A stretch of DNA of 64,000 bases. It comes from Bacteroidota bacterium (GTDB taxonomy: Bacteria; Bacteroidota; Bacteroidia; Bacteroidales; Paludibacteraceae). The stretch is taken from positions 27,253 to 91,252 of the forward strand of contig JAFNAV010000002.1 of NCBI GenBank assembly GCA_017860345.1, in the 5' to 3' direction. The translations under genes and the position numbers were made by a program. Shown here piece by piece: positions 1-64,000 of this stretch (within the stretch, counting starts at the first letter, position 1; the number at the start of each line of letters is the position of its first letter). The notes beneath the pieces are model-generated. The model searched no databases and was not told the DNA's origin. It worked only from the letters and a program-made list of their open reading frames with translations.

Positions 1-217
1 AGAATTGAATGCCGGCACAACAAACCGCCTTTCTTTACACCTGTTTCTTACTGGCTGATACCTAATTTGAGGTATTAAAAAATGCCATAACAATGGTATT
101 CTATTTCTTGATAATAAGGCTCATATTTGTATTCATATAAAACTGACTAATAAATAATCTCTTGATGTAGTTATTTTATTGGTCTGAATATTCAATTAAA
201 AAATTCAATAAAAAACT

Positions 218-799
218 ATGAGTACAATTTTAAACGAAGTTTTAAACGCTAACAAAGAGTATGCTTATACATTTGGAGCCAAAGCCGATTTATCGCTGCC
301 ACCAGCACGCAGATTTGCCATTCTCACCTGTATGGATGCCCGGCTTGATCCGGCAAAATATGCAGGTTTGGCCGAGGGTGACGCTCACGTAATACGAAAT
401 GCAGGTGGACGAGCCAGCGACGATGCCATCCGATCATTAATTATTTCGTACAAACTACTGGGCACACGGGAGTGGTTTGTTATACATCATACCGACTGTG
501 GCATGGAGTTTTTTACTGATGAGCTTATGGGTGATTTACTCCAACAAAGCCTTGAAACAGCAGCTCTTACCGAAGAAGGTTTTAAGGATGTAGGAGATGG
601 CCCGGGTTCAACTGAGGGTAAATACATCAAATGGCTTACAATAAGCGACCGTTTTAAGAGTGTAACAGAAGATGTATCACGCATTAAAAATCATCCATTA
701 GTACCTTTGGCAATACCGGTATATGGTTATATTTACGATGTAAAAAGCGGTAAGTTAATAGAAGTTCCCGAAGCTACCGAAGCCGGAAAGGCGCGATAA
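218..799 (+). CDS. Beta-class carbonic anhydrase
   Basis: This 193-residue protein is predicted to interconvert CO2 and bicarbonate in the cytoplasm. The beta-class zinc ligands are visible: C38 in the CMDAR motif, with the D40/R42 dyad beside it, and H91 and C94 in HHTDCGM. The length fits the short single-domain beta-CA type (Pfam Pro_CA), and there is no signal peptide. The ATG follows an A-rich stretch with no Shine-Dalgarno sequence. It stands alone; the next strong terminator downstream lies past a small leader ORF at 909. Family assignment is firm; the physiological role (bicarbonate supply or pH) is inferred. Confidence 0.93.
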
Positions 800-876
800 T
801 CTTTAACTATTGTATACCATATTCAGGGTATATAAAATCACATCATAATGGTATTTCACCATTGAAATTCAGTTGC

Positions 877-884
877 TATTTTTG
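877..884 (+). promoter_or_regulatory. Bacteroidota -7 box upstream of the Cys/Met leader ORF
   Basis: TATTTTTG matches the TAnnTTTG -7 consensus, and TTTC (854-857) sits 19 bases upstream as a near-match to the -33 TTTG. The predicted transcript start, around 890, lies about 20 bases before the leader ORF at 909. This suggests the leader, terminator and sulfhydrylase form one transcription unit separate from the carbonic anhydrase gene. Confidence 0.55.
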
Positions 885-908
885 CAATGTAATCAAACAA
901 AAAGAAAA

Positions 909-965
909 ATGAAATATATAAGTGTAAATATGATAATGTGTTGTTTCATGTGCCGCAAGCAGTGA
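909..965 (+). CDS. Putative Cys/Met-rich regulatory leader peptide (18 aa)
   Basis: A short ORF too small for the ORF track encodes MKYISVNMIMCCFMCRKQ. Three of 18 residues are Cys (codons at 939, 942 and 951) and four are Met, packed into the last half before a TGA stop at 963. It starts just after a -7 box, is preceded by an A-rich stretch, and is followed 40 bases after its stop by a strong intrinsic terminator. The next gene is an O-acetylhomoserine sulfhydrylase. This is the layout of a ribosome-mediated attenuator that senses charged tRNA-Cys and/or tRNA-Met. I do not know of a characterised homolog, so the function is inference from composition and position. Confidence 0.6.
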   Translation: MKYISVNMIMCCFMCRKQ

Positions 966-1058
966 GCCGAACCATTATTGTATTATAAACACTACATAAT
1001 AATATAAAAACAGTTGGTCGGTAATCAAGCAAACGACCAACTGTTTTTTTTATGGTTC
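966..1058 (+). promoter_or_regulatory. Putative attenuator: terminator with competing antiterminator pairing
   Basis: A 12-bp perfect stem (1009-1020 with 1034-1045) followed by a T run to 1051 is a textbook intrinsic terminator. Directly after the leader stop codon, CCGAACCA (967-974) can pair with TGGTCGG (1015-1021), which is part of the terminator 5' arm, leaving one bulged A. A ribosome at the leader stop would cover 967-974; one stalled at the Cys codons (939-953) would leave it free. In addition GAACCAT (969-975) is exactly complementary to ATGGTTC (1052-1058). The terminator is solid; the switching model is inferred. Confidence 0.6.
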
Positions 1059-1136
1059 TACACCAAAACCGTTTTTCTGAATTAAATCATACATGTGTTA
1101 TTCGTTTTATCAAAAATCTCTTTCTGAAATTACAGT

Positions 1137-1164
1137 AGTTGCTCCGATGTGAATCGGGGCAACT
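1137..1164. repeat. Hairpin with GTGA loop, copy 1 of a CGATGYGAATCG hairpin pair
   Basis: AGTTGCTCCGAT pairs with ATCGGGGCAACT (12 bp including one G-T pair) around a GTGA loop, a GNRA tetraloop in RNA. There is no T run, so it is not an obvious terminator. The tip sequence CCGATGYGAATCG recurs in the hairpin at 2816-2867 on the other side of the sulfhydrylase gene. Confidence 0.6.
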
Positions 1165-1283
1165 GCAAAATTCAAAACCCGGTTTTTGTCAATCCATTGA
1201 ATATCGGAGATAAAAAAAGTTGTTTTTTGGAGGATACATGTAAACAGACTAAAAAATTGATATACAAATTATAATTCAATTAA

Positions 1284-2699
<1,416 letters not shown>

Positions 2700-2815
2700 T
2701 AAAAATGCCCGGGTTGCAGGTCAATAACTAACAACAAACAAATACTTGGCCTGCACCATCAACATAAATTAGGTTTTAGTTTTTTATTAGTTACGTTGTA
2801 TTTTCTTGTTTTTTC

Positions 2816-2867
2816 AGTTATTTATAGTTTTCTACCGATGCGAATCGTAGGGAAACTATAAATAACT
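2816..2867. repeat. Long hairpin with GCGA loop, copy 2 of the hairpin pair
   Basis: Two 24-base arms (2816-2839 and 2844-2867) pair through 15 perfect outer base pairs, a short imperfect zone and a CGAT/ATCG tip closed by a GCGA loop. It lies between the sulfhydrylase stop (2699) and the LuxR regulator (2946). No T run follows on the plus strand, so simple termination is unlikely. The tip matches copy 1 at 1137-1164. The rest of 2700-2945 shows no gene. Confidence 0.65.
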
Positions 2868-2945
2868 AAACTTTTACACATAGCGGTATTATATTTTTTT
2901 TAAGTAATAATATATTCCTTGTTCGCTTTTAAACAGTAACTCTTC

Positions 2946-3608
2946 ATGAATAAAAGTTCCTTTATTATTGCTGAAAGTAATATCTTATACAGTTTGGGGC
3001 TAAATGCCCTTATTCATGAGCGCATCCACAATGCTACCGTTATAAACGTTTCGGGCTTCGCCGAAATTAACAATGCTCTGTTATCAACTCCTGAGTCTGT
3101 CGTTATTGTTGATATGGATTCATTCAACAATAAACAGCTTGATTTTTTTTCGATGACTTCGTCAAAATTTACAGGAAGCAATTGGCTATTCATTTCCGAG
3201 ATTGCCCGCGAAGCGCAACTTATTGAACTTAACAGAGCAATTAACCACGCAAATTTTGTGCTTAAAACCAATGATTACGATGTTATATCCACAGCTATAG
3301 TAAATACGGCCAAAGGAATGAGGTATTTTTGTAGCGAAGCTTTACAAATTATCATGGAGGAGCATAACAGAAAAAAAACTACAGAGCCCAAAAAGCATGT
3401 GCTCACAGGCACTGAGCTGGAGCTTATTCAGCTATTTGCTATGGGTAAAACTGCCAAGGAGGTGGCCGTAATCCGCACGTCGAGTTATCACACCATCAAT
3501 ACCCATCGCAAGAATATCTTCCGAAAATTAGAGATTAACAACATTCAGGAACTTATCAAGTACGCTTTAAAGCATAATTTACTTGATTTGACCGAATATT
3601 ACATCTGA
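2946..3608 (+). CDS. LuxR/NarL-type response regulator
   Basis: This 220-residue protein has a receiver-like N-terminal half with a possible phospho-acceptor D56 (VVIVDMD). The usual acidic pair near the N-terminus is reduced to AES (E10). A LuxR-type helix-turn-helix fills the C-terminal third (about 150-215: LTGTELELIQLFAMGKTAKEV). It is a clear paralog of the regulator at 5418-6071: both share the layout, the TNTHRKNIFRK-like recognition region and the final EYYI. No histidine kinase lies nearby. Target genes are unknown. Confidence 0.85.
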   Translation: MNKSSFIIAESNILYSLGLNALIHERIHNATVINVSGFAEINNALLSTPESVVIVDMDSFNNKQLDFFSMTSSKFTGSNWLFISEIAREAQLIELNRAINHANFVLKTNDYDVISTAIVNTAKGMRYFCSEALQIIMEEHNRKKTTEPKKHVLTGTELELIQLFAMGKTAKEVAVIRTSSYHTINTHRKNIFRKLEINNIQELIKYALKHNLLDLTEYYI

Positions 3609-3621
3609 TTTAATCAGGTTC

Positions 3622-4146
3622 TCAGATCGAATACAATAAATCCAACCCTTGCTGCCAACTATAATGCCCCGATGCGGCATTAATATGTCCGGCTTGTCCG
3701 ATATTGATAAATTTACTACCCCACTTTTGAGCATAATATTCGGCAGTATTTATGGCAACCCACGGATCGTTGGTACTTGAAACCACAATGGTAGGAAAAT
3801 TTATTGGCGTTATAGGATTATGGTTGGTGAGGATATGCAGTTCCTTGCGAACAACATCTATATCAGGAGGCGCCACAAGAAGAGCCCCCTTAATTTTTTT
3901 ACGGTACCTGCGTGCCCATTCGGCCACCGTAAGGCAACCTAAGCTGTGAGCCGCAAGAACCACGCTATCGGGCTGATAAGCCGAAATCACCTCATCTATA
4001 TTTTCTACCCACTGGTCAATATCCGGCGAGTCCCAATTATGCTGTTCAATCCTTGTTATATGCTGTTGCGTTTTTTCAAACCAGGTCTGCCAATGTTCTG
4101 CACCAGAGCCTCCCAAGCCGGGCACTGTAAAATAATTAATCATCAT
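3622..4146 (-). CDS. RBBP9/YdeN-type serine alpha/beta hydrolase
   Basis: A small single-domain hydrolase (Pfam Ser_hydrolase, RBBP9-like). The nucleophile is in LAAHSLGC, the acid in SSTNDPW and the histidine in GQAGHINAASGH, the full triad of this family. The ORF track starts at 4209, but the family's N-terminus (INYFTVPGLGGSGAEHW) points to the ATG at 4146 or 4143, giving about 174 residues. The gene stands alone and converges with the LuxR gene at 3608. Substrate unknown. Confidence 0.85.
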   Translation of the reverse strand: MMINYFTVPGLGGSGAEHWQTWFEKTQQHITRIEQHNWDSPDIDQWVENIDEVISAYQPDSVVLAAHSLGCLTVAEWARRYRKKIKGALLVAPPDIDVVRKELHILTNHNPITPINFPTIVVSSTNDPWVAINTAEYYAQKWGSKFINIGQAGHINAASGHYSWQQGLDLLYSI

Positions 4147-4248
4147 TCTATACCTTTTTTCAAAAATTATTTGTACTGCAAATTTCGCAATTTCGGATGC
4201 GGTACACAATCACTGCGGCATGGTATTTTTGTACCGTGTTTATGGTAT

Positions 4249-4282
4249 AAAAAAAGCCGGAGCTAAAAGAACGCTCCGACTT
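4249..4282 (-). terminator. Intrinsic terminator of mnmA
   Basis: On the minus strand AAGTCGGAGC pairs with GCTCCGGCTT (one G-T pair) and is followed by a run of seven T. It lies 25 bases past the mnmA stop. Confidence 0.85.
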
Positions 4283-4306
4283 CTAAAACGAAATATCGTT
4301 AGATTA

Positions 4307-5368
4307 TTATTTTATCTCACCACTTCCTATACATATGCGCGAATCGGCATCGTATATCACCCCAAACTGTCCCGGGGCAATTCCCTGCAACCTTTCCTCC
4401 GAAACCAGATGATATCCTTTGTCAGTATTGAAAATCCTGCCACGTGTAAACTCCGGCGTATGACGTATTTTGAAAGTAACATCAGCGCCATTGGCAGCAT
4501 CTACCCATACATTATCTGTTATAAAATGGAAATCCTGCATGGTAAGCTCATAGCCATATTGAGCTTCTGCATCAAAGCCCTTGGATGCCCACACTATATT
4601 AGCATCTACATCCTTGCGAATTACGTACCACGGACCACCCGATAGCCCCAAACCTTTGCGCTGACCTACCGTATGAAACCAGTATCCTTTGTGCGTTCCT
4701 AATATTTTTCCGGTTTCCAACTCTACAATCGGACCTTCTTTTTCGCCCAGATAACGCCGGATAAAATCATTATAGTTCACCTTCCCCAAAAAACATATAC
4801 CCTGACTATCAGGACGTTTTGAGCTTGGAAGTTTTGCTTTCAACGCTATCTCGCGTACCTCGCTTTTCATCAGATGCCCAATAGGAAACATCAGTTTTGA
4901 TACCTGAAGATAATTAATCTGAGCCAAAAAGTCGGTTTGATCTTTTATAGGATCTTTGGCAGTCGACAAGTATGTTTTTCCATCTGCCTCCGTAGTAGTG
5001 GCGTAATGCCCGGTAGCCGTTTTATCAAACTCCTTCCCTACCCGCTGCTCAAATACACCAAATTTAATCAACTTATTGCACATCACATCAGGATTTGGGG
5101 TAAGCCCCTGCTTCACTTTCCTTATCGTATAATCCACCACATTGTCCCAATAATCCTTGTGCAAATCAACCACCTCAAGCTTACATCCATACTTATGGGC
5201 TATAAGCGTAGCCATCTCTATATCTTCTTCCGACGAACAATGCAGTAATTCATCATCGTCCATACCTATTTTGATATAAAACAAAGTAGGACGATAACCT
5301 GACTCGCAAAGCTGGTGAACCACTACCGAACTATCAACCCCGCCTGATAATAAAGCTGCAATATTCAT
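4307..5368 (-). CDS. mnmA: tRNA-specific 2-thiouridylase MnmA
   Basis: This enzyme activates U34 of Lys, Glu and Gln tRNAs with ATP and inserts sulfur to form 2-thiouridine. The PP-loop SGGVDSS lies at residues 8-14, the nucleophilic cysteine is C97 in [12 protein letters not shown], and the second catalytic cysteine is C192 in DSQGICFLG. At 353 residues it has the family length, with the central and C-terminal beta domains following. The sulfur probably comes from a cysteine desulfurase; sufS lies in this window at 47 kb, but the delivery route is not shown. The gene has its own terminator and sits between the two LuxR paralogs. Confidence 0.97.
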
Positions 5369-5417
5369 TTAATTCCTTAATACTGTATTATTTAAAAAAA
5401 ATCAATTGGCTAAAAAA

Positions 5418-6071
5418 TCAGATATAATATTCAGCCATATCCACTATTCCGGCCCTCATCGCATATTTTGTGGCCTCATGGATATTATTTACTTCTATTT
5501 TCCTGAAAATATTTTTTCTGTGCGTCATAATGGTATGAACGCTTACAAACCGCTTTGCAGCTATTTCCTTGGTAGTTTTACCCAGCGCCATTTCCTTCAG
5601 AATTTCCTGTTCGGTGCCGGTAAGCACCTGTTTGTGCTGATCATTGCTGGTTTTACGACTGCTATCCAGCAAAATATTGCTCACAAAATTACAAATATAC
5701 CGGTTGCCCTTGATGGCTTCCTTTAAGCCTGTAGTAATTTCATCAGCCGAGCAATCTTTCATCAACACACTTACCGAATGAGAATTAAACAACAGGGTTC
5801 TCAAAAACTCATCGCTGAGCTCATCCGAAAACAATATCCAGTCAGTTTTCTCAAAACGACTCTGAATAATGATTAATTCACCGGCACTCTCAAAATCGAA
5901 TAAAGTATAATCAACAATAACAACAGCCTCCTGTTCGTTTTTCAACACATCTATCATCTCAGCTTTACCGCTTACCAACGCAATCTGAAAATTCTCGCTG
6001 ATTTGGCGAAGCAAAAAAGTAAGTCCGCAGCGCGATATGTCCTGATTATCCGCAATAATTATTTTTCTCAT
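5418..6071 (-). CDS. LuxR/NarL-type response regulator
   Basis: A 217-residue paralog of the 2946-3608 protein. The receiver-like domain has D8 near the N-terminus (IIIADNQD), D54 as likely phospho-acceptor (VVIVDYT) and a lysine before the last helix (VLMKDCSADEI), as in NarL-type receivers. The LuxR helix-turn-helix follows (LTGTEQEILKEMALGKTTKEIA), and the protein ends in AEYYI. It lies directly downstream of the T9SS operon but behind a hairpin terminator and its own -7 box at 6120-6127. A role in T9SS control is possible by proximity only. Confidence 0.87.
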   Translation of the reverse strand: MRKIIIADNQDISRCGLTFLLRQISENFQIALVSGKAEMIDVLKNEQEAVVIVDYTLFDFESAGELIIIQSRFEKTDWILFSDELSDEFLRTLLFNSHSVSVLMKDCSADEITTGLKEAIKGNRYICNFVSNILLDSSRKTSNDQHKQVLTGTEQEILKEMALGKTTKEIAAKRFVSVHTIMTHRKNIFRKIEVNNIHEATKYAMRAGIVDMAEYYI

Positions 6072-6119
6072 ATCCTTTTTTTAATGAAAGAGCTTTAGAA
6101 AAAAACAAATGAACGCCTG

Positions 6120-6127
6120 CAAAGTTA
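6120..6127 (-). promoter_or_regulatory. -7 box for the LuxR regulator
   Basis: On the minus strand TAACTTTG fits TAnnTTTG, about 50 bases upstream of the regulator start at 6071. The upstream -33 element is weak. Confidence 0.4.
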
Positions 6128-6176
6128 GTTCATTTACAGAGAAAACTAAAATTAAGTTTCAATATACTTACAAAAT

Positions 6177-6222
6177 AATAACCGGACAAAACCAATAGTG
6201 ATATTGACCTTGTCCGGTTATT
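6177..6222 (-). terminator. Hairpin terminator after the por operon
   Basis: AATAACCGGACAA and TTGTCCGGTTATT form a perfect 13-bp stem 20 bases past the porN stop. The T content after the stem on the minus strand is modest (TTATTATTTTG read through the arm end), so termination may be partial. Confidence 0.7.
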
Positions 6223-6242
6223 AACAAATATCTTTTTTAGAA

Positions 6243-7202
6243 TCAATATTCCCAAAGATCCTGCTCTACGTTAAGCAGCTCAGTTTCAATACGTTTTTGT
6301 TCTTTTACAATTTGATCATGGGTATTATAAGCCTGTAGCAGCATTCGGTTGAATACATTGCTGTCGCCCAACAGATAACTTGAATATAATTGTTGAGCAA
6401 AGAACTCGTCATAAGTCATGCGTTGGCTATCGTTTCCGCTTGGCACCACATATTGCTTAGCCAGATAGGGTCGCAACTCGTCGAACAGATACCAACACAA
6501 TACCGAACTTTGCAGAAAGTTCCAGATAGCATCGCCCGATTTTGTTCTTCCGAGCAAATTTTGTCTGGTTACGTTTGATTCGTTGTAGATAAAAATCGGA
6601 GCAATACCAATAATTTTGGTGTACATACGCGAATAATGTTTGTTGAAAAACACAATTTCCTGTATCACAAATTTCATTTGTTTGCTGGCAAAATCCTCGT
6701 AGTTATATGAGCTGATAACATTCTGATTTGTTACCGGATCTTTTTCTATCAGGTAGCTTTTACGTACGGTTGTATTAGCCGAGTCCCAGTCGCAACTCAC
6801 ATAATAGTTTTTCAAACTATCAATCAGGATTTGTTTTCTGTAATCAGGTTGTACGTCCGATTCTATTTTTTCGTAAGCGGGTAACGGATTGGTGTCGCTT
6901 AGCGATGATTCCAGTATAAGGCGGAATAAGCTTTTGTATTTTTCGTTAGGCACTATCGGGAAATACAATTGGTTGTTCTGCTTGTCACGCATATCAATAA
7001 CCCTGTACACAATGCGCGACCACACAATATCATCCCAGCGGTGGTTGATGATGGCTATAGTATCTGCAAGCGCATCAATCTGTTCAGTTTGTATCGCTAC
7101 ATTTCCCTTTTTATCAAAAAAAGGTAGCGACCTGTCCTGTGCTGCTATATGATTAACAGACATTATCAATACTAATGATAATAACATCCAATATTTTTTC
7201 AT
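6243..7202 (-). CDS. porN: T9SS ring protein PorN/GldN
   Basis: This is the last gene of the type IX secretion core operon. The 319-residue protein has an N-terminal signal peptide (MKKYWMLLSLVLIMSVNHIAAQ) and the GldN-family body (DRSLPFFDKKG, DDIVWSRIVYRVIDMRDKQN). In known systems PorN partners PorK to form the large periplasmic ring under the outer membrane. It follows porM after 35 bases and is closed by the hairpin at 6177-6222. Identity is supported by both sequence and operon order. Confidence 0.95.
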   Translation of the reverse strand: MKKYWMLLSLVLIMSVNHIAAQDRSLPFFDKKGNVAIQTEQIDALADTIAIINHRWDDIVWSRIVYRVIDMRDKQNNQLYFPIVPNEKYKSLFRLILESSLSDTNPLPAYEKIESDVQPDYRKQILIDSLKNYYVSCDWDSANTTVRKSYLIEKDPVTNQNVISSYNYEDFASKQMKFVIQEIVFFNKHYSRMYTKIIGIAPIFIYNESNVTRQNLLGRTKSGDAIWNFLQSSVLCWYLFDELRPYLAKQYVVPSGNDSQRMTYDEFFAQQLYSSYLLGDSNVFNRMLLQAYNTHDQIVKEQKRIETELLNVEQDLWEY

Positions 7203-7237
7203 ATGCGAATTTTTAAAAAAGTCTATTATTTAAAACA

Positions 7238-8767
7238 TTACAATAATCTTACTACGATAGCTCCAAGATTCTGATTTACACCATCAGGCCCTACAGCAAC
7301 GATACTGCTCAATATCAGGTTTTTCCCCTTTGTTAACTTCGATAAGAATCCGGGATTTAATGAAGTGCCGTTCACCTGTTGCGGTGCAATTCCATCAACC
7401 AGCATGGTAAACGATACTACCCGGAATTTGGCCTGAATCAATGCATCCTGACCGTAACTGGCTACCATTACAGAGCCTCTGAGCTGATCCATAGTCATAG
7501 CGCCTCCCTGAGCCAGATCTCCGCCATGTGTCTGTATATAAGCTGTTGGCTTAGGCAATCGCTTAACACGATACAGGCCACCGCCCATTGGCATTGTTTT
7601 ATTACCAATTTTGCCATAAACGGATATGCGCATTTCGGAATCGGCTCCTGGATTAATCGTATATTTACCATGTCCCCGCGGTCTTACACTTCCACCCGAA
7701 GCATTTACGGTAATGTTTTCAGGAGCTATGCCAGCTACAGATATGCTAAAATTGTTGTCGATACCTCGATATACAACATTCAAGTCTTCGTTAGAAATGG
7801 TAGCCGAAGGCTCCATTACCATATAGTCGCTCGCAAATGGGAAAACGTTTACATTACCATCGTTTCCGGCCATGCGTATTTCACCTGAGATTTTTTTAGG
7901 TCCAACTGCACTTGCACCCACTTCGTACAGGTTTCCACTTAAGCGGCCTCCATTCACAAATACTTCAGGGACTTTCGTAGTATCCACAGCTGCAAGTACA
8001 ATTTGTGCACTATATTTATCACCTCTGAATACCATTTTGGAGTTTGGCACTACTATGGCTTCAATTTTATTTACCCTGAAATCCGCAACATCTGTCTGAC
8101 TCTTCAGAAACTGAACCACTTCGGCCTCTGATGCTCTTACATCATTCTGGTATTTGGTTAACATGGCAACCACTGCCGATACAGGCATCATTTCAAACAT
8201 TGAAATTTCCCAAGGCTTTACTTCTCCATCTTTACTGTATCTGGCGGGTCGGGTGTTAAATATCTCGCTGTACATTTTTTGCTTTCTTTCGTTTCCGTAC
8301 GATTCTTTTACAAGCAAATCACGGTAAGCTTCAATTTTTCGTTTCAACACTTTCCCATTTCCTTCCAGTATGGCATACTGACCCGGGGCATCCAGATTGT
8401 CGCGCGCCTCTATATCCCTTGCTTTGGGGTCGGCCTTGTCTTTATCTGCCAGTTTTACAATGTCTACTTTAAATTTTTCGATAAAATTATAAAGTTCGTC
8501 TGATTGTGTCTTTACCTGTTTAGCCTTATCCAACCACTCCTTTACTTTTACCGGATTTTTATCGTATAAATCCTGAAAATCCTGATAAAGTCCTTCGTTA
8601 CGCATTTCGGCCGACTCTATACTACTGTGCAGACTATTGTCTACCATAGTAAATCCATTAAGAATCTCATTCGATACATTTAATGCTAACATGGCTGTAA
8701 GCACCAAATACATCATCCCGATCATCTTTTGCCTCGTCGTTTCCGGACAGTTTTTTGCTCCACTCAT
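7238..8767 (-). CDS. porM: T9SS motor protein PorM/GldM
   Basis: A 509-residue inner-membrane protein with one N-terminal membrane helix (MIGMMYLVLTAMLALN) followed by a long periplasmic part. The family signature SGAKNCPETTRQKMIGMMYL is at the very start. In characterised systems PorM/GldM and PorL/GldL form the proton-driven motor, and the periplasmic domains of PorM span to the PorKN ring. The gene lies between porL and porN with short gaps, in the usual order. Confidence 0.96.
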   Translation of the reverse strand: MSGAKNCPETTRQKMIGMMYLVLTAMLALNVSNEILNGFTMVDNSLHSSIESAEMRNEGLYQDFQDLYDKNPVKVKEWLDKAKQVKTQSDELYNFIEKFKVDIVKLADKDKADPKARDIEARDNLDAPGQYAILEGNGKVLKRKIEAYRDLLVKESYGNERKQKMYSEIFNTRPARYSKDGEVKPWEISMFEMMPVSAVVAMLTKYQNDVRASEAEVVQFLKSQTDVADFRVNKIEAIVVPNSKMVFRGDKYSAQIVLAAVDTTKVPEVFVNGGRLSGNLYEVGASAVGPKKISGEIRMAGNDGNVNVFPFASDYMVMEPSATISNEDLNVVYRGIDNNFSISVAGIAPENITVNASGGSVRPRGHGKYTINPGADSEMRISVYGKIGNKTMPMGGGLYRVKRLPKPTAYIQTHGGDLAQGGAMTMDQLRGSVMVASYGQDALIQAKFRVVSFTMLVDGIAPQQVNGTSLNPGFLSKLTKGKNLILSSIVAVGPDGVNQNLGAIVVRLL

Positions 8768-8814
8768 TACTAAATACTTTTATTTTTTCAGAAATAGAAA
8801 ATAAATGTTACAAC

Positions 8815-9669
8815 TCAACTCAAGGCATTTAACATATTTCCATATACTGCGTTTAAGTCAGCTACTTGTTTCGACAGTTTCTCGGTTCCTGATTTATAGC
8901 TTTCGGTATGATTACCGGCAATTACAACAGCATCTTTCATCTTTTGTACGTTAGTCAGCACCTTGCCTAATTCATCGTTTACCAGTTGTACTGATTCTGT
9001 TTGCTTGTTCAGCCCTTCGGACTGAGCCTGTATGTTTTTAATTTGAATTTCGTACAGCGAATTTATAGATGACAAATTTTTGTTGATATCATCGATCCTT
9101 ACTGCATACGATTTTGTGTTTTTATCAACCGCATCCATGGATAAGGTTACATTTTGGTATGAAGCATTTAACGACTCTGTATGCGCGTTCAAAGTATTCT
9201 GACTATTTACGAATTTTGAAGTAGACTCTGAAGCACTATCAAAGGTTTTCACCAATTTCTCGCTGGATGCTGCCAGTTTATCGAGCGACGAAAGATGCTC
9301 AACAGACTCGGCAAACTTATCAATACCTGCGGTCAGCTTATGTGTATCAACAGGTGCCGACACAGTAGTTGCTACGGGAGCAGGTGCTTTTACTGCAGCA
9401 CTATTCAATGTTTCCTTAGCGCTTTCAAAATCGAAGATTCGGCTCCAGTCAAATTCTTTGTGAGGTTTGTCTAACGCACCGAGGGCGAACAAAAAAGCTT
9501 CGACACCCATACCGACACCTAAAATAGCACCTCCCCATGAGGTATGAAGAATTTTTCCCATTGCACCGACAATAACAATAGATGCTCCTAAACTATAGAC
9601 AACACCAACAATTCGTCGGATTTTATATGAGTTCCACCATAGGTCAAACTTTGATTGATTTTCAGACAT
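8815..9669 (-). CDS. porL: T9SS motor protein PorL/GldL
   Basis: This 284-residue protein has two membrane helices near the N-terminus (about residues 20-40, VGVVYSLGASIVIVGAMGKIL, and 45-65, GGAILGVGMGVEAFLFALGAL). A long Ser/Lys/Asn-rich cytoplasmic part follows, predicted to be coiled coil. GldL/PorL proteins form the stator-like ring around the PorM helix. It sits between porK and porM with gaps of 23 and 47 bases. Confidence 0.95.
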   Translation of the reverse strand: MSENQSKFDLWWNSYKIRRIVGVVYSLGASIVIVGAMGKILHTSWGGAILGVGMGVEAFLFALGALDKPHKEFDWSRIFDFESAKETLNSAAVKAPAPVATTVSAPVDTHKLTAGIDKFAESVEHLSSLDKLAASSEKLVKTFDSASESTSKFVNSQNTLNAHTESLNASYQNVTLSMDAVDKNTKSYAVRIDDINKNLSSINSLYEIQIKNIQAQSEGLNKQTESVQLVNDELGKVLTNVQKMKDAVVIAGNHTESYKSGTEKLSKQVADLNAVYGNMLNALS

Positions 9670-9692
9670 AATATTTCTGCTTTTATTAAGTA

Positions 9693-11093
9693 TTATTCCC
9701 CGTTAAACGATCTCACACAGCGAAAACCAATATATGGTCTGCTTTCGTACTGATACTCGTAAGTACGCACACCACATTGCAGGTAGTATGCTATATCTTT
9801 CCACGAACCTCCTTTAATCACTTTTTGTTTGAGCGCATCAGGGTCTTCATTTTTGGCATTGTACTGAAAGTTTGGATTCATATCGGCCACTACCGTATTT
9901 ATTGATTTGGAATGTGCCGTTGAAGTCCATTCTGCTACGTTTCCGGCCATATCATACAATCCGAAATCGTTTGGCATAAAAGAGGCTACCTTCATGGTTG
10001 TTGCTCCGGTATCGTCGGTATAGCTACCCCTCATAGGCTTAAAGTTGGCCATAAAACATCCTTTGGCATCACGTACATAGTTTCCACCCCACGGATATAT
10101 CGCCAGTTGGTTTCCGCCTCTGGCTGCATATTCCCATTCTGCTTCGGTTGGCAAGCGGTAATCCTGACCATGAACTTTGCTTGAGGTGTTGAACAACTGA
10201 GTTCTCCATTGGCAGAAAGCCTGCGCTTGCTCCCAGGTTACACCTACCACAGGGTAATTGGCAAATCCCGGATGCGAGAAATACATTCTCATTTTAGGAT
10301 CGTTATAAGCATACTGGAAGTCGCGTATCCACATAATTGTATCCGGATATACGTTGACAATACGTGTGGATATAAGGTCGTTACGTGATCTGAGTTTACG
10401 AACGATTGTTTTATTTACAATAACACCATTTTCAACATACGAAGTATCAACGCGAGCTTCGGCATTGGGTGGATAAGCGCCTGTATTTACATTAAACTTA
10501 TTCTTGGGAAGCGCTGCCTGATCGTAATTAACCCACTGATATTTATATCTGAGAATAAGAGGGTTAATCTGACGCAGGGAACCAATTTCGTTGCTGCCCT
10601 GATAATAAAAGCTGGATAAAATAGCTTTTACCGTATCATCTTTTGATTTCCAGGGTATGGAAGCTCTCCAGTTCAAGGGAACATTTTCAAGTTCTTCGGG
10701 GGTTAAATCGGTAAGAGGCGTCTCCTTGCTTCTGTAAGAAGTTAGCTTTTCGTACCCAACAGCGTTGCTGCGGATAAGCATGCGCATGGCTATAGAATCG
10801 CGCACCCAATAGATAAATTGCTTGTATTCATCGTTGGTAATTTCTGTTTCGTCCATCCAGAAAGCATCTACGGTTACATTTACAGACTTATCATTAATTC
10901 CACCTAAAGCCGACTGGTCGTTAGGCCCCATCATAAATGAGCCACGTTTGATAAAGACCATGCCATAGGGATTATTTTCCCTAAAACCTCTACTGAAAAT
11001 TGATTTTTTTGAAACTCCAGTGAGTTCACCTAATGGCTTTGCTGCAATTATAATCAGTAAGACAAGTACAATGATTGTCAGATTTTTTTTCAT
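9693..11093 (-). CDS. porK: T9SS ring protein PorK/GldK (FGE-sulfatase fold)
   Basis: A 466-residue protein with the formylglycine-generating-enzyme-like fold used by GldK/PorK: RGSFMMGPND near residue 50, YRLPTEAEWEYAARGG, DMAGNVAEWTSTA and KVIKGGSW near the C-terminus. In known systems PorK is an outer-membrane lipoprotein forming a ring with PorN. Here the N-terminus (MKKNLTIIVLVLLIIIAAKPLGELTG...) is a hydrophobic signal or anchor without any cysteine; the first Cys is deep in the fold (AFCQWR). It may be anchored differently or the start may be misjudged. Operon order supports identity. Confidence 0.94.
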   Translation of the reverse strand: MKKNLTIIVLVLLIIIAAKPLGELTGVSKKSIFSRGFRENNPYGMVFIKRGSFMMGPNDQSALGGINDKSVNVTVDAFWMDETEITNDEYKQFIYWVRDSIAMRMLIRSNAVGYEKLTSYRSKETPLTDLTPEELENVPLNWRASIPWKSKDDTVKAILSSFYYQGSNEIGSLRQINPLILRYKYQWVNYDQAALPKNKFNVNTGAYPPNAEARVDTSYVENGVIVNKTIVRKLRSRNDLISTRIVNVYPDTIMWIRDFQYAYNDPKMRMYFSHPGFANYPVVGVTWEQAQAFCQWRTQLFNTSSKVHGQDYRLPTEAEWEYAARGGNQLAIYPWGGNYVRDAKGCFMANFKPMRGSYTDDTGATTMKVASFMPNDFGLYDMAGNVAEWTSTAHSKSINTVVADMNPNFQYNAKNEDPDALKQKVIKGGSWKDIAYYLQCGVRTYEYQYESRPYIGFRCVRSFNGE

Positions 11094-11153
11094 CTTTCTT
11101 ACTAAAATTATTTTTATATTGATAACAGATTTTCTGCTATATCGTATTTTATA

Positions 11154-12110
11154 TTATAAAAACCTTATACTTTTATATTTGGTAGTACTTTTGGTAAACA
11201 AATACTCAAAACTGTAAGACAATAAAATCTCGTGCGAACCATAGTTCGATGTAATCAGTTTATTTGTTGATATATCTACCGAATAGCCTATACTAAGTCC
11301 ACTTCCAATGTTTACTCCGCCAAGCAGCACTACTGCATCGAGCAACCTGTACGATATCCCTCCCCAGTATTTTTCATCATAATCGATACGTGTGGATAAG
11401 TCACAAGACCATACCGAAAAATCAGTCTTCAGAAGCATTCCGGGTTTTATTGTATATTTCGGATTTGCCATTCTGAGGTTCAATCCCCCTGTGAGATAAC
11501 CCATACCATATTGTGTAAATTCTGTTCTGTCGCCCCAGCGTATCACAGGCTTGTTCAGATGTTTGTACGATAACCCTGCGTACCATTTGTCGGTAGTATA
11601 CATCACACCAAGACTCATATCAAAACTTACTCCTACCACAGAGCTTGTTGGTATTTCGGGATCAGAAGTCAGGTTATGAGCTTCCCCTAAGGTTATCTGA
11701 TGGTTGGCAATACTATCGCCACTAAAGCCGAGACTTACAAAACCAATATCGGTACCTACACTCAGCGTACCGTTTGACAACGGCTTACGAAAGGCATATT
11801 GCAAATGAAATGCCTGATTAGAGAAATACCCGATTTTATCATCGAGAAAGCTTAATCCCAAACCGTGTTGTGTTTTACCTATCCTTATGGGGCTGTTTAA
11901 TGTAAAAGCAGCTGTTGTCCCTGCTCCCGGAAATCCCACCCAGTTCATTCTGTATTGCCCTGTGAGATCTATCATTCCGCTTTGCCCTACCGCCGCAGGA
12001 TTATATGACGGAATATGAAGCATGTACTGGCTCAACTGAGCATCGAACTGACTAAAAGCAGAACCTGTACAAACAGATAGTAACAATATGATAAGCGTTT
12101 TTTTCTTCAT
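11154..12110 (-). CDS. porP: T9SS outer-membrane protein PorP/SprF family
   Basis: First gene of the T9SS operon. It encodes a beta-barrel outer-membrane protein of the PorP/SprF family with a signal peptide (MKKKTLIILLLSVCTGSAFSQ) and the family start FDAQLSQYMLHIPSYNPAAVG. The ORF track starts two codons earlier (MFMKKK, 12116); I chose the MKKK start, which leaves a normal signal peptide. The gene is followed by porK after about 60 bases, reproducing the P. gingivalis order porP-K-L-M-N. No clear TAnnTTTG box was found in the 180 bases upstream. Confidence 0.93.
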   Translation of the reverse strand: MKKKTLIILLLSVCTGSAFSQFDAQLSQYMLHIPSYNPAAVGQSGMIDLTGQYRMNWVGFPGAGTTAAFTLNSPIRIGKTQHGLGLSFLDDKIGYFSNQAFHLQYAFRKPLSNGTLSVGTDIGFVSLGFSGDSIANHQITLGEAHNLTSDPEIPTSSVVGVSFDMSLGVMYTTDKWYAGLSYKHLNKPVIRWGDRTEFTQYGMGYLTGGLNLRMANPKYTIKPGMLLKTDFSVWSCDLSTRIDYDEKYWGGISYRLLDAVVLLGGVNIGSGLSIGYSVDISTNKLITSNYGSHEILLSYSFEYLFTKSTTKYKSIRFL

Positions 12111-12296
12111 GAACATTATAAGACTGTTGTGCTTTTCAGCCTCTAAGTTTTTTACATCTTAAGGTTGCGCTTTAATTCAAACTGCAAAATAATGAAAAAA
12201 TTGTCTTATAAGCATGATTTTTTTATAGAAGAATACTGTTTTTAACTTCAAACAGGCCTTTTTTTAAGACCATGTATAAAAAAAGCTTCAAAAAAA

Positions 12297-12524
12297 TCAA
12301 TATTCTTCCTCGTTAAAGAAGAAATCTTCCTTACTCGGGTAATCCGGCCAGATGTCCTCTATACACTCATATATCTCGCCCTCGTCTTCAATTTCCTGGA
12401 GGTTTTCAATAACTTCGAGTGGGGCTCCTGAGCGTATAGCATAATCAATCAACTCATCTTTCGTTGCCGGCCATGGCGCATCTTCAATCTTTGAAGCTAA
12501 TTCCAAAGTCCAATACATAGTCAA
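12297..12524 (-). CDS. DUF2795-family small acidic protein
   Basis: This 75-residue acidic protein matches the DUF2795 family that is widespread in Bacteroidota: MYWTLELASKIEDAPWPATKDELIDYA, followed by an acidic tail (about a third Asp/Glu). The start may be the ATG two codons in (MYWTLEL). It is the third gene of a minus-strand cluster after the methyltransferase and the cobalamin adenosyltransferase. No function is known; the small size and acidity suggest a cytoplasmic adaptor, which is speculation. Confidence 0.85.
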   Translation of the reverse strand: MTMYWTLELASKIEDAPWPATKDELIDYAIRSGAPLEVIENLQEIEDEGEIYECIEDIWPDYPSKEDFFFNEEEY

Positions 12525-12593
12525 ATCAATTATTTAGTAAATTATGGTTATTAAAATTCTTCAATTTTCGTGCAAAAATAGGAATTTTTTTTA

Positions 12594-13145
12594 TTATTCT
12601 CCTTTTTTCCAGAATATTTCTTGCGCACCTTTGTTATTAGTTATATATCTGGAAAGCACAAAAAAGTAGTCCGACAATCTATTTACATACATAACTATTT
12701 GCTCGTCAATACTATATACAGATGAAAGTTCTACAATTCGCCTTTCGGCTCTTCGCGATACAGCTCTGCAAACATGGCAAAGCCCTCCTTCAAAACTTCC
12801 TCCGGGCAAAATGAATTCCCGTAGCTCGGGTAATTGCTCGTTAAGTGCGTCGATATGTTGCTCTACTTCAGCTATATCGTTTTCATAAATTACCGAAGCT
12901 ATGTTAATATCCGTTTTCGATCTGTCGGTTGCAAGATGCGACCCCACGGCAAATAGCCTGTGCTGAATTTTTTGAAGAAAAAGGGCTTCTTCGCCCAATA
13001 TTTCCTGCGAAGCAAGCACCCCGATAAACGAGTTAAGTTCATCCACCGTTCCGTAGGCTTCTATCCGAAGATCACTTTTGGAAACGCGCGTACCACCTAT
13101 GAGTCCTGTTTGTCCCTTATCTCCTGTTTTGGTGTATATTTTCAT
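12594..13145 (-). CDS. PduO-type cob(I)alamin adenosyltransferase
   Basis: This enzyme transfers the adenosyl group of ATP to cob(I)alamin or cobinamide to make coenzyme B12. The PduO/MMAB ATP-binding start MKIYTKTGDKGQTGLIGG is present, as is the C-terminal motif CRAVSRRAERRIV. The 183-residue length is that of the single-domain enzyme. No B12-dependent enzyme lies in this window, so the partner is elsewhere. It follows the methyltransferase gene after 21 bases. Confidence 0.94.
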   Translation of the reverse strand: MKIYTKTGDKGQTGLIGGTRVSKSDLRIEAYGTVDELNSFIGVLASQEILGEEALFLQKIQHRLFAVGSHLATDRSKTDINIASVIYENDIAEVEQHIDALNEQLPELREFILPGGSFEGGLCHVCRAVSRRAERRIVELSSVYSIDEQIVMYVNRLSDYFFVLSRYITNNKGAQEIFWKKGE

Positions 13146-13166
13146 TTTATTGAAAATGCTATGTAA

Positions 13167-13940
13167 TTAAAAAATAAGTTTATAATGTTTCAAATTCAAA
13201 TCCGGGTTAAAAAACACTATCCCGGAGTGAAACAAATCCATGGTAGATGTTACAGCTGCGTGTTGTTGTATTTCTTTCCACGCCTGCTGCATTCCATCGG
13301 ACCAATGAATGTCGTCGACTACCATAATGGTATTAGCATTGATTTTGTTCAGGCACTGATTAAAATAGTTCATCACAGCGTCGTACCTGTGATTGGCATC
13401 AATGAATATAAAATCGATACTTTCAAAAGTTTCGAGCACAGCATGCAGGTTTTCATCAATATTTCCTTTTACAATGGTTACGTTATCCAGGCCGAGCTGC
13501 CTTAGATTTTCGCCGGCGATATTTGCAATTTCGGGACAACCCTCCATTGTTACACACCGGCTCTGCCGCGCTACCGAGGCAAGATAGGCTGTAGTAATAC
13601 CCAGCGAAGTACCTAATTCCAGAATCGTGGTAGCTTTGGCATAATTCACGATGCGATACAACAATTGCGCATACCGGGCTGGTTTTATAGCCCTTATTGC
13701 AATGTCACTGACGTTACGGGCAGAACTTACTCCCGTTCCAAAGTCGGTTACTGCAATTTTTTTGTCGCTATGAACCAGCAATTTACGAAAATGCTCTATT
13801 CTTTCAAAAATATAATATGAGTTTTTCTCGTAAACTACATATTGTGCAAATTTGTACATATATGGCGAATGAATACCAAAACCCCATGTATGACGTGCCG
13901 TTAGTAAATGTTTGATGTATCTGGTTGCTGTTTTAAACAT
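13167..13940 (-). CDS. Class I SAM-dependent methyltransferase
   Basis: This 257-residue protein has the Rossmann SAM-binding motif ILELGTSLGITTAYLA near residue 110 and the O-methyltransferase-like acidic loop IDFIFIDANHRYD. The first 90 residues (HLLTARHTWGFGIHSPYMYKFA) are conserved in a Bacteroidota group of such proteins. The substrate is unknown. It heads a three-gene minus-strand cluster with pduO-type and DUF2795 genes and has a candidate -7 box (TACTTTTG on the minus strand) at 13966-13973. Confidence 0.85.
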   Translation of the reverse strand: MFKTATRYIKHLLTARHTWGFGIHSPYMYKFAQYVVYEKNSYYIFERIEHFRKLLVHSDKKIAVTDFGTGVSSARNVSDIAIRAIKPARYAQLLYRIVNYAKATTILELGTSLGITTAYLASVARQSRCVTMEGCPEIANIAGENLRQLGLDNVTIVKGNIDENLHAVLETFESIDFIFIDANHRYDAVMNYFNQCLNKINANTIMVVDDIHWSDGMQQAWKEIQQHAAVTSTMDLFHSGIVFFNPDLNLKHYKLIF

Positions 13941-13965
13941 CAGTTATCTCTATAAAAAAACCTAA

Positions 13966-13973
13966 CAAAAGTA
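13966..13973 (-). promoter_or_regulatory. Candidate -7 box for the methyltransferase-pduO-DUF2795 cluster
   Basis: Minus-strand TACTTTTG fits TAnnTTTG and lies 25 bases before the start at 13940. No clear -33 element. Confidence 0.35.
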
Positions 13974-14028
13974 GCTAAAAATATCGACTTTTGGCTATGT
14001 TAAGCTATCAATACCCGATTATAGGTAT

Positions 14029-14063
14029 AAAAAACCTGATACAGGTTTGTCGTGTATCAGGTT
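14029..14063 (-). terminator. Intrinsic terminator of the acyl-CoA synthetase gene
   Basis: On the minus strand AACCTGATACA and TGTATCAGGTT form a perfect 11-bp stem with a 9-base loop followed by TTTT, 17 bases past the stop at 14080. Confidence 0.88.
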
Positions 14064-14079
14064 CGTATTTTAAATGAAC

Positions 14080-15729
14080 TTAAATAATTTCAATATTTTC
14101 ATTTTTACATATTTCCAGAGCCATTTCGCGTAATTTGAATTTTTGTATTTTACCACTACCGGTAAGCGGATATTCATTAACAAAAAACACGTAACGGGGT
14201 ATTTTATAACGGGCAATCTTATCTTTACAAAAGTCTCTGAGATCTTCGGCTGTAAGGTCGGCTCCGTCGTGAGGAATCACAAACACACCTACATCCTCGC
14301 CATAACGTGGCGAAGTTATGGCTATCACCTGAGCATCTTTTACTCCCGGCATGTGATAAAGAAATTCTTCAATTTCGCGTGGCGAAATATTCTCACCTCC
14401 TCTGATAATCATATCCTTGATGCGACCTGTAATGCGATAATTTCCATCAGGGTCCTTGATACCAAGGTCGCCCGAATGCAGATACCCGTTTTTATCAATA
14501 ACTTCGGCAGTGGCTTGCGGGTTTTTATAATATCCCTTCATTACATTGTAGCCCCTGCAACACATTTCGCCCTGTACGCCGTCGGGGCAATGCTCACCGG
14601 TAACAGGGTCAATCACGGCCACTTCAGTAAACTCGTAATCGCTCCCTACCGTGGTACAGCGGGTTTCAAACGAGTCTTCGAGCCGGGTTTGCGTCATGCC
14701 GGGCGAAGTTTCGGTAAGCCCGTATACACTGGTTATGGTCATAAACATTTTTTCGCTTACCTTACGCATCAGTTCTATAGGACATAGGGCGCCGGCCATA
14801 ATCCCCGTACGCAGCGAACTCATATCAAACATATCGAACATAGGATGGTTGAGCTCGGCAATAAACATGGTAGGTACGCCATACAAAGCCGTACAGCGTT
14901 CTTTGTGAATGGAAGCAAGCGTTATAAGCGGATCAAATTTTTCGACCATCACCTGCGTGCTTCCATGCGTAAGGCAGTTCATTGTGGCCAACACCACTCC
15001 AAAGCAATGAAACAACGGTACGCAAACACAAAGCTTATCGGCCTGCGTAAATTTCATATGTACTCCGGTGAGGTAGCCATTATTAGCTATATTATGGTGC
15101 GACAGCATAACTCCTTTCGGAAAACCGGTAGTACCTGAGGTGTACTGCATATTAACCACATCGTGGCAATTTACAGTGCTTTTGATGGCATTCAGCTCAT
15201 CATCCGGTTTATTGCTGCCAAGCAACAGCATCTCGGCCGTATTGTACATGCCGCGATGTTTCTCCTGACCGATATAAATCACGTTTTTTAATTGTGGAAA
15301 ACGTGCAGACTCCAGCTTGCCGCGCTGCGTGGTTTTGAGTTCGGGCACCAGCAAATTTATAGTTTCAATATAGTCGTTGCCAGGCACACCGTCGGTAAGG
15401 CAAAGCGTGTGCATATCCGAGTTTTCGACCACAAAAGCCAGTTCGTGCGATTTATAGTTGGTATTAACCGTAACAGCCACCGCACCTATCTTGGCACAAG
15501 CGTAGAGAAACGTAAGCCAATCGGGTACATTTTGCGCCCATATCCCTACATGCGTGCCTTTGGTTACGCCTACAGCCAGCAACCCTTTAGCCATATTATC
15601 AACACGGATATTGAATGCCGACCAGGTAAACCGTAAATTTCGGTCGGAATAAACTATATATTCGTGATTGGGAGTCTCAGCTGCCCAATGCTCCAACCAA
15701 TCACCCAAAGTTCTGTCAAACAACTGCAT
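14080..15729 (-). CDS. AMP-forming acyl-CoA synthetase
   Basis: An ANL-superfamily enzyme predicted to activate a fatty or other carboxylic acid with ATP and load it onto CoA. The P-loop-like motif [17 protein letters not shown], the GLTETSPG motif, the hinge [20 protein letters not shown] and the C-terminal lysine in [14 protein letters not shown] are all present. The ORF opens at 15756 but the ATG at 15729 ([16 protein letters not shown]) matches the family start and gives 549 residues. An XRE-cupin regulator lies just upstream on the same strand. Chain-length preference cannot be read from sequence. Confidence 0.92.
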
Positions 15730-15816
15730 ATTACACTGATTTTGACCGGTTAACACACTATTTGTATAACCGGAAAATTAATTTTTATAAAAACAGAAAA
15801 TCTTTAATGGAAATAA

Positions 15817-16389
15817 TTATACCGGAGTATATACCACAGCCAGTATTTTTGCCGGCCGACCGTCGACAGCGCTCACGAGGTGATCTACAATAGAATCATA
15901 ATAAATACTTTCGCCCTGATTCAGCACAATACTTTCTTTGCCATAAATAACACTTACCGACCCTTCAAGCACGTAAATAAACTCTTCGCCTTCGTGCGAA
16001 GACAAAAGAGGCTCATGTTCTTTCGACGGATTAATGTTGATTACAAAGGGTTCCATGTGTCGTCCGGTTTTGTTGCCGGCCAACGAGAAGAAGTCCAGAT
16101 GAGAATTGGCATCGGATAGCTGACTCGAAAAAGTTGCGGGAGCTGTCTGCTCGGTTACACGATGAACAACGGGTCCGAGCTGATCAGAGTCATCAAGAAA
16201 AGTGCCGAGTCGGACTCCAAGCGCCCGGGCTATTTTGATAACTGGCGAAAGCGACGGTACCACCGGACTTGTAAGGATAAAATCAATTTGCGCGACTGTG
16301 AGTCCTGCACGCTCTGCGAGCTCAGGTACACTCATATTTTTGGCGCTTAATAAAGCCTGAATTTTTTCAGCTACGATGTTGTTTTGCAT
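15817..16389 (-). CDS. XRE-cupin transcriptional regulator
   Basis: This 190-residue protein combines an N-terminal XRE helix-turn-helix (about 8-62, KNMSVPELAERAGLTVAQID) with a C-terminal cupin domain (about 115-185, HEGEEFIYVLEGSVSVIYG). That is the architecture of small-molecule-responsive repressors such as the PuuR/SutR type. It lies about 90 bases upstream of the acyl-CoA synthetase on the same strand, so it probably regulates that gene. The ligand is unknown. Confidence 0.9.
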   Translation of the reverse strand: MQNNIVAEKIQALLSAKNMSVPELAERAGLTVAQIDFILTSPVVPSLSPVIKIARALGVRLGTFLDDSDQLGPVVHRVTEQTAPATFSSQLSDANSHLDFFSLAGNKTGRHMEPFVININPSKEHEPLLSSHEGEEFIYVLEGSVSVIYGKESIVLNQGESIYYDSIVDHLVSAVDGRPAKILAVVYTPV

Positions 16390-16533
16390 GGGCTATTTTT
16401 TTACAATAGAACTTTTGTACATTAATCGTTAATAGTCTTTTTTTTCCGATGGCTCATAAACAGTGGGGAATCACTGGCTCAAAACCGGAAAACTGCCGCA
16501 AAAATAAAAAATAAATTTTGCATAAAAACAGAT

Positions 16534-16565
16534 AAAGGTTGAAAATTCTTATTTTTTCAACCTTT
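16534..16565 (-). terminator. Intrinsic terminator after the S41 protease
   Basis: AAAGGTTGAAAA and TTTTCAACCTTT form a 12-bp A/T-rich stem 35 bases past the protease stop; the minus strand continues into a T-containing stretch. Confidence 0.7.
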
Positions 16566-16599
16566 ATACTAATAATATTTTACATATTTGCCTTATCTA

Positions 16600-18258
16600 C
16601 TACTTTTTAATAAGAATTTTTGCAAATTCGTCAACATCAGCCATTTTAGCAAGTGCAGTTTTCAAATCCTGATCATTGCGCAATGAAAATTCTATTTCAC
16701 CTTTCTGAAAATAGTATCGTTTGATAATTTCATTGCTAAGCAGCTCTGCAATATCTTTCTTATAATCAAGCAAATTTTTATCAATATCCGGGTTGAGTTT
16801 AGCTTTCAGGGCTGCCAGCTCTGCTTTGGCCGTTTCGCTAAGCCCCTCGGCTTCGGCTACTTCTTCCAACTGGTTAAAGTATTTCTGAGTTTGGGTAGTG
16901 TAAGCAAATTTCACTTCTTTAAGATAATCAACAAAAGCCTTAAAATCGGCATCACTTAAATTGAAAGCTTGCGGTTTTTCAATAGTGGCATGCGCAGTTT
17001 TGTAGCGGGTAGCAAAGTCAAAATAATGATTTTGAAGAAAAATATAGTAAGCGATATTTATTTTTCGGTCGTCGGTAGTAACAATATCAGGTACTATACC
17101 TCCACCGTCGCGCACTTTACGCCCGTTGCGGGTGGTAAATTCGGTGGTGAGACTATCAGGTACCCGGCCTATGCTACCGTCTTCGTTCCTGTGACTATAG
17201 TCGATAGCCTGAATACAACGTCCGCTCGGGATATAATACTTTGCAGTAGTGATCTTTAAGTGTCCGCCATAACCCACAGGTCTTATATTCTGTACAAGTC
17301 CTTTCCCGAAAGTTCGCTCGCCAATTACCACGCCCCGGTCGATATCCTGAATGGCTCCGGCCAAAATTTCGGAAGCCGATGCCGAACCCCGGTTCACTAA
17401 AACAGTGAGCTTCATCTTAGGAAACAAAGGCTCTGTAGGAGTACGGTATGTGCGGGCAGCCAAAAAGTTTTTTCCTTTGGTGGTTACCACTTCGGTGCCT
17501 TTGGGCATAAAGTAGCCTGCTATCTTTACAGCCTCGTCCACCAATCCGCCACCGTTATTTCTGAGGTCGATAATCAATGATTCAATGCCATTTTTATGTA
17601 CCATTTCATTCACTGCATTTTTAAGCTCATTGGCCGATTTGTCGGTAAAATCCGTTAACAGCACATATCCTGTTTTGTCGGCCACAACAGCCGAATAGGC
17701 TACCGGATTTACCTGTATTCTTTCGCGCAAAAATGTTTTCTCTATCAGTTTTTTCTCGCCAAAGCGCTGTAGTTTGAGTTTTATCTGCGTATTAGGAGCT
17801 CCTTTGAGCATACTGCTTACCCGGCTTACATCCATTCCTTTAGTCTGTTTTCCGTCTACCTCCACGATTATATCTCCGGCACGAATATCGGCACGCTGCG
17901 CCGGCATACCCTCATAAGGATCTGAAATACAAATATCGTTACCTTTTTTCATGATTACAGCTCCAATACCCGCATATTCGCCCGTGGTCAGAAATGTCAG
18001 CTCATCTGTCTCTTCTTCGGGCATGTACACTGTGTAAGGATCGAGCTTTGAGAGCATCTCATCCACAGCACTTTTCATCATTTTATCGTAATTGAGAGAG
18101 TCAACGTAAAATGCGTCAAGCTCTCTGAGTACGGAGTTGAATATGGTTTGGTTTTTGCTTATGCGAAATGTTTTCTGCGAAGGTTTATCAGTAAAAGAAA
18201 AAACAGACTGAGAAATCAATACAGCACAACTAACTACTACAACAAAGATTTTTTTCAT
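16600..18258 (-). CDS. S41-family C-terminal processing peptidase
   Basis: A 552-residue secreted or periplasmic tail-processing protease. It has a signal peptide (MKKIFVVVVSCAVLISQSVFS), an N-terminal helical region, a PDZ domain (about 90-170, GIGAVIMKKGNDICISD) and the S41 core with the Ser in NRGSASASEILAG and the Lys in RTFGKGLVQ. The long C-terminal helical part (about 400-552) is usual for Bacteroidota members. It follows coaD by 80 bases and probably shares its transcript. A second S41 protease lies at 52719-54335. Confidence 0.93.
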   Translation of the reverse strand: MKKIFVVVVSCAVLISQSVFSFTDKPSQKTFRISKNQTIFNSVLRELDAFYVDSLNYDKMMKSAVDEMLSKLDPYTVYMPEEETDELTFLTTGEYAGIGAVIMKKGNDICISDPYEGMPAQRADIRAGDIIVEVDGKQTKGMDVSRVSSMLKGAPNTQIKLKLQRFGEKKLIEKTFLRERIQVNPVAYSAVVADKTGYVLLTDFTDKSANELKNAVNEMVHKNGIESLIIDLRNNGGGLVDEAVKIAGYFMPKGTEVVTTKGKNFLAARTYRTPTEPLFPKMKLTVLVNRGSASASEILAGAIQDIDRGVVIGERTFGKGLVQNIRPVGYGGHLKITTAKYYIPSGRCIQAIDYSHRNEDGSIGRVPDSLTTEFTTRNGRKVRDGGGIVPDIVTTDDRKINIAYYIFLQNHYFDFATRYKTAHATIEKPQAFNLSDADFKAFVDYLKEVKFAYTTQTQKYFNQLEEVAEAEGLSETAKAELAALKAKLNPDIDKNLLDYKKDIAELLSNEIIKRYYFQKGEIEFSLRNDQDLKTALAKMADVDEFAKILIKK

Positions 18259-18339
18259 TCAAAAATTTTTTTAAATAAATTATATGGCAACGCGCAAAGC
18301 TTTCAGCAGATTGTTGCTTAAAGCCTGTTGCTACCAAAG

Positions 18340-18792
18340 CTATATTTTTACATTCGGTGGCAAGAAACCTGAAATATCTTTACCATACGACATAAGATCG
18401 CGTGCTACTGTGGAGGAAATATGGGCATAAGCCGCTTCGGTAAACAAAATTACCGTTTCGATACCGGACAATATCCGGTTGGTATCGGCTATGGTGCGCT
18501 CGTACTCAAAATCGCCAACTGAGCGCAAACCACGCAACACAAAATGCGCATCTACAGAGTTGGCAAAATCAATGGTAAGACTGTTGTAAGCCATCACAAC
18601 AACCCTGGGTTCGTTAACAAACGCTTGCTTTATCATATCAATTCGTTTCTCAACAGTAAACAAAGTTTTTTTCGACTGATTGGTACCTATACCAATAATT
18701 ATCTCGTCGAACATGCCCAACCCACGCTGCACTATGCTATAATGCCCTATTGTAAAAGGATCAAATGAACCCGGAAATACCGCACGCTTCAT
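18340..18792 (-). CDS. coaD: Phosphopantetheine adenylyltransferase CoaD
   Basis: This enzyme makes dephospho-CoA from 4'-phosphopantetheine and ATP. The nucleotidyl-transferase motif AVFPGSFDPFTIGH is at the start, and the ISSTVARDL motif lies near the C-terminus. The 150-residue length is typical. It is followed by the S41 protease gene, an arrangement I recognise from other Bacteroidota. A -7-like box (TATCTTTG, minus) lies at 18897-18904. Confidence 0.96.
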   Translation of the reverse strand: MKRAVFPGSFDPFTIGHYSIVQRGLGMFDEIIIGIGTNQSKKTLFTVEKRIDMIKQAFVNEPRVVVMAYNSLTIDFANSVDAHFVLRGLRSVGDFEYERTIADTNRILSGIETVILFTEAAYAHISSTVARDLMSYGKDISGFLPPNVKI

Positions 18793-18896
18793 CTTGTATG
18801 TCGTATTTATATTTTTATTTCAATTGTTTATGTAAACAGTCCCGCTTTTGATAATCGACTACGGCGGTAAGTAATTACAACTTCAGAAATTTAATA

Positions 18897-18904
18897 CAAA
18901 GATA
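18897..18904 (-). promoter_or_regulatory. Candidate -7 box for coaD-S41
   Basis: Minus-strand TATCTTTG fits TAnnTTTG; a TTTG lies 14 bases upstream, shorter than the usual 18-20 spacer. Confidence 0.35.
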
Positions 18905-19015
18905 GATAATTTAAAATTCAAAGAATAAATATCTCAATTATGTTTTATTTTTTTAGATGTTTGACAAAATATAAACTAACTTTGTAATTAGAAATTTTAA
19001 CTGATTTATTGTTCC

Positions 19016-19936
19016 ATGATTAAAAAGAATTTAATAGCTTTTGTGCTGTTTGTTACAGCCTTACCGTTAATGGCTATAGAGCCAACCGAGTCCTTACCTA
19101 TTCCTTCGGAAGTACAGTTTGCTTCACAAACCATATCGCTCGACCGATACGACATGCGCGAACGTTACGACCGCGAACAGATAGCCATCACTTTCCAACA
19201 CTCGCTGAGCCTGCTTATTATCAAAAGAGCCAACCGGTATTTTCCTATCATCGAACCTATATTAAAGGCCAATGGCATTCCCGACGATTTCAAGTATCTG
19301 GCTGTGATTGAGAGCAATCTTGACCTGCGTGCACTATCGCCGGTACAAGCCGCCGGACTATGGCAGCTGATGCCCAAAACGGCTGAGCAATTCGGCCTTG
19401 AAGTGAACAACGAGGTTGACGAACGTTACCATATTGCGAAAGCCACCGAAGCGGCTTGCAAATATCTGAAAAGTGCTTTTAATAAATACAAAAGCTGGAC
19501 ATCGGCCGCTATATCATACAATGCAGGCATGGGGAAAATTTCGTCGGAACTTACAAAACAACAGGTGGAAGATGCACTCGACATGCTGCTGACTTCGGAA
19601 AGCAGCCGATACTTTTTCCGCATTCTGGCCATGAAACAGTTCCTCGAAAATCCGGCTCATTTCGGCTACAAAATTCATAAAAATGATTTTTATCAGAACA
19701 TCAATACACAGCCGGTTTTGATAACCGACTCGGTAGGCGACTGGACTATCTGGGCTGCGAAATACGGAATCAGTTATGCCCAGCTAAAAGATTTCAATAT
19801 ATGGTTGCGCGACAGAAAGCTTACCAACATAAAAAAGAAATCATATATCATTGATGTGCCTGTTAAGGAAGATTTGAGCTTTAAAACGGCTAAAATAAAA
19901 ATTCATCCTACCTTATTTAATGATAAACTTTTCTGA
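19016..19936 (+). CDS. Lytic transglycosylase (MltD-like)
   Basis: This 306-residue periplasmic murein hydrolase has a signal peptide (LIAFVLFVTALPLMA) and an SLT domain (about 75-215). The catalytic glutamate is E99 in VIESNLDLRALSP, followed by AGLWQLMP and SYNAGMGKI, the usual Goose-type/SLT motifs. The C-terminal stretch GDWTIWAAKYGISYAQLKDFN looks like a divergent LysM domain, as in MltD proteins. A TAACTTTG -7-like box lies at 18977-18984. It is divergent from coaD. Confidence 0.9.
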   Translation: MIKKNLIAFVLFVTALPLMAIEPTESLPIPSEVQFASQTISLDRYDMRERYDREQIAITFQHSLSLLIIKRANRYFPIIEPILKANGIPDDFKYLAVIESNLDLRALSPVQAAGLWQLMPKTAEQFGLEVNNEVDERYHIAKATEAACKYLKSAFNKYKSWTSAAISYNAGMGKISSELTKQQVEDALDMLLTSESSRYFFRILAMKQFLENPAHFGYKIHKNDFYQNINTQPVLITDSVGDWTIWAAKYGISYAQLKDFNIWLRDRKLTNIKKKSYIIDVPVKEDLSFKTAKIKIHPTLFNDKLF

Positions 19937-19974
19937 TTTTCGGTCCTACAATTAAGAGTTTGACAACAATGGCA

Positions 19975-20055
19975 TGGAGCTCGCATCCTTATAGCTATCG
20001 GGATACGGGTTTCACGCGGACAACTAATAAAAAATTAAAATGAACGCATGAAAGC
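19975..20055 (+). repeat. Dispersed repeat, copy A
   Basis: A stretch with the partly palindromic TATAGCTATCGGGAT followed by GGGTTTCACGCGGAC, an AT-rich spacer and GAACGCATGAAA. The same succession of blocks occurs at 56460-56530 with scattered changes. Copy A ends in the start codon of the nucleotidyltransferase gene at 20048. Confidence 0.6.
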
Positions 20056-20776
20056 GATGATATTTGCCGCAGGCTTAGGCACAAGGCTCAAACCACTTAC
20101 CGACTCGGTACCAAAGGCTCTGATTCCAGTTGCGGGCAAGCCTTTGCTACAGCACATTATCGGCAAACTGATTCAATCCGGATTCGACGAAATTATTGTA
20201 AACGTGCATCATTTCCCGGATATGATTATTCAGTTCTTGAAAGATAACCACAATTTTGGAGTACGTATTGAGGTGTCGGACGAGCGCGACTTGCTGCTCG
20301 ATACAGGCGGTGGCATACGCAAAGCTGCTCATTTTTTTGATGATGGAAAGCCTTTTCTGGTGCACAATGTCGACATTTTATCGAACCTGAACCTGAACGA
20401 GTTATACAACCATCACATCCGGTACAACGCACTCGCCACCCTTACGGTAAGTCACCGAGATACATTTCGCTATCTGCTTTTTGATAATAATATGCAACTT
20501 AAAGGCTGGATTAATGAAAAAACCGGAGACACAAAACCAAAAGGGTTTAGTTATTCGGGCGAATATAACAAACTGGCTTTTTCAGGCATTCAGATACTTT
20601 CGCCAGATATTTTTGAACTGATGGCCGGATACGAGGCTAAATTTCCGATTATGGATTTTTATCTTGAAAATGCCTGCAATCAGGCTATCTCAGGATTTAT
20701 TCCTGACAACTATCGAATGATAGACGTAGGTAAACTGGACGTTTTGGATGAGGCCGAAAAGTTTGTAAACCTCTAA
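20048..20776 (+). CDS. Sugar-phosphate nucleotidyltransferase (MurU-like)
   Basis: A 242-residue NTP-transferase of the GT-A-like fold with the signature AAGLGTRLKPLTDSVPKAL at residues 8-26. Length and motifs resemble MurU-type N-acetylmuramate-1-phosphate uridylyltransferases and short mannose-1-phosphate guanylyltransferases, so peptidoglycan recycling is one possibility. The usual partner kinase AmgK is not adjacent here, so the substrate stays open. The start codon overlaps the end of dispersed repeat copy A. Confidence 0.8.
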   Translation: MKAMIFAAGLGTRLKPLTDSVPKALIPVAGKPLLQHIIGKLIQSGFDEIIVNVHHFPDMIIQFLKDNHNFGVRIEVSDERDLLLDTGGGIRKAAHFFDDGKPFLVHNVDILSNLNLNELYNHHIRYNALATLTVSHRDTFRYLLFDNNMQLKGWINEKTGDTKPKGFSYSGEYNKLAFSGIQILSPDIFELMAGYEAKFPIMDFYLENACNQAISGFIPDNYRMIDVGKLDVLDEAEKFVNL

Positions 20777-20820
20777 AAAAAATCAACTGGCTGCAAGTAG
20801 CCCAAAGGCATTGCAACCAG
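20774..20820 (-). terminator. Hairpin terminator between convergent genes
   Basis: CTGGCTGCAA and TTGCAACCAG pair with one mismatch around a 14-base loop. On the minus strand a run of eight T follows, so it serves the oxidoreductase gene ending at 20853. Confidence 0.7.
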
Positions 20821-20852
20821 CTGAAAAAAGTTTCTCCGAAAAAAAAAATCAC

Positions 20853-21902
20853 TTATAGCACAAGCTTAATTTTTACCGGCATACCGGTCCGCAACGATTC
20901 GTCCATGGCCTGCATCACAGCCACTGTACCCATTCCTTCACGCAAATCAGGATAAGCAGTTTGATTGTTATCCAGACAATCGGCAAAGTACTCGTAGTAG
21001 TTCTGGTACTCACCAGCATGGTGCGATTTCCCTTCGAAGCGAAAAAAATGCTTCAACTTATGATCAAAAGTAATTAGTTTTTCCTCGCCGGTTCGGGTGG
21101 TGATAGCGTAACGCAAATCCATATAATCGGCCTGACTACAGCCTTCGGTACCGCGCAAAATACAACTCATCTCACTATCGCGCATGGTTGGCTGTACCGG
21201 ACCCGAATATACACCACTAATGCGGGCAATACGTCCGTCAGCTGCTTTCAGAATAAAGTGCATCGTATCCTCATTTTTCAGTCCGCCGGCTTTGCCATTG
21301 GGGCTTAACATGCCATAACCCATTACTTCAGTAATGTCGGGCAAATACCAACGCACCAAATCCACCGGATGACTTAAGCCTCCATAGAGCCATTTGAACG
21401 AGTTTTCGAGCGACCAGCCTTTTCCCAGAAACCAGCGATGATCGGCATGATAATACGCCTCAACTGTAACAAGCTCTCCCACTTCGCCCGATTCGAAATC
21501 GGCACGCTGACGTTTCATCGGCTCAAAAAAACGGCTACTTTGTCCTACAAAAACCCGTTTCTCCGATTTCTCGCTCAGGGCAAGCAGCTCGGCAGCACGG
21601 CCTAAATCATCAATAAGCGGCTTGGTGCAAACCACATGCTTTCCGGCCTTCAACGCCATGGCTATGTGGTCGGCATGAAACTTATCGGGGGTGTAAATGC
21701 CAATAACATCAATATCGGGGTCGTTCAGTAAATCTTCGTAACGGGTGGTATAATTATGAAAATCGAACTCTTTAGCCCTTTGGCGACAGAGATTTTCGTT
21801 TAAATCGCATATTTTTCTCAACTCCCAACGGGAGCTTTGAAGAGCCGCCGACATGGTGCTACGCCCTTCGCCTAAACCCAAAATTCCAAGTCTGTAAATC
21901 AT
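20853..21902 (-). CDS. Gfo/Idh/MocA-family oxidoreductase
   Basis: This 349-residue NAD(P)-dependent enzyme has the N-terminal Rossmann motif GILGLGEGRSTM, the conserved CTKPLIDD segment near residue 95 (the family EKP lysine region) and a GFO_IDH_MocA C-terminal domain (SHPVDLVRWYLPD). The substrate is probably a sugar or cyclitol but cannot be specified. It is a single minus-strand gene without sugar-catabolic neighbours. Confidence 0.88.
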   Translation of the reverse strand: MIYRLGILGLGEGRSTMSAALQSSRWELRKICDLNENLCRQRAKEFDFHNYTTRYEDLLNDPDIDVIGIYTPDKFHADHIAMALKAGKHVVCTKPLIDDLGRAAELLALSEKSEKRVFVGQSSRFFEPMKRQRADFESGEVGELVTVEAYYHADHRWFLGKGWSLENSFKWLYGGLSHPVDLVRWYLPDITEVMGYGMLSPNGKAGGLKNEDTMHFILKAADGRIARISGVYSGPVQPTMRDSEMSCILRGTEGCSQADYMDLRYAITTRTGEEKLITFDHKLKHFFRFEGKSHHAGEYQNYYEYFADCLDNNQTAYPDLREGMGTVAVMQAMDESLRTGMPVKIKLVL

Positions 21903-22002
21903 AATATTTTTTCTGTTTTATATAAAAAGACAACAAAGAACGCTAAATGTACTCTTTACAAAACAAGAATCTATATCATTTTTTTTTGAATAAGCGCAAA
22001 AG

Positions 22003-24213
22003 CTATAATCTGAACTGAAGTTCGTCCATCATAAGCGTCAACTCATCTTCATCCAGCCCGTTGGCTATCAAATAAGGCATATCCTGCAACATATTCAGGC
22101 GAAATTGTTCAAAGTTATCATTATTCAATTTAATAGATCTCAGATATAAATCAGCCGCCAATGAATTTTTCCTCATACACCAGGCTATATGTCCGGCATT
22201 AAAAAAGTCGTGCTCCATGGGGGCATCTTCAAGTACCTTTTGCGAATAATAGTCGGCCTGAGCCATATTGTTGGATACAAAGGCACACCAGCTTATAGCA
22301 CGCCATATTTTGATATTCGGGTCATTGCCATTGTCGAGCTGAAAATAAAGATTCAATGCCTCTTTAAACCGCTTGAGCTGAACCAGACACTTTCCGGTTT
22401 GCAGCTGTATGTTTTGCTGACCCGGTTTTAAAAAATCTAAATGCTGGTAATATTCCAGCGCTTTAGCATAATTACCGGAGAGTTTGTAACATAAGGCAAT
22501 TTTTCGTAAAGTCCACAAATCGTCGGGCTGTATAATATCGGCCTTAAGGTAAGCATCCAAAGCTTTATCCAGCTGCGATGTTTGCTGGTACGAGTAGCCC
22601 AGCTTCTGATACAAAGATGCAGTAGGACTATGCTCAGCAATCAGCTCTTCGTACAAACTGATTGCCTGCTTGTAATGGCTTTTCAAAAAATAATATTCGG
22701 CAATATCCGACTTCAAGTCACTACTATCTGCCAGAATATCAAACAGAAAAGACCCATGCATTGTCAATGCCGTATTAAACATATCGGCAAACGCATTGTG
22801 CTGAGGATAAAGCCTGAAAAAGCGGAATAAATCCTGAATATATTGTTTGGAAATATTTTTTGAGGCAAGGTCAGGCGTTAAAACAGCTTCGTCTCTGGCC
22901 ATTTCTTCAAGCTGTTCGGTTTCCATCCTAAAGGACTGTTTTAAATTGCTGCGCTGCATTTCGGGCATTTGTAAAATACTCAGGCAGAACGAATATTTAT
23001 CAGAATTGCACATGGCATTATTGCCGACAAATGCTGAGAGTACTGACTTTTCGTCAGATTCAAACAGCTCGTTCACCACTGTAGCCTGCGTATCAAAAGG
23101 TAAAAACCAGTTCGATATTTCGTTGAAAAAAGGAAAATTCTTCAACAACGAAAAAGTACTCATATACACATCAGCTCCTTCCATTTGCAGTTCGCTCAGC
23201 TCCCTCAATTTGTCGGACACACCGCTTTTTTCCAGAATATCCTGCCACTCAGGGTTTTCCTCCTCCCACTCGTCCGATTTAAGCATATTTTCAGCGTCCA
23301 GCTTATCCTTAAGCAATGGGCTTATTTTCATTACTTCGGGCAATATTTCCTCCCTGAGCTTTTTGGTAATCTTATCGGTTTCTACCGTAGCAATTATCTG
23401 AATCAGTATATTGCGGAAGTTTTCGAGCGTATGAGTATCGTCAGCCAAAAGCACTAATCGGTTTCGCACAGCAGGAAAATACATCAAAAACTTATCATAC
23501 CGGGCTAATACAAAACATAAGCCTACCAAAGCTCGCTGCTTCACTATCTGGTTTTCGTGCACACAAGTGTCCAATAGCAGCATCAGCTTTTCTTCATCAA
23601 ACGAGCGCCACAAATTAAGCGTCAGCGCCGATACAACCAATGTTTTTTCAATCCAGCCTTCATAGTTTTTATCCATGATTTGCCGGAACAATTCCTTTTC
23701 TTTGTTTTCAAAACGTGCTGTAAGCCAAAATATTGCAAAAACATCGGGCAGCAGTTGTTCAAAATTGCGCCTGAGTCTTTTAATTTCCGAACTATTATCG
23801 TTCAGCGTATTATTGGCTGTAATAAGTTTGCTTTGGTTATAAAAATATTGGAGGGCATCAAAAAGGTCGGGATACGACGAGAATCTCAGTCGATATGGAA
23901 AGTAACGTTTTTGTTGATACTCATAATAATCTGAATTTCGGAAACTTAGCTCTTCACGCAATTCACAGGCGAGAACAAACATTTTGGCCACCAACCGATT
24001 ATATACGGTTTTTCTTTCAGGGTCGGTCACGCCATCGATGTAGTAATTCAACATCAATCGATAGTTTTGCTTCAATTCTTCACAGCGATCGATGTAAAAA
24101 CCTATCTGTAACTCGTTTACAAGTACAGACAATGAATCAAAACCTTTCTTCATATTTCCTGCCGAGAGGTTTTCAAGTATTTCGCTGTAAGCTTTTTGGT
24201 AATTAGCTGCCAT
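22003..24213 (-). CDS. Tetratricopeptide-repeat protein, function unknown
   Basis: A 736-residue, largely helical protein without a signal peptide or membrane segment, so likely cytoplasmic. TPR-type repeats are clear in about residues 525-700 (LYQKLGYSYQQTSQLDKALDAY, LRKIALCYKLSGNYAKALEYY). The N-terminal two thirds are alpha-helical with HEAT-like character but match no domain I can name. It is a single gene with no operon partner. No function is proposed. Confidence 0.8.
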   Translation of the reverse strand: MAANYQKAYSEILENLSAGNMKKGFDSLSVLVNELQIGFYIDRCEELKQNYRLMLNYYIDGVTDPERKTVYNRLVAKMFVLACELREELSFRNSDYYEYQQKRYFPYRLRFSSYPDLFDALQYFYNQSKLITANNTLNDNSSEIKRLRRNFEQLLPDVFAIFWLTARFENKEKELFRQIMDKNYEGWIEKTLVVSALTLNLWRSFDEEKLMLLLDTCVHENQIVKQRALVGLCFVLARYDKFLMYFPAVRNRLVLLADDTHTLENFRNILIQIIATVETDKITKKLREEILPEVMKISPLLKDKLDAENMLKSDEWEEENPEWQDILEKSGVSDKLRELSELQMEGADVYMSTFSLLKNFPFFNEISNWFLPFDTQATVVNELFESDEKSVLSAFVGNNAMCNSDKYSFCLSILQMPEMQRSNLKQSFRMETEQLEEMARDEAVLTPDLASKNISKQYIQDLFRFFRLYPQHNAFADMFNTALTMHGSFLFDILADSSDLKSDIAEYYFLKSHYKQAISLYEELIAEHSPTASLYQKLGYSYQQTSQLDKALDAYLKADIIQPDDLWTLRKIALCYKLSGNYAKALEYYQHLDFLKPGQQNIQLQTGKCLVQLKRFKEALNLYFQLDNGNDPNIKIWRAISWCAFVSNNMAQADYYSQKVLEDAPMEHDFFNAGHIAWCMRKNSLAADLYLRSIKLNNDNFEQFRLNMLQDMPYLIANGLDEDELTLMMDELQFRL

Positions 24214-24347
24214 TTAGCGGATTTAGTTTTTTTTATGAACAGGTAAATATATAAATAATTTTTTATGGTTTAAGACAAAAAAAACCAACATATATTTTTA
24301 TCACCAAAATTCATGCAAAAAAAACCGAAAAGCATATTATGTCAGTA

Positions 24348-25049
24348 TCAGCCCATTTTGCTGATTTTTCGGAGGTGATCCTCGTCAATAATTTTGAGCT
24401 TGCGCCCATCCATTGCTATAAGGTGCTCACTTACAAAGTTTGAGAGGGTACGAATGGCATTTGAGGTAGTCATGTTTGACAAATTGGCTAAGTCCTCGCG
24501 CGACAGGTAGATATTGATGGTAGCACCATCCTCTTCTACTCCATAATTCTTTTTTAGAAGCAGTAGAGCTTCGGCCAACCTTCCGCGGATATGCTTCTGG
24601 GTAAGATTTACAGTACGGGCATCAGAAGCGCCAAGGTCGGTAGCTATTTCTTCGAGAAAACGGTAACAAAATGCATTGTTGTTTTTCAGTATTGAGATAA
24701 AAATCTCGCTCTTAATCATGTATACTACCGACGATTCAAAAGCCGAGACATTGGTATTGTAGGGTTCGCTGGCAATAATAGCTCTATAGCCAAAATGCTC
24801 TCCCGGCTTTAACATACGAATTATCTGAGTACGACTACCCACACCTTCTTTATATACTTTCACTTTGCCTGCTGCCAATATCATCATATGAGTTGGCGTA
24901 TCACCCTCACAGTGAATCAATTCGTTTTTATTATAAAAATGTACAGTATGATTGTTTTTTACGAATTGCCTTTCATCGGGAGTCAAAACGTCCCATACCG
25001 TTAACACATCTTCAATGGGCTTAATATCTGAAGCCAGTTTTTTAGCCAT
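24348..25049 (-). CDS. Crp/Fnr-family transcriptional regulator
   Basis: A regulator with an N-terminal cyclic-nucleotide-binding-type domain (about 30-140, GEHFGYRAIIASEPYNTNVSAFE) and a C-terminal Crp winged helix (YLSREDLANLSNMTTSNAIRTLSNF). There is no cysteine cluster typical of FNR Fe-S sensing. The ORF track starts at 25094, but the ATG at 25049 (MAKKLASDIKPIEDVL) is preferred because a -7 box overlaps the longer version. The closest match by feel is the Bacteroidota Crp-like group; targets are unknown. Confidence 0.9.
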   Translation of the reverse strand: MAKKLASDIKPIEDVLTVWDVLTPDERQFVKNNHTVHFYNKNELIHCEGDTPTHMMILAAGKVKVYKEGVGSRTQIIRMLKPGEHFGYRAIIASEPYNTNVSAFESSVVYMIKSEIFISILKNNNAFCYRFLEEIATDLGASDARTVNLTQKHIRGRLAEALLLLKKNYGVEEDGATINIYLSREDLANLSNMTTSNAIRTLSNFVSEHLIAMDGRKLKIIDEDHLRKISKMG

Positions 25050-25093
25050 AGTATTTTCTCTCGAAATATGTTTGACAACAATGTTATAAAGCA

Positions 25094-25101
25094 CAAATTT
25101 A
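25094..25101 (-). promoter_or_regulatory. Candidate proximal -7 box for the Crp/Fnr gene
   Basis: Minus-strand TAAATTTG fits TAnnTTTG about 45 bases upstream of the ATG at 25049. A stronger promoter lies further up at 25296-25327. Confidence 0.35.
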
Positions 25102-25295
25102 GTAATTTTTTGTTATATAGCACATAATACGTTGTAAATACATACAAAAAAGTAATAAATAATAAGGTTTAATTTATCCTAACTCATTTTTATTGAATTT
25201 TAATGCACGTTATTAGCATTTTAAATGAGTTTAAGGGAATAATTCAGAATTCGTTTTTTGACAAAAATTATTTATTTTTTCAATAATTCATCTGT

Positions 25296-25327
25296 CAAAG
25301 TTATCTCCATTAACAAAAATCATCAAA
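25296..25327 (-). promoter_or_regulatory. Promoter with -33 and -7 boxes toward the Crp/Fnr gene
   Basis: On the minus strand TTTG (25324-25327) and TAACTTTG (25296-25303) are separated by 20 bases, close to the Bacteroidota sigma-ABfr consensus. The transcript would have a leader of about 240 bases before the ATG at 25049. The remainder of the 25050-25398 intergenic region is AT-rich with no gene seen. Confidence 0.55.
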
Positions 25328-25364
25328 ATACACAACAATGTTTTAATTTTTAATCAGAGACTTG

Positions 25365-25372
25365 TATCTTTG
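25365..25372 (+). promoter_or_regulatory. -7 box for the gamma-carbonic anhydrase-like gene
   Basis: TATCTTTG fits TAnnTTTG and lies 27 bases before the start at 25399. The -33 region is poorly conserved. Confidence 0.45.
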
Positions 25373-25398
25373 TAGAATAAAAAATATCTGAAAAAAAT

Positions 25399-25941
25399 AT
25401 GGCTTTAATTAAAGAAGTGAGAGGTTTTGTGCCTCAGTTCGGCAACAATTGTTATCTGGCCGAAAATGCCACCATTGTAGGCGATGTTACGATGGGAGAA
25501 GGATGTAGCGTTTGGTTTAATGCTGTACTTCGTGGCGATGTAAATTCAATCCGCATTGGTAATCATGTAAATATTCAGGATGGCTCGGTACTTCATACTT
25601 TATACCAAAAATCCACTGTAGAGATAGGCGATTATGTTTCTATAGGACACAACGTTACTGTACATGGCGCTAAAATAGACGATTATGCACTTATTGGTAT
25701 GGGGGCCATCCTGCTCGACTATGCCGAGGTGGGCGAAGGAGCAATAGTGGCTGCGGGCGCTTTGGTGCTGAGTAACACCAAAATACCTCCCTACACCCTT
25801 TGGGCAGGCGTACCTGCCAAATATGTGAAAGATGTAGAGCCCGAAAAAACCAACGAAATGAACCGGAAGATTGCGCACAACTATGCTATGTATGCCGGTT
25901 GGTACAAAGAAGAAAATAAGAAAATTATCGAAAAACAATAA
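25399..25941 (+). CDS. Gamma-carbonic anhydrase-family hexapeptide protein
   Basis: This 180-residue protein is a left-handed beta-helix of hexapeptide repeats (GNNCYLAENATIVGDVTMG, VNIQDGSVLHT, DYVSIGHNVTVHGAKI). It belongs to the YrdA/PaaY/gamma-CA-like family; the metal-ligand histidines appear in VLHT, IGHNV and VHGA. Whether it has carbonic anhydrase activity is unknown for most close relatives. It is followed after 53 bases by an ABC transporter pair on the same strand but has its own promoter. Confidence 0.9.
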   Translation: MALIKEVRGFVPQFGNNCYLAENATIVGDVTMGEGCSVWFNAVLRGDVNSIRIGNHVNIQDGSVLHTLYQKSTVEIGDYVSIGHNVTVHGAKIDDYALIGMGAILLDYAEVGEGAIVAAGALVLSNTKIPPYTLWAGVPAKYVKDVEPEKTNEMNRKIAHNYAMYAGWYKEENKKIIEKQ

Positions 25942-25947
25942 TTTATA

Positions 25948-25977
25948 TTTGTATATCGAGATTATTTATTATTTTTG
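25948..25977 (+). promoter_or_regulatory. Promoter of the ABC transporter pair
   Basis: TTTG (25948-25951) and TATTTTTG (25970-25977) are spaced by 18 bases, a good Bacteroidota -33/-7 match, ending 17 bases before the permease ATG. Confidence 0.6.
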
Positions 25978-25994
25978 CAAAAAATAAAAAATAT

Positions 25995-27479
25995 ATGATA
26001 ATAACTGACCTGATCAAACACGAATGGCAGAAGGGGCTCAGGGCTCAGGGTTTTTACCGAAACCTGGCAGTAAATCTCCTTTTAGGCTTTTTTGCTCTTT
26101 ATATTGCAGCAGTATTGTTGTTTCTGGGTTTCTCGCTCGACAACATTCTGGAGTCGGCCGACAATACCCGGAATCCATTTCAACTGTTTAGCGGTGGACT
26201 TTTGTATATTTTCCTGGGTGGGCTCTCGTTCAGATTTTTTATGCAACAGTTGAACACCATCAACCTGCCTCCTTATCAGGTATTGCCTGTAAAAAGAAGC
26301 ATGTTAGTCAACTTCCTGCTTATCAAGCCTCTTTTCAGTCCTATCAATTATTTTCAGCTCCTGATAACCGTTCCTTTTGCCGTTCAATCGGTTTCGAAAT
26401 ATTACAATGGTGCAGTTGCTTTCCGTTTTGTATTATTATCGGTTTTGCTGGTATGGTTCAATTCACTTATGGCGTCGTTTCTCAAACGTCGTTTCGGGTC
26501 GGGTTTTGTGAGCTTTATTCTGGTAGTACTTGTTTTAGGCCTTATTGCCTCCTTGGAATATTTCAATGTACTTTCGTTTTTCGACATTTCCATGAAACTG
26601 TTCCAATCTTTAATTCTTAACCCACTGGGATTATTTATCCCGATGGCGGCTGTAGTTGGCGCATATCTGCTTAACCGCATGTTCTTTTCGCAAAACTATT
26701 ATGCCGAAAAATTCAACTCAAAAATCAAAGCGCAGAAAAACGTTAATGCCAATTTTTCTTTCCTGAACAAATTTGGTGTTATCGGAGAAATTATATCGCT
26801 CGAAATAAAACTGATACTCAGACACAAAAGAACAAAAAGCATTTTATACATGTCGGCGTTCTTTTTGCTCTATGGTTTATTATTTTACACCAGAGATGAA
26901 TACCAAAGTAGCGGAGGCTTGTTGTTTTTTGTAGCCATGTTTATAACCGGGCTGTTAATGCTGATGTTTGGACAATGGGTTATAAGCTGGGATAGCAATC
27001 ATTTCGACAGCCTGATGACCAAAAACATACCGATTCAGACCTACCTGAAAGCAAACTATTATTTGCTTATTGCCTTTAATGTTATATGCTTTGTGCTTAC
27101 TACTCCTTATTTCTTCTTTGGTATGAAAATCGTGTATATGCACCTGGCTGCATTCGTATTCAACTCCGGGGTCAATGTTTATTTATTGCTGTTTCTGACT
27201 ACCTACAACACCAAACGGATAGACCTGACCAAGTCATCGGCAATGAATTATCAGGGAACTACATTTAAAAGTTTTCTGATTGTTTTCCCAATTATGTTTG
27301 TACCTATGATTTTAGTAGGTATTATCTCAGCGCTTTTTTCGCTCACTGTTGCTCTTTGGGCACTCACAGTTCTGGGGTTGGCAGGTATGGTAATGCACAA
27401 ACAGCTTATCGGCCTTTGTGTAAGTCAGTTTAATCGTCGTAAATATGCTCTGGCAGAGGGTTTCAGACAAAGTGAATAA
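25995..27479 (+). CDS. ABC transporter permease (DUF5687 family)
   Basis: A 494-residue integral membrane protein with roughly ten to twelve hydrophobic segments, beginning with a cytoplasmic stretch LIKHEWQKGLRAQGFYRN. It resembles the DUF5687 group of Bacteroidota permeases that pair with a single ATPase. The next gene, 26 bases downstream, is the ATPase. Substrate and direction are unknown; exporters of this size often act in bacteriocin or lipid efflux, but nothing here decides it. Confidence 0.85.
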   Translation: MIITDLIKHEWQKGLRAQGFYRNLAVNLLLGFFALYIAAVLLFLGFSLDNILESADNTRNPFQLFSGGLLYIFLGGLSFRFFMQQLNTINLPPYQVLPVKRSMLVNFLLIKPLFSPINYFQLLITVPFAVQSVSKYYNGAVAFRFVLLSVLLVWFNSLMASFLKRRFGSGFVSFILVVLVLGLIASLEYFNVLSFFDISMKLFQSLILNPLGLFIPMAAVVGAYLLNRMFFSQNYYAEKFNSKIKAQKNVNANFSFLNKFGVIGEIISLEIKLILRHKRTKSILYMSAFFLLYGLLFYTRDEYQSSGGLLFFVAMFITGLLMLMFGQWVISWDSNHFDSLMTKNIPIQTYLKANYYLLIAFNVICFVLTTPYFFFGMKIVYMHLAAFVFNSGVNVYLLLFLTTYNTKRIDLTKSSAMNYQGTTFKSFLIVFPIMFVPMILVGIISALFSLTVALWALTVLGLAGMVMHKQLIGLCVSQFNRRKYALAEGFRQSE

Positions 27480-27505
27480 AAAATACAACAAAATAACAGT
27501 CAAAA

Positions 27506-28201
27506 ATGATACAGGTAACGCATTTACAGAAAGTATATAACGGGGTAACCGTTCTCAATATCCCGGCTCTGACCATCAATCAGGGTGAAAGTTTCGGACT
27601 GGTAGGCAACAATGGCGCTGGTAAAACGACGTTCTTCAGGCTCATTCTTGACCTGATAGAGGCATCGGCTGGCGAAGTAACCGTGGATAACGCCCGGGTT
27701 ATGCGCAATGATGAGTGGAAAAATAAAGTCGGTTCTTTTTTGGACGAAGGTTTTTTGATCGATTTTCTAACTCCCGAAGAATATTTTGCGTTCGTTGGGA
27801 AATTGTACGGAAAATCCGAAGGTGACATTGCTTTATTCCTTGAATCGGTAAAAGATTTTTTCAATGGCGAGATTACCGGCACTAAAAAGCTTATCCGGGA
27901 TTTCTCAAAAGGCAACCAGAAGAAAATTGGTATTGCAGCAGCCTTGCTGGGCGAGCCCAAAATACTAATTCTGGATGAGCCATTCACAGCGCTGGATCCA
28001 TCGTCGCAGATACGCCTAAAACGCTTGTTGAACGAATTGCAAACACGCCATAACATGACCATGCTGATTTCGAGTCACGACCTGAACCACGTTACCGAAG
28101 TTTGCAAACGAATTGTGATTCTGGAAAAGGGTATAGTGGTAAAAGACCTGCAAACCCGCGAGGACACTCTCAAAGAACTGGAAGACTATTTTGCAGTATA
28201 A
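27506..28201 (+). CDS. ABC transporter ATP-binding protein
   Basis: A 231-residue ATPase with Walker A GNNGAGKTT (about 34-42), the signature-like FSKGNQKKIG, Walker B ILILDEPF and the H-loop SSHDL. The signature differs from the usual LSGGQ, as in many Bacteroidota CcmA-type ATPases. It follows the DUF5687 permease directly and should form a complex with it at the inner membrane. Confidence 0.93.
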   Translation: MIQVTHLQKVYNGVTVLNIPALTINQGESFGLVGNNGAGKTTFFRLILDLIEASAGEVTVDNARVMRNDEWKNKVGSFLDEGFLIDFLTPEEYFAFVGKLYGKSEGDIALFLESVKDFFNGEITGTKKLIRDFSKGNQKKIGIAAALLGEPKILILDEPFTALDPSSQIRLKRLLNELQTRHNMTMLISSHDLNHVTEVCKRIVILEKGIVVKDLQTREDTLKELEDYFAV

Positions 28202-28354
28202 TATTGAAGCGTAAGGCTATACTTTTTTTGCAGGAATAACGATGATTGATGCTACCCTTCATTAATACGAACAAAGGTCAGAAGAAAGCATTCAGGATGA
28301 CAAAGATGCTGATTAAAGTGTTTTCGCCGATGCTGTAAGAATGGAGAAAATCAT

Positions 28355-28401
28355 AAAAAAATTAACCCCTCTTTGAAATTCAAAGAGGGGTTAATTTTTT
28401 T
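28355..28401. terminator. Bidirectional terminator between the ABC and DUF4270 genes
   Basis: AAAATTAACCCCTCTTTG and its inverse around a 5-base loop make a very strong stem with A and T runs on both sides. It serves both converging genes. The region 28202-28354 shows no gene. Confidence 0.92.
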
Positions 28402-28442
28402 ATATAATTTCTTATATTACATCAATTCTATAGAACAACACA

Positions 28443-29825
28443 TCAGAATTTACTATAAACCACATCTATTTTCATAGGCTTGGTTTTGTGCTTACCAGAA
28501 TTTATTTTGGTAGCACTCATCAGGTTCTGTGGTTTTACCTCAATAACACTACTACTTCCATTATATTGCAGCGTTACAGGCATCAAAATAAAGTTCATTG
28601 TTTCCGGCAAATCATTTACATCCTTATTTCTGATTTCATTGATAATCAGTCCAGCCAAATCGAATGAATAATAATAATTTACCTCCTCAGTATCTTCATC
28701 GGTTTCCGACGAGTACGAAGTAAGAATAGCGCAGGTATCCGACGGAAGTTCGTGTTTTTGGAAAAATCTGTTATAAGCCGATTCTTTTACCAGCAACATA
28801 CGCGAAGTAATTGGCTGCGCCAAATCATCTTCGTTCAGTTCATTTACATCTACTCTGAGTTTAGCCCGGTTTAGAAGCAAAATTTTATCATTTACCTTCA
28901 ACTGCATACCCAATTTACGGAGCGGAACTGATACTTTTGTGTAAATATTAGTCGGACTCGACAAATATGTTACCTGATCATCGGCATTATAGGTAGCTTT
29001 CAGCGATTCTCTATCAGGATGCTGAAAACGGTTTACCTGACGCACTTCGGAATTGGCCGGATAAGGCACATATGAATTAACATATGCGGTAGAATCCTGT
29101 CCTTTAATATCTTTAGTGATGTAGCTGTAATGAAAATAATACTTAATAGCTAATCCTCTGAGATATAGCATACTGGCCGTACCAAAATTGGTAGTTACGT
29201 AGATACCATTAAAGAAGCTCTGAAACTCTGACTGGTTCGATTGCGTATAACGTTTGGACAGTACAGAAGAGAAATTCTGAACAAACGAATCGGTTAGCTT
29301 AATTTCAATAGCAGTAGTGTCAGGCCTGATAATCACAGCATCCTTTGCTGAAAACGATTTTTTTCCTATACGCTCAGTTCTGTCGGTGTACAAACTCACA
29401 TCTATATCCGACCGGTAAGCATTAGTATAATTAAATGTCAGCCCCTTGTTCATCTTATATACATTCACTTCCATAGGCGAATACTGATGACCAAACCAGT
29501 TATAGTAATACATGACTAACTTGGCCGAATCGGCCTGTGCACCTGCGGGATAGCTGAAATCGAGAGGAGGTTGTACCTGAGCCAGAATGTCGGCATACGT
29601 TGTTCCGTAGAACGGATCTACAAAAGTTCCGAGCAGAAATGAGTCGGGCCTTGAATACATAAATTCGGGAAAATAGTTTTCAGTTTCGAGATACACAGTG
29701 GCAGTGTCGACTGAAATTTTATCACCCTCAGGTTGTATTTGCGATCCTGTATCAGTGATACCATCGGTACAGGAAAAAGTGAGCAACATTAAAATTGCAA
29801 AAAGAAGATATGAATACGATTTCAT
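28443..29825 (-). CDS. DUF4270-family lipoprotein
   Basis: A 460-residue predicted outer-membrane lipoprotein. The signal ends in a lipobox (MLLTFSCTDG, Cys about 19). The body matches the DUF4270 family of Bacteroidota (ETENYFPEFMYSRPDSFLLGTFVDPFYG). The function of the family is unknown. It is downstream of the starch-synthase-like gene on the same strand, a neighbourhood seen in other Bacteroidota next to panC and panD. Confidence 0.88.
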   Translation of the reverse strand: MKSYSYLLFAILMLLTFSCTDGITDTGSQIQPEGDKISVDTATVYLETENYFPEFMYSRPDSFLLGTFVDPFYGTTYADILAQVQPPLDFSYPAGAQADSAKLVMYYYNWFGHQYSPMEVNVYKMNKGLTFNYTNAYRSDIDVSLYTDRTERIGKKSFSAKDAVIIRPDTTAIEIKLTDSFVQNFSSVLSKRYTQSNQSEFQSFFNGIYVTTNFGTASMLYLRGLAIKYYFHYSYITKDIKGQDSTAYVNSYVPYPANSEVRQVNRFQHPDRESLKATYNADDQVTYLSSPTNIYTKVSVPLRKLGMQLKVNDKILLLNRAKLRVDVNELNEDDLAQPITSRMLLVKESAYNRFFQKHELPSDTCAILTSYSSETDEDTEEVNYYYSFDLAGLIINEIRNKDVNDLPETMNFILMPVTLQYNGSSSVIEVKPQNLMSATKINSGKHKTKPMKIDVVYSKF

Positions 29826-29885
29826 GCAAAATGAAATAAATTATAAAAAATTTGAGTGAATCTCTCAGAAAATTATGCTAATAAT

Positions 29886-30698
29886 TTAGATAAGGCTATC
29901 ATAAAATCTGACATATTCATCGGCGTAATCTTCTTCATTCACGTATGGCAGGAATTTTATTTCTTTTTCTTTTACGTAGTCAACTACCTTGTCGTTAACA
30001 ACCGGACTCGATTGGATTACTCCATCCGAAAAATCAATTGCTAATTTAGATAATGCCACATAATCAATTTCCTTATCTTTAATGGGCTGAATGTGTTTTT
30101 CTTCAATGCCTTCGAGCAATAACTGTTTGGCAAACAGCTCACGAAATGGCTTTTTAAATTCATCGTTAAAAACCGAATATACAACTTTCGAGTTTTTAAA
30201 AAACGGATCCTGATTGTAAGCTTTCTTAATATACAACGGAGCCAAAGCAGTCATCCAACCCTGACAATGAATAACATCAGGTGTCCAACGCAGCTTTTTC
30301 ACGGTTTCCATTACTCCGCGTATAAAAAAAATCGTACGTTCATCGTTGTCGGTATAATCTTCTCCGTTTTCGTCGGCTACAGTATTTTTTCTGTGAAAGT
30401 AATCATCATTATCAATAAAATACACCTGCAAACGGGCTGATTGTATCGAAGCAACTTTGATAATCAGCGGATGGTCAGTGTCATCAATAATAAGATTCAT
30501 TCCCGACAAACGTATTACCTCATGTAATTGATTTCGTCGTTCATTTATTGCACCAAACTTGGGCATAAACGTGCGGGTCTCACGACCCCTATCCTGTACT
30601 GCCTGAGGTAAATAACGCCCCATATTAGCCAACTCTGACTCAGGTAAATAAGGAAAAATTTCTTGCGAAATGTAAAGGACTTTGCTTACTTTTTTCAT
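29886..30698 (-). CDS. Short starch/glycogen synthase-like protein (GT5 N-terminal domain only)
   Basis: The protein resembles the N-terminal GT-B domain of GT5 glycogen/starch synthases (KVLYISQEIFPYLPES, TPDVIHCQGWMTAL). It is about 270 residues, roughly half a full enzyme, and lacks the C-terminal domain. The ADP-glucose-binding KxGGL motif is replaced by SELANMG. The start is placed at the ATG 30698 because a -7 box at 30741-30748 lies inside the longer ORF. Similar short forms occur in Bacteroidota; whether they synthesise glycogen is unclear. Confidence 0.85.
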   Translation of the reverse strand: MKKVSKVLYISQEIFPYLPESELANMGRYLPQAVQDRGRETRTFMPKFGAINERRNQLHEVIRLSGMNLIIDDTDHPLIIKVASIQSARLQVYFIDNDDYFHRKNTVADENGEDYTDNDERTIFFIRGVMETVKKLRWTPDVIHCQGWMTALAPLYIKKAYNQDPFFKNSKVVYSVFNDEFKKPFRELFAKQLLLEGIEEKHIQPIKDKEIDYVALSKLAIDFSDGVIQSSPVVNDKVVDYVKEKEIKFLPYVNEEDYADEYVRFYDSLI

Positions 30699-30740
30699 GC
30701 TCTTGAGCTCCGAAGCTATGAGATAAATGTTTTCGGATTG

Positions 30741-30748
30741 CAAAGATA
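30741..30748 (-). promoter_or_regulatory. -7 box for the GT5-like gene
   Basis: Minus-strand TATCTTTG fits TAnnTTTG 43 bases upstream of the ATG at 30698. It lies within the ORF-track extension (to 30773), which argues against the longer start. Confidence 0.5.
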
Positions 30749-31075
30749 TATAAAAAAAACCGGATATAAACAAGTGTTTAAGCTAAAATGTTAAGCCATG
30801 TTTTATCATTTAAACAAGATTTAATTGACCTCGAAGCTCATCACTATCATCCATTTTGCATAAAATCAATAGTTTAACAGGCTCTTTTATAACTTTTGAT
30901 TCGTCTGCGTTACCACATCCGGCTTTTCATTAACCAAACCTTTTAGCGTTTTTTATGGGGTATCTGTATCCAATTTATTTTTCGTTGACAATGTGTGAAT
31001 AAACAACTGTGATTCAAAACGTGTTTAATTATGTATAATGCTGATAATTTGTAGCATCATACAAATAAGTTTTTG
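30749..31075. other. Intergenic region without a recognised gene
   Basis: About 330 AT-rich bases between the divergent GT5-like gene and panC. I see no ORF, RNA gene or strong hairpin here. Promoters for the two flanking genes sit at its ends. Confidence 0.6.
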
Positions 31076-31083
31076 TACTTTTG
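31076..31083 (+). promoter_or_regulatory. -7 box for the panC operon
   Basis: TACTTTTG fits TAnnTTTG. A TTTG lies at 31048-31051, 24 bases upstream, longer than the usual spacer. The leader to the panC ATG is about 110 bases. Confidence 0.4.
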
Positions 31084-31197
31084 CAGCTGTTTTTTTCAAA
31101 ACAATCATTTTATTGTATAAAAATACACGGGCTGATTTCTTGAAAACACAAGAAATAAACCATATCGATTAAAAGTTTTATTTAATATCGTTATTTG

Positions 31198-32052
31198 ATG
31201 AAGATTATTTCAAATCCGGAAGAACTGCGTAGCGAAATAAGCAACATGCGGCTATCCGGTAAAACAATAGGCTTTGTGCCCACAATGGGAGCTTTGCACG
31301 ATGGACACAAGTCGCTGGTTGCAAAGTCGGTGGGCGAAAATGACTTTAATGTGGTAAGCATATTTGTGAATCCGACACAATTTAATAATGCTGAGGATTT
31401 AAAAAAATACCCGCGCACCCTGGAACGGGATGCCGAAATGCTTGAAAAAATTGGTTGCAATTTGATATTTGCACCGCAGCCGGACGACATTTACAGCAAA
31501 GACGAAATGAATCAGCGTTTTGAATTCGATTTCGGTGGACTGGACGAAGTAATGGAAGGAGCATTTCGGCCGGGACATTTTAACGGCGTAGTACAAATTG
31601 TCAGCAAACTTTTTAAGTTGGTAGAACCCGACAAAGCGTATTTCGGCGAAAAAGATTTCCAGCAATTAGCCATTATTCACCGCATGGTAAGAATAATGAA
31701 TATGAAAGTGGAAATTGTAGATTGTCCCATTGTACGGGAGCAAAGCGGACTGGCTATGAGCAGCCGGAACGAAAGGCTAACTGACGAACAACGGAAATAT
31801 GCTGCCGAAATATCGAAAGTTTTGTTTGAAAGTCGTAACTTTGCACCGGAATTAACTCCCGGTCAGGTGACTGATGAGGTAATTAGCAAAATCAATGCAA
31901 CAACCGGATTATGTGTAGAATACTACCAGATAGTAAATGACACAACCCTGTTGCCTGTCGAAACATGGAGCGAACCGGCAGTGGGATGTATCGCTGTTTT
32001 TTGTGGCGAGGTAAGACTGATTGACAACATCAGATACACTATGCCACGATAA
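31198..32052 (+). CDS. panC: Pantothenate synthetase PanC
   Basis: This enzyme joins pantoate and beta-alanine using ATP, the last step of pantothenate synthesis. The nucleotidyl-transferase motif VPTMGALHDGHKSL lies near residue 30, and the AMSSRNERL motif near 185. The ORF track begins at a TTG (31195); the ATG at 31198 gives 284 residues, the family length. panD follows after 40 bases, so the two genes form a pantothenate unit. Confidence 0.96.
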   Translation: MKIISNPEELRSEISNMRLSGKTIGFVPTMGALHDGHKSLVAKSVGENDFNVVSIFVNPTQFNNAEDLKKYPRTLERDAEMLEKIGCNLIFAPQPDDIYSKDEMNQRFEFDFGGLDEVMEGAFRPGHFNGVVQIVSKLFKLVEPDKAYFGEKDFQQLAIIHRMVRIMNMKVEIVDCPIVREQSGLAMSSRNERLTDEQRKYAAEISKVLFESRNFAPELTPGQVTDEVISKINATTGLCVEYYQIVNDTTLLPVETWSEPAVGCIAVFCGEVRLIDNIRYTMPR

Positions 32053-32092
32053 TAATTATTTATTCATAAAAAAAATCAGACAATTTATATAA

Positions 32093-32443
32093 ATGTTAGT
32101 TCACGTTGTAAAATCAAAAATTCATCGCGTAACCGTTACCGAAGCCAATCTGAATTACATCGGTAGTATCACTATTGATACTGACCTGATGGATGCGGCT
32201 AATATTATTGCCAACGAAAAAGTAAGTATTGTCAATAATAATAATGGTGAAAGGTTCGAGACTTACGTTATTCCCGGCCAAAGAGGCTCAGGGGTAATCT
32301 GTCTGAATGGCGCTGCGGCACGCTTGGTACAACCGGGCGACATCGTAATTATTATGGCCTATGCCATGATGGATATGGAAGAAGCCCTCACTTTCAAGCC
32401 AGCTGTGGTTTTTCCTGACACCGCCACAAACAAACTGGTATAA
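32093..32443 (+). CDS. panD: Aspartate 1-decarboxylase PanD
   Basis: This pyruvoyl enzyme makes beta-alanine from aspartate for PanC. The self-processing site G24-S25 is visible in NYIGSITID, where cleavage creates the pyruvoyl group on S25. The 116-residue proenzyme has the usual length, including the conserved [12 protein letters not shown] segment and the catalytic tyrosine region. It lies between panC and hisH. Confidence 0.96.
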
Positions 32444-32495
32444 CGCGCATAAAATGCATCTCAGGAATAACACGGTACTCATATTACTAAATTAA

Positions 32496-33089
32496 ATGAA
32501 AGTTGTAATTATAAAATACAATGCCGGCAATATCCGATCGGTGCTTTTTGCGCTCGAACGCATTGGCGTACAGGCTGTAGTAACCGACGATCCGGAATTG
32601 ATAAGAGCTGCCGACAGGGTTATCTTCCCCGGAGTGGGCGAAGCATCGTCGGCCATGCAGTACCTTTCAGAAAAGGGACTCGACCAGCTTATACAATCGC
32701 TCACACAACCGGTGTTGGGCATTTGCCTGGGTATGCAACTGATGTGCTCTTTCTCCGAAGAGAACAACACGCCCTGCATGGGTATTTTTAAGGAAAAAGT
32801 AAAGCGCTTTCCTGAAAAAGCGGGATTTAAAATCCCTCAAATTGGCTGGAATAATATTTATGGATTAAAATCGGATTTGTTCGCCGGTATCGACGAAGAT
32901 GCTTATATGTATTTTGTTCATGGATATTATGTTGAAGCCTGCAACGATGCTATTGCCCGTACAAATTATGTAGCGGAATATAGTTCGGCAATTCATAAAG
33001 ACAACTTTTACGCGGTGCAGTTCCACCCCGAAAAGTCGGGTGTGGTTGGCCAGCGAATACTCGAAAATTTTATTTTCGGTCAGAAATAA
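32496..33089 (+). CDS. hisH: Imidazole glycerol phosphate synthase glutaminase subunit HisH
   Basis: This class I glutamine amidotransferase supplies ammonia to HisF in histidine synthesis. The triad is C77 (GICLGMQLM), H177 and E179 (VQFHPEKSG), with the HisH-specific FPGVGEASSAM and QIGWNN motifs. It is 197 residues, full length. No other his gene lies near: panD precedes and tgt follows. In many Bacteroidota hisH sits with hisB, hisA and hisF, so the location is unusual. Confidence 0.93.
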   Translation: MKVVIIKYNAGNIRSVLFALERIGVQAVVTDDPELIRAADRVIFPGVGEASSAMQYLSEKGLDQLIQSLTQPVLGICLGMQLMCSFSEENNTPCMGIFKEKVKRFPEKAGFKIPQIGWNNIYGLKSDLFAGIDEDAYMYFVHGYYVEACNDAIARTNYVAEYSSAIHKDNFYAVQFHPEKSGVVGQRILENFIFGQK

Positions 33090-33136
33090 TCAATTTTTCT
33101 GCAACGCACTACAGCCGAAACTGAATAATCATAAAA

Positions 33137-34267
33137 ATGACATTTGAATTACAATACAAAGATTCGCAAAGCAATGCCAGAGCAGGTGTAATTACTACAG
33201 ACCACGGTATTATTGAAACGCCTGTGTTTATGCCTGTAGGTACCGTGGCCTCGGTAAAAGCGGTACATATGCACGAGCTGAAAGAAGACATCAAAGCCCG
33301 GATTATACTTGGTAACACGTACCACTTGTACCTGCGCCCCGGAATCGACACCCTGGAGAAAGCCGGCGGACTGCATAAATTCAACGGATGGGACAAACCG
33401 ATATTAACTGACAGCGGTGGTTTTCAGGTATTCTCGCTCACCGGCAACCGCAAACTTACTGAGGAAGGCGCCACTTTCCGTTCGCACATCGACGGCAGCA
33501 AACACCTGTTTACACCTGAACGTGCTGTAGACATACAACGCTCTATCGGCGCTGATATTATCATGGCATTTGACGAATGTACGCCTGGCAATGCCGATTA
33601 TCAGTATGCTAAAAAATCGATGGAACTAACTCATCGTTGGCTTGAGCGGGGAGTAAAACACTTTGACAACACCGAAGCCAAATATGGTTATTCTCAAACC
33701 TTTTTCCCCATTGTACAAGGCTGCGTTTATCCCGATCTTCGTAAACAATCGGCAGAATTTATTGCATCGCAAAACCGAGAAGGCAATGCCATAGGTGGCC
33801 TGGCAGTAGGCGAACCTACCGAAAAGATGTATGAGATGATTGAGATTGTGAATGAAATTCTGCCCACCGACAAACCAAGATACCTGATGGGTGTAGGTAC
33901 GCCCCAGAACATTCTTGAAGGTATTGAACGTGGCGTGGATATGTTCGACTGCGTTATGCCTACACGCAACGGACGAAACGGAATGCTTTTTACGTCGCAG
34001 GGCGTAATGAATATGCGCAACGAAAAATGGAAAAATGATTTTTCGCTTTTAGATGAGTTCGGAACTTCGTATGTCGACAAAGCTTACTCCAAGGCTTATC
34101 TCCGTCATTTATTTATAAGTAAGGAGCTATTAGCCATGCAAATAGCATCTATTCACAATCTGGCCTTTTATTTGTGGTTGGTGGACGAGGCTCGTAAACA
34201 CATCATAGCCGGTGACTTTAGCACCTGGAAAACAGGCATGGTACAGCAATTAGGCCAAAGACTCTGA
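33137..34267 (+). CDS. tgt: tRNA-guanine transglycosylase Tgt (lacking zinc cysteines)
   Basis: This enzyme exchanges G34 of GUN-anticodon tRNAs for preQ1 on the way to queuosine. The 376-residue protein has DSGGFQVF, FDECTPG, GGLAVGE and the probable nucleophile D271 in MFDCVMPTRNGRNG. The structural zinc site of bacterial Tgt is CxCxxC plus a His; here the matching positions read G309, S311 and D314 (LDEFGTSYVDKAYS), while the HNL histidine remains. The catalytic part is intact, so it is probably active without that zinc. It precedes the LptF/G-like gene. Confidence 0.94.
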   Translation: MTFELQYKDSQSNARAGVITTDHGIIETPVFMPVGTVASVKAVHMHELKEDIKARIILGNTYHLYLRPGIDTLEKAGGLHKFNGWDKPILTDSGGFQVFSLTGNRKLTEEGATFRSHIDGSKHLFTPERAVDIQRSIGADIIMAFDECTPGNADYQYAKKSMELTHRWLERGVKHFDNTEAKYGYSQTFFPIVQGCVYPDLRKQSAEFIASQNREGNAIGGLAVGEPTEKMYEMIEIVNEILPTDKPRYLMGVGTPQNILEGIERGVDMFDCVMPTRNGRNGMLFTSQGVMNMRNEKWKNDFSLLDEFGTSYVDKAYSKAYLRHLFISKELLAMQIASIHNLAFYLWLVDEARKHIIAGDFSTWKTGMVQQLGQRL

Positions 34268-34387
34268 ACTGGCAAACATATAGAACTAAAAAATAATACA
34301 TACCGACAACAGGAAAGTTAATCAGGAAAGAAATTCGTTCGGCACTTGTACTAAGTTTATAAAAAACGGTTAATTTCTCTATTTATC

Positions 34388-34395
34388 TAATTTTG
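34388..34395 (+). promoter_or_regulatory. Candidate -7 box before the LptF/G gene
   Basis: TAATTTTG fits TAnnTTTG only 8 bases from the ATG at 34403, which would imply a nearly leaderless mRNA. Low confidence; co-transcription with tgt is equally possible. Confidence 0.25.
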
Positions 34396-34402
34396 ACTCA
34401 TA

Positions 34403-35503
34403 ATGAAGATCAACTTACAGAAATTGGGCTTAAAACGAATTGATACTTATATTATCACTAAGTTTTTGGGAACGTACTTTTACTCTATAGTGCTGATTAT
34501 AAGCATATCTATTGTATTTGACCTTACCGAAAAGCTGGATAACTTTTTTGACAACAATGCTCCGCTCTCTGCAATTGTATTCGATTACTACCTGAACTTT
34601 ATACCGTTCTATATGAACATGTTCAGTCCGCTGTTTACATTTATTGCCGTAATATTCTTCACTTCCAAGATGGCCTCAAACACCGAAATTATCGCCATTT
34701 TAGCCAGTGGAGTTAGCTTCAGACGACTGATGGTGCCTTATATGGTTTCGGCAATGGTTATTGGCTCACTGGCTTTTGTTCTCGGAGGCTATGTTATACC
34801 TCCCGCATCGGCCAAAATGATTGATTTTGAAGACAAATATATCAAAAAACTAAAATCGAACAACGCCCGAAACGTCCAGATGGAAGTAGAACCAGGTGTA
34901 ATCATGTATATTGAAAGATACGAAATTTCGGAAAAGACGGGATATCGTTTTTCGCTCGAAAAATTTAAAAACAAAAAGCTTATTTCGCGCCTTACTGCCG
35001 AAACCATTAAGTACGACACGCTGTACAAATGGACTATGAACAATTATCTGCAACGCGATTTCAAAGGTATGCGCGAAAGCCTCAGCAACGGTACAGCCAA
35101 AGACACTACCATCCATGTAGAGCCTTACGAGTTTTTCATATCTTCCAAAGAAAGTCCTCAGATGAACAATACCCAACTACGAACTTATCTGAAACGACAA
35201 AAAAACCGTGGAGTAGGAAACATACAAGGATTTGAAGATGAATACTATAAGCGTTATTCGATGCCATTAGCCGCTTTTATCATGACCCTTATTGGCGTAT
35301 CGCTATCGTCGCGCAAAGTACGTGGTGGCATGGGGCTTCATCTGGGAATAGGTCTTGCACTCAGCGCTTTATACATCTTATTTACCACCTTATCTACCAC
35401 TTTCTCAGTCAAAGGGCTGATGTCGCCTTTTGTAGCTGTATGGATTCCGAATATCGTGTTTCTCACAGTGGGCTTATATCTCTATCGCACAGCTCCAAAA
35501 TAA
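34403..35503 (+). CDS. LptF/LptG-family permease (YjgP/YjgQ)
   Basis: A 366-residue inner-membrane protein of the LptF/LptG family, which with LptB extracts lipopolysaccharide from the inner membrane. Three membrane segments lie in the first 130 residues and three at the C-terminus (ALYILFTTLSTTFSV), flanking a periplasmic beta-jellyroll-like region. The family start LKRIDTYIITKFLGTYF is present. Only one of the usual pair is here; the other is elsewhere. Whether this is F or G cannot be told. Confidence 0.9.
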   Translation: MKINLQKLGLKRIDTYIITKFLGTYFYSIVLIISISIVFDLTEKLDNFFDNNAPLSAIVFDYYLNFIPFYMNMFSPLFTFIAVIFFTSKMASNTEIIAILASGVSFRRLMVPYMVSAMVIGSLAFVLGGYVIPPASAKMIDFEDKYIKKLKSNNARNVQMEVEPGVIMYIERYEISEKTGYRFSLEKFKNKKLISRLTAETIKYDTLYKWTMNNYLQRDFKGMRESLSNGTAKDTTIHVEPYEFFISSKESPQMNNTQLRTYLKRQKNRGVGNIQGFEDEYYKRYSMPLAAFIMTLIGVSLSSRKVRGGMGLHLGIGLALSALYILFTTLSTTFSVKGLMSPFVAVWIPNIVFLTVGLYLYRTAPK

Positions 35504-35509
35504 AAAAGT

Positions 35510-35562
35510 AAGGGTGTCAACACAACAGGACTTTTTATCATCTTGTTTTGTTTGACACCCTT
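35510..35562 (-). terminator. Hairpin between lptF/G-like and rfbB
   Basis: AAGGGTGTCAA and TTGACACCCTT pair perfectly (11 bp) with further imperfect inner pairing. A T-rich run follows on the minus strand, so it mainly serves rfbB (stop 35587). Confidence 0.75.
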
Positions 35563-35586
35563 CAGGCTTATTTGCAATCACCCTGT

Positions 35587-36645
35587 TTATCTTTCGGTAT
35601 ACTGCACTTCGTAATATTTTTGATACTGTCCGCTGGTAACATTATCCAACCATTCCTGATTGCTCAGGTACCAGTCTACAGTCTTTTCAAGTCCTTCTTC
35701 AAACTGCAACGAGGGCTTCCAACCCAGCTCACTTTGCAATTTCGACGAGTCGATAGCATATCGCAAATCATGCCCTGCACGATCCTTTACAAAGGTAATC
35801 AACTGAGCCGACTCCCCTTGGGCACGTCCGAGCTTCCTGTCCATAATTTCGCAAAGCTTATAAATAAGGTCAATATTCTTCCATTCGTTGTTACCGCCAA
35901 TATTATAAGTCTGACCCGTTTTTCCGTTATGAAAAATAGTGTCGATAGCACGCGCATGGTCATTTACCCACAACCAATCACGTACATTTTCGCCCTTTCC
36001 GTAAACAGGAATCGGTTTTTTGTTTTTGATATTATTGATAGCCAGCGGTATGAGTTTTTCCGGGAAATGATTAGCCCCATAATTATTGGAACAGTTGGAT
36101 ATAACTACCGGCAAGCCATAAGTATCCAGATAAGCTCTTACGAAATGATCGGACGAAGCCTTGCTGGCCGAATAGGGCGAGTGCGGATCGTATTTGGTGT
36201 TTTCAGTAAAATAAGTACCGTCAAACTCCAGAGCACCATACACTTCGTCGGTTGACACATGATAAAATCTCTTTCCTTCAAAATTATCTTTCCAAGCATT
36301 TTTAGCCGCATTCAGCAGGTTGCACGTACCAAACACATTGGTGCGTATAAAAGCCAGCGGATCGGTTATCGAACGGTCGACATGCGATTCGGCAGCAAGA
36401 TGTATAACTCCATCAAACTTATATTGATTGAATAACTCGGGGATGAATTTTTCATCCGTAATATCACCTTTAACAAATATGTAGTTTGGTAAGTCGGCAA
36501 TATCTTTTAAATTCTCAAGATTTCCGGCGTAAGTAAGTGCATCCAAATTTACAATTCGGTAACCAGAGTATTTGGTTACAAACAAACGAACCACATGAGA
36601 GCCTATAAAACCTGCTCCACCGGTAATTAAGATAGTTCCTTTCAT
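35587..36645 (-). CDS. rfbB: dTDP-glucose 4,6-dehydratase
   Basis: This short-chain dehydrogenase-type enzyme makes dTDP-4-keto-6-deoxyglucose, the first committed step to dTDP-rhamnose and related sugars for surface polysaccharide. The NAD motif TGGAGFIGSH is at residue 8, STDEVYG near 120 and the catalytic YSASKASSDH near 160. The 352-residue length and NLDALTYAGNLENL segment fit RfbB rather than GalE. The other rfb genes (A, C, D) are not in this window. Confidence 0.94.
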   Translation of the reverse strand: MKGTILITGGAGFIGSHVVRLFVTKYSGYRIVNLDALTYAGNLENLKDIADLPNYIFVKGDITDEKFIPELFNQYKFDGVIHLAAESHVDRSITDPLAFIRTNVFGTCNLLNAAKNAWKDNFEGKRFYHVSTDEVYGALEFDGTYFTENTKYDPHSPYSASKASSDHFVRAYLDTYGLPVVISNCSNNYGANHFPEKLIPLAINNIKNKKPIPVYGKGENVRDWLWVNDHARAIDTIFHNGKTGQTYNIGGNNEWKNIDLIYKLCEIMDRKLGRAQGESAQLITFVKDRAGHDLRYAIDSSKLQSELGWKPSLQFEEGLEKTVDWYLSNQEWLDNVTSGQYQKYYEVQYTER

Positions 36646-36718
36646 GTCTGAAAATCAGATTATTATTCTATAATAAAAAAAGTTATTAACTCAGATACTT
36701 TCATAAATATCTGCATGG

Positions 36719-36749
36719 CAAAGATACAATCTTTTTCAGGTCTTACAAC
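36719..36749 (-). promoter_or_regulatory. Promoter of rfbB
   Basis: Minus-strand GTTG (36746-36749) and TATCTTTG (36719-36726) are spaced by 19 bases, a good -33/-7 match. It lies about 75 bases upstream of the rfbB ATG at 36645. Confidence 0.6.
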
Positions 36750-36783
36750 TTGTTGATAACTTTTTATGAAAAGCAGTGATTCA

Positions 36784-36806
36784 TATTTTTGTAAAAATTA
36801 CTTTTG
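36784..36806 (+). promoter_or_regulatory. Two -7-like boxes before the HU-CCDC81/SPOR gene
   Basis: TATTTTTG (36784-36791) and TACTTTTG (36799-36806) both fit TAnnTTTG and lie just upstream of an in-frame GTG at 36811. Either would place the transcript start beyond the ATG at 36766. Confidence 0.4.
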
Positions 36807-36810
36807 CAAT

Positions 36811-37719
36811 GTGGAAAGAATATATAAATACAGTGAAAGACTACTGGCATACCACGATTATGTGGTAGTGCCCGGCTTGGGAGGATTTGTAGTGCAAAAA
36901 CAATCGGCACGTATTCTGCCCGATCGGATTATTCCGCCAATGTCAACCATTGGTTTTAATCCTCTCATTAAGCATGGCGACGGTTTACTGGCCATTGAAA
37001 TAGCCCGTGCCGAAGGAATAACCTACCGGAAAGCGGTGGAATTGATTGATATGGAGGTTGATAGAATTAAAATTCAACTCAGCAATGGTGAAAAATTCAA
37101 CTTTGGAAATTTTGGAGAATTGGTGACCGGAGAAAATGGCAATATCCTGTTTTCGCCGCAGCAGAAAAGTGCTTTTCTGCCCGGAAACTTTCAAATGAAT
37201 GAAATTTTCGCTACTGAACGGAACTTTTCTGAAAAGCCGCAAAACAGCAAACAGATTATTTCAATCCCTATTGCCAATACATTCAGATATGCTGTAGCTG
37301 CCTCGCTCATTTTCGGACTATTGCTGATTTCGCCACAGGTGAATGATGTAAAAAGAACCGATGCTGCCGGTTTTATTCCGTTCAGCAACACCATTATTGC
37401 CCCTGCTCAGGTTGCCGACACCGTGGCCGTTGCCTGCCCTGAACTTACAAGCACCGAATTACCCAACGGTCAGATACAGAACAACGACTCTGCTCTGTAT
37501 CATGTAATTGTAGCAAGTATGGCAACACTGGAGGACGCGCAAAACTATTGCGCTACGCTAAAAGCCGATGATTACGAATGCGCACACATTCTCGATCCCG
37601 TAAAAACTTATCGTGTAGCCATCCAATCGTTTCCCGATAAAAACGAAGCTGTGGCTTACATGGAAAATCTCCGGAAGTTAGATTCGCGCTTTGAAACCGC
37701 ATGGGTACTGTGCAAATAA
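36811..37719 (+). CDS. HU-CCDC81 and SPOR domain protein
   Basis: The N-terminal part (ERIYKYSERLLAYHDYVVVPGLGGFVV) is the Bacteroidota HU-CCDC81 module of two DNA-bending-like halves (about 1-140). A membrane segment follows (RYAVAASLIFGLLLI, about 175-195), then a periplasmic SPOR domain (about 225-300, YHVIVASMATLEDAQNYC), which in other proteins binds denuded peptidoglycan at division sites. The ORF opens at ATG 36766; I prefer GTG 36811 because homology begins there and two -7 boxes overlap the extra codons. A link between division-site cell wall and DNA or another cytoplasmic partner is inferred. Confidence 0.85.
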   Translation: MERIYKYSERLLAYHDYVVVPGLGGFVVQKQSARILPDRIIPPMSTIGFNPLIKHGDGLLAIEIARAEGITYRKAVELIDMEVDRIKIQLSNGEKFNFGNFGELVTGENGNILFSPQQKSAFLPGNFQMNEIFATERNFSEKPQNSKQIISIPIANTFRYAVAASLIFGLLLISPQVNDVKRTDAAGFIPFSNTIIAPAQVADTVAVACPELTSTELPNGQIQNNDSALYHVIVASMATLEDAQNYCATLKADDYECAHILDPVKTYRVAIQSFPDKNEAVAYMENLRKLDSRFETAWVLCK

Positions 37720-37828
37720 GTACCGGGAAACGCAAAAAAGAAAGTGAATCATTTTTACTTCATTGTAAAACAGAGAGAAATATCCTATAATTTTTTGACT
37801 ATAAGTATTCTGATTCAAAAAAAAATCT

Positions 37829-37836
37829 TATCTTTG
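37829..37836 (+). promoter_or_regulatory. -7 box for rpsP
   Basis: TATCTTTG fits TAnnTTTG about 55 bases upstream of the rpsP ATG. Confidence 0.5.
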
Positions 37837-37890
37837 CATCCGCTTTTCGAGAAAAAGCATTAGGTATAATCATTAAAAAATTGAATTAAA

Positions 37891-38439
37891 ATGCCCGTTA
37901 AAGTAAGATTGCAACGTCATGGCCGTAAAGGATATGCTTATTATCATATCGTTATTGCCGACAGTCGCGCGCCACGTGATGGCAAATTTATCGAACGTAT
38001 CGGTTCGTACAACCCGAACACCAATCCTGCAACAGTTGACCTGAAATTCGACCGCGCAGTATATTGGTTACAAGTTGGTGCTCAGCCTACTGACACCACT
38101 CGCAACATACTTTCTGCTGAAGGTGTATTGTTGAAAAAACACTTGTTGGAAGGTGTAAAAAAAGGAGCTTTTGATGAAGCTGAAGCTGAAAAACGCTTTG
38201 CTGCATGGAAAACTTCAAAAGAATCGCAAGTAAACAAAACCAAAGAACAACTGGCTGCCGAAAAACAAGCTGCTAACAAAGCACGCTTAGCCGCCGAAGC
38301 AGAGCTTAATAAAGCTAAAGCTGCTGAAGTAGCTAAGAAGAAAGCTGAGGCCGTAGCTGCTGCTGCCGAAGCCGAAGTGGCCGAAGAAGCTCCTGCTACT
38401 GAAGAAGCTCCTGCTGAAGAAGCTCCTGCCGCCGAATAA
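37891..38439 (+). CDS. rpsP: 30S ribosomal protein S16
   Basis: Residues 1-80 are standard S16 ([32 protein letters not shown]), a small-subunit assembly protein. The protein runs to 182 residues: after about residue 110 come a Lys/Ala/Glu-rich helical segment and a tail of Ala-Glu-Pro repeats ([13 protein letters not shown]). Long S16 tails of this kind are common in Bacteroidota. It is a single gene with its own promoter and terminator, unlike the rpsP-rimM-trmD operon of Proteobacteria. Confidence 0.97.
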
Positions 38440-38463
38440 AGATTCGATGGAAAACAAAACATA

Positions 38464-38491
38464 AAACCCGAAAGCAATTTCGGGTTTTTTT
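38464..38491 (+). terminator. Intrinsic terminator of rpsP
   Basis: AAACCCGAAA, a GCAA loop and TTTCGGGTTT followed by a T run, 24 bases past the stop. Confidence 0.93.
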
Positions 38492-38631
38492 GTATACCTC
38501 ATTTTTCAAAAAGAAAATCACAACCGCTTTTTAAGTGTATCTTTAGGATATTACTACAGAAGATAATTTTTCAACAAATCGAATTTCTGCAAACGCAGAA
38601 TAATCTTTTTTAATTTATTCAATATCAAATC

Positions 38632-38925
38632 ATGATGACAAAAACAGTAAACATAGCGCTACAAATCCTGCCATCGTCAAAAAGCGTACACCCCTACAGT
38701 ATAGTAGACAAAGCCATAGAAGTAATTGCAGCATCGGGGCTTAAGTACAGAGTAACCCCTTTTGAAACAGTGATGGAAGGCAGCTACGAAGATATAATGA
38801 CAGTGATAAAAGAAGCACAGGAAGCTTGCTACAATGCCGGAGCCGACAGTCTGATGACTTATCTGAAAATTCAAAGCTCACTCAATGATGTGACTATTGA
38901 AGATAAAATGGAAAAATACGATTAA
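38632..38925 (+). CDS. MTH1187/YkoF-family thiamine-binding-like protein
   Basis: A 97-residue ferredoxin-like-fold protein of the MTH1187 family (Pfam Thiamine_BP): VNIALQILPSSKSVHPYSIVD and SGLKYRVTPFETVMEGSYEDIM. Relatives such as YkoF bind thiamine or its pyrimidine part. No thiamine transporter or biosynthetic gene is adjacent, so the ligand is not confirmed. A glycosyltransferase gene follows after 31 bases on the same strand. Confidence 0.85.
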   Translation: MMTKTVNIALQILPSSKSVHPYSIVDKAIEVIAASGLKYRVTPFETVMEGSYEDIMTVIKEAQEACYNAGADSLMTYLKIQSSLNDVTIEDKMEKYD

Positions 38926-38956
38926 CATCGCAACAAAAAACAACCCATTCCGCAAT

Positions 38957-39769
38957 ATGGTAAATGCGTCCATCGTGATATACAAACATGCGGTACATGA
39001 AATTGAGCCGCTTGTACAAACGCTACGGAAATCAAATATGATTTCCGAAATATATCTGTTGGATAATTCACCTGAATACAACTCTGATTTTGAAGCTCTT
39101 CCTGCCATTTATATTTTTAATCATCAAAATATCGGATACGGCAGAGCGCATAATATAGCACTACGGCAATCGCAACAACAAGCTACTGATTATCATCTTG
39201 TAGTAAATCCTGACATCCGGTTCGATTCAGACATTATCGGTAAAATTGTTGAATTTATGGATAAAAATACAGAAATAGGACATTTAATGCCTCAAGTATT
39301 TTATCCTGACGGCAGAATTCAGTATCTTTGCAAACTATTACCTACACCTGACGATTTGTTGTTCCGCCGGTTTTTGCCCGGTTCATGGACAATCAAAAAA
39401 ACAGCCCGGTTCGAAATGCACGATTGCGGATACAACAAACTTACTGACGTACCATACCTCTCGGGGTGTTTCATGTTTTTGAGAGTATCGGCGCTGAACG
39501 CAACCGGCATTTTCGACGAACGATTCTTTTTGTATCCCGAAGATATTGATTTAAGCCGGCGAATACACCAAAAATATCGAACAGTTTTTTACCCTGATGT
39601 GTCGGTGGTGCATTACCATGAACGAGGCTCGTACAAAAGCCTGAAAATGATGCTGATTCATATCATAAACCTGATCAGATATTTCAACAAATGGGGATGG
39701 TTTTGTGATAAAGAACGAAAAAAGATTAACAAACAAATAATAAAACAATACCTATGCACTTCAGCCTGA
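38957..39769 (+). CDS. Family 2 glycosyltransferase
   Basis: A GT2 enzyme with a GT-A fold: VNASIVIYKHAVHEIEPLVQ at the start, the donor-binding VVNPDIRFDSD near residue 85, LSGCFMFLRVSALNATGIFDERFFLYPEDIDL near 180, and the HYHERGSYKS segment. It resembles rhamnosyl- or galactofuranosyl-type enzymes of surface glycans. The ORF track starts at 38897, inside the preceding gene; the ATG at 38957 removes that overlap and begins with the conserved VNASIVIY. It overlaps marC by 16 bases. Confidence 0.88.
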   Translation: MVNASIVIYKHAVHEIEPLVQTLRKSNMISEIYLLDNSPEYNSDFEALPAIYIFNHQNIGYGRAHNIALRQSQQQATDYHLVVNPDIRFDSDIIGKIVEFMDKNTEIGHLMPQVFYPDGRIQYLCKLLPTPDDLLFRRFLPGSWTIKKTARFEMHDCGYNKLTDVPYLSGCFMFLRVSALNATGIFDERFFLYPEDIDLSRRIHQKYRTVFYPDVSVVHYHERGSYKSLKMMLIHIINLIRYFNKWGWFCDKERKKINKQIIKQYLCTSA

Positions 39770-40329
39770 TACAAATAACAAGTGCCTTTATGGTGCTTTT
39801 TGCCATTATCGACATACTGGGTTCTATTCCTATTATATTGAATATCAAGAAAAAATCTAATAAGATATATGCCCTGAGAGCCAGTTCTGTAGCTTTGGGT
39901 ATATTGGTATTGTTTCTGTTTACAGGCGAAGGTATTCTTAAATTATTTAATGTTGATATTCAGTCGTTTGCTGTAGCTGGCGCTTTAGTTATTTTTATTT
40001 TTGCCATCGAGATGATTCTTGATGTTGAGATTTTTCGTAACAAAGGCCCCGAAGGCGGCTCTTCTATAGTACCGCTGGCCTTTCCATTAATAGCAGGCCC
40101 GGGTTCATTTACTACATTACTTTCGCTTCGTGCCGAATACGCTACCGAAAACATTCTGGTGGCACTGGTTCTGAATCTCGCTTTTGTATATTTAGTTCTA
40201 AAATCGACTTCCAAAATAGAAAAGTTTATCGGCGAAGCAGGCATTTATATTTTGCGAAAATTCTTTGGAATAATACTTTTAGCCATCTCGGTTAAACTAT
40301 TTACTTCCAATCTGGGAACATTGCTTTGA
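39754..40329 (+). CDS. MarC-family membrane protein
   Basis: A 191-residue inner-membrane protein with about six hydrophobic helices and the MarC signatures VLFAIIDILGSIPIIL and VPLAFPLIAGPGSFTTLL. The family's function is unsettled; the old link to antibiotic resistance was not upheld. Its start overlaps the glycosyltransferase end by 16 bases, suggesting coupled translation. Confidence 0.9.
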   Translation: MHFSLIQITSAFMVLFAIIDILGSIPIILNIKKKSNKIYALRASSVALGILVLFLFTGEGILKLFNVDIQSFAVAGALVIFIFAIEMILDVEIFRNKGPEGGSSIVPLAFPLIAGPGSFTTLLSLRAEYATENILVALVLNLAFVYLVLKSTSKIEKFIGEAGIYILRKFFGIILLAISVKLFTSNLGTLL

Positions 40330-40412
40330 TAGTAAAAATCGCAAACAAAAGGATTATAACCCTCAAAACAATTTACTAATCCGTTTTTTGTATCGAAAAA
40401 ACACCCACATAC

Positions 40413-40958
40413 ATGTCCGAAATATCAATTGAAATTCAGGGAGTTGCCGCAGAACTTGTGCTTGGAAATTACATGCCAACCGACCCAACCATTATGAATA
40501 ACTGGGAAGACTTTTATCATTACAACGACCTGATTCATACTTCGCAATTGCTCCCGGATTATATCTCGGATATCACTATCAGGCAAAACGAGAGCATCTT
40601 GTTCCGTGGAAAAATTCCGGCAAGTCAGTTCAAAGCGCAAAAAAGTTTTATCCCGGTAATGGTTGAAAGAGCCTTGTATCTTCGAGCAGAATGCGTTGAA
40701 CAAGCCGTGTTCAAATGCTTTTTTAACGCTGAAACTTTCGATATCAGCAAATTGAGTTTTGAAACTCAGGATTACGATCAGCTATTCAAAACCGGCACAT
40801 CGTTTCTGGTACATCTGCTTTACGATGGCCGCAAGATTGTTCCTGAATGGCAAAGCGGAAAGCCCATAGGCAACATCTGCCTGCTATGTCGTTACGAAAA
40901 CGGTTACCTGGTACCACTCTACGACGCTGTAAATAAGGTAGAAGCTGGTAAAAGGTAG
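40413..40958 (+). CDS. Hypothetical cytoplasmic protein
   Basis: A 181-residue protein without signal peptide or membrane segment. It looks globular and mixed alpha/beta, with an acidic N-terminal half (NWEDFYHYNDLIHTSQLLPDY) and a few cysteines (CVEQAVFKCF, NICLLCRYENG) not in a clear metal motif. I recognise no family. It lies 83 bases after marC and converges with the large macroglobulin gene. Codon pattern and the lack of a competing frame support it as a real gene. Confidence 0.7.
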   Translation: MSEISIEIQGVAAELVLGNYMPTDPTIMNNWEDFYHYNDLIHTSQLLPDYISDITIRQNESILFRGKIPASQFKAQKSFIPVMVERALYLRAECVEQAVFKCFFNAETFDISKLSFETQDYDQLFKTGTSFLVHLLYDGRKIVPEWQSGKPIGNICLLCRYENGYLVPLYDAVNKVEAGKR

Positions 40959-40994
40959 ATTGATTTGTTCTGATTAACTCATCTAACCATCAAA

Positions 40995-43900
40995 TTAGTA
41001 CTTAGTTTTTTCTTTTACCACTCTTACTTTTTTCAGACTATTATTGGCATTAAAAGTAGGAAAGTACATCAACTCAACTTTAGCAGGATTTAATGTAAAT
41101 ATGCCATCAAAACGTGGAATCAGATTAATTTCGTAGGTATATTTTCCTTTTTGAAGTTTCTGAAAATAGATGTTGGTCATATTTTTATAGTATTCGCGAT
41201 ATTCATTCCATCTGTTTCCCTGATTTTTATTTTCGTAAGAAAAACCTGCCGGGACAGGAATGTTAAGCATCACATATTCAGCATCTTTCTTTAGCTCAAG
41301 ATTTACAATCAACTTTACTGGTTTACCTGCGTAAAAGCATAAATTACCCGAATTAAAACGGGTTTCTATAACAAAGTCCCCGGACTTGGGTTTGGGGTTC
41401 GCGTTCCATGCATGTTGATAAGCCGTTAGAAAAACAACACCCTGCCCCCTCTTTGTTATTGTAATTTTTTGGTCCGCATTAACTTTTAATGTATAGGGAA
41501 ACTCGGTAATTGTTTTATTTATATCTCCCAGAAACATGAGCGATGACTTACCCGGACTTGTTTTAATTTTTAAAATATCAGGTAAAATTGTTTCCAGTAT
41601 CTGAGCCGACTCGTAAGTATTCCACCAAGAATAGCTTTGTTTTGTTTCCATAAAAAATCGCCTTATTTTATTTAGTACTGAATCATTTTCTCCGGCATGT
41701 CGCAAAATTCGATAAACCGACAAAGTGTTCATAATATCATTGCTCATCAAACTATGGTTTTTGTTTTCTTCTCTGTAAAATGTGTTTCCAAATATTGTTT
41801 GCTGTTTATGTTTGGAGAGTAATGTTGTATCGTAAGGTATTTTACATGACTGACGTAACTCAATAAGCGATAACTGTATGTCAAACGATTTATGTTTAAC
41901 GGTATCAAGTTCATTGATATAAGTTTTATAATCAACGGCACAATTAAACATTTTGAGCATTTTAAGAATACAAACATCTTTGTCGATATTCTGATGTTTT
42001 CCAGACTCAAGTACAGAAACGTAATCCATAGCGAGGCGGGTGCTGTCAATATTGACCTTAAAGTTTTGTTGGCGTGCTTTACCAAGAGCCTGTAAGACAT
42101 GTAAACTAAACCTGTAATGTGTTTCCGTATCAGGCCACCAACCCCAAAAGCCATCAGATTTTCTGTTTTTAACCAACCGTTGTATCATACTTTCCACATC
42201 GCGATCGTACTTAAACTTTACGCCTTTGTATGCTGCAACGGCTCTTTCAGACAATAAGGCTATTAATTTAGACGCTATCTGTTCGTTGCAATCATATCTG
42301 TAACTTTTAAGCCGCTTGATTTCCGTTTCAAAAACATTAAGCACATCAGCATCAGCATAAATAGAAACCTCTCCTTGCGCATGATTAAACACAGGTGTTA
42401 TAGTACTATCACTATCAAGCATATAAAAGCTTCCGGTTGTTTCTTCCATTCCCGTTGGAAAAACAGGAATTTGTCGCTCTTCTCCGTCAAAATATCCGTC
42501 TTCTCTTTTAAGCATATATTTTAACCTGAGTGTATCCGAATGGGCAACTACATTTAAAGTGTCGATGTCAGAATTACGGCAATAGCGGCTTTTCTCATAC
42601 AATATGGCCCCATCTTGTTCAAACGAACTTTTTACTTTAGTGGAATCTGGCAAATAGTTGACCGTTTTACCAATTACCTTTACCGTGTCGCCCATCACCA
42701 AAAATGAGGGCACTGATAACTGAGCCATTAACGGTTTGTAGGATTTGATACTACTATTAGCCATACCTACCTGCCTCTTCCCATTCATTGCCAAAGCATA
42801 AGTATTCCATTTTGTAACATCATCGGGAAAGGTAACATCAAATCTGACTTTACCGTTTTTATCCGTTTTCAATCGTGGTTGCCAATACGCATAATCTGAG
42901 AAATTTGTTCGCAAATTACCGGCCTGCGTTGCAGCATCTACAAAAGACTGGTCGTAATCAGCTCCTTTATTATCTTTACTCAGAATACTTCGGTATGCAT
43001 TATCTTTGGTACTGATAACTACAACCCCATTGGCCGCCCTTGCCCCATAAATAGCTATAGCACTTTCATCTTTAATTACCTCGATGTTATTAATCATCGA
43101 CTGATCAAGAGCATCCGGGTTTCCAGTAAATACCATTCCATCAACAACATATAATGGTGTTGCATTTACAGAAATGGCCGAAACTCCTCTTACAATCAAG
43201 TTCTCAGAACTTTGAGAACCAACAACCCCTGAAACCTTTCCTGACAAAACAGAACTAATTGAACCTGTAAGAACTTGTTTTTTATAAGTGCCATACCCAA
43301 TCACCACCACTTCATTCAGATTAAGTTCACTTTCAGTTAATTCAATATTGTGGTTAGTTACTTCCCATATATTCATTTTAACCGGGTTGTATCCCACATA
43401 CGAAATTGTTACACTACTCCTGTTCTTAGGTACCTTTAAAGTAAAGTTGCCCTCCAGATTAGAAACAGTACCCAGATTTGTACCATCGACGGTTATCGAA
43501 GCTCCAATTACTGGTTCTTTAGTGGTAGCATCAACCACTTTCCCCGATATGATAGAACCTTCGCCGTTGTATATATTTTTTATCAAATATTGATTGTAAA
43601 TCTGATTTAACTCCGACTCCTTTACCGGCTCTCCATCCTTATCGAGAAACATGTACTGCTCAATCATATTACTTACAGTTTTGCCAAAATTATCATGGCT
43701 CAAAGACTCGGGTAAATTTGTTTTAATGTAAGTTATACCATCTCTTTTGGCATAAACAGAATCCACTAAACAATAAGACGAGCCCTGATAAAACAATATA
43801 ATCTGATAAAATCCCTCTTTGAGCTGATGAAACATATTAACCCGCCCGGGATAAACGCGAATAAATTTTTCATTATTCAAACCAATTATCAATGTATTAA

Positions 43901-46898
43901 GAGGTATCCTGTCCTTAAATTTATCTTCTACACTAAAAAATATTCTCGCATAACCTTCAATAGTTTTTGTAGGATAATTATATCGGTTACTCATTCTGCG
44001 CTTCAATTCAAGGCTTTGCATCATAAGCAACTCAGCATTCTTTTTTGTCAACACAGAATCTTCCAGATTTTTTTTTGCACCAAAATAAGCAAGCGGATTG
44101 TTAGTTGGTAACCACTCCGGTTTTACTTCCCGCATTTTTATTTTACTGCCTGAAAACTCATATTCAAAATAAGGCTCATGTAAAAAATCGTAAGAATACG
44201 TACCTATCATATTTACATTTACAAGACCCGAAACCGGCCCAGCGAGTTTTACTTTATCATAGTTGGAATTTAAGAGTTGTACATCATAGTCTTTCTCAAG
44301 CGTAACAAAGTTATCTTTAAAATTATCACGGTAGGGAAATATATACCTATTCAATACATTCTTCTCAATATCAGTAAGATTTACAGGCATTTTTTTAATA
44401 TCAATATTATTTTCCTTAACAGCCATAGAAATACTGAATACAGACTTGTATCCTTTTTCAAAAAAATAGTTGTCAATCGTTATAAGTTTATCTCTCAATC
44501 TTAGTTGAATTTGATGTTTTCCATCGTCTACCCTGAAAGCATAAGGTTGACTTACATTTGTCCAACTAAAATACACCGGTTTATTATCCACATAAATCAC
44601 GTGTACTGGCAGTATATCACCACGTTCGGATACTACAAATGGAGCGAATTGAGTGATTCCTTCAGCCTGCTTATAATCATACCTGTAAATGCTGTCGCCC
44701 GGATATAAGAACTTATAATACTCTATCGAATCGATTCCGGCAAGCGTTTTCCACGCTTCATAGTTCAAATAACGAAAATTTTCTGTAGTAGATAAGCTCT
44801 TTCCAATTGTAAAATTATTTATCACACTTTTTTCGGGTCTTGATTTACCTAAATAGGGCAAATCAGGTACACTATAATCAAACTTACTGGTAATAGAAAA
44901 TGCGGTTAAATCCACGCCCTCTACTGGTTTACCTCCAGGATCAGTTACTGTTATTTCTACGTTTGATTTCATACCGGGATAGATGAGCTTAGGCTGTTTA
45001 ACGTTCACATTCAACATTTTATCGGCTAATGGAATACGATATGTTGCCTCTTTTATTTCACCTCCCCACAAATATCTGATTGATGCATAATAATTCTGGC
45101 TTGATGAAACTGATTTGCGTAAAGATAACGACTTACCATAGCCCCTGAATTTTTCAGAATTGCCTTTGTAAATATTATAGGTAAAATTCAGTTTACGCGG
45201 GTTAGATGTTTCGATAAAAAGTGAATCTTTAGTACGAGTAGCAAAACATTGCAGTAATGACGACTGGTTATCTACTTCTAATGTTTGTATCATATCCCGA
45301 CCAACTGCTGTATACGACTTATAATAAACATTTAACGGCAAATTACAAGGTGTGGTAAAGTTTCCAATATCCGTTTTTATTCCAAAATTATCAGCAGCAA
45401 ATATTTTCACTGGTATACTTTTAGGCATTCCGTTTTCGGAATATCTTACTTGAACCGAATCATCTTTCAAGTTCATAAAGATGCTCTTAATTTCAGAATA
45501 ATAACTAATTACCTTGCTTTGAGAAAAGGTTTTGTTATCAGAAGTTAGCATACGAATCTGAAGCTTATAGGTTAGGTTCAGTTTTGGAAATATTGAGTCT
45601 GGAATTAATATCTCGGTTTCACCCACGGGCTTAAGTGGCTGATTACATGACCAGATGGTATCCGGAACAAATAACTTATCGGAAAGATACATTTCAACTT
45701 TATCAGTTAGTAGTTGTAATTCCATTCGGGCGTCCTGAACGTTAAGACCATTATCATCAACACCTTTAAGAAACACAGAAAATGGTTTCCCTCTGTATTG
45801 CGAACTTCCATCGGTTCTAAGCTCAAGTCGAACTGGATTCAGCTCATAATCTTCGTATCTAAAATTATTGGATATATAGTTTTCACCCTTTTTATTTTCT
45901 AAAAAAACGGTACAATATTTATCTAATTTAAGATTGAGTGAATCATGTAAATAAAAGCTATACTCGTACGCTCCCGGATAATATGGTTTAAGTTTATCCA
46001 ATGTAATATTTTTGGAATCGCAGAATAGCGTAAGTGAAACTTCTTTCTCCAAAGGGGTTCCTTTTTTGTTTACTAAATAAGCTTTTAGCCTGACTGTATC
46101 GCCGGGCATATATTTGGGCTTATTAAAAACCAAATATCCTTTGTAATCTAAATTCTGTCTGTAACTATAATCGCCATAAAAAAGATTTTCAATTTGATAG
46201 CCAACTCTTCTAAAGAACGATTTTGTACGCCATAACGAACCTGTTAAATGACCTTTGGATATTGACTTCACAGCATCTACAGGCAAATCTACCACAAACT
46301 TAACAGGACGCCACACATACTGTAAAGGCGTACCATAAAGCACCTTACGAGAATTACGAAGAAAAGCCGAATTATTATACTTTCGTTTTAAATCAAAATA
46401 GGCTGTATTACCCTGATAAGTAACTGATAAAAATCCTCTCAAATTAGATTTCCGATGCAAATAACATTGGGTTTGCGCATCAAATTTCAGGTTTCTACCA
46501 CCCACTTTCACTTTTGCATTATTTATGATTGTTCCTTGCAAATTGTAAATCTGAATGTAAAGGTCAGTATTATTATTCAATACCTGCACTTCAAAATTGG
46601 GAACAAAAACATAAAATATACGTTGCTTATTCTCAACCCCCGAAACTTGCAGATAATGTCCTGAACTAAGAATTCCTTTATATACACTATCGGTGGGATA
46701 TGAATCGACCAAGGTATGTAAAAACGTGGAATCCGCTTTCAAGAGTCCCTTCTTATTGATTATTTTTGCTTCCTTATCTGTAATTTTATAGACATAAGTC
46801 AAACAAGAAGTTTTTCGGCTTGTCAACAAATTTCCTGATAAAGCATAAATACTATTCATTAAAAATAATACAAGTAATAATCTAAAGAAGATTTTCAT
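40995..46898 (-). CDS. Alpha-2-macroglobulin-like protein with inserted SusC-type CarboxypepD_reg and TonB-plug domains
   Basis: This 1967-residue protein has a signal peptide (MKIFFRLLLVLFLMNSIYA, no lipobox). An MG2-type domain lies near 255-290 (KPKYMPGDTVRLKAYLVN), and the A2M core near 1336-1420 (YWQPRLKTDKNGKVRFDVTFP). The thioester-type motif CNEQ is at C1537-Q1540 (RYDCNEQIASKL), followed by a helical thioester-domain-like part. Between them lie a carboxypeptidase-regulatory beta-sandwich (about 1114-1195, GKVVDATTKEPVIGASI) and a SusC plug (about 1196-1298, NEVVVIGYG, LYVVDG, IEVIKDESAIAIYGARAANG). No TonB barrel follows. A periplasmic or surface protease-trap-like role is inferred. 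It looks more AT-rich than its neighbours. Confidence 0.88.
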   Translation of the reverse strand: MKIFFRLLLVLFLMNSIYALSGNLLTSRKTSCLTYVYKITDKEAKIINKKGLLKADSTFLHTLVDSYPTDSVYKGILSSGHYLQVSGVENKQRIFYVFVPNFEVQVLNNNTDLYIQIYNLQGTIINNAKVKVGGRNLKFDAQTQCYLHRKSNLRGFLSVTYQGNTAYFDLKRKYNNSAFLRNSRKVLYGTPLQYVWRPVKFVVDLPVDAVKSISKGHLTGSLWRTKSFFRRVGYQIENLFYGDYSYRQNLDYKGYLVFNKPKYMPGDTVRLKAYLVNKKGTPLEKEVSLTLFCDSKNITLDKLKPYYPGAYEYSFYLHDSLNLKLDKYCTVFLENKKGENYISNNFRYEDYELNPVRLELRTDGSSQYRGKPFSVFLKGVDDNGLNVQDARMELQLLTDKVEMYLSDKLFVPDTIWSCNQPLKPVGETEILIPDSIFPKLNLTYKLQIRMLTSDNKTFSQSKVISYYSEIKSIFMNLKDDSVQVRYSENGMPKSIPVKIFAADNFGIKTDIGNFTTPCNLPLNVYYKSYTAVGRDMIQTLEVDNQSSLLQCFATRTKDSLFIETSNPRKLNFTYNIYKGNSEKFRGYGKSLSLRKSVSSSQNYYASIRYLWGGEIKEATYRIPLADKMLNVNVKQPKLIYPGMKSNVEITVTDPGGKPVEGVDLTAFSITSKFDYSVPDLPYLGKSRPEKSVINNFTIGKSLSTTENFRYLNYEAWKTLAGIDSIEYYKFLYPGDSIYRYDYKQAEGITQFAPFVVSERGDILPVHVIYVDNKPVYFSWTNVSQPYAFRVDDGKHQIQLRLRDKLITIDNYFFEKGYKSVFSISMAVKENNIDIKKMPVNLTDIEKNVLNRYIFPYRDNFKDNFVTLEKDYDVQLLNSNYDKVKLAGPVSGLVNVNMIGTYSYDFLHEPYFEYEFSGSKIKMREVKPEWLPTNNPLAYFGAKKNLEDSVLTKKNAELLMMQSLELKRRMSNRYNYPTKTIEGYARIFFSVEDKFKDRIPLNTLIIGLNNEKFIRVYPGRVNMFHQLKEGFYQIILFYQGSSYCLVDSVYAKRDGITYIKTNLPESLSHDNFGKTVSNMIEQYMFLDKDGEPVKESELNQIYNQYLIKNIYNGEGSIISGKVVDATTKEPVIGASITVDGTNLGTVSNLEGNFTLKVPKNRSSVTISYVGYNPVKMNIWEVTNHNIELTESELNLNEVVVIGYGTYKKQVLTGSISSVLSGKVSGVVGSQSSENLIVRGVSAISVNATPLYVVDGMVFTGNPDALDQSMINNIEVIKDESAIAIYGARAANGVVVISTKDNAYRSILSKDNKGADYDQSFVDAATQAGNLRTNFSDYAYWQPRLKTDKNGKVRFDVTFPDDVTKWNTYALAMNGKRQVGMANSSIKSYKPLMAQLSVPSFLVMGDTVKVIGKTVNYLPDSTKVKSSFEQDGAILYEKSRYCRNSDIDTLNVVAHSDTLRLKYMLKREDGYFDGEERQIPVFPTGMEETTGSFYMLDSDSTITPVFNHAQGEVSIYADADVLNVFETEIKRLKSYRYDCNEQIASKLIALLSERAVAAYKGVKFKYDRDVESMIQRLVKNRKSDGFWGWWPDTETHYRFSLHVLQALGKARQQNFKVNIDSTRLAMDYVSVLESGKHQNIDKDVCILKMLKMFNCAVDYKTYINELDTVKHKSFDIQLSLIELRQSCKIPYDTTLLSKHKQQTIFGNTFYREENKNHSLMSNDIMNTLSVYRILRHAGENDSVLNKIRRFFMETKQSYSWWNTYESAQILETILPDILKIKTSPGKSSLMFLGDINKTITEFPYTLKVNADQKITITKRGQGVVFLTAYQHAWNANPKPKSGDFVIETRFNSGNLCFYAGKPVKLIVNLELKKDAEYVMLNIPVPAGFSYENKNQGNRWNEYREYYKNMTNIYFQKLQKGKYTYEINLIPRFDGIFTLNPAKVELMYFPTFNANNSLKKVRVVKEKTKY

Positions 46899-46925
46899 GA
46901 CACTCTGTTTTAAAGTTAATTATTA

Positions 46926-46933
46926 CAAAACTA
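46926..46933 (-). promoter_or_regulatory. Candidate -7 box for the macroglobulin-like gene
   Basis: Minus-strand TAGTTTTG fits TAnnTTTG 28 bases upstream of the ATG at 46898; no well-placed -33 element. Confidence 0.35.
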
Positions 46934-47123
46934 CAAAATATATCAGATAATTGATTAACAATTTATGATGATTATTTGCATTTTTATTTTAATAGATACA
47001 TAAATTCATCTTTTTCCATAAAAAAAATCTTTTTTATTTCTATTCCCCCCACCAACAAAAAAGAATACTTCCCAAAAGCATCATTTACGACCCTGATGTT
47101 CGGTGTTTTAGCATAAAATTTCG

Positions 47124-47131
47124 TATTTTTG
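47124..47131 (+). promoter_or_regulatory. -7 box for sufS-sufE
   Basis: TATTTTTG fits TAnnTTTG 36 bases upstream of the sufS ATG at 47167. The -33 region is weak. Confidence 0.45.
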
Positions 47132-47166
47132 CAAAACAAAAGCTCCTCAACAAGGGTTTTATCAGC

Positions 47167-48390
47167 ATGGAAAAAGAAAAAATTGAACAAATAAGGGCGG
47201 AATTTCCGATTCTGACCGAACAGATATATAAAAAGCAACTTATTTATTTTGACAATGGCGCTACTACTCAAAAACCCCGATGCGTTGTTGAAAAGATAAA
47301 TTCGGCATATTATCATCTGAATGCCAATATTCACCGCGGCGTACATTATTTGAGTCAGAAGGCCACCGAAGCGCACGAGGCTGCACGACAGAGTGTTGCG
47401 GAGTTTCTGAAGGCCGATAAGCGTGAAGAAATCATATTCACACGAGGAACTACCGAAGCTATTAATCTGGTGGCATTTTCGTTTGGCGAGGCTTTTGCTA
47501 AGCCCGGAGCCGAAGTTATTGTGTCGGTAATGGAGCATCACTCCAATATCGTTCCCTGGCAAATGCTTTGCCAACGGAAAGGAATGACGTTGCGTGTAAT
47601 TCCTATGAACGAAAAAGGTGAACTCCAAATGGATAAATTCGCCGAACTGCTTAATGAGAAAACCTGCATCGTTTCTGTTTCGCACGTATCCAATGTACTG
47701 GGCACTGTAAATCCGGTAAAAGAGATTATAAAACTGGCTCATGATCAGAATATTCCGGTATTAGTGGATGGAGCACAGGCGGTACCACATATTCCGGTAG
47801 ATGTGGTGGAACTGGATGCTGATTTTTATGTTTTTTCAGGTCATAAAATTTATGGTCCTACTGGCATAGGGGTACTTTATGGTAAAGAAAAATGGCTGAA
47901 TGCAATACCTCCGTATCAGGGTGGTGGTGAGATGATTGCTACCGTAACATTTGAGAAAACAACTTATAATGAACTACCTTTTAAGTTTGAAGCAGGCACA
48001 CCCGATTACATTGGTTCTACTGCTCTGGCCGAGGCATTGCGATATGTTCAGGAAATAGGTTTGAACGAGATAGCGGCCTACGAACATGAACTGACCGAAT
48101 ATGCTACGCAGCGTTTGCTTGAGATTGAAAACATGCGCATTATCGGAACTGCCAGCAACAAAAGTTCGGTAGTGTCGTTTCTGGTTGGCAATATCCATCC
48201 TTACGATATTGGCATGCTGCTTGATAAAATGGGGATAGCCGTTCGCACAGGGCATCATTGTGCTCAACCGCTGATTGATTCGCTCCATATACCCGGAACT
48301 GTACGCGCTTCGTTTGCGTTTTACAACACCAAAGAAGAGATTGATACTTTCATCGAAGCGCTCAAAAAAGTAGTTGGAATGCTGAGCTGA
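47167..48390 (+). CDS. sufS: Cysteine desulfurase SufS
   Basis: This class V PLP aminotransferase-fold enzyme takes sulfur from cysteine for Fe-S cluster assembly. The PLP lysine is K227 (VFSGHKIYGPTGIG) and the persulfide cysteine is C365 in RTGHHCAQP, the short type II loop of SufS. At 407 residues it has full family length. A SufE-like gene follows after 61 bases. The scaffold genes sufBCD are not adjacent in this window. Confidence 0.95.
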   Translation: MEKEKIEQIRAEFPILTEQIYKKQLIYFDNGATTQKPRCVVEKINSAYYHLNANIHRGVHYLSQKATEAHEAARQSVAEFLKADKREEIIFTRGTTEAINLVAFSFGEAFAKPGAEVIVSVMEHHSNIVPWQMLCQRKGMTLRVIPMNEKGELQMDKFAELLNEKTCIVSVSHVSNVLGTVNPVKEIIKLAHDQNIPVLVDGAQAVPHIPVDVVELDADFYVFSGHKIYGPTGIGVLYGKEKWLNAIPPYQGGGEMIATVTFEKTTYNELPFKFEAGTPDYIGSTALAEALRYVQEIGLNEIAAYEHELTEYATQRLLEIENMRIIGTASNKSSVVSFLVGNIHPYDIGMLLDKMGIAVRTGHHCAQPLIDSLHIPGTVRASFAFYNTKEEIDTFIEALKKVVGMLS

Positions 48391-48451
48391 AATGTAGCTC
48401 GATAATAAATTATCAAAAAAACAGTCCTTTGACTTTAGATAAAACCAAAAT

Positions 48452-48874
48452 ATGACAATTAACGAAATTCAGAACGAAATTGTAGAAGAATTTAACCAGT
48501 TTGACGACTGGATGGATAAGTATTCACTACTGATTGACCTGGGAAATTCGCTGAAACCGGTGGATGAGAAGCACAAAACGCCTCAAAACATAATAGAGGG
48601 TTGCCAGAGCCGTGTATGGCTTAATGCTGAAATGAATGATGGCAAAATCATTTTCGAAGGAGATAGTGATGCTATTCTGGTGAAGGGGATAGTGGCTTTG
48701 CTTATACAAGTATTATCGGATCATACGCCCGATGAGATACTAAATACCGAACTCTACTTTATTGATAAAATTGGACTTAAAGAGCACCTCTCTCCTACCC
48801 GTTCTAACGGCTTGGTTTCAATGGTTAAGCAAATGAGGATGTATGCTTTGGCTTTCAAGGTAAAATCGAATTAA
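48452..48874 (+). CDS. sufE: SufE-family sulfur acceptor
   Basis: A 140-residue partner of SufS that accepts sulfur on a conserved cysteine, here C51 in IEGCQSRVWL. The SufE/CsdE fold is supported by the N-terminal INEIQNEIVEEFNQFDDWMDKY and the C-terminal SPTRSNGLVSMVKQM. It is co-directional with sufS and likely shares its transcript, forming a two-component sulfur donor. Confidence 0.94.
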   Translation: MTINEIQNEIVEEFNQFDDWMDKYSLLIDLGNSLKPVDEKHKTPQNIIEGCQSRVWLNAEMNDGKIIFEGDSDAILVKGIVALLIQVLSDHTPDEILNTELYFIDKIGLKEHLSPTRSNGLVSMVKQMRMYALAFKVKSN

Positions 48875-48978
48875 AAATACTCCTGATATTTTTTTGTGCC
48901 ATTAGTGATTATCAATTATAAGCTAATAATCACTAATGCACTTGCTATAACCACAGTATCTTTTTGTCTTTTAATCTT

Positions 48979-49722
48979 CTAATCTTCCAAAAATTCCAAC
49001 CGGAAATTTTCGCCATCAAAAACTCCGTACGAAAATATCGACACAAAGTCGCCCAAAACGACTACACGCGTATTGTTTTTAATCTGTAAGTCAAGCGCTA
49101 TGTGTCTGTGACCATAGATAAAGTAATCAATTTCAGGATGATTTTCAGCATATTGCTTTGAGTAAACAACCAAAAACTCTCTGTCCTCGCCCAGAAATTT
49201 GTTTTCGTTGGGCAAGTCTTTCTTCCGGTTGTTTTTCGACCAGTTATATCCAAACCCCTGACCAATTTGCGGTGGAACCAAACGAAAAAGCTTTTGTGCA
49301 AAAGAACTATGAAATATCTTTCTGATAATTCTGAATCCCGTATCTTCCTGCGTATAAAGTCCGTCGCCATGAGCCAGATAAAAGTTTTTTCCACCCAGCA
49401 CAACTACTTCAGGCTGTCTGTGTACTATCAGCCCCACTTCATTTTCGAGATAGCCAAAAGTCCAGATATCGTGATTTCCGGTAAAGAAATGTATTTCAAT
49501 TCCTGCATCAATCAGTTCGGCCACCTTGCCCAAAAAGCGCACAAAGCCCTTGGGTACAACCGTTTTATACTCGAACCAAAAATCGAATATATCTCCCATC
49601 ATATAAATGGCGGTAGCATCAGCTTTTACCTGGTCGAGCCAGTCAACAAACTTTTTTTCATGCGCCTTGTGGTCGTCAACAAGCCTCGAACCCAGATGCG
49701 AATCGGAAATGAAATATATCAT
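48979..49722 (-). CDS. lpxH: UDP-2,3-diacylglucosamine diphosphatase LpxH
   Basis: This metallophosphoesterase cleaves UDP-2,3-diacylglucosamine to lipid X in lipid A synthesis. Metal-site motifs are SDSHLG near the start, MMGDIFDFW, TGNHDIW, LAHGDG and YGHRH. The 247-residue length fits LpxH. It is the last gene of a minus-strand run with DUF59, thioesterase, methyltransferase and M16 peptidase genes. Confidence 0.9.
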   Translation of the reverse strand: MIYFISDSHLGSRLVDDHKAHEKKFVDWLDQVKADATAIYMMGDIFDFWFEYKTVVPKGFVRFLGKVAELIDAGIEIHFFTGNHDIWTFGYLENEVGLIVHRQPEVVVLGGKNFYLAHGDGLYTQEDTGFRIIRKIFHSSFAQKLFRLVPPQIGQGFGYNWSKNNRKKDLPNENKFLGEDREFLVVYSKQYAENHPEIDYFIYGHRHIALDLQIKNNTRVVVLGDFVSIFSYGVFDGENFRLEFLED

Positions 49723-49804
49723 TAATTAGTATTTTACAGTTGGCAGATTCCGAAATTTAATAATCACCAAACGGGAATTTTATGCAGATGTAAAACTCAT
49801 TTTT

Positions 49805-50119
49805 TTACAGGAAACCTAACTCTAACTGAGCCTCCTCGCTCATCATACTTTTGTCCCAGGCCGGTTCGTACACAATGTTTACTGTAACATCTTTTACTCC
49901 TTCCACACTGGCAGTTTTCATTCTCACATCTTCCACAATGAAATCAACAGCCGGACAGTTGGGTGCAGTCAGGGTCATGTCAATGGCAAGCTGTCCATCA
50001 TCGGCCAAATCAATCTTATATATTAACCCAAGGTCATAGATATTTACCGGTATTTCGGGGTCATATACGGTCTTGAGCATTTTTACAATTTTTTCTTCTG
50101 TTTCGAGAAATTCGTTCAT
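49805..50119 (-). CDS. DUF59 (MIP18-like) metal-sulfur cluster assembly factor
   Basis: A 104-residue protein of the DUF59/MIP18 family: VYDPEIPVNIYDLGLIYKID at 18-37, with the acid-containing DPEIPVNI signature, and LTAPNCPAVDFI with the conserved cysteine. Relatives (SufT, PaaD-type) help mature Fe-S proteins. It lies in a minus-strand run two genes from sufS-sufE, which transcribe the other way. Confidence 0.9.
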   Translation of the reverse strand: MNEFLETEEKIVKMLKTVYDPEIPVNIYDLGLIYKIDLADDGQLAIDMTLTAPNCPAVDFIVEDVRMKTASVEGVKDVTVNIVYEPAWDKSMMSEEAQLELGFL

Positions 50120-50243
50120 ATCTTAATCTTATTATATACTTTGTAATTCTTTTATTTTGATAAACCATGTTTACTCCTTTTTAACACGCAAAACAGTAAA
50201 TAGTTTATTAAAAAAACGAATCAATACAAAAAAACATGGATTA

Positions 50244-50651
50244 CTAAGCCTTTATCAGGCTTCTTTCCACCAGTTCGTCGAACTCAGGCAACGAGGCTAC
50301 CAGTTTACCATTGACAACCACTACGGTGTCTACTTTGGCTTTAACGCAAAGTTTGTTGTCGGACAAGCGATGAATTACCTGATTAAACTCATACTTAACA
50401 CCTTCTTTTTTTACAAACAGACGCGAAATAAATTTATCGCCTGAACGTAATGGTAGTTTATATGCAATCTCGATACGTGCCACAAAAGCATCAATACCCT
50501 GCTGGTGTAGCTGGTCGAAGCTGATGTTGTTTTCAAGCAGAAATTCATGTCGTGTATGTTCCAGATAATTCTGGTAAACAGAGTTGTTCACCACTCCCTG
50601 CAAATCGCATTCGTAATCGCGTACCTTAAATTCAAGTTCGTAAATATACAT
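50244..50651 (-). CDS. Hotdog-fold acyl-CoA thioesterase
   Basis: This 135-residue 4HBT/YbgC-type protein has the family start YELEFKVRDYECDLQGVVNNSVYQNYLE, where the Asp in ECDLQG is the usual catalytic acid. It is predicted to hydrolyse an acyl-CoA, but the substrate is unknown. It stands between the O-methyltransferase and DUF59 genes with gaps of 79 and 124 bases. Confidence 0.9.
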   Translation of the reverse strand: MYIYELEFKVRDYECDLQGVVNNSVYQNYLEHTRHEFLLENNISFDQLHQQGIDAFVARIEIAYKLPLRSGDKFISRLFVKKEGVKYEFNQVIHRLSDNKLCVKAKVDTVVVVNGKLVASLPEFDELVERSLIKA

Positions 50652-50730
50652 ATTATCTATTTAATTTCTATTCATTTAAAAAGACGGACAACTAACTGCC
50701 TGTCCATACTTCTCCCAACTCGTTTTGGTC

Positions 50731-51369
50731 TTATTTTTTTCTGATAATCGTCAGTCCATCGCGCAACGGCAATATCACTTTTTCCACCCTTGTATCTTTG
50801 GCCACATGTTCGTTGAACTTCATTATTTCTATTGTTTGTTTGTCATTATCAGCCACATTGTTTGCAAGCACTTTGCCATCCCACAAAGTATTATCAGCCA
50901 AAATAAAACCACCCTGACGTAATTTGGGCAGCACCGCTTCGTAATAAGCCGTATACTCGCGCTTATCGGCATCAATAAACACCAAATCGAAAGTCTCGTT
51001 CAACCTTTCGATTACTTCCAGTGCGTTTCCTATATGAAGTGTAATTTTATGCCCATCATCAGAATTGGTGATATTCTCCCGGATAAAGTCTTCCAATTCG
51101 TCGTCGCTTTCCACCGTATGCAATACACCATCAGCAGGCAGCGCTTCGGCCATACATAGGGCTGAATAACCCGAAAAAGTACCTAATTCAAGAATTTTAT
51201 GAGGTTTTATCATCCGGCAAAACATAGCCAAAGCCCTGCCTTGCAAATGTCCTGAACACATGCGCGGATTTATAAGGCGGACATGAGTTGCCCGGTTTAC
51301 ATGAGCCAAGTATGAAGGCTCAGCGTCAGAATGATTCAGTATGTATTCTTCGAGAGTCATTATCGTCAA
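50731..51369 (-). CDS. SAM-dependent O-methyltransferase (YrrM/COMT-like)
   Basis: A 212-residue class I methyltransferase with the SAM motif ILELGTFSGYSALCMAEALP, the acidic FDLVFIDADKREY metal-site region and LADNTLWDGKVL, as in Mg-dependent caffeoyl-CoA/YrrM-type enzymes. The substrate is unknown. Its ATG overlaps the M16 peptidase stop by four bases (ATGA), so translation is coupled. Confidence 0.91.
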   Translation of the reverse strand: MTIMTLEEYILNHSDAEPSYLAHVNRATHVRLINPRMCSGHLQGRALAMFCRMIKPHKILELGTFSGYSALCMAEALPADGVLHTVESDDELEDFIRENITNSDDGHKITLHIGNALEVIERLNETFDLVFIDADKREYTAYYEAVLPKLRQGGFILADNTLWDGKVLANNVADNDKQTIEIMKFNEHVAKDTRVEKVILPLRDGLTIIRKK

Positions 51370-52589
51370 TAATATTTCAGTACGCTCAACCGGCTTTCGT
51401 CAAAAATTTCGCAGGCAATTTGCCTCAGTTGCGAAGCAGTAACTGTTTCAATGCGCTTGCGTATGGTGTCTAAACTATCAATTTTGCCATATCGCAAAAA
51501 ACTTTTACCCAGACTCAGTGCCATATTCTCCTTATTTTCAGAAGATATAGCCATCTGACCCATTAACTGTAATTTATATTTTTTCAAAGCGTTGTCCGAT
51601 ATTTCCTGCTCGCGAAGTTTTTTTAACTCACTATAAACTAAGTTTTCGCAACGTGTAGCATTTTCGGGGTCACATCCAAAATACACGCTCCATAAACCGG
51701 TATCGGTAAATGGCTGATAGGTTGACTCTACATTGTACACCAAGCCATGCCTCTCGCGCAACGACAGGTTCAGCAAACTATTCATGCCCGGCCCACCCAG
51801 TATATTATTTAATAGATACAATCCCATTCTATCAGGATGATGAAGGTTGTAGGCCTCACCACCCAGCATAAAGTGCACCTGATGTGTGTTTTTCTCCACA
51901 ATTCGCTTTGCGGGTTTGTAATTCTGCGGAACTTTACGCACTGCCTTTGATGCAGATTCAATATCTACAGCCCGGAAGTACTTCTCGCCCCAACGTATAA
52001 GTTGTTTAAAGTTCAGATTACCTACAGCGAAAAACACCATTTCTTCGGGGCGATATTGTTTTCTGATAAAATTTTGAGCATCGGAAGTGGAAAATTGCTG
52101 AAGCAATTCCGGTTTTCCCAGAATATTGTGTCCTATGGCATGTTTATCGAATATAAGTTCCTCAAAATCATCGTAAATAAGTTCCGACGGGCTGTCGTTG
52201 TACGACTGTATTTCATCAATAATGATAATTACCTCTTTGTCGATTTCTTTCTGAGGAAAAACCGAATGAAATACAATGTCGCCAATCAGCTCTACCGCAC
52301 GTTCAGCATATTCCTTAAGTACCGCAGCATACACTACTGTTTCTTCTTTCGAGGTAAAAGCATTCAGTTCGCCTCCTACGTTTTCGAGTCGGTTAATAAT
52401 ATGCCCCGACCGTCGTTTTTCAGTGCCTTTAAACAGCATATGCTCAATAAAATGAGCCATCCCCTGTTCAGTATCATCCTCATCGCGCGAACCGGTATTA
52501 ATTACCATGCCACAATATGCAACTGCTCCCTCATCAGGCTTGTACACCAGTCTCAATCCGTTGGGTAGCGTATATGTTTGATATGTCAT
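51366..52589 (-). CDS. M16-family zinc peptidase
   Basis: A 407-residue insulinase/pitrilysin-type peptidase with the inverted zinc motif HFIEHMLFKG near residue 45 and the downstream acid in the NAFTSKEETVVY region. It is the single-unit form (about 400 residues) like processing-peptidase-type M16B proteins. No signal peptide is seen. It heads a minus-strand run with a candidate -7 box (minus TAATTTTG) at 52620-52627. Confidence 0.92.
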   Translation of the reverse strand: MTYQTYTLPNGLRLVYKPDEGAVAYCGMVINTGSRDEDDTEQGMAHFIEHMLFKGTEKRRSGHIINRLENVGGELNAFTSKEETVVYAAVLKEYAERAVELIGDIVFHSVFPQKEIDKEVIIIIDEIQSYNDSPSELIYDDFEELIFDKHAIGHNILGKPELLQQFSTSDAQNFIRKQYRPEEMVFFAVGNLNFKQLIRWGEKYFRAVDIESASKAVRKVPQNYKPAKRIVEKNTHQVHFMLGGEAYNLHHPDRMGLYLLNNILGGPGMNSLLNLSLRERHGLVYNVESTYQPFTDTGLWSVYFGCDPENATRCENLVYSELKKLREQEISDNALKKYKLQLMGQMAISSENKENMALSLGKSFLRYGKIDSLDTIRKRIETVTASQLRQIACEIFDESRLSVLKYY

Positions 52590-52619
52590 TAATCTATTCT
52601 TTTACAAAAAAAATGGTTA

Positions 52620-52627
52620 CAAAATTA
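52620..52627 (-). promoter_or_regulatory. Candidate -7 box for the M16 peptidase operon
   Basis: Minus-strand TAATTTTG fits TAnnTTTG 31 bases upstream of the ATG at 52589. Confidence 0.35.
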
Positions 52628-52674
52628 CACTTTTTATTAGTTAATGCATTAACTTCTACTGCGGATAGTATATT

Positions 52675-52708
52675 TAAAAAAACAAAATGAGGCTTTCGAC
52701 CTCATTTG
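52675..52708 (-). terminator. Intrinsic terminator after the second S41 protease
   Basis: On the minus strand CAAATGAGG and CCTCATTTTG pair around a 7-base loop and are followed by a T run, 11 bases past the protease stop. Confidence 0.88.
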
Positions 52709-52718
52709 TTCTTATTAT

Positions 52719-54335
52719 TTACTTTTGATGCTTTACAAGCTCAATGGCCTTATTCACTGTTTTATCATATTTATAAAACAATGGATAAAAACCGGGGTCG
52801 CCCAATATATTTCTGCTGATATACGATTCAATCTGATTGGTTATCAACCTTTTTGATATAGCAATATCCCGGGGTACAGGTTTCACACCCTTGGTATTAG
52901 CAAAAACCGTAAACTGGCTCAGAATGTCTTGAGTTGCAAGATAAGCCTCCAAGGCTTTCCAGTTGTTGAAGCTATTCAGTTTTTTACGATTTTGGTCGGT
53001 ATACTGAAAAGCAAACTGATAAAGATATCCATAATTTACCACTTTGTTGAGATAGGGAGTATATTCTGAGGTATCGCGGGGAACAAAATAGTCGGGCATA
53101 ATACCACCTCCACCATATACAGTACGGCCTTTCAGAGTTTTATATTTCAACGAATCGGCCACACGAATACTGTCTTTGTTATCAAACTCGCCATGTATAT
53201 ACCTGTTGAGTAAGTCCTTTTCATAATCTTCGGCTTTACCCTTTGTATAGGGTTTCTGAATACTTCTACCCGATGGTGTATAATATCTCGCCACAGTAAG
53301 CCGTATTGCCGACCCATCGCTCAGGTCGTATTGCTGTTGCACAAGCCCCTTGCCGAATGAACGACGTCCAACAATTAGCCCCCGGTCATTGTCCTGAATA
53401 GCGCCTGCAAAAATTTCGCTGGCCGAAGCCGAAAACTCATCCAAAAGCACAACTACCGGTAAACCGATACAGCTTCCCTTGCCATCGGCTTTAGCCTCGA
53501 AACGCGAGTAAGCTTTTCCCTGCGAGTATACGATGAGCTGATTGGCTGGTAAAAACTCGTTCACCATCTTAATAGCCTGATCCATGAAACCGCCGCTATT
53601 TTCGCGCAAGTCTATGATGTACCGCTTAGCGCCTTTGGCTCTTAAATCGGCTATAGCATCGAGAAATTCCTTGTATGTAGTAGCTGCAAATTTACTTACC
53701 TTGATAAACCCTACGCCGGGTTCAATCATGTAAGCCACATCTACCGAGTTAACCGGAATTTGACCACGGGTTACCGTATATTTAAGCAACTCTTTTGTGC
53801 CATTGCGCTTAACGCCGAGCTTAACCTTTGATTGGGCAGGGCCGCGCAACTTTTTCATCACCTTTTCGTTGGTCACTTTTTTTCCGGTAAAAGTAGTATC
53901 ATTAACTAAAACTATGCGGTCGCCAGCCTGCAAACCAACCCGCTCAGATGGGCCACCACTGATGACCGACACAATCATAATTGTATCGTTCTGTATATTA
54001 AACTGAACACCTATTCCACTAAAACTACCTTCAAGTTCGCTATTTACATTTTCCAAATCGCTGGCAGGTATATATACCGAATGTGGATCCAACTTGGCAA
54101 TTAAATCGGTCATCATCTCTTCGGTAAGCTCACTTACATCCACAGTATCAACGTATTGCGCATCAATCATGGAAAGCACCTCATCCAGTTTATTTGACCC
54201 CTCACCCGAAAAAAAGCCTTTTAATGCAGGATTATTGCGTATCTGAGACCTATTAGCCAATAAGTTACCCAAAAACAAACCAACAACCAGCGCCACAAAA
54301 ACAACGAGTACCAGCAATAAATTTTTTTTATTCAT
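52719..54335 (-). CDS. S41-family C-terminal processing peptidase
   Basis: A 538-residue protease with an N-terminal membrane anchor or signal (LLLVLVVFVALVVGLFLGNLL), a PDZ domain (about 90-175, GIGVQFNIQNDTIMIVSV) and the S41 core with the Ser in DEFSASASEIFAG and Lys in RSFGKGLVQ. It is the second CTP-type protease of the window (the other at 16600). It follows the dCMP deaminase gene after about 100 bases on the same strand. Confidence 0.93.
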   Translation of the reverse strand: MNKKNLLLVLVVFVALVVGLFLGNLLANRSQIRNNPALKGFFSGEGSNKLDEVLSMIDAQYVDTVDVSELTEEMMTDLIAKLDPHSVYIPASDLENVNSELEGSFSGIGVQFNIQNDTIMIVSVISGGPSERVGLQAGDRIVLVNDTTFTGKKVTNEKVMKKLRGPAQSKVKLGVKRNGTKELLKYTVTRGQIPVNSVDVAYMIEPGVGFIKVSKFAATTYKEFLDAIADLRAKGAKRYIIDLRENSGGFMDQAIKMVNEFLPANQLIVYSQGKAYSRFEAKADGKGSCIGLPVVVLLDEFSASASEIFAGAIQDNDRGLIVGRRSFGKGLVQQQYDLSDGSAIRLTVARYYTPSGRSIQKPYTKGKAEDYEKDLLNRYIHGEFDNKDSIRVADSLKYKTLKGRTVYGGGGIMPDYFVPRDTSEYTPYLNKVVNYGYLYQFAFQYTDQNRKKLNSFNNWKALEAYLATQDILSQFTVFANTKGVKPVPRDIAISKRLITNQIESYISRNILGDPGFYPLFYKYDKTVNKAIELVKHQK

Positions 54336-54437
54336 AAAACAGATAAGCTATTTGTTATTTAGTACTTTTTATTCATCTTATATTTTCAACAACAATATTT
54401 TTTTGATCCTACTCTATCAAATACACCATTTGATATA

Positions 54438-54860
54438 TTATTGGTTTTCAAGGAAAATTACCTCAACACCAGCCCTTTCGAGAAGCTCAACACCATCCAT
54501 AATCCTGTATTTCTCGCCATAAACCACACGTTTGATACCCGATTGGATTATCAACTTTGAACACTCAATACATGGCGATGCCGTAACATAAAGTGTAGCT
54601 CCGTCGCTACTGTTATTCGATCGCGCCACTTTAGTAATGGCATTGGCCTCGGCATGTAAAACATATGCTTTCGATACATTGTTTTCATCTTCACATTTAT
54701 TTTCAAATCCCGATGGCGTTCCATTGTAGCCGTCCGATATAATCATTTGATTTTTTACCAGTAAAGCTCCTACTTTGCGACGCTCGCAGTACGAGTTTTC
54801 GGCCCAGATACGTGCCATGCGCATGTAGCGCTGATCAAGTTTATATTGTTTTTCATCCAT
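54438..54860 (-). CDS. Deoxycytidylate deaminase (ComEB-like)
   Basis: A zinc-dependent cytidine/deoxycytidylate deaminase with the HAEANAI and SPCIECSKL zinc motifs, predicted to convert dCMP to dUMP for thymidylate supply. The ORF-track start at 54878 is a TTG; the ATG at 54860 (MDEKQYKLDQRYMRMA) gives 140 residues and leaves a 14-base gap to mpl. It lies between mpl and an S41 protease. Confidence 0.92.
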   Translation of the reverse strand: MDEKQYKLDQRYMRMARIWAENSYCERRKVGALLVKNQMIISDGYNGTPSGFENKCEDENNVSKAYVLHAEANAITKVARSNNSSDGATLYVTASPCIECSKLIIQSGIKRVVYGEKYRIMDGVELLERAGVEVIFLENQ

Positions 54861-54874
54861 ATTGTTTCTTATTT

Positions 54875-56236
54875 TCAAATCTTATCTTTTAAAATTTTTT
54901 CAACATCTATCCCTGAGAAATTCCCCGACGACATAAGCAAAACTACCGAACCGGCATAATCCATTTCTTTTAATCTGGTTTCAAACAATAACTTATCTGT
55001 CAGTACTTCAACATTTGCAGGGCCAAAAGCCAGCTTAACATCTTCAGGATTTAAATCTTTCAGCCCCTTCCGCTTAAGCTCTTCAGGGTCATAGTATATC
55101 AGCGCTATGTCAGCATGCCGGGTAGTATCAGCATATCGTAAAATATATTCGGCACTAAGGCTGCTATAGGTATTAAGCTCGAAACAGGCTATGATTTTTT
55201 TGTCGGGATACTGACCCCGAACTGCTTTTAAAGTAGCCCTGAGTTTAGATGGAGAATGGGCATAGTCTCTGTAAATAATGGTTTTATCGCTATCTGCTAT
55301 ACGCTGCAAACGAGTGGCTGCTCCACCAAAACCGGGAATTACCGAATAAAACTGATCGTCAGTTACTCCAATTTGTCGGCAAGCAATCCGGGCAGCCTCA
55401 ATATTTTGCAGATTATGCTCTCCAAAAACACTCAGCGCCACATCGGCTTTCTTTGTTTTGAGGTATGTAACTCCTTTGTGCACTTCGTATTCAGGCGTAT
55501 TGTAGGTGAACGGAACAATATCCCTGCGCAGTTTTTCAGCTATTTGCTTTAAGTGTTTATCGTCAGCAAAATAGATAAGTCGTCCCTGAACTTCCATCAG
55601 TTCTGTAAAACGCCTGAATTGCTCCACATATTCTTCTTCGGAGGGAAAAACGTCAATATGATCCCAGGCAATACCTGTAAGTACCGCAATATGAGGCTTG
55701 TAAAGATGAAATTTAGGACGAGGATCAAGCGAAGAAGTAAGGTACTCATCACCCTCAAAAACAGCTATTCTCGCTTCGTACGAGAGCTTAGCCAAAGCAT
55801 CAAAACCATCGATATGAGCGCCAACCATATAGTCGGCATCTATCCTTAATTGCTTGAGTACGTATAAGATAATGGCCGTAGTAGTGCTTTTACCATGACT
55901 ACCACCAACTACTATACGCGTTTTGCTACGGGTTTGTTGGAAAAGAAATTCGGGATAGGAATATACTTTCAGCCCAAGCGCCTTGGCCTGAACAAGTTCA
56001 GGATTATCAGAGGCAACATGCGTACCTACAATGACAGCAGAAAGTCCTTTGTGAATTCTATCAGGAAACCATCCCAGTTTATCGGGCAATAACCCTCTGT
56101 TTTTGAGCCTTGTAAACGACGGGTCGTATATTTCATCGTCAGAACCTGTTACCAGAAAACTATTTTTTTTACTGATAGCGATAGCCAAATTATGCATGGC
56201 TGCTCCACCTATTGCTATAAAATGTACTCTCTGCAT
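54875..56236 (-). CDS. mpl: UDP-N-acetylmuramate:L-Ala-gamma-D-Glu-meso-Dap ligase Mpl
   Basis: This Mur-ligase-family enzyme re-attaches recovered murein tripeptide to UDP-MurNAc in cell-wall recycling. The N-terminus IAIGGAAMHNLAIAISKK lacks the MurC-type GIGGxGM and is typical of Mpl, and the ATP loop GGSHGKSTTTAI is at about residue 108. The 453-residue length fits. It heads the mpl, dCMP deaminase, S41 protease run. Confidence 0.92.
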   Translation of the reverse strand: MQRVHFIAIGGAAMHNLAIAISKKNSFLVTGSDDEIYDPSFTRLKNRGLLPDKLGWFPDRIHKGLSAVIVGTHVASDNPELVQAKALGLKVYSYPEFLFQQTRSKTRIVVGGSHGKSTTTAIILYVLKQLRIDADYMVGAHIDGFDALAKLSYEARIAVFEGDEYLTSSLDPRPKFHLYKPHIAVLTGIAWDHIDVFPSEEEYVEQFRRFTELMEVQGRLIYFADDKHLKQIAEKLRRDIVPFTYNTPEYEVHKGVTYLKTKKADVALSVFGEHNLQNIEAARIACRQIGVTDDQFYSVIPGFGGAATRLQRIADSDKTIIYRDYAHSPSKLRATLKAVRGQYPDKKIIACFELNTYSSLSAEYILRYADTTRHADIALIYYDPEELKRKGLKDLNPEDVKLAFGPANVEVLTDKLLFETRLKEMDYAGSVVLLMSSGNFSGIDVEKILKDKI

Positions 56237-56238
56237 GG

Positions 56239-56270
56239 TTTGCCCGGATGTGGTTTTTTGCCTATTTTTG
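56239..56270 (+). promoter_or_regulatory. Orphan promoter-like pair reading toward the MBL gene
   Basis: TTTG (56239-56242) and TATTTTTG (56263-56270) are 20 bases apart on the plus strand, a good -33/-7 match just upstream of mpl on the opposite strand. A transcript would run through dispersed repeat copy B to the hydrolase at 56639. Confidence 0.4.
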
Positions 56271-56459
56271 CCCTGAAATAATAACGAAACACAAAAGTAA
56301 TAAAAAGTTTGGGCTTAAGTTAACTTGCTTATATTTATTTAATATTTAAATATATAATAACCGTAAGTAAACAAACATCAAGTCAAAAACATTTTTATAG
56401 ACAACAAATTTGAATTATTATGGAACGAGCATGAATACAATTATTTAAACCAAATACCA

Positions 56460-56530
56460 TGTCCCGATAGTTATCGAGATGCGAGTTCCATGCGACCAAT
56501 AATTAAAAAAATACAAACGAACGCATGAAA
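56460..56530 (+). repeat. Dispersed repeat, copy B
   Basis: CCCGATAGTTATCGAGATGCG, GTTCCATGCGACC, an AT-rich spacer and GAACGCATGAAA follow in the same order as in copy A at 19975-20055. The GATAGYTATCG core is palindromic. Confidence 0.6.
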
Positions 56531-56566
56531 CACCCATGAGTAAGTTTACTCGCACAAGGGAATGAT

Positions 56567-56634
56567 TAATAAATCCGACGTCACCTCAATCAGTCGGAAA
56601 GCCTACCCTTCGGGGAGGTTGGAGGGGCTTTTAA
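56567..56634 (+). repeat. Hairpin-rich block with a TTCG-loop stem
   Basis: After copy B come a short CCGAC/GTCGG stem and AAAGCCTACCC-TTCG-GGGGAGG...GGGGCTTTT, where CCTACCC pairs with GGGGAGG around TTCG and AAAGCC with GGCTTT. Blocks of this kind recur in Bacteroidota genomes. The T run at the end could also give termination just before the hydrolase ATG at 56639. Confidence 0.5.
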
Positions 56635-56638
56635 ATAT

Positions 56639-57478
56639 ATGAAATTACATAAAATTGAAGCTGGCGCTTTCCACGTTGATGGAGGTGCTGCATTCGGGGT
56701 AGTTCCCAAAAAAGTATGGCAAAAAAGGTATCCGGCCGACAAAGACAACTATTGCAGGGTACACATGCGCTGTCTCCTTATCGACACCGGAAACCGCTTA
56801 ATTTTAATCGATGCCGGTACAGGCGATAAGCAACTTGAATATCTGAAATTTTATGGCTTTGAAGGTGTGATTAATTTTGATGCTGAACTAAGTAAATTAG
56901 GATATAAAGCTGAGCAGGTTACTGATGTTATATTCACGCATTTGCACTTCGACCACTGCGGCGGTGCAACCCGATACAACGCCGGCAAAACTGCTGTAGA
57001 GCTTGTTTTTCCCAATGCGGTACATCATGTTGGCGAAACCCAGTGGCAAAATTTTCTGAATCCCAATGTACGGGAAGGCGATTCTTATTTTAAAGAAAAT
57101 ATGCTGCCTATAGCCGATGCTGGCAAACTGCACACCCTTACCGGAGATGAATTTTTATGCCCTGAAATTGAAATGAGAATTTACGACGGGCACACACCGG
57201 GACAGATAGTAACTTATATCAACATGGACAATCAAACTCTTGTTTACTGTGGCGATGTGATTCCGCTGGCTGCTAATGTGCCTTTAGCGTGGATTTCGTC
57301 GTACGACGTTTTCCCCCTTACAGCCATGGAGGAAAAGAAACGCTTACTGGACGAAGCTGCTGAAAAACAACAGATTTTGTTTTTTGAACATGATGCCTAT
57401 ACCGAATGTTGCACCGTGGTAAGCAATTACAACAAACACAAGGTAAGCAGTATGTTAAGGTTTGAAGAAGTGCTTTAA
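56639..57478 (+). CDS. MBL-fold metallo-hydrolase
   Basis: A 279-residue metallo-beta-lactamase-fold hydrolase with the zinc motif THLHFDHCGG near residue 100, DGHTPGQIV near 185, YCGDVIP and FEHDAY. It resembles the quorum-lactonase/glyoxalase-II-like group, but the substrate is not decided by these motifs. No partner gene is adjacent. The 400-base upstream region holds an orphan promoter, repeat copy B and a hairpin block. Confidence 0.9.
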   Translation: MKLHKIEAGAFHVDGGAAFGVVPKKVWQKRYPADKDNYCRVHMRCLLIDTGNRLILIDAGTGDKQLEYLKFYGFEGVINFDAELSKLGYKAEQVTDVIFTHLHFDHCGGATRYNAGKTAVELVFPNAVHHVGETQWQNFLNPNVREGDSYFKENMLPIADAGKLHTLTGDEFLCPEIEMRIYDGHTPGQIVTYINMDNQTLVYCGDVIPLAANVPLAWISSYDVFPLTAMEEKKRLLDEAAEKQQILFFEHDAYTECCTVVSNYNKHKVSSMLRFEEVL

Positions 57479-57521
57479 CAATTTGGCGTTAGGGCTCTCA
57501 TCATATGAGTATCAAAAAAAA

Positions 57522-58232
57522 CTAATCCACTGAAAGTAAAGCCAGTGCATCCAGAATATTGTACATATTAGCATTATTGCTTTGAAAATAGTTTTTTTCG
57601 GCAAGGATGGTCTCAGCCGATTGTACGGTAGCGCCCGGGGTGAGCTCTTCGACCCCATTGGCTACCATTCCTTGCAGAGTTTCGGCCGTTACCTCGAAAT
57701 GGAACTGCAAACCGACTACACGCTGACCGTACAGAAACGCCTGATGCCTACAAACATTGCTATAAAAAAGATGCGTTGAGCCTGACGGCAAATCGTAAGT
57801 ATCGCCATGCCAGTGAAACACCTTAAAATCATTGTCGATATCTTTTAAAAGCGAGTTGACTTTCCCTGAATCGGTTTTATGAATATCAAACCAGCCAATT
57901 TCTTTTTGGTGATTTGGGTATACGCTGGCTCCGAGCACATCGGCAATAAGCTGTGAGCCCAAACAAATACCTAAAACCGTTTTACCGACTCCTATAGCAT
58001 CTTTGATAAATGCTTTTTCAGTTGCCAGCCAGTTGTATTGCTCTTCTTCGTACACACTCATTGGGCCTCCCATTACTATCAGCCAGTCGAAATTACTCAG
58101 CGCAGGTAAGTTCTGATTTTCGTACAATTTGGTATAACTGAGATTATGACCCTGAGTTTGCACCCAGGTTTCGATGCAACCCGGCCCTTCGTAAGGCACG
58201 TGCATCAACAGATGAATGGTAAGCTGTTTCAT
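57522..58232 (-). CDS. Type 1 glutamine amidotransferase-like protein
   Basis: This 236-residue protein of the GMP-synthase-like class I GATase family has the nucleophile C90 in GICLGSQLIADVLG and a histidine in VGLQFHFEVTAE. The acid follows that histidine by two residues, so the triad is complete. There is no fused synthase domain. Stand-alone relatives often act on small molecules; the acceptor here is unknown. Confidence 0.88.
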   Translation of the reverse strand: MKQLTIHLLMHVPYEGPGCIETWVQTQGHNLSYTKLYENQNLPALSNFDWLIVMGGPMSVYEEEQYNWLATEKAFIKDAIGVGKTVLGICLGSQLIADVLGASVYPNHQKEIGWFDIHKTDSGKVNSLLKDIDNDFKVFHWHGDTYDLPSGSTHLFYSNVCRHQAFLYGQRVVGLQFHFEVTAETLQGMVANGVEELTPGATVQSAETILAEKNYFQSNNANMYNILDALALLSVD

Positions 58233-58301
58233 TTTAAATAAACAAGTATAAACACTTAATTTTGCCTGCGGTAAACCAATGCAGGCTCACAATAATCCGG
58301 G

Positions 58302-58589
58302 TTACAATGGATGGTTATTGGCTTCGGGTGCTTTATTATTAAAAAATTTTTTATAAAAATATCCCAATGTAAATGTGGGTATTATATCTACAAATGGAAT
58401 AATCTCCTCGGTAAAGCTTATAAAAGCACCTATTTTGCCTGTACGACCACCAAACATACGGTAAAATATCCACGCCGAAAATGGCGCCCAGGCCACATCA
58501 AACCATTCGCCGGCAAAAGGTAGAAAATAACTGATATTACCAAGCAAATCAAGAAAGATGCAGAATAATAGTGAGGGGTTCTGTTTCAT
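58302..58589 (-). CDS. Small membrane protein, unknown function
   Basis: About 95 residues with two or three hydrophobic stretches (LLFCIFLDLLGNISYFLPFAG, WAPFSAWIFYRMFGG, IIPFVDIIPTFTLGYFY). The ATG three codons into the ORF (MKQNPSLLF) may be the start. It probably resides in the inner membrane. I recognise the pattern as a small conserved Bacteroidota protein but cannot name a family. It lies between the amidotransferase and the sigma-factor gene. Confidence 0.65.
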   Translation of the reverse strand: MKQNPSLLFCIFLDLLGNISYFLPFAGEWFDVAWAPFSAWIFYRMFGGRTGKIGAFISFTEEIIPFVDIIPTFTLGYFYKKFFNNKAPEANNHPL

Positions 58590-58616
58590 GTTTTTCAAAG
58601 TTTGCTACGAAAATAA

Positions 58617-58648
58617 ATAAAAAAAAGCGAAACAAAATGTTTCGCTTT
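58617..58648 (-). terminator. Intrinsic terminator of the sigma-factor gene
   Basis: AAAGCGAAAC and GTTTCGCTTT form a 10-bp stem; the minus strand continues into a run of T. It lies 17 bases past the stop at 58665. Confidence 0.9.
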
Positions 58649-58664
58649 CAAATTTTTATTACGC

Positions 58665-59528
58665 TTATCCCAGAAAGCCTTTCAGTAATTTACTTTTTGA
58701 AGTAGGTCTTAATTTCCGGATAGCTTTTTCTTTGATTTGTCGTACACGTTCCCGTGTAAGTCCGAATTCGTCACCGATTTCTTCCAGAGTCATCTCTGGC
58801 ACACCGATTCCGAAGAATTTTTTTACGATATCACGTTCTCTGTCAGAAAGTGTATGCGCCAAAACACGTTCTATTTCTTTGGATAGCGACTCGTTAATCA
58901 GTGCGCGGTCAGCGTTAGGCGAATCATCATTCACCATCACATCGAGCAAACTGTTGTCTTCACCTTCCACAAAAGGAGCATCTACCGAAATATGACGACC
59001 TGACACCTTCATGGTATCTGCAATCTTATCAACGGGGATGTCTAATTGTTCGGCGAGCTCCTCGGGCGACGGACGACGTTCGTTTTCCTGCTCGAATTTA
59101 GAGAAAGCTTTGTTGATTTTATTCAACGAACCTACCTGATTCAGAGGCAGACGCACAATACGCGACTGTTCGGCCAAAGCCTGAAGAATTGACTGACGAA
59201 TCCACCATACAGCATAAGAAATAAACTTAAAACCACGCGTTTCGTCGAATTTTTCAGCAGCTTTTATCAACCCCAGATTACCCTCATTAATAAGATCGGG
59301 CAGACTAAGTCCCTGATTTTGATACTGCTTGGCCACTGAAACCACAAAACGAAGATTGGCGCGGGTAAGTTTCTCAAGAGCAATACGGTCGCCATTGCGA
59401 ATACGCTGAGCGAGCTCTACTTCTTCTTCAACTGTTATAAGATCCTCACGTCCAATCTCTTGCAAGTACTTGTCAAGCGATGCACTTTCTCGATTCGTGA
59501 TCGATTTCGTAATTTTTAATTGTCTCAT
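58665..59528 (-). CDS. rpoD: Primary RNA polymerase sigma factor (sigma-70 family)
   Basis: A 287-residue sigma factor of the short Bacteroidota primary type. Region 1.2 is at the start ([25 protein letters not shown]), region 2 in the middle ([32 protein letters not shown]) and region 4 at the end ([27 protein letters not shown]). It lacks the long N-terminal region 1.1 of proteobacterial RpoD. This class recognises TTG-N19-TAnnTTTG promoters, and its own gene has an excellent one at 59551-59581. Confidence 0.96.
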
Positions 59529-59550
59529 TCCTGTATAGAAATTTAGCTTG

Positions 59551-59581
59551 CAAAAGTAGTAATTTTTTTTGACCTGTCAAA
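59551..59581 (-). promoter_or_regulatory. Consensus Bacteroidota promoter of the sigma-factor gene
   Basis: Minus-strand TTTG (59578-59581), a 19-base spacer and TACTTTTG (59551-59558) lie 23 bases before the ATG at 59528. This is the best -33/-7 match in the window. Confidence 0.7.
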
Positions 59582-59689
59582 CAAGTTTTTTGTCAAAAAA
59601 AATATCAGTTCTGCTTTATTGATATTGAAACGTAGGAAAGTGCAAATTGTTTCGCATTGTTGAAAAATTATAACATTTTAATATCAATA

Positions 59690-59722
59690 AATAAGCCGCA
59701 GTTAACGAAACTACGGCTTATT
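59690..59722 (-). terminator. Hairpin downstream of the HtrA gene
   Basis: AATAAGCCGCAGTT and AACTACGGCTTATT form a 14-bp stem with one mismatch-type wobble around AACGA, 80 bases past the HtrA stop. The following T content is low, so it may be a processing or partial-terminator hairpin. Confidence 0.6.
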
Positions 59723-59802
59723 ATTGTGTTTAATAGCTCAAAGCTCTTCCAAATTCAGTTGTCATACCCATGGTTTTCAACCTGATATTACTTTGCCAAC
59801 AA

Positions 59803-61302
59803 CTAATTTTCGAGATTGATGGCATATACAGCCATACGTCCATTAGGATAAACTCCGGCAATATTCAGCACTTTATTAAATTGGTCGGTTGAGTTGGCTG
59901 CTTCTTCGTAAACAGCATCCAAATCCTCCGTATTTCGAATAGCCTGATTATTAATCTTTACAATAATAAATCCGGGTTTAATGCCTGCCGCCTGAAATTT
60001 ACCTTTATCTACCGACACCACTTCCACTCCGTAGTCAATCTGAATTTGCGACTTGGTTTTTGAGCTGATATCTTTAAACTCGGCACCCAACACTAAAGCT
60101 TTATTTTCGGAATTTACCACATCGGTACTTCCCAGTCTATTTTTAAGTTCTGCATTCATCTTCAGCTGCTTGTTGTCACGTATTACAACTATACTTACTT
60201 TATCTCCGGGGCTGTACCGGCCAATTTGTTCCTGCAACTGATTTCTCGATTTTATGCTTACACCATTAACATCAACAATAATATCACCGGCTTTTATTCC
60301 GGCAGCTTCAGCGGCCGTATTCTTGTAAACATTCTCCACATAAGCACCTTCCATCGTTTTAAGGTTCTTTTCTTTCGCCAGCTTGTCGGTAATTTCACCC
60401 AATTCCACGCCAAGCATTGCACGCTGAACTATGCCGTACTGACGGATGTCGGACACCACTTTTTGCACTATACTAACCGGCACTGCAAACGCGTAACCTG
60501 AGTAAGTTCCGGTTTGCGAAGCAATGGCCGTATTAATCCCTACAAGTTCGCCCCGGGTATTAACCAGAGCTCCACCACTATTTCCGGGATTAACCGCAGC
60601 ATCGGTCTGTATAAACGATTCTATTTTCATTTTAGAATTGATGATGTTGATATTACGTGCTTTGGCACTAACAATACCCGCTGTAACGGTAGAGGTAAGA
60701 TTGAACGGATTGCCCACAGCCAACACCCACTCGCCAACCTTAAGAGAGTCGGAATTTCCGAACAAAATAACCGGTAGATTTTCTGCTTCAATCTTTAGCA
60801 GAGCAATGTCTGTATTGGGGTCGGCACCTACCAGCTTGGCTTTGTAAGTTTTGTTATTGTTGAGCGTTACTTCTATTTCTTTCGATCTTTCAATCACATG
60901 ATTATTTGTAACAATATAGCCATCTTTAGAAATAATTACTCCTGAGCCCGAACCTTCCTGCAGAGGAGCTTCCTGCTGCTGGCGTTGCTGAGGTTTCCCG
61001 AAGAAAAACTCGAAAAATGGATCGTCCGAATACCCATATTGCCGCATATCTACAGGTGTTTTGGTTTTTACGTGAACTACAGCATGTACCGACAACTCGG
61101 CGGCCACTGTAAAATCGGTCTCCATAGCGCTGGATGCACGCGAGAAAGCGGCATAGCTTGCCGGGATGGAATTATTTCCCTGAAATAAATTAGAGTCAGA
61201 GGTTTTGTTTGAAATGTAGCTGGTGGTAATGCTACTGGCTACACTTACTGCTACGACTAATGCAAAAAAGCCGAGCACTTTGGTTTTCTGCGAAACATTC
61301 AT
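59803..61302 (-). CDS. HtrA/DegP-family periplasmic serine protease
   Basis: A 499-residue envelope protease-chaperone with an N-terminal signal or anchor (VLGFFALVVAVSVASS). The catalytic triad is H135 (TNNHVIE), D165 (NTDIALLK) and S242 (PGNSGGAL). Two PDZ domains follow (about 290-385 and 420-499), the DegP layout. It removes or refolds misfolded proteins in the periplasm. A Gln-rich stretch (KPQQRQQQ) before the protease domain corresponds to the LA loop. It is a single minus-strand gene. Confidence 0.95.
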   Translation of the reverse strand: MNVSQKTKVLGFFALVVAVSVASSITTSYISNKTSDSNLFQGNNSIPASYAAFSRASSAMETDFTVAAELSVHAVVHVKTKTPVDMRQYGYSDDPFFEFFFGKPQQRQQQEAPLQEGSGSGVIISKDGYIVTNNHVIERSKEIEVTLNNNKTYKAKLVGADPNTDIALLKIEAENLPVILFGNSDSLKVGEWVLAVGNPFNLTSTVTAGIVSAKARNINIINSKMKIESFIQTDAAVNPGNSGGALVNTRGELVGINTAIASQTGTYSGYAFAVPVSIVQKVVSDIRQYGIVQRAMLGVELGEITDKLAKEKNLKTMEGAYVENVYKNTAAEAAGIKAGDIIVDVNGVSIKSRNQLQEQIGRYSPGDKVSIVVIRDNKQLKMNAELKNRLGSTDVVNSENKALVLGAEFKDISSKTKSQIQIDYGVEVVSVDKGKFQAAGIKPGFIIVKINNQAIRNTEDLDAVYEEAANSTDQFNKVLNIAGVYPNGRMAVYAINLEN

Positions 61303-61521
61303 AATCTTTATTGTTTTATAGTTTTAGTTAAATATATTCTTTACTATTTGTAATTTTAAATATTAGTTTTCGATGATTTATTTTGGACGAAAATACACAA
61401 AAAACATTCCTGCAAAAATCATTGTCAGTTATATTTTTTTATTATTAACAGCTGTTTTTTAGGGCTTAACGGGTATTAACGGAATGTAAATTGAATTATA
61501 AAAAAATCTGAAAAATCGAAC
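61303..61521. other. AT-rich intergenic region
   Basis: Between the HtrA start and the enolase terminator I see no gene or strong hairpin. It should hold the HtrA promoter, but no clear TAnnTTTG box was found. Confidence 0.5.
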
Positions 61522-61555
61522 AAAAAAAAGCCGTCCGAATTGTCAGACAGCTTTT
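61522..61555 (-). terminator. Intrinsic terminator of eno
   Basis: Minus-strand AAAAGCTGTC and GACGGCTTTT pair with one G-T pair and end in a T run, 41 bases past the enolase stop. Confidence 0.87.
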
Positions 61556-61596
61556 AGAAGGTACAAAAATGTCAGGATTAATCCTGTCATTTTTTC

Positions 61597-62892
<1,296 letters not shown>

Positions 62893-62969
62893 TTAGAAAT
62901 TTCGTACCAGTTAAACATTTGTTCAAAAAAAATGTTCAGTTAAAATACCGAATTTATCAAAACATTATT

Positions 62970-62977
62970 TACCTTTG
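62970..62977 (+). promoter_or_regulatory. -7 box for the DUF4197 gene
   Basis: TACCTTTG fits TAnnTTTG 35 bases upstream of the ATG at 63012; no clear -33 element. Confidence 0.45.
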
Positions 62978-63011
62978 AACTTTAAAAACAAAGTTATTTA
63001 TTTATATCATT

Positions 63012-63776
63012 ATGAAAAAATTTATTCTACTATTTGCTATTGCTTTAACCACCGCGTCATGCACCGAGCTTTTAAAAGTTGCTAATCAGATATCTACAAC
63101 AACCGGCATCAGTCCCATTATTACCAACGCCGACAATGTGGCCGGGCTGAAAAGCTCTCTGAATGTGGGTATTGAAAATGCTGTTTCGCTGTTAGGTAAA
63201 GAAAACGGCTTTCTGGATGATGCTGCTTTGAAATTACTGTTGCCGGAAGAAGCTCAGAGCATTGTCAACAACATAAAGCTTATCCCCGGAGGCCAGGAGC
63301 TTGTTAATAAAGCAGTATTATCGCTCAACCGCTCAGCAGAAGATGCTGTAAAAGAAGCTACGCCAATATTCAAAAATGCTATCACCAGCATGACAATTAA
63401 CGATGCCCTTGGTATTTTGCTGGGTAATCAGGATGCCGCTACTCAGTATTTGCGCAATACCACCTATGCCCAACTAAAGGCAGCCTTTGCACCTAAAGTA
63501 AAAGACTCTCTTGGCAAACCGCTTGTAGCTAATATTTCTACTACCGAGTCGTGGACTGCGCTAACTTCGTCGTATAATAAAGTTGCAGGAACAGCTGTTG
63601 GCTCTATTGCCGGAATGAAAGCAATTAATGTAAACCTTGAAGAATATGTTACCGAAAAAGCTTTAGATGCACTTTTCACCAAAGTGGCTAATGAGGAAAA
63701 GGCAATTCGCACCGATCCGGCTGCACGTGTAAACGACATTCTCAAAAAGGTCTTCGGCCAGTTGGATAAGAAATAG
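63012..63776 (+). CDS. DUF4197-family lipoprotein
   Basis: A 254-residue predicted lipoprotein: the signal MKKFILLFAIALTTASC ends in a lipobox with Cys 17. The mature part matches the DUF4197 family (LKSSLNVGIENAVSLLGKENGFLDD, GNQDAATQYLRNTTYAQLKAAFAPKV), a mostly helical periplasmic or outer-membrane protein found across Gram-negative bacteria. Function unknown. It is a single gene. Confidence 0.9.
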   Translation: MKKFILLFAIALTTASCTELLKVANQISTTTGISPIITNADNVAGLKSSLNVGIENAVSLLGKENGFLDDAALKLLLPEEAQSIVNNIKLIPGGQELVNKAVLSLNRSAEDAVKEATPIFKNAITSMTINDALGILLGNQDAATQYLRNTTYAQLKAAFAPKVKDSLGKPLVANISTTESWTALTSSYNKVAGTAVGSIAGMKAINVNLEEYVTEKALDALFTKVANEEKAIRTDPAARVNDILKKVFGQLDKK

Positions 63777-63895
63777 TTTTATATCCAAAATTTGGACAGC
63801 CCACAGGCACAAAATGCAAAATTGTATTGGCAATAATACCCCTGTTTATATCGGCAGAATATTATTAAACTATATTTTCTAAGCATATGACAAAA

Positions 63896-63955
63896 AAAAA
63901 AGAATAGAAACGCGGATATAGCGGATTCAACTGATATACACTGATTTATTGTAGT
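63896..63955. repeat. Short degenerate tandem block of GGAT/TGAT units
   Basis: GCGGATATAGCGGATTCAACTGATATACACTGATTTATT contains four spaced near-repeats of (G/T)GATWT. Comparable strings are scattered in intergenic DNA of many Bacteroidota. No gene is seen from 63777 to 64000. Confidence 0.35.
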
Positions 63956-64000
63956 AATAAAACGGATTTTAATTCTGATTTATTTACTACGTAAATGGCG

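Follow-up and report, generated by a model that had tools for sequence, protein, structure and literature searches.

A macroglobulin-type protein of Bacteroidales with a SusC N-terminal module in an expanded bait slot

The window analyzed here is a 64,000-nucleotide stretch of a Bacteroidales draft genome; on its minus strand, at positions 40995..46898, lies a gene for a macroglobulin-type protein of 1967 amino acids that carries a SusC N-terminal module in what profile alignment identifies as the bait slot. The protein opens with a putative type I signal peptide (residues 1 to ~22; 46833..46898), a hydrophobic stretch with neither a cysteine nor a lipobox, which points to a periplasmic location. 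An MG2 domain (residues 253–318; 45945..46142) is indicated by a Pfam match that falls below the Pfam cut-off (E 2e-4) and by profile-profile alignment to canonical macroglobulins. Beyond the SusC module follow an A2M domain (PF00207, E 4e-18; residues 1337–1423, 42630..42890), a thioester-type helical domain placed by model and profile alignment (residues ~1519–1740; 41679..42344) with the motif CNEQ at C1537 (residues 1537–1540; 42279..42290), and a C-terminal bMG10 domain (E 4e-14; residues 1854–1947, 41058..41339). PF00207 and PF17973 are both above cut-off in this protein and are matched in eight of eight relatives. The fusion of a macroglobulin with a SusC N-terminus, as proposed in the original prediction, is thus borne out by Pfam and NCBIfam, which find macroglobulin domains on either side of the module. 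The nearest solved structures by sequence are SusC/RagA for residues 1112–1318, and alpha-2-macroglobulins for 1330–1433 and 1519–1620.

The module begins with the SusC NTE, a CarboxypepD_reg-like domain (residues 1117–1199; 43302..43550) recognized by Pfam (CarbopepD_reg_2, E 5e-21) and by fold, since the slot model superposes here on the SusC NTE crystal structure 9hfj with a target TM of 0.90; the fold search with the slot model was informative for the NTE only. Its C-terminal edge at residue 1199 overlaps a TonB box, LNEVVVIGYG (residues 1194–1203; 43290..43319), which matches the box of the SusC protein Bt1763, where the NTE (PF13715) is likewise followed by 82-DEVVVTG-88 (PMC7782687). 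Next comes a shortened plug (residues 1204–1300; 42999..43289), supported by TIGR04056 and a SusC profile and containing RG, PLYVVDG and YGARAANGVVVISTK, with YGARAANGV located at 1284. The TIGR04056 (SusC/RagA) match covers residues 1117–1299, which correspond to positions 3–205 of a profile of 981 (E 2e-49), and gives way to macroglobulin sequence; therefore NTE, TonB box and plug are all present and the 22-strand β-barrel is absent, as originally proposed. The same proposal described a full SusC-style N-terminal module: its constituents are there, but about 20 residues of the plug are deleted, and Pfam Plug (PF07715) is not called in the source copy, compared with calls in six of the eight relatives scanned.

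The position of the module was resolved by a profile-profile alignment of the fused subfamily against 20 canonical Bacteroidales macroglobulins (E 2e-52), which runs unbroken to VDLTAFSITSKF (residues 662–673) and becomes firm again from LRTNFSDYAYWQP (1329). The equivalents of these two segments border the bait slot in canonical proteins, and the canonical bait (~135 residues in the reference) falls opposite residues ~675–1328. In a profile of the C-terminal part, residue ~1329 aligns with residue 730 of human A2M, directly past the human bait region (690–728, UniProt numbering). These flanks and the A2M equivalence therefore place the SusC module in the bait slot (residues ~676–1328; 42915..44873), which divides the MG domain that carries the bait (MG6 in human A2M, MG8 in bacterial numbering), a split that rests on alignment rather than structure because the slot model is poor (pTM 0.28). 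The slot amounts to ~650 residues here versus ~110–150 in ordinary Bacteroidales macroglobulins, and the module forms its last third, at the C-terminal end. The original prediction had correctly set the module between macroglobulin parts but had overlooked both the bait slot and the retained TonB box. The remaining two thirds comprise at least two predicted β-rich domains of no known family (~726–850 and 984–1065; 43704..44723), seen as AlphaFold blocks with pLDDT mostly 60–86 within the weak overall model. Bacterial A2M carries a disordered bait region inside one of its MG domains; when this region is cut, the protein undergoes the conformational change that springs the trap (PMC4498604). In the fused protein, sequence varies most at the slot edges (11–13% mean identity versus 46% in MG7); this, together with the rapid change of the plug in the closest pair, is what would be expected of a bait.

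A model of residues 1305–1967 (mean pLDDT 74, built on an eight-sequence alignment) matches native E. coli A2M (4ziu; TM 0.61–0.63, E 7e-25) as well as A2ML1, CD109 and C3; the domain around CNEQ is helical in this model, and the motif aligns with the CLEQ of ECAM (YPYGCLEQ). The motif, as C[NMT]EQ, is retained in 31 of 31 relatives, whereas CxEQ is missing from the thioester domain in 14 of the 20 canonical Bacteroidales macroglobulins. Since loss of CxEQ is tolerated in the canonical relatives but was seen nowhere in the fused subfamily, the retention favours a working covalent trap.

The same domain order was found in at least seven relatives, from Bacteroidales, Saprospiraceae, Prolixibacteraceae and Chitinophagales, so that the expectation of related fusions holds within Bacteroidales, Saprospiraceae and other Bacteroidia; the arrangement is real and conserved, and apparently undescribed. 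The subfamily is present in about 20 of 295 sampled genomes of the order (7%, ~1 in 15) and is parted from ordinary macroglobulins by a wide gap (E < 1e-47 versus > 1e-12), the latter accounting for the weak matches in most other positive genomes of that sample. A phylum-wide sample contained it in six of 396 genomes. Within the genus of the source organism, full-length copies occur in only three of 24 genomes, with a fragment in a fourth, a patchiness which suggests that the gene is often lost or moved.

Among the 31 relatives, the state of the module, scored with a SusC profile built solely from SusC genes, is full in 19, partial in seven and undetectable in five; it is thus far from the absence in all relatives that would have spoken against the fusion. 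The five negative proteins still show a CarboxypepD-type β-domain in alignment, and every relative inspected by alignment has an NTE-like domain in this slot; no SusC module was detected in any of the 20 canonical macroglobulins. The full module state requires about six changes on the core tree, so the plug may have been eroded repeatedly, or gained repeatedly. It is eroded or undetectable in 12 of the 31, five of which (L108, L110, L119, L145, L146) keep the NTE and a box reading E[TV]VVVGYG. The TonB box is itself degenerate or lost in some 9–10 of the 31 (L009, L010, L105, L109, L111, L112, L114–117), and these keep the thioester motif. One of them, L111, bears an extra half-plug within its N-terminal portion (residues 236–290), besides a degenerate bait-slot module (1183–1381).

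Conservation of the TonB box across the subfamily is close to that in SusC itself (E, 88% versus 91%; Y, 88% versus 87%). Where the plug is present, its fold glycines and hydrophobic residues are retained, but of the polar positions that SusC conserves several have been lost, for example the D before IESI (89% in SusC, 12% here). In the closest pair of relatives, L007 and L008, the plug is 50% identical compared with 71–88% in other regions, and dS is raised as well as dN; the plug dN/dS of 0.27, obtained from the single measurable close pair, indicates purifying rather than diversifying selection. A donor search with the fast-evolving L008 plug returned the plug of its orthologue as the best match and no closer SusC, so recent replacement from SusC is unsupported and there is no sign that a decoy has been refreshed. 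A tree of the fused modules with 47 SusC modules was unresolved and did not reject a single origin (p-AU 0.08).

The gene is flanked by convergent MarC and hypothetical genes on one side and by a divergent aminotransferase–SufE pair on the other. It stands alone, as the original prediction stated: there is no pbpC nearby, and no neighbour is common to more than three of 22 loci, hence no linked tonB/exbBD. The source genome has a single BiPBP_C match, located on contig C42 some 3 kb from a different A2M; there a thioester macroglobulin (CIEQ; 1963–5499) and a PBP1C gene form a classical pair. A further copy, on C64 (L121), is a canonical Bacteroidales macroglobulin that lacks CxEQ; a TonB-box-like LEEVVTVS in its bait is a single case and was taken as chance. 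Three kinds of macroglobulin, fused, PBP1C-paired and thioesterless, therefore coexist in one genome. Plugs without a barrel also recur in unrelated Bacteroidota proteins. In the source genome (L172; C59:66500–70500), a 526-residue protein joins an M56 (BlaR1) peptidase and a TonB C-terminal domain to half a plug; in related genomes (L167, L170), a plug (296–379) is inserted inside the DUF4139 domain (219–594) of a DUF4140/DUF4139 protein. No paper on a plug combined with a macroglobulin, or with BlaR1/M56/DUF4139, was found in the open-licence literature, which is weak evidence of novelty.

The reading that we consider best, at a probability of roughly 0.4, is that of a periplasmic thioester macroglobulin trap whose bait is a SusC-type decoy in the ~650-residue slot. 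Its basis, supported by computation, is the domain content, the slot position, the thioester motif, their conservation and the repeated erosion of the plug; we infer thioester chemistry, protease capture, periplasmic location and a decoy role. The SusC module would act as an integrated decoy that mimics an outer-membrane importer as seen from the periplasm. With its TonB box exposed and its plug unhoused and probably labile, it would let any protease that attacks SusC/RagA systems spring the trap. A cut in the slot would release the thioester domain, whose CNEQ thioester would then capture the protease covalently in the manner of alpha-2-macroglobulin. The rapid change of the plug seems to favour such a bait; against it, the plug keeps its fold glycines and is under purifying selection, which goes beyond what a plain cleavage segment would call for.

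It is possible, though doubtful, that the slot serves TonB instead: a TonB C-terminal domain might bind the box and either hold the trap beside working SusC transporters or pull on the slot, freeing the thioester domain mechanically. The persistence of the box, at SusC-like conservation and with the NTE in the five relatives whose plug has eroded, would favour this version, as would the behaviour of the real transporter: TonB-box mutants of Bt1763 lose function and deletion of the box disables it, and the NTE, which plays an important part there, has been suggested to serve TonB choice or specificity (PMC7782687). It is weakened by the relatives that keep the thioester with a degenerate or lost box, and by the want of any linked tonB/exbBD. 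The evidence does not choose between decoy and TonB. The stronger form, a mechanically gated thioester protein with TonB on the box of the bait slot and a trap that can be sprung or positioned by proton-motive force instead of by proteolysis, appears improbable; if true, it would link outer-membrane transport to periplasmic covalent capture.

It is unlikely that the insert is a mobile NTE–plug piece that landed in a loop able to accommodate it and has persisted as a spacer with no role of its own. The recurrence of barrel-less plugs in unrelated proteins, the second half-plug of L111 and the several erosions of the plug are all compatible with such a piece, but the constancy of the NTE-like domain at one slot and the retention of box and fold residues over deep divergence are not readily explained by it.

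The original prediction had the plug docking in a partner barrel and so tethering the trap to the outer membrane, which now seems very improbable. The retained plug fold residues of most relatives and the missing lipid anchor are in its favour; however, a lipobox scan found no convincing lipoprotein signal in the fused subfamily or in its canonical relatives, so nothing has been replaced, and the idea that the module substitutes for a lipid anchor was dropped. If the plug filled a partner barrel, one would expect it to be complete and to keep its contact residues, and a barrel lacking a plug to be encoded; the analysis found none of these: the plug is shortened here and eroded in many relatives, polar positions conserved in SusC, which are candidates for barrel contact, have drifted, and no plugless SusC barrel occurs among up to the best 47 SusC matches per genome in the source genome and two near-complete genomes. 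Two candidates in the source genome (on C76 and C41) are genes at contig ends, and one in G188 is a gene split in two frames. The latter (C1:1031081–1034226) is divided exactly between plug and barrel (profile 1–201 and 202–981), by a frameshift or a real split. A TonB partner is still conceivable, because the TonB box is kept. Finally, an assembly or annotation artefact has a negligible chance, even in a draft genome that is 86% complete, since the identical domain order recurs across many independent assemblies, which rules out the assembly join.

If the module is a bait, as in the decoy reading, the trap would carry a piece of its guarded target and represent a bacterial counterpart of integrated-decoy immunity; if TonB engages it, the A2M/complement fold would have acquired a novel trigger. 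Either reading offers a handle on the barrel-less plugs that recur in Bacteroidota and on the role of the SusC NTE domain, and the function of the macroglobulin–SusC combination is now testable.

Among known systems, the closest are the bacterial type I A2Ms (ECAM/YfhM, SaA2M), which likewise have MG domains, a bait slot within an MG domain, a CxEQ domain and a C-terminal bMG10. Their bait is a short disordered segment, in contrast to a ~650-residue slot with a SusC module, and the fused protein differs further in having neither a lipobox nor a PBP1C neighbour; it has nothing that aligns with the first ~480 residues of the canonical bacterial proteins. With the SusC/RagA transporters of TIGR04056 it shares the order of NTE, TonB box and plug, but the barrel is absent, the module is internal rather than N-terminal, and the plug is shortened. 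Complement C3, C4 and C5 share the fold and hold a folded domain, the anaphylatoxin (C3a in C3), in the equivalent slot, with a thioester in C3 and C4; that domain is unrelated to the SusC module, and the analogy is one of position only. The M56–TonB_C–plug and DUF4140/DUF4139–plug proteins likewise place a plug without a barrel in a larger protein, although the hosts are different and the copies seen consist of the plug without an NTE. The fused protein belongs, as a variant, to the macroglobulin family and does not define another type of system.
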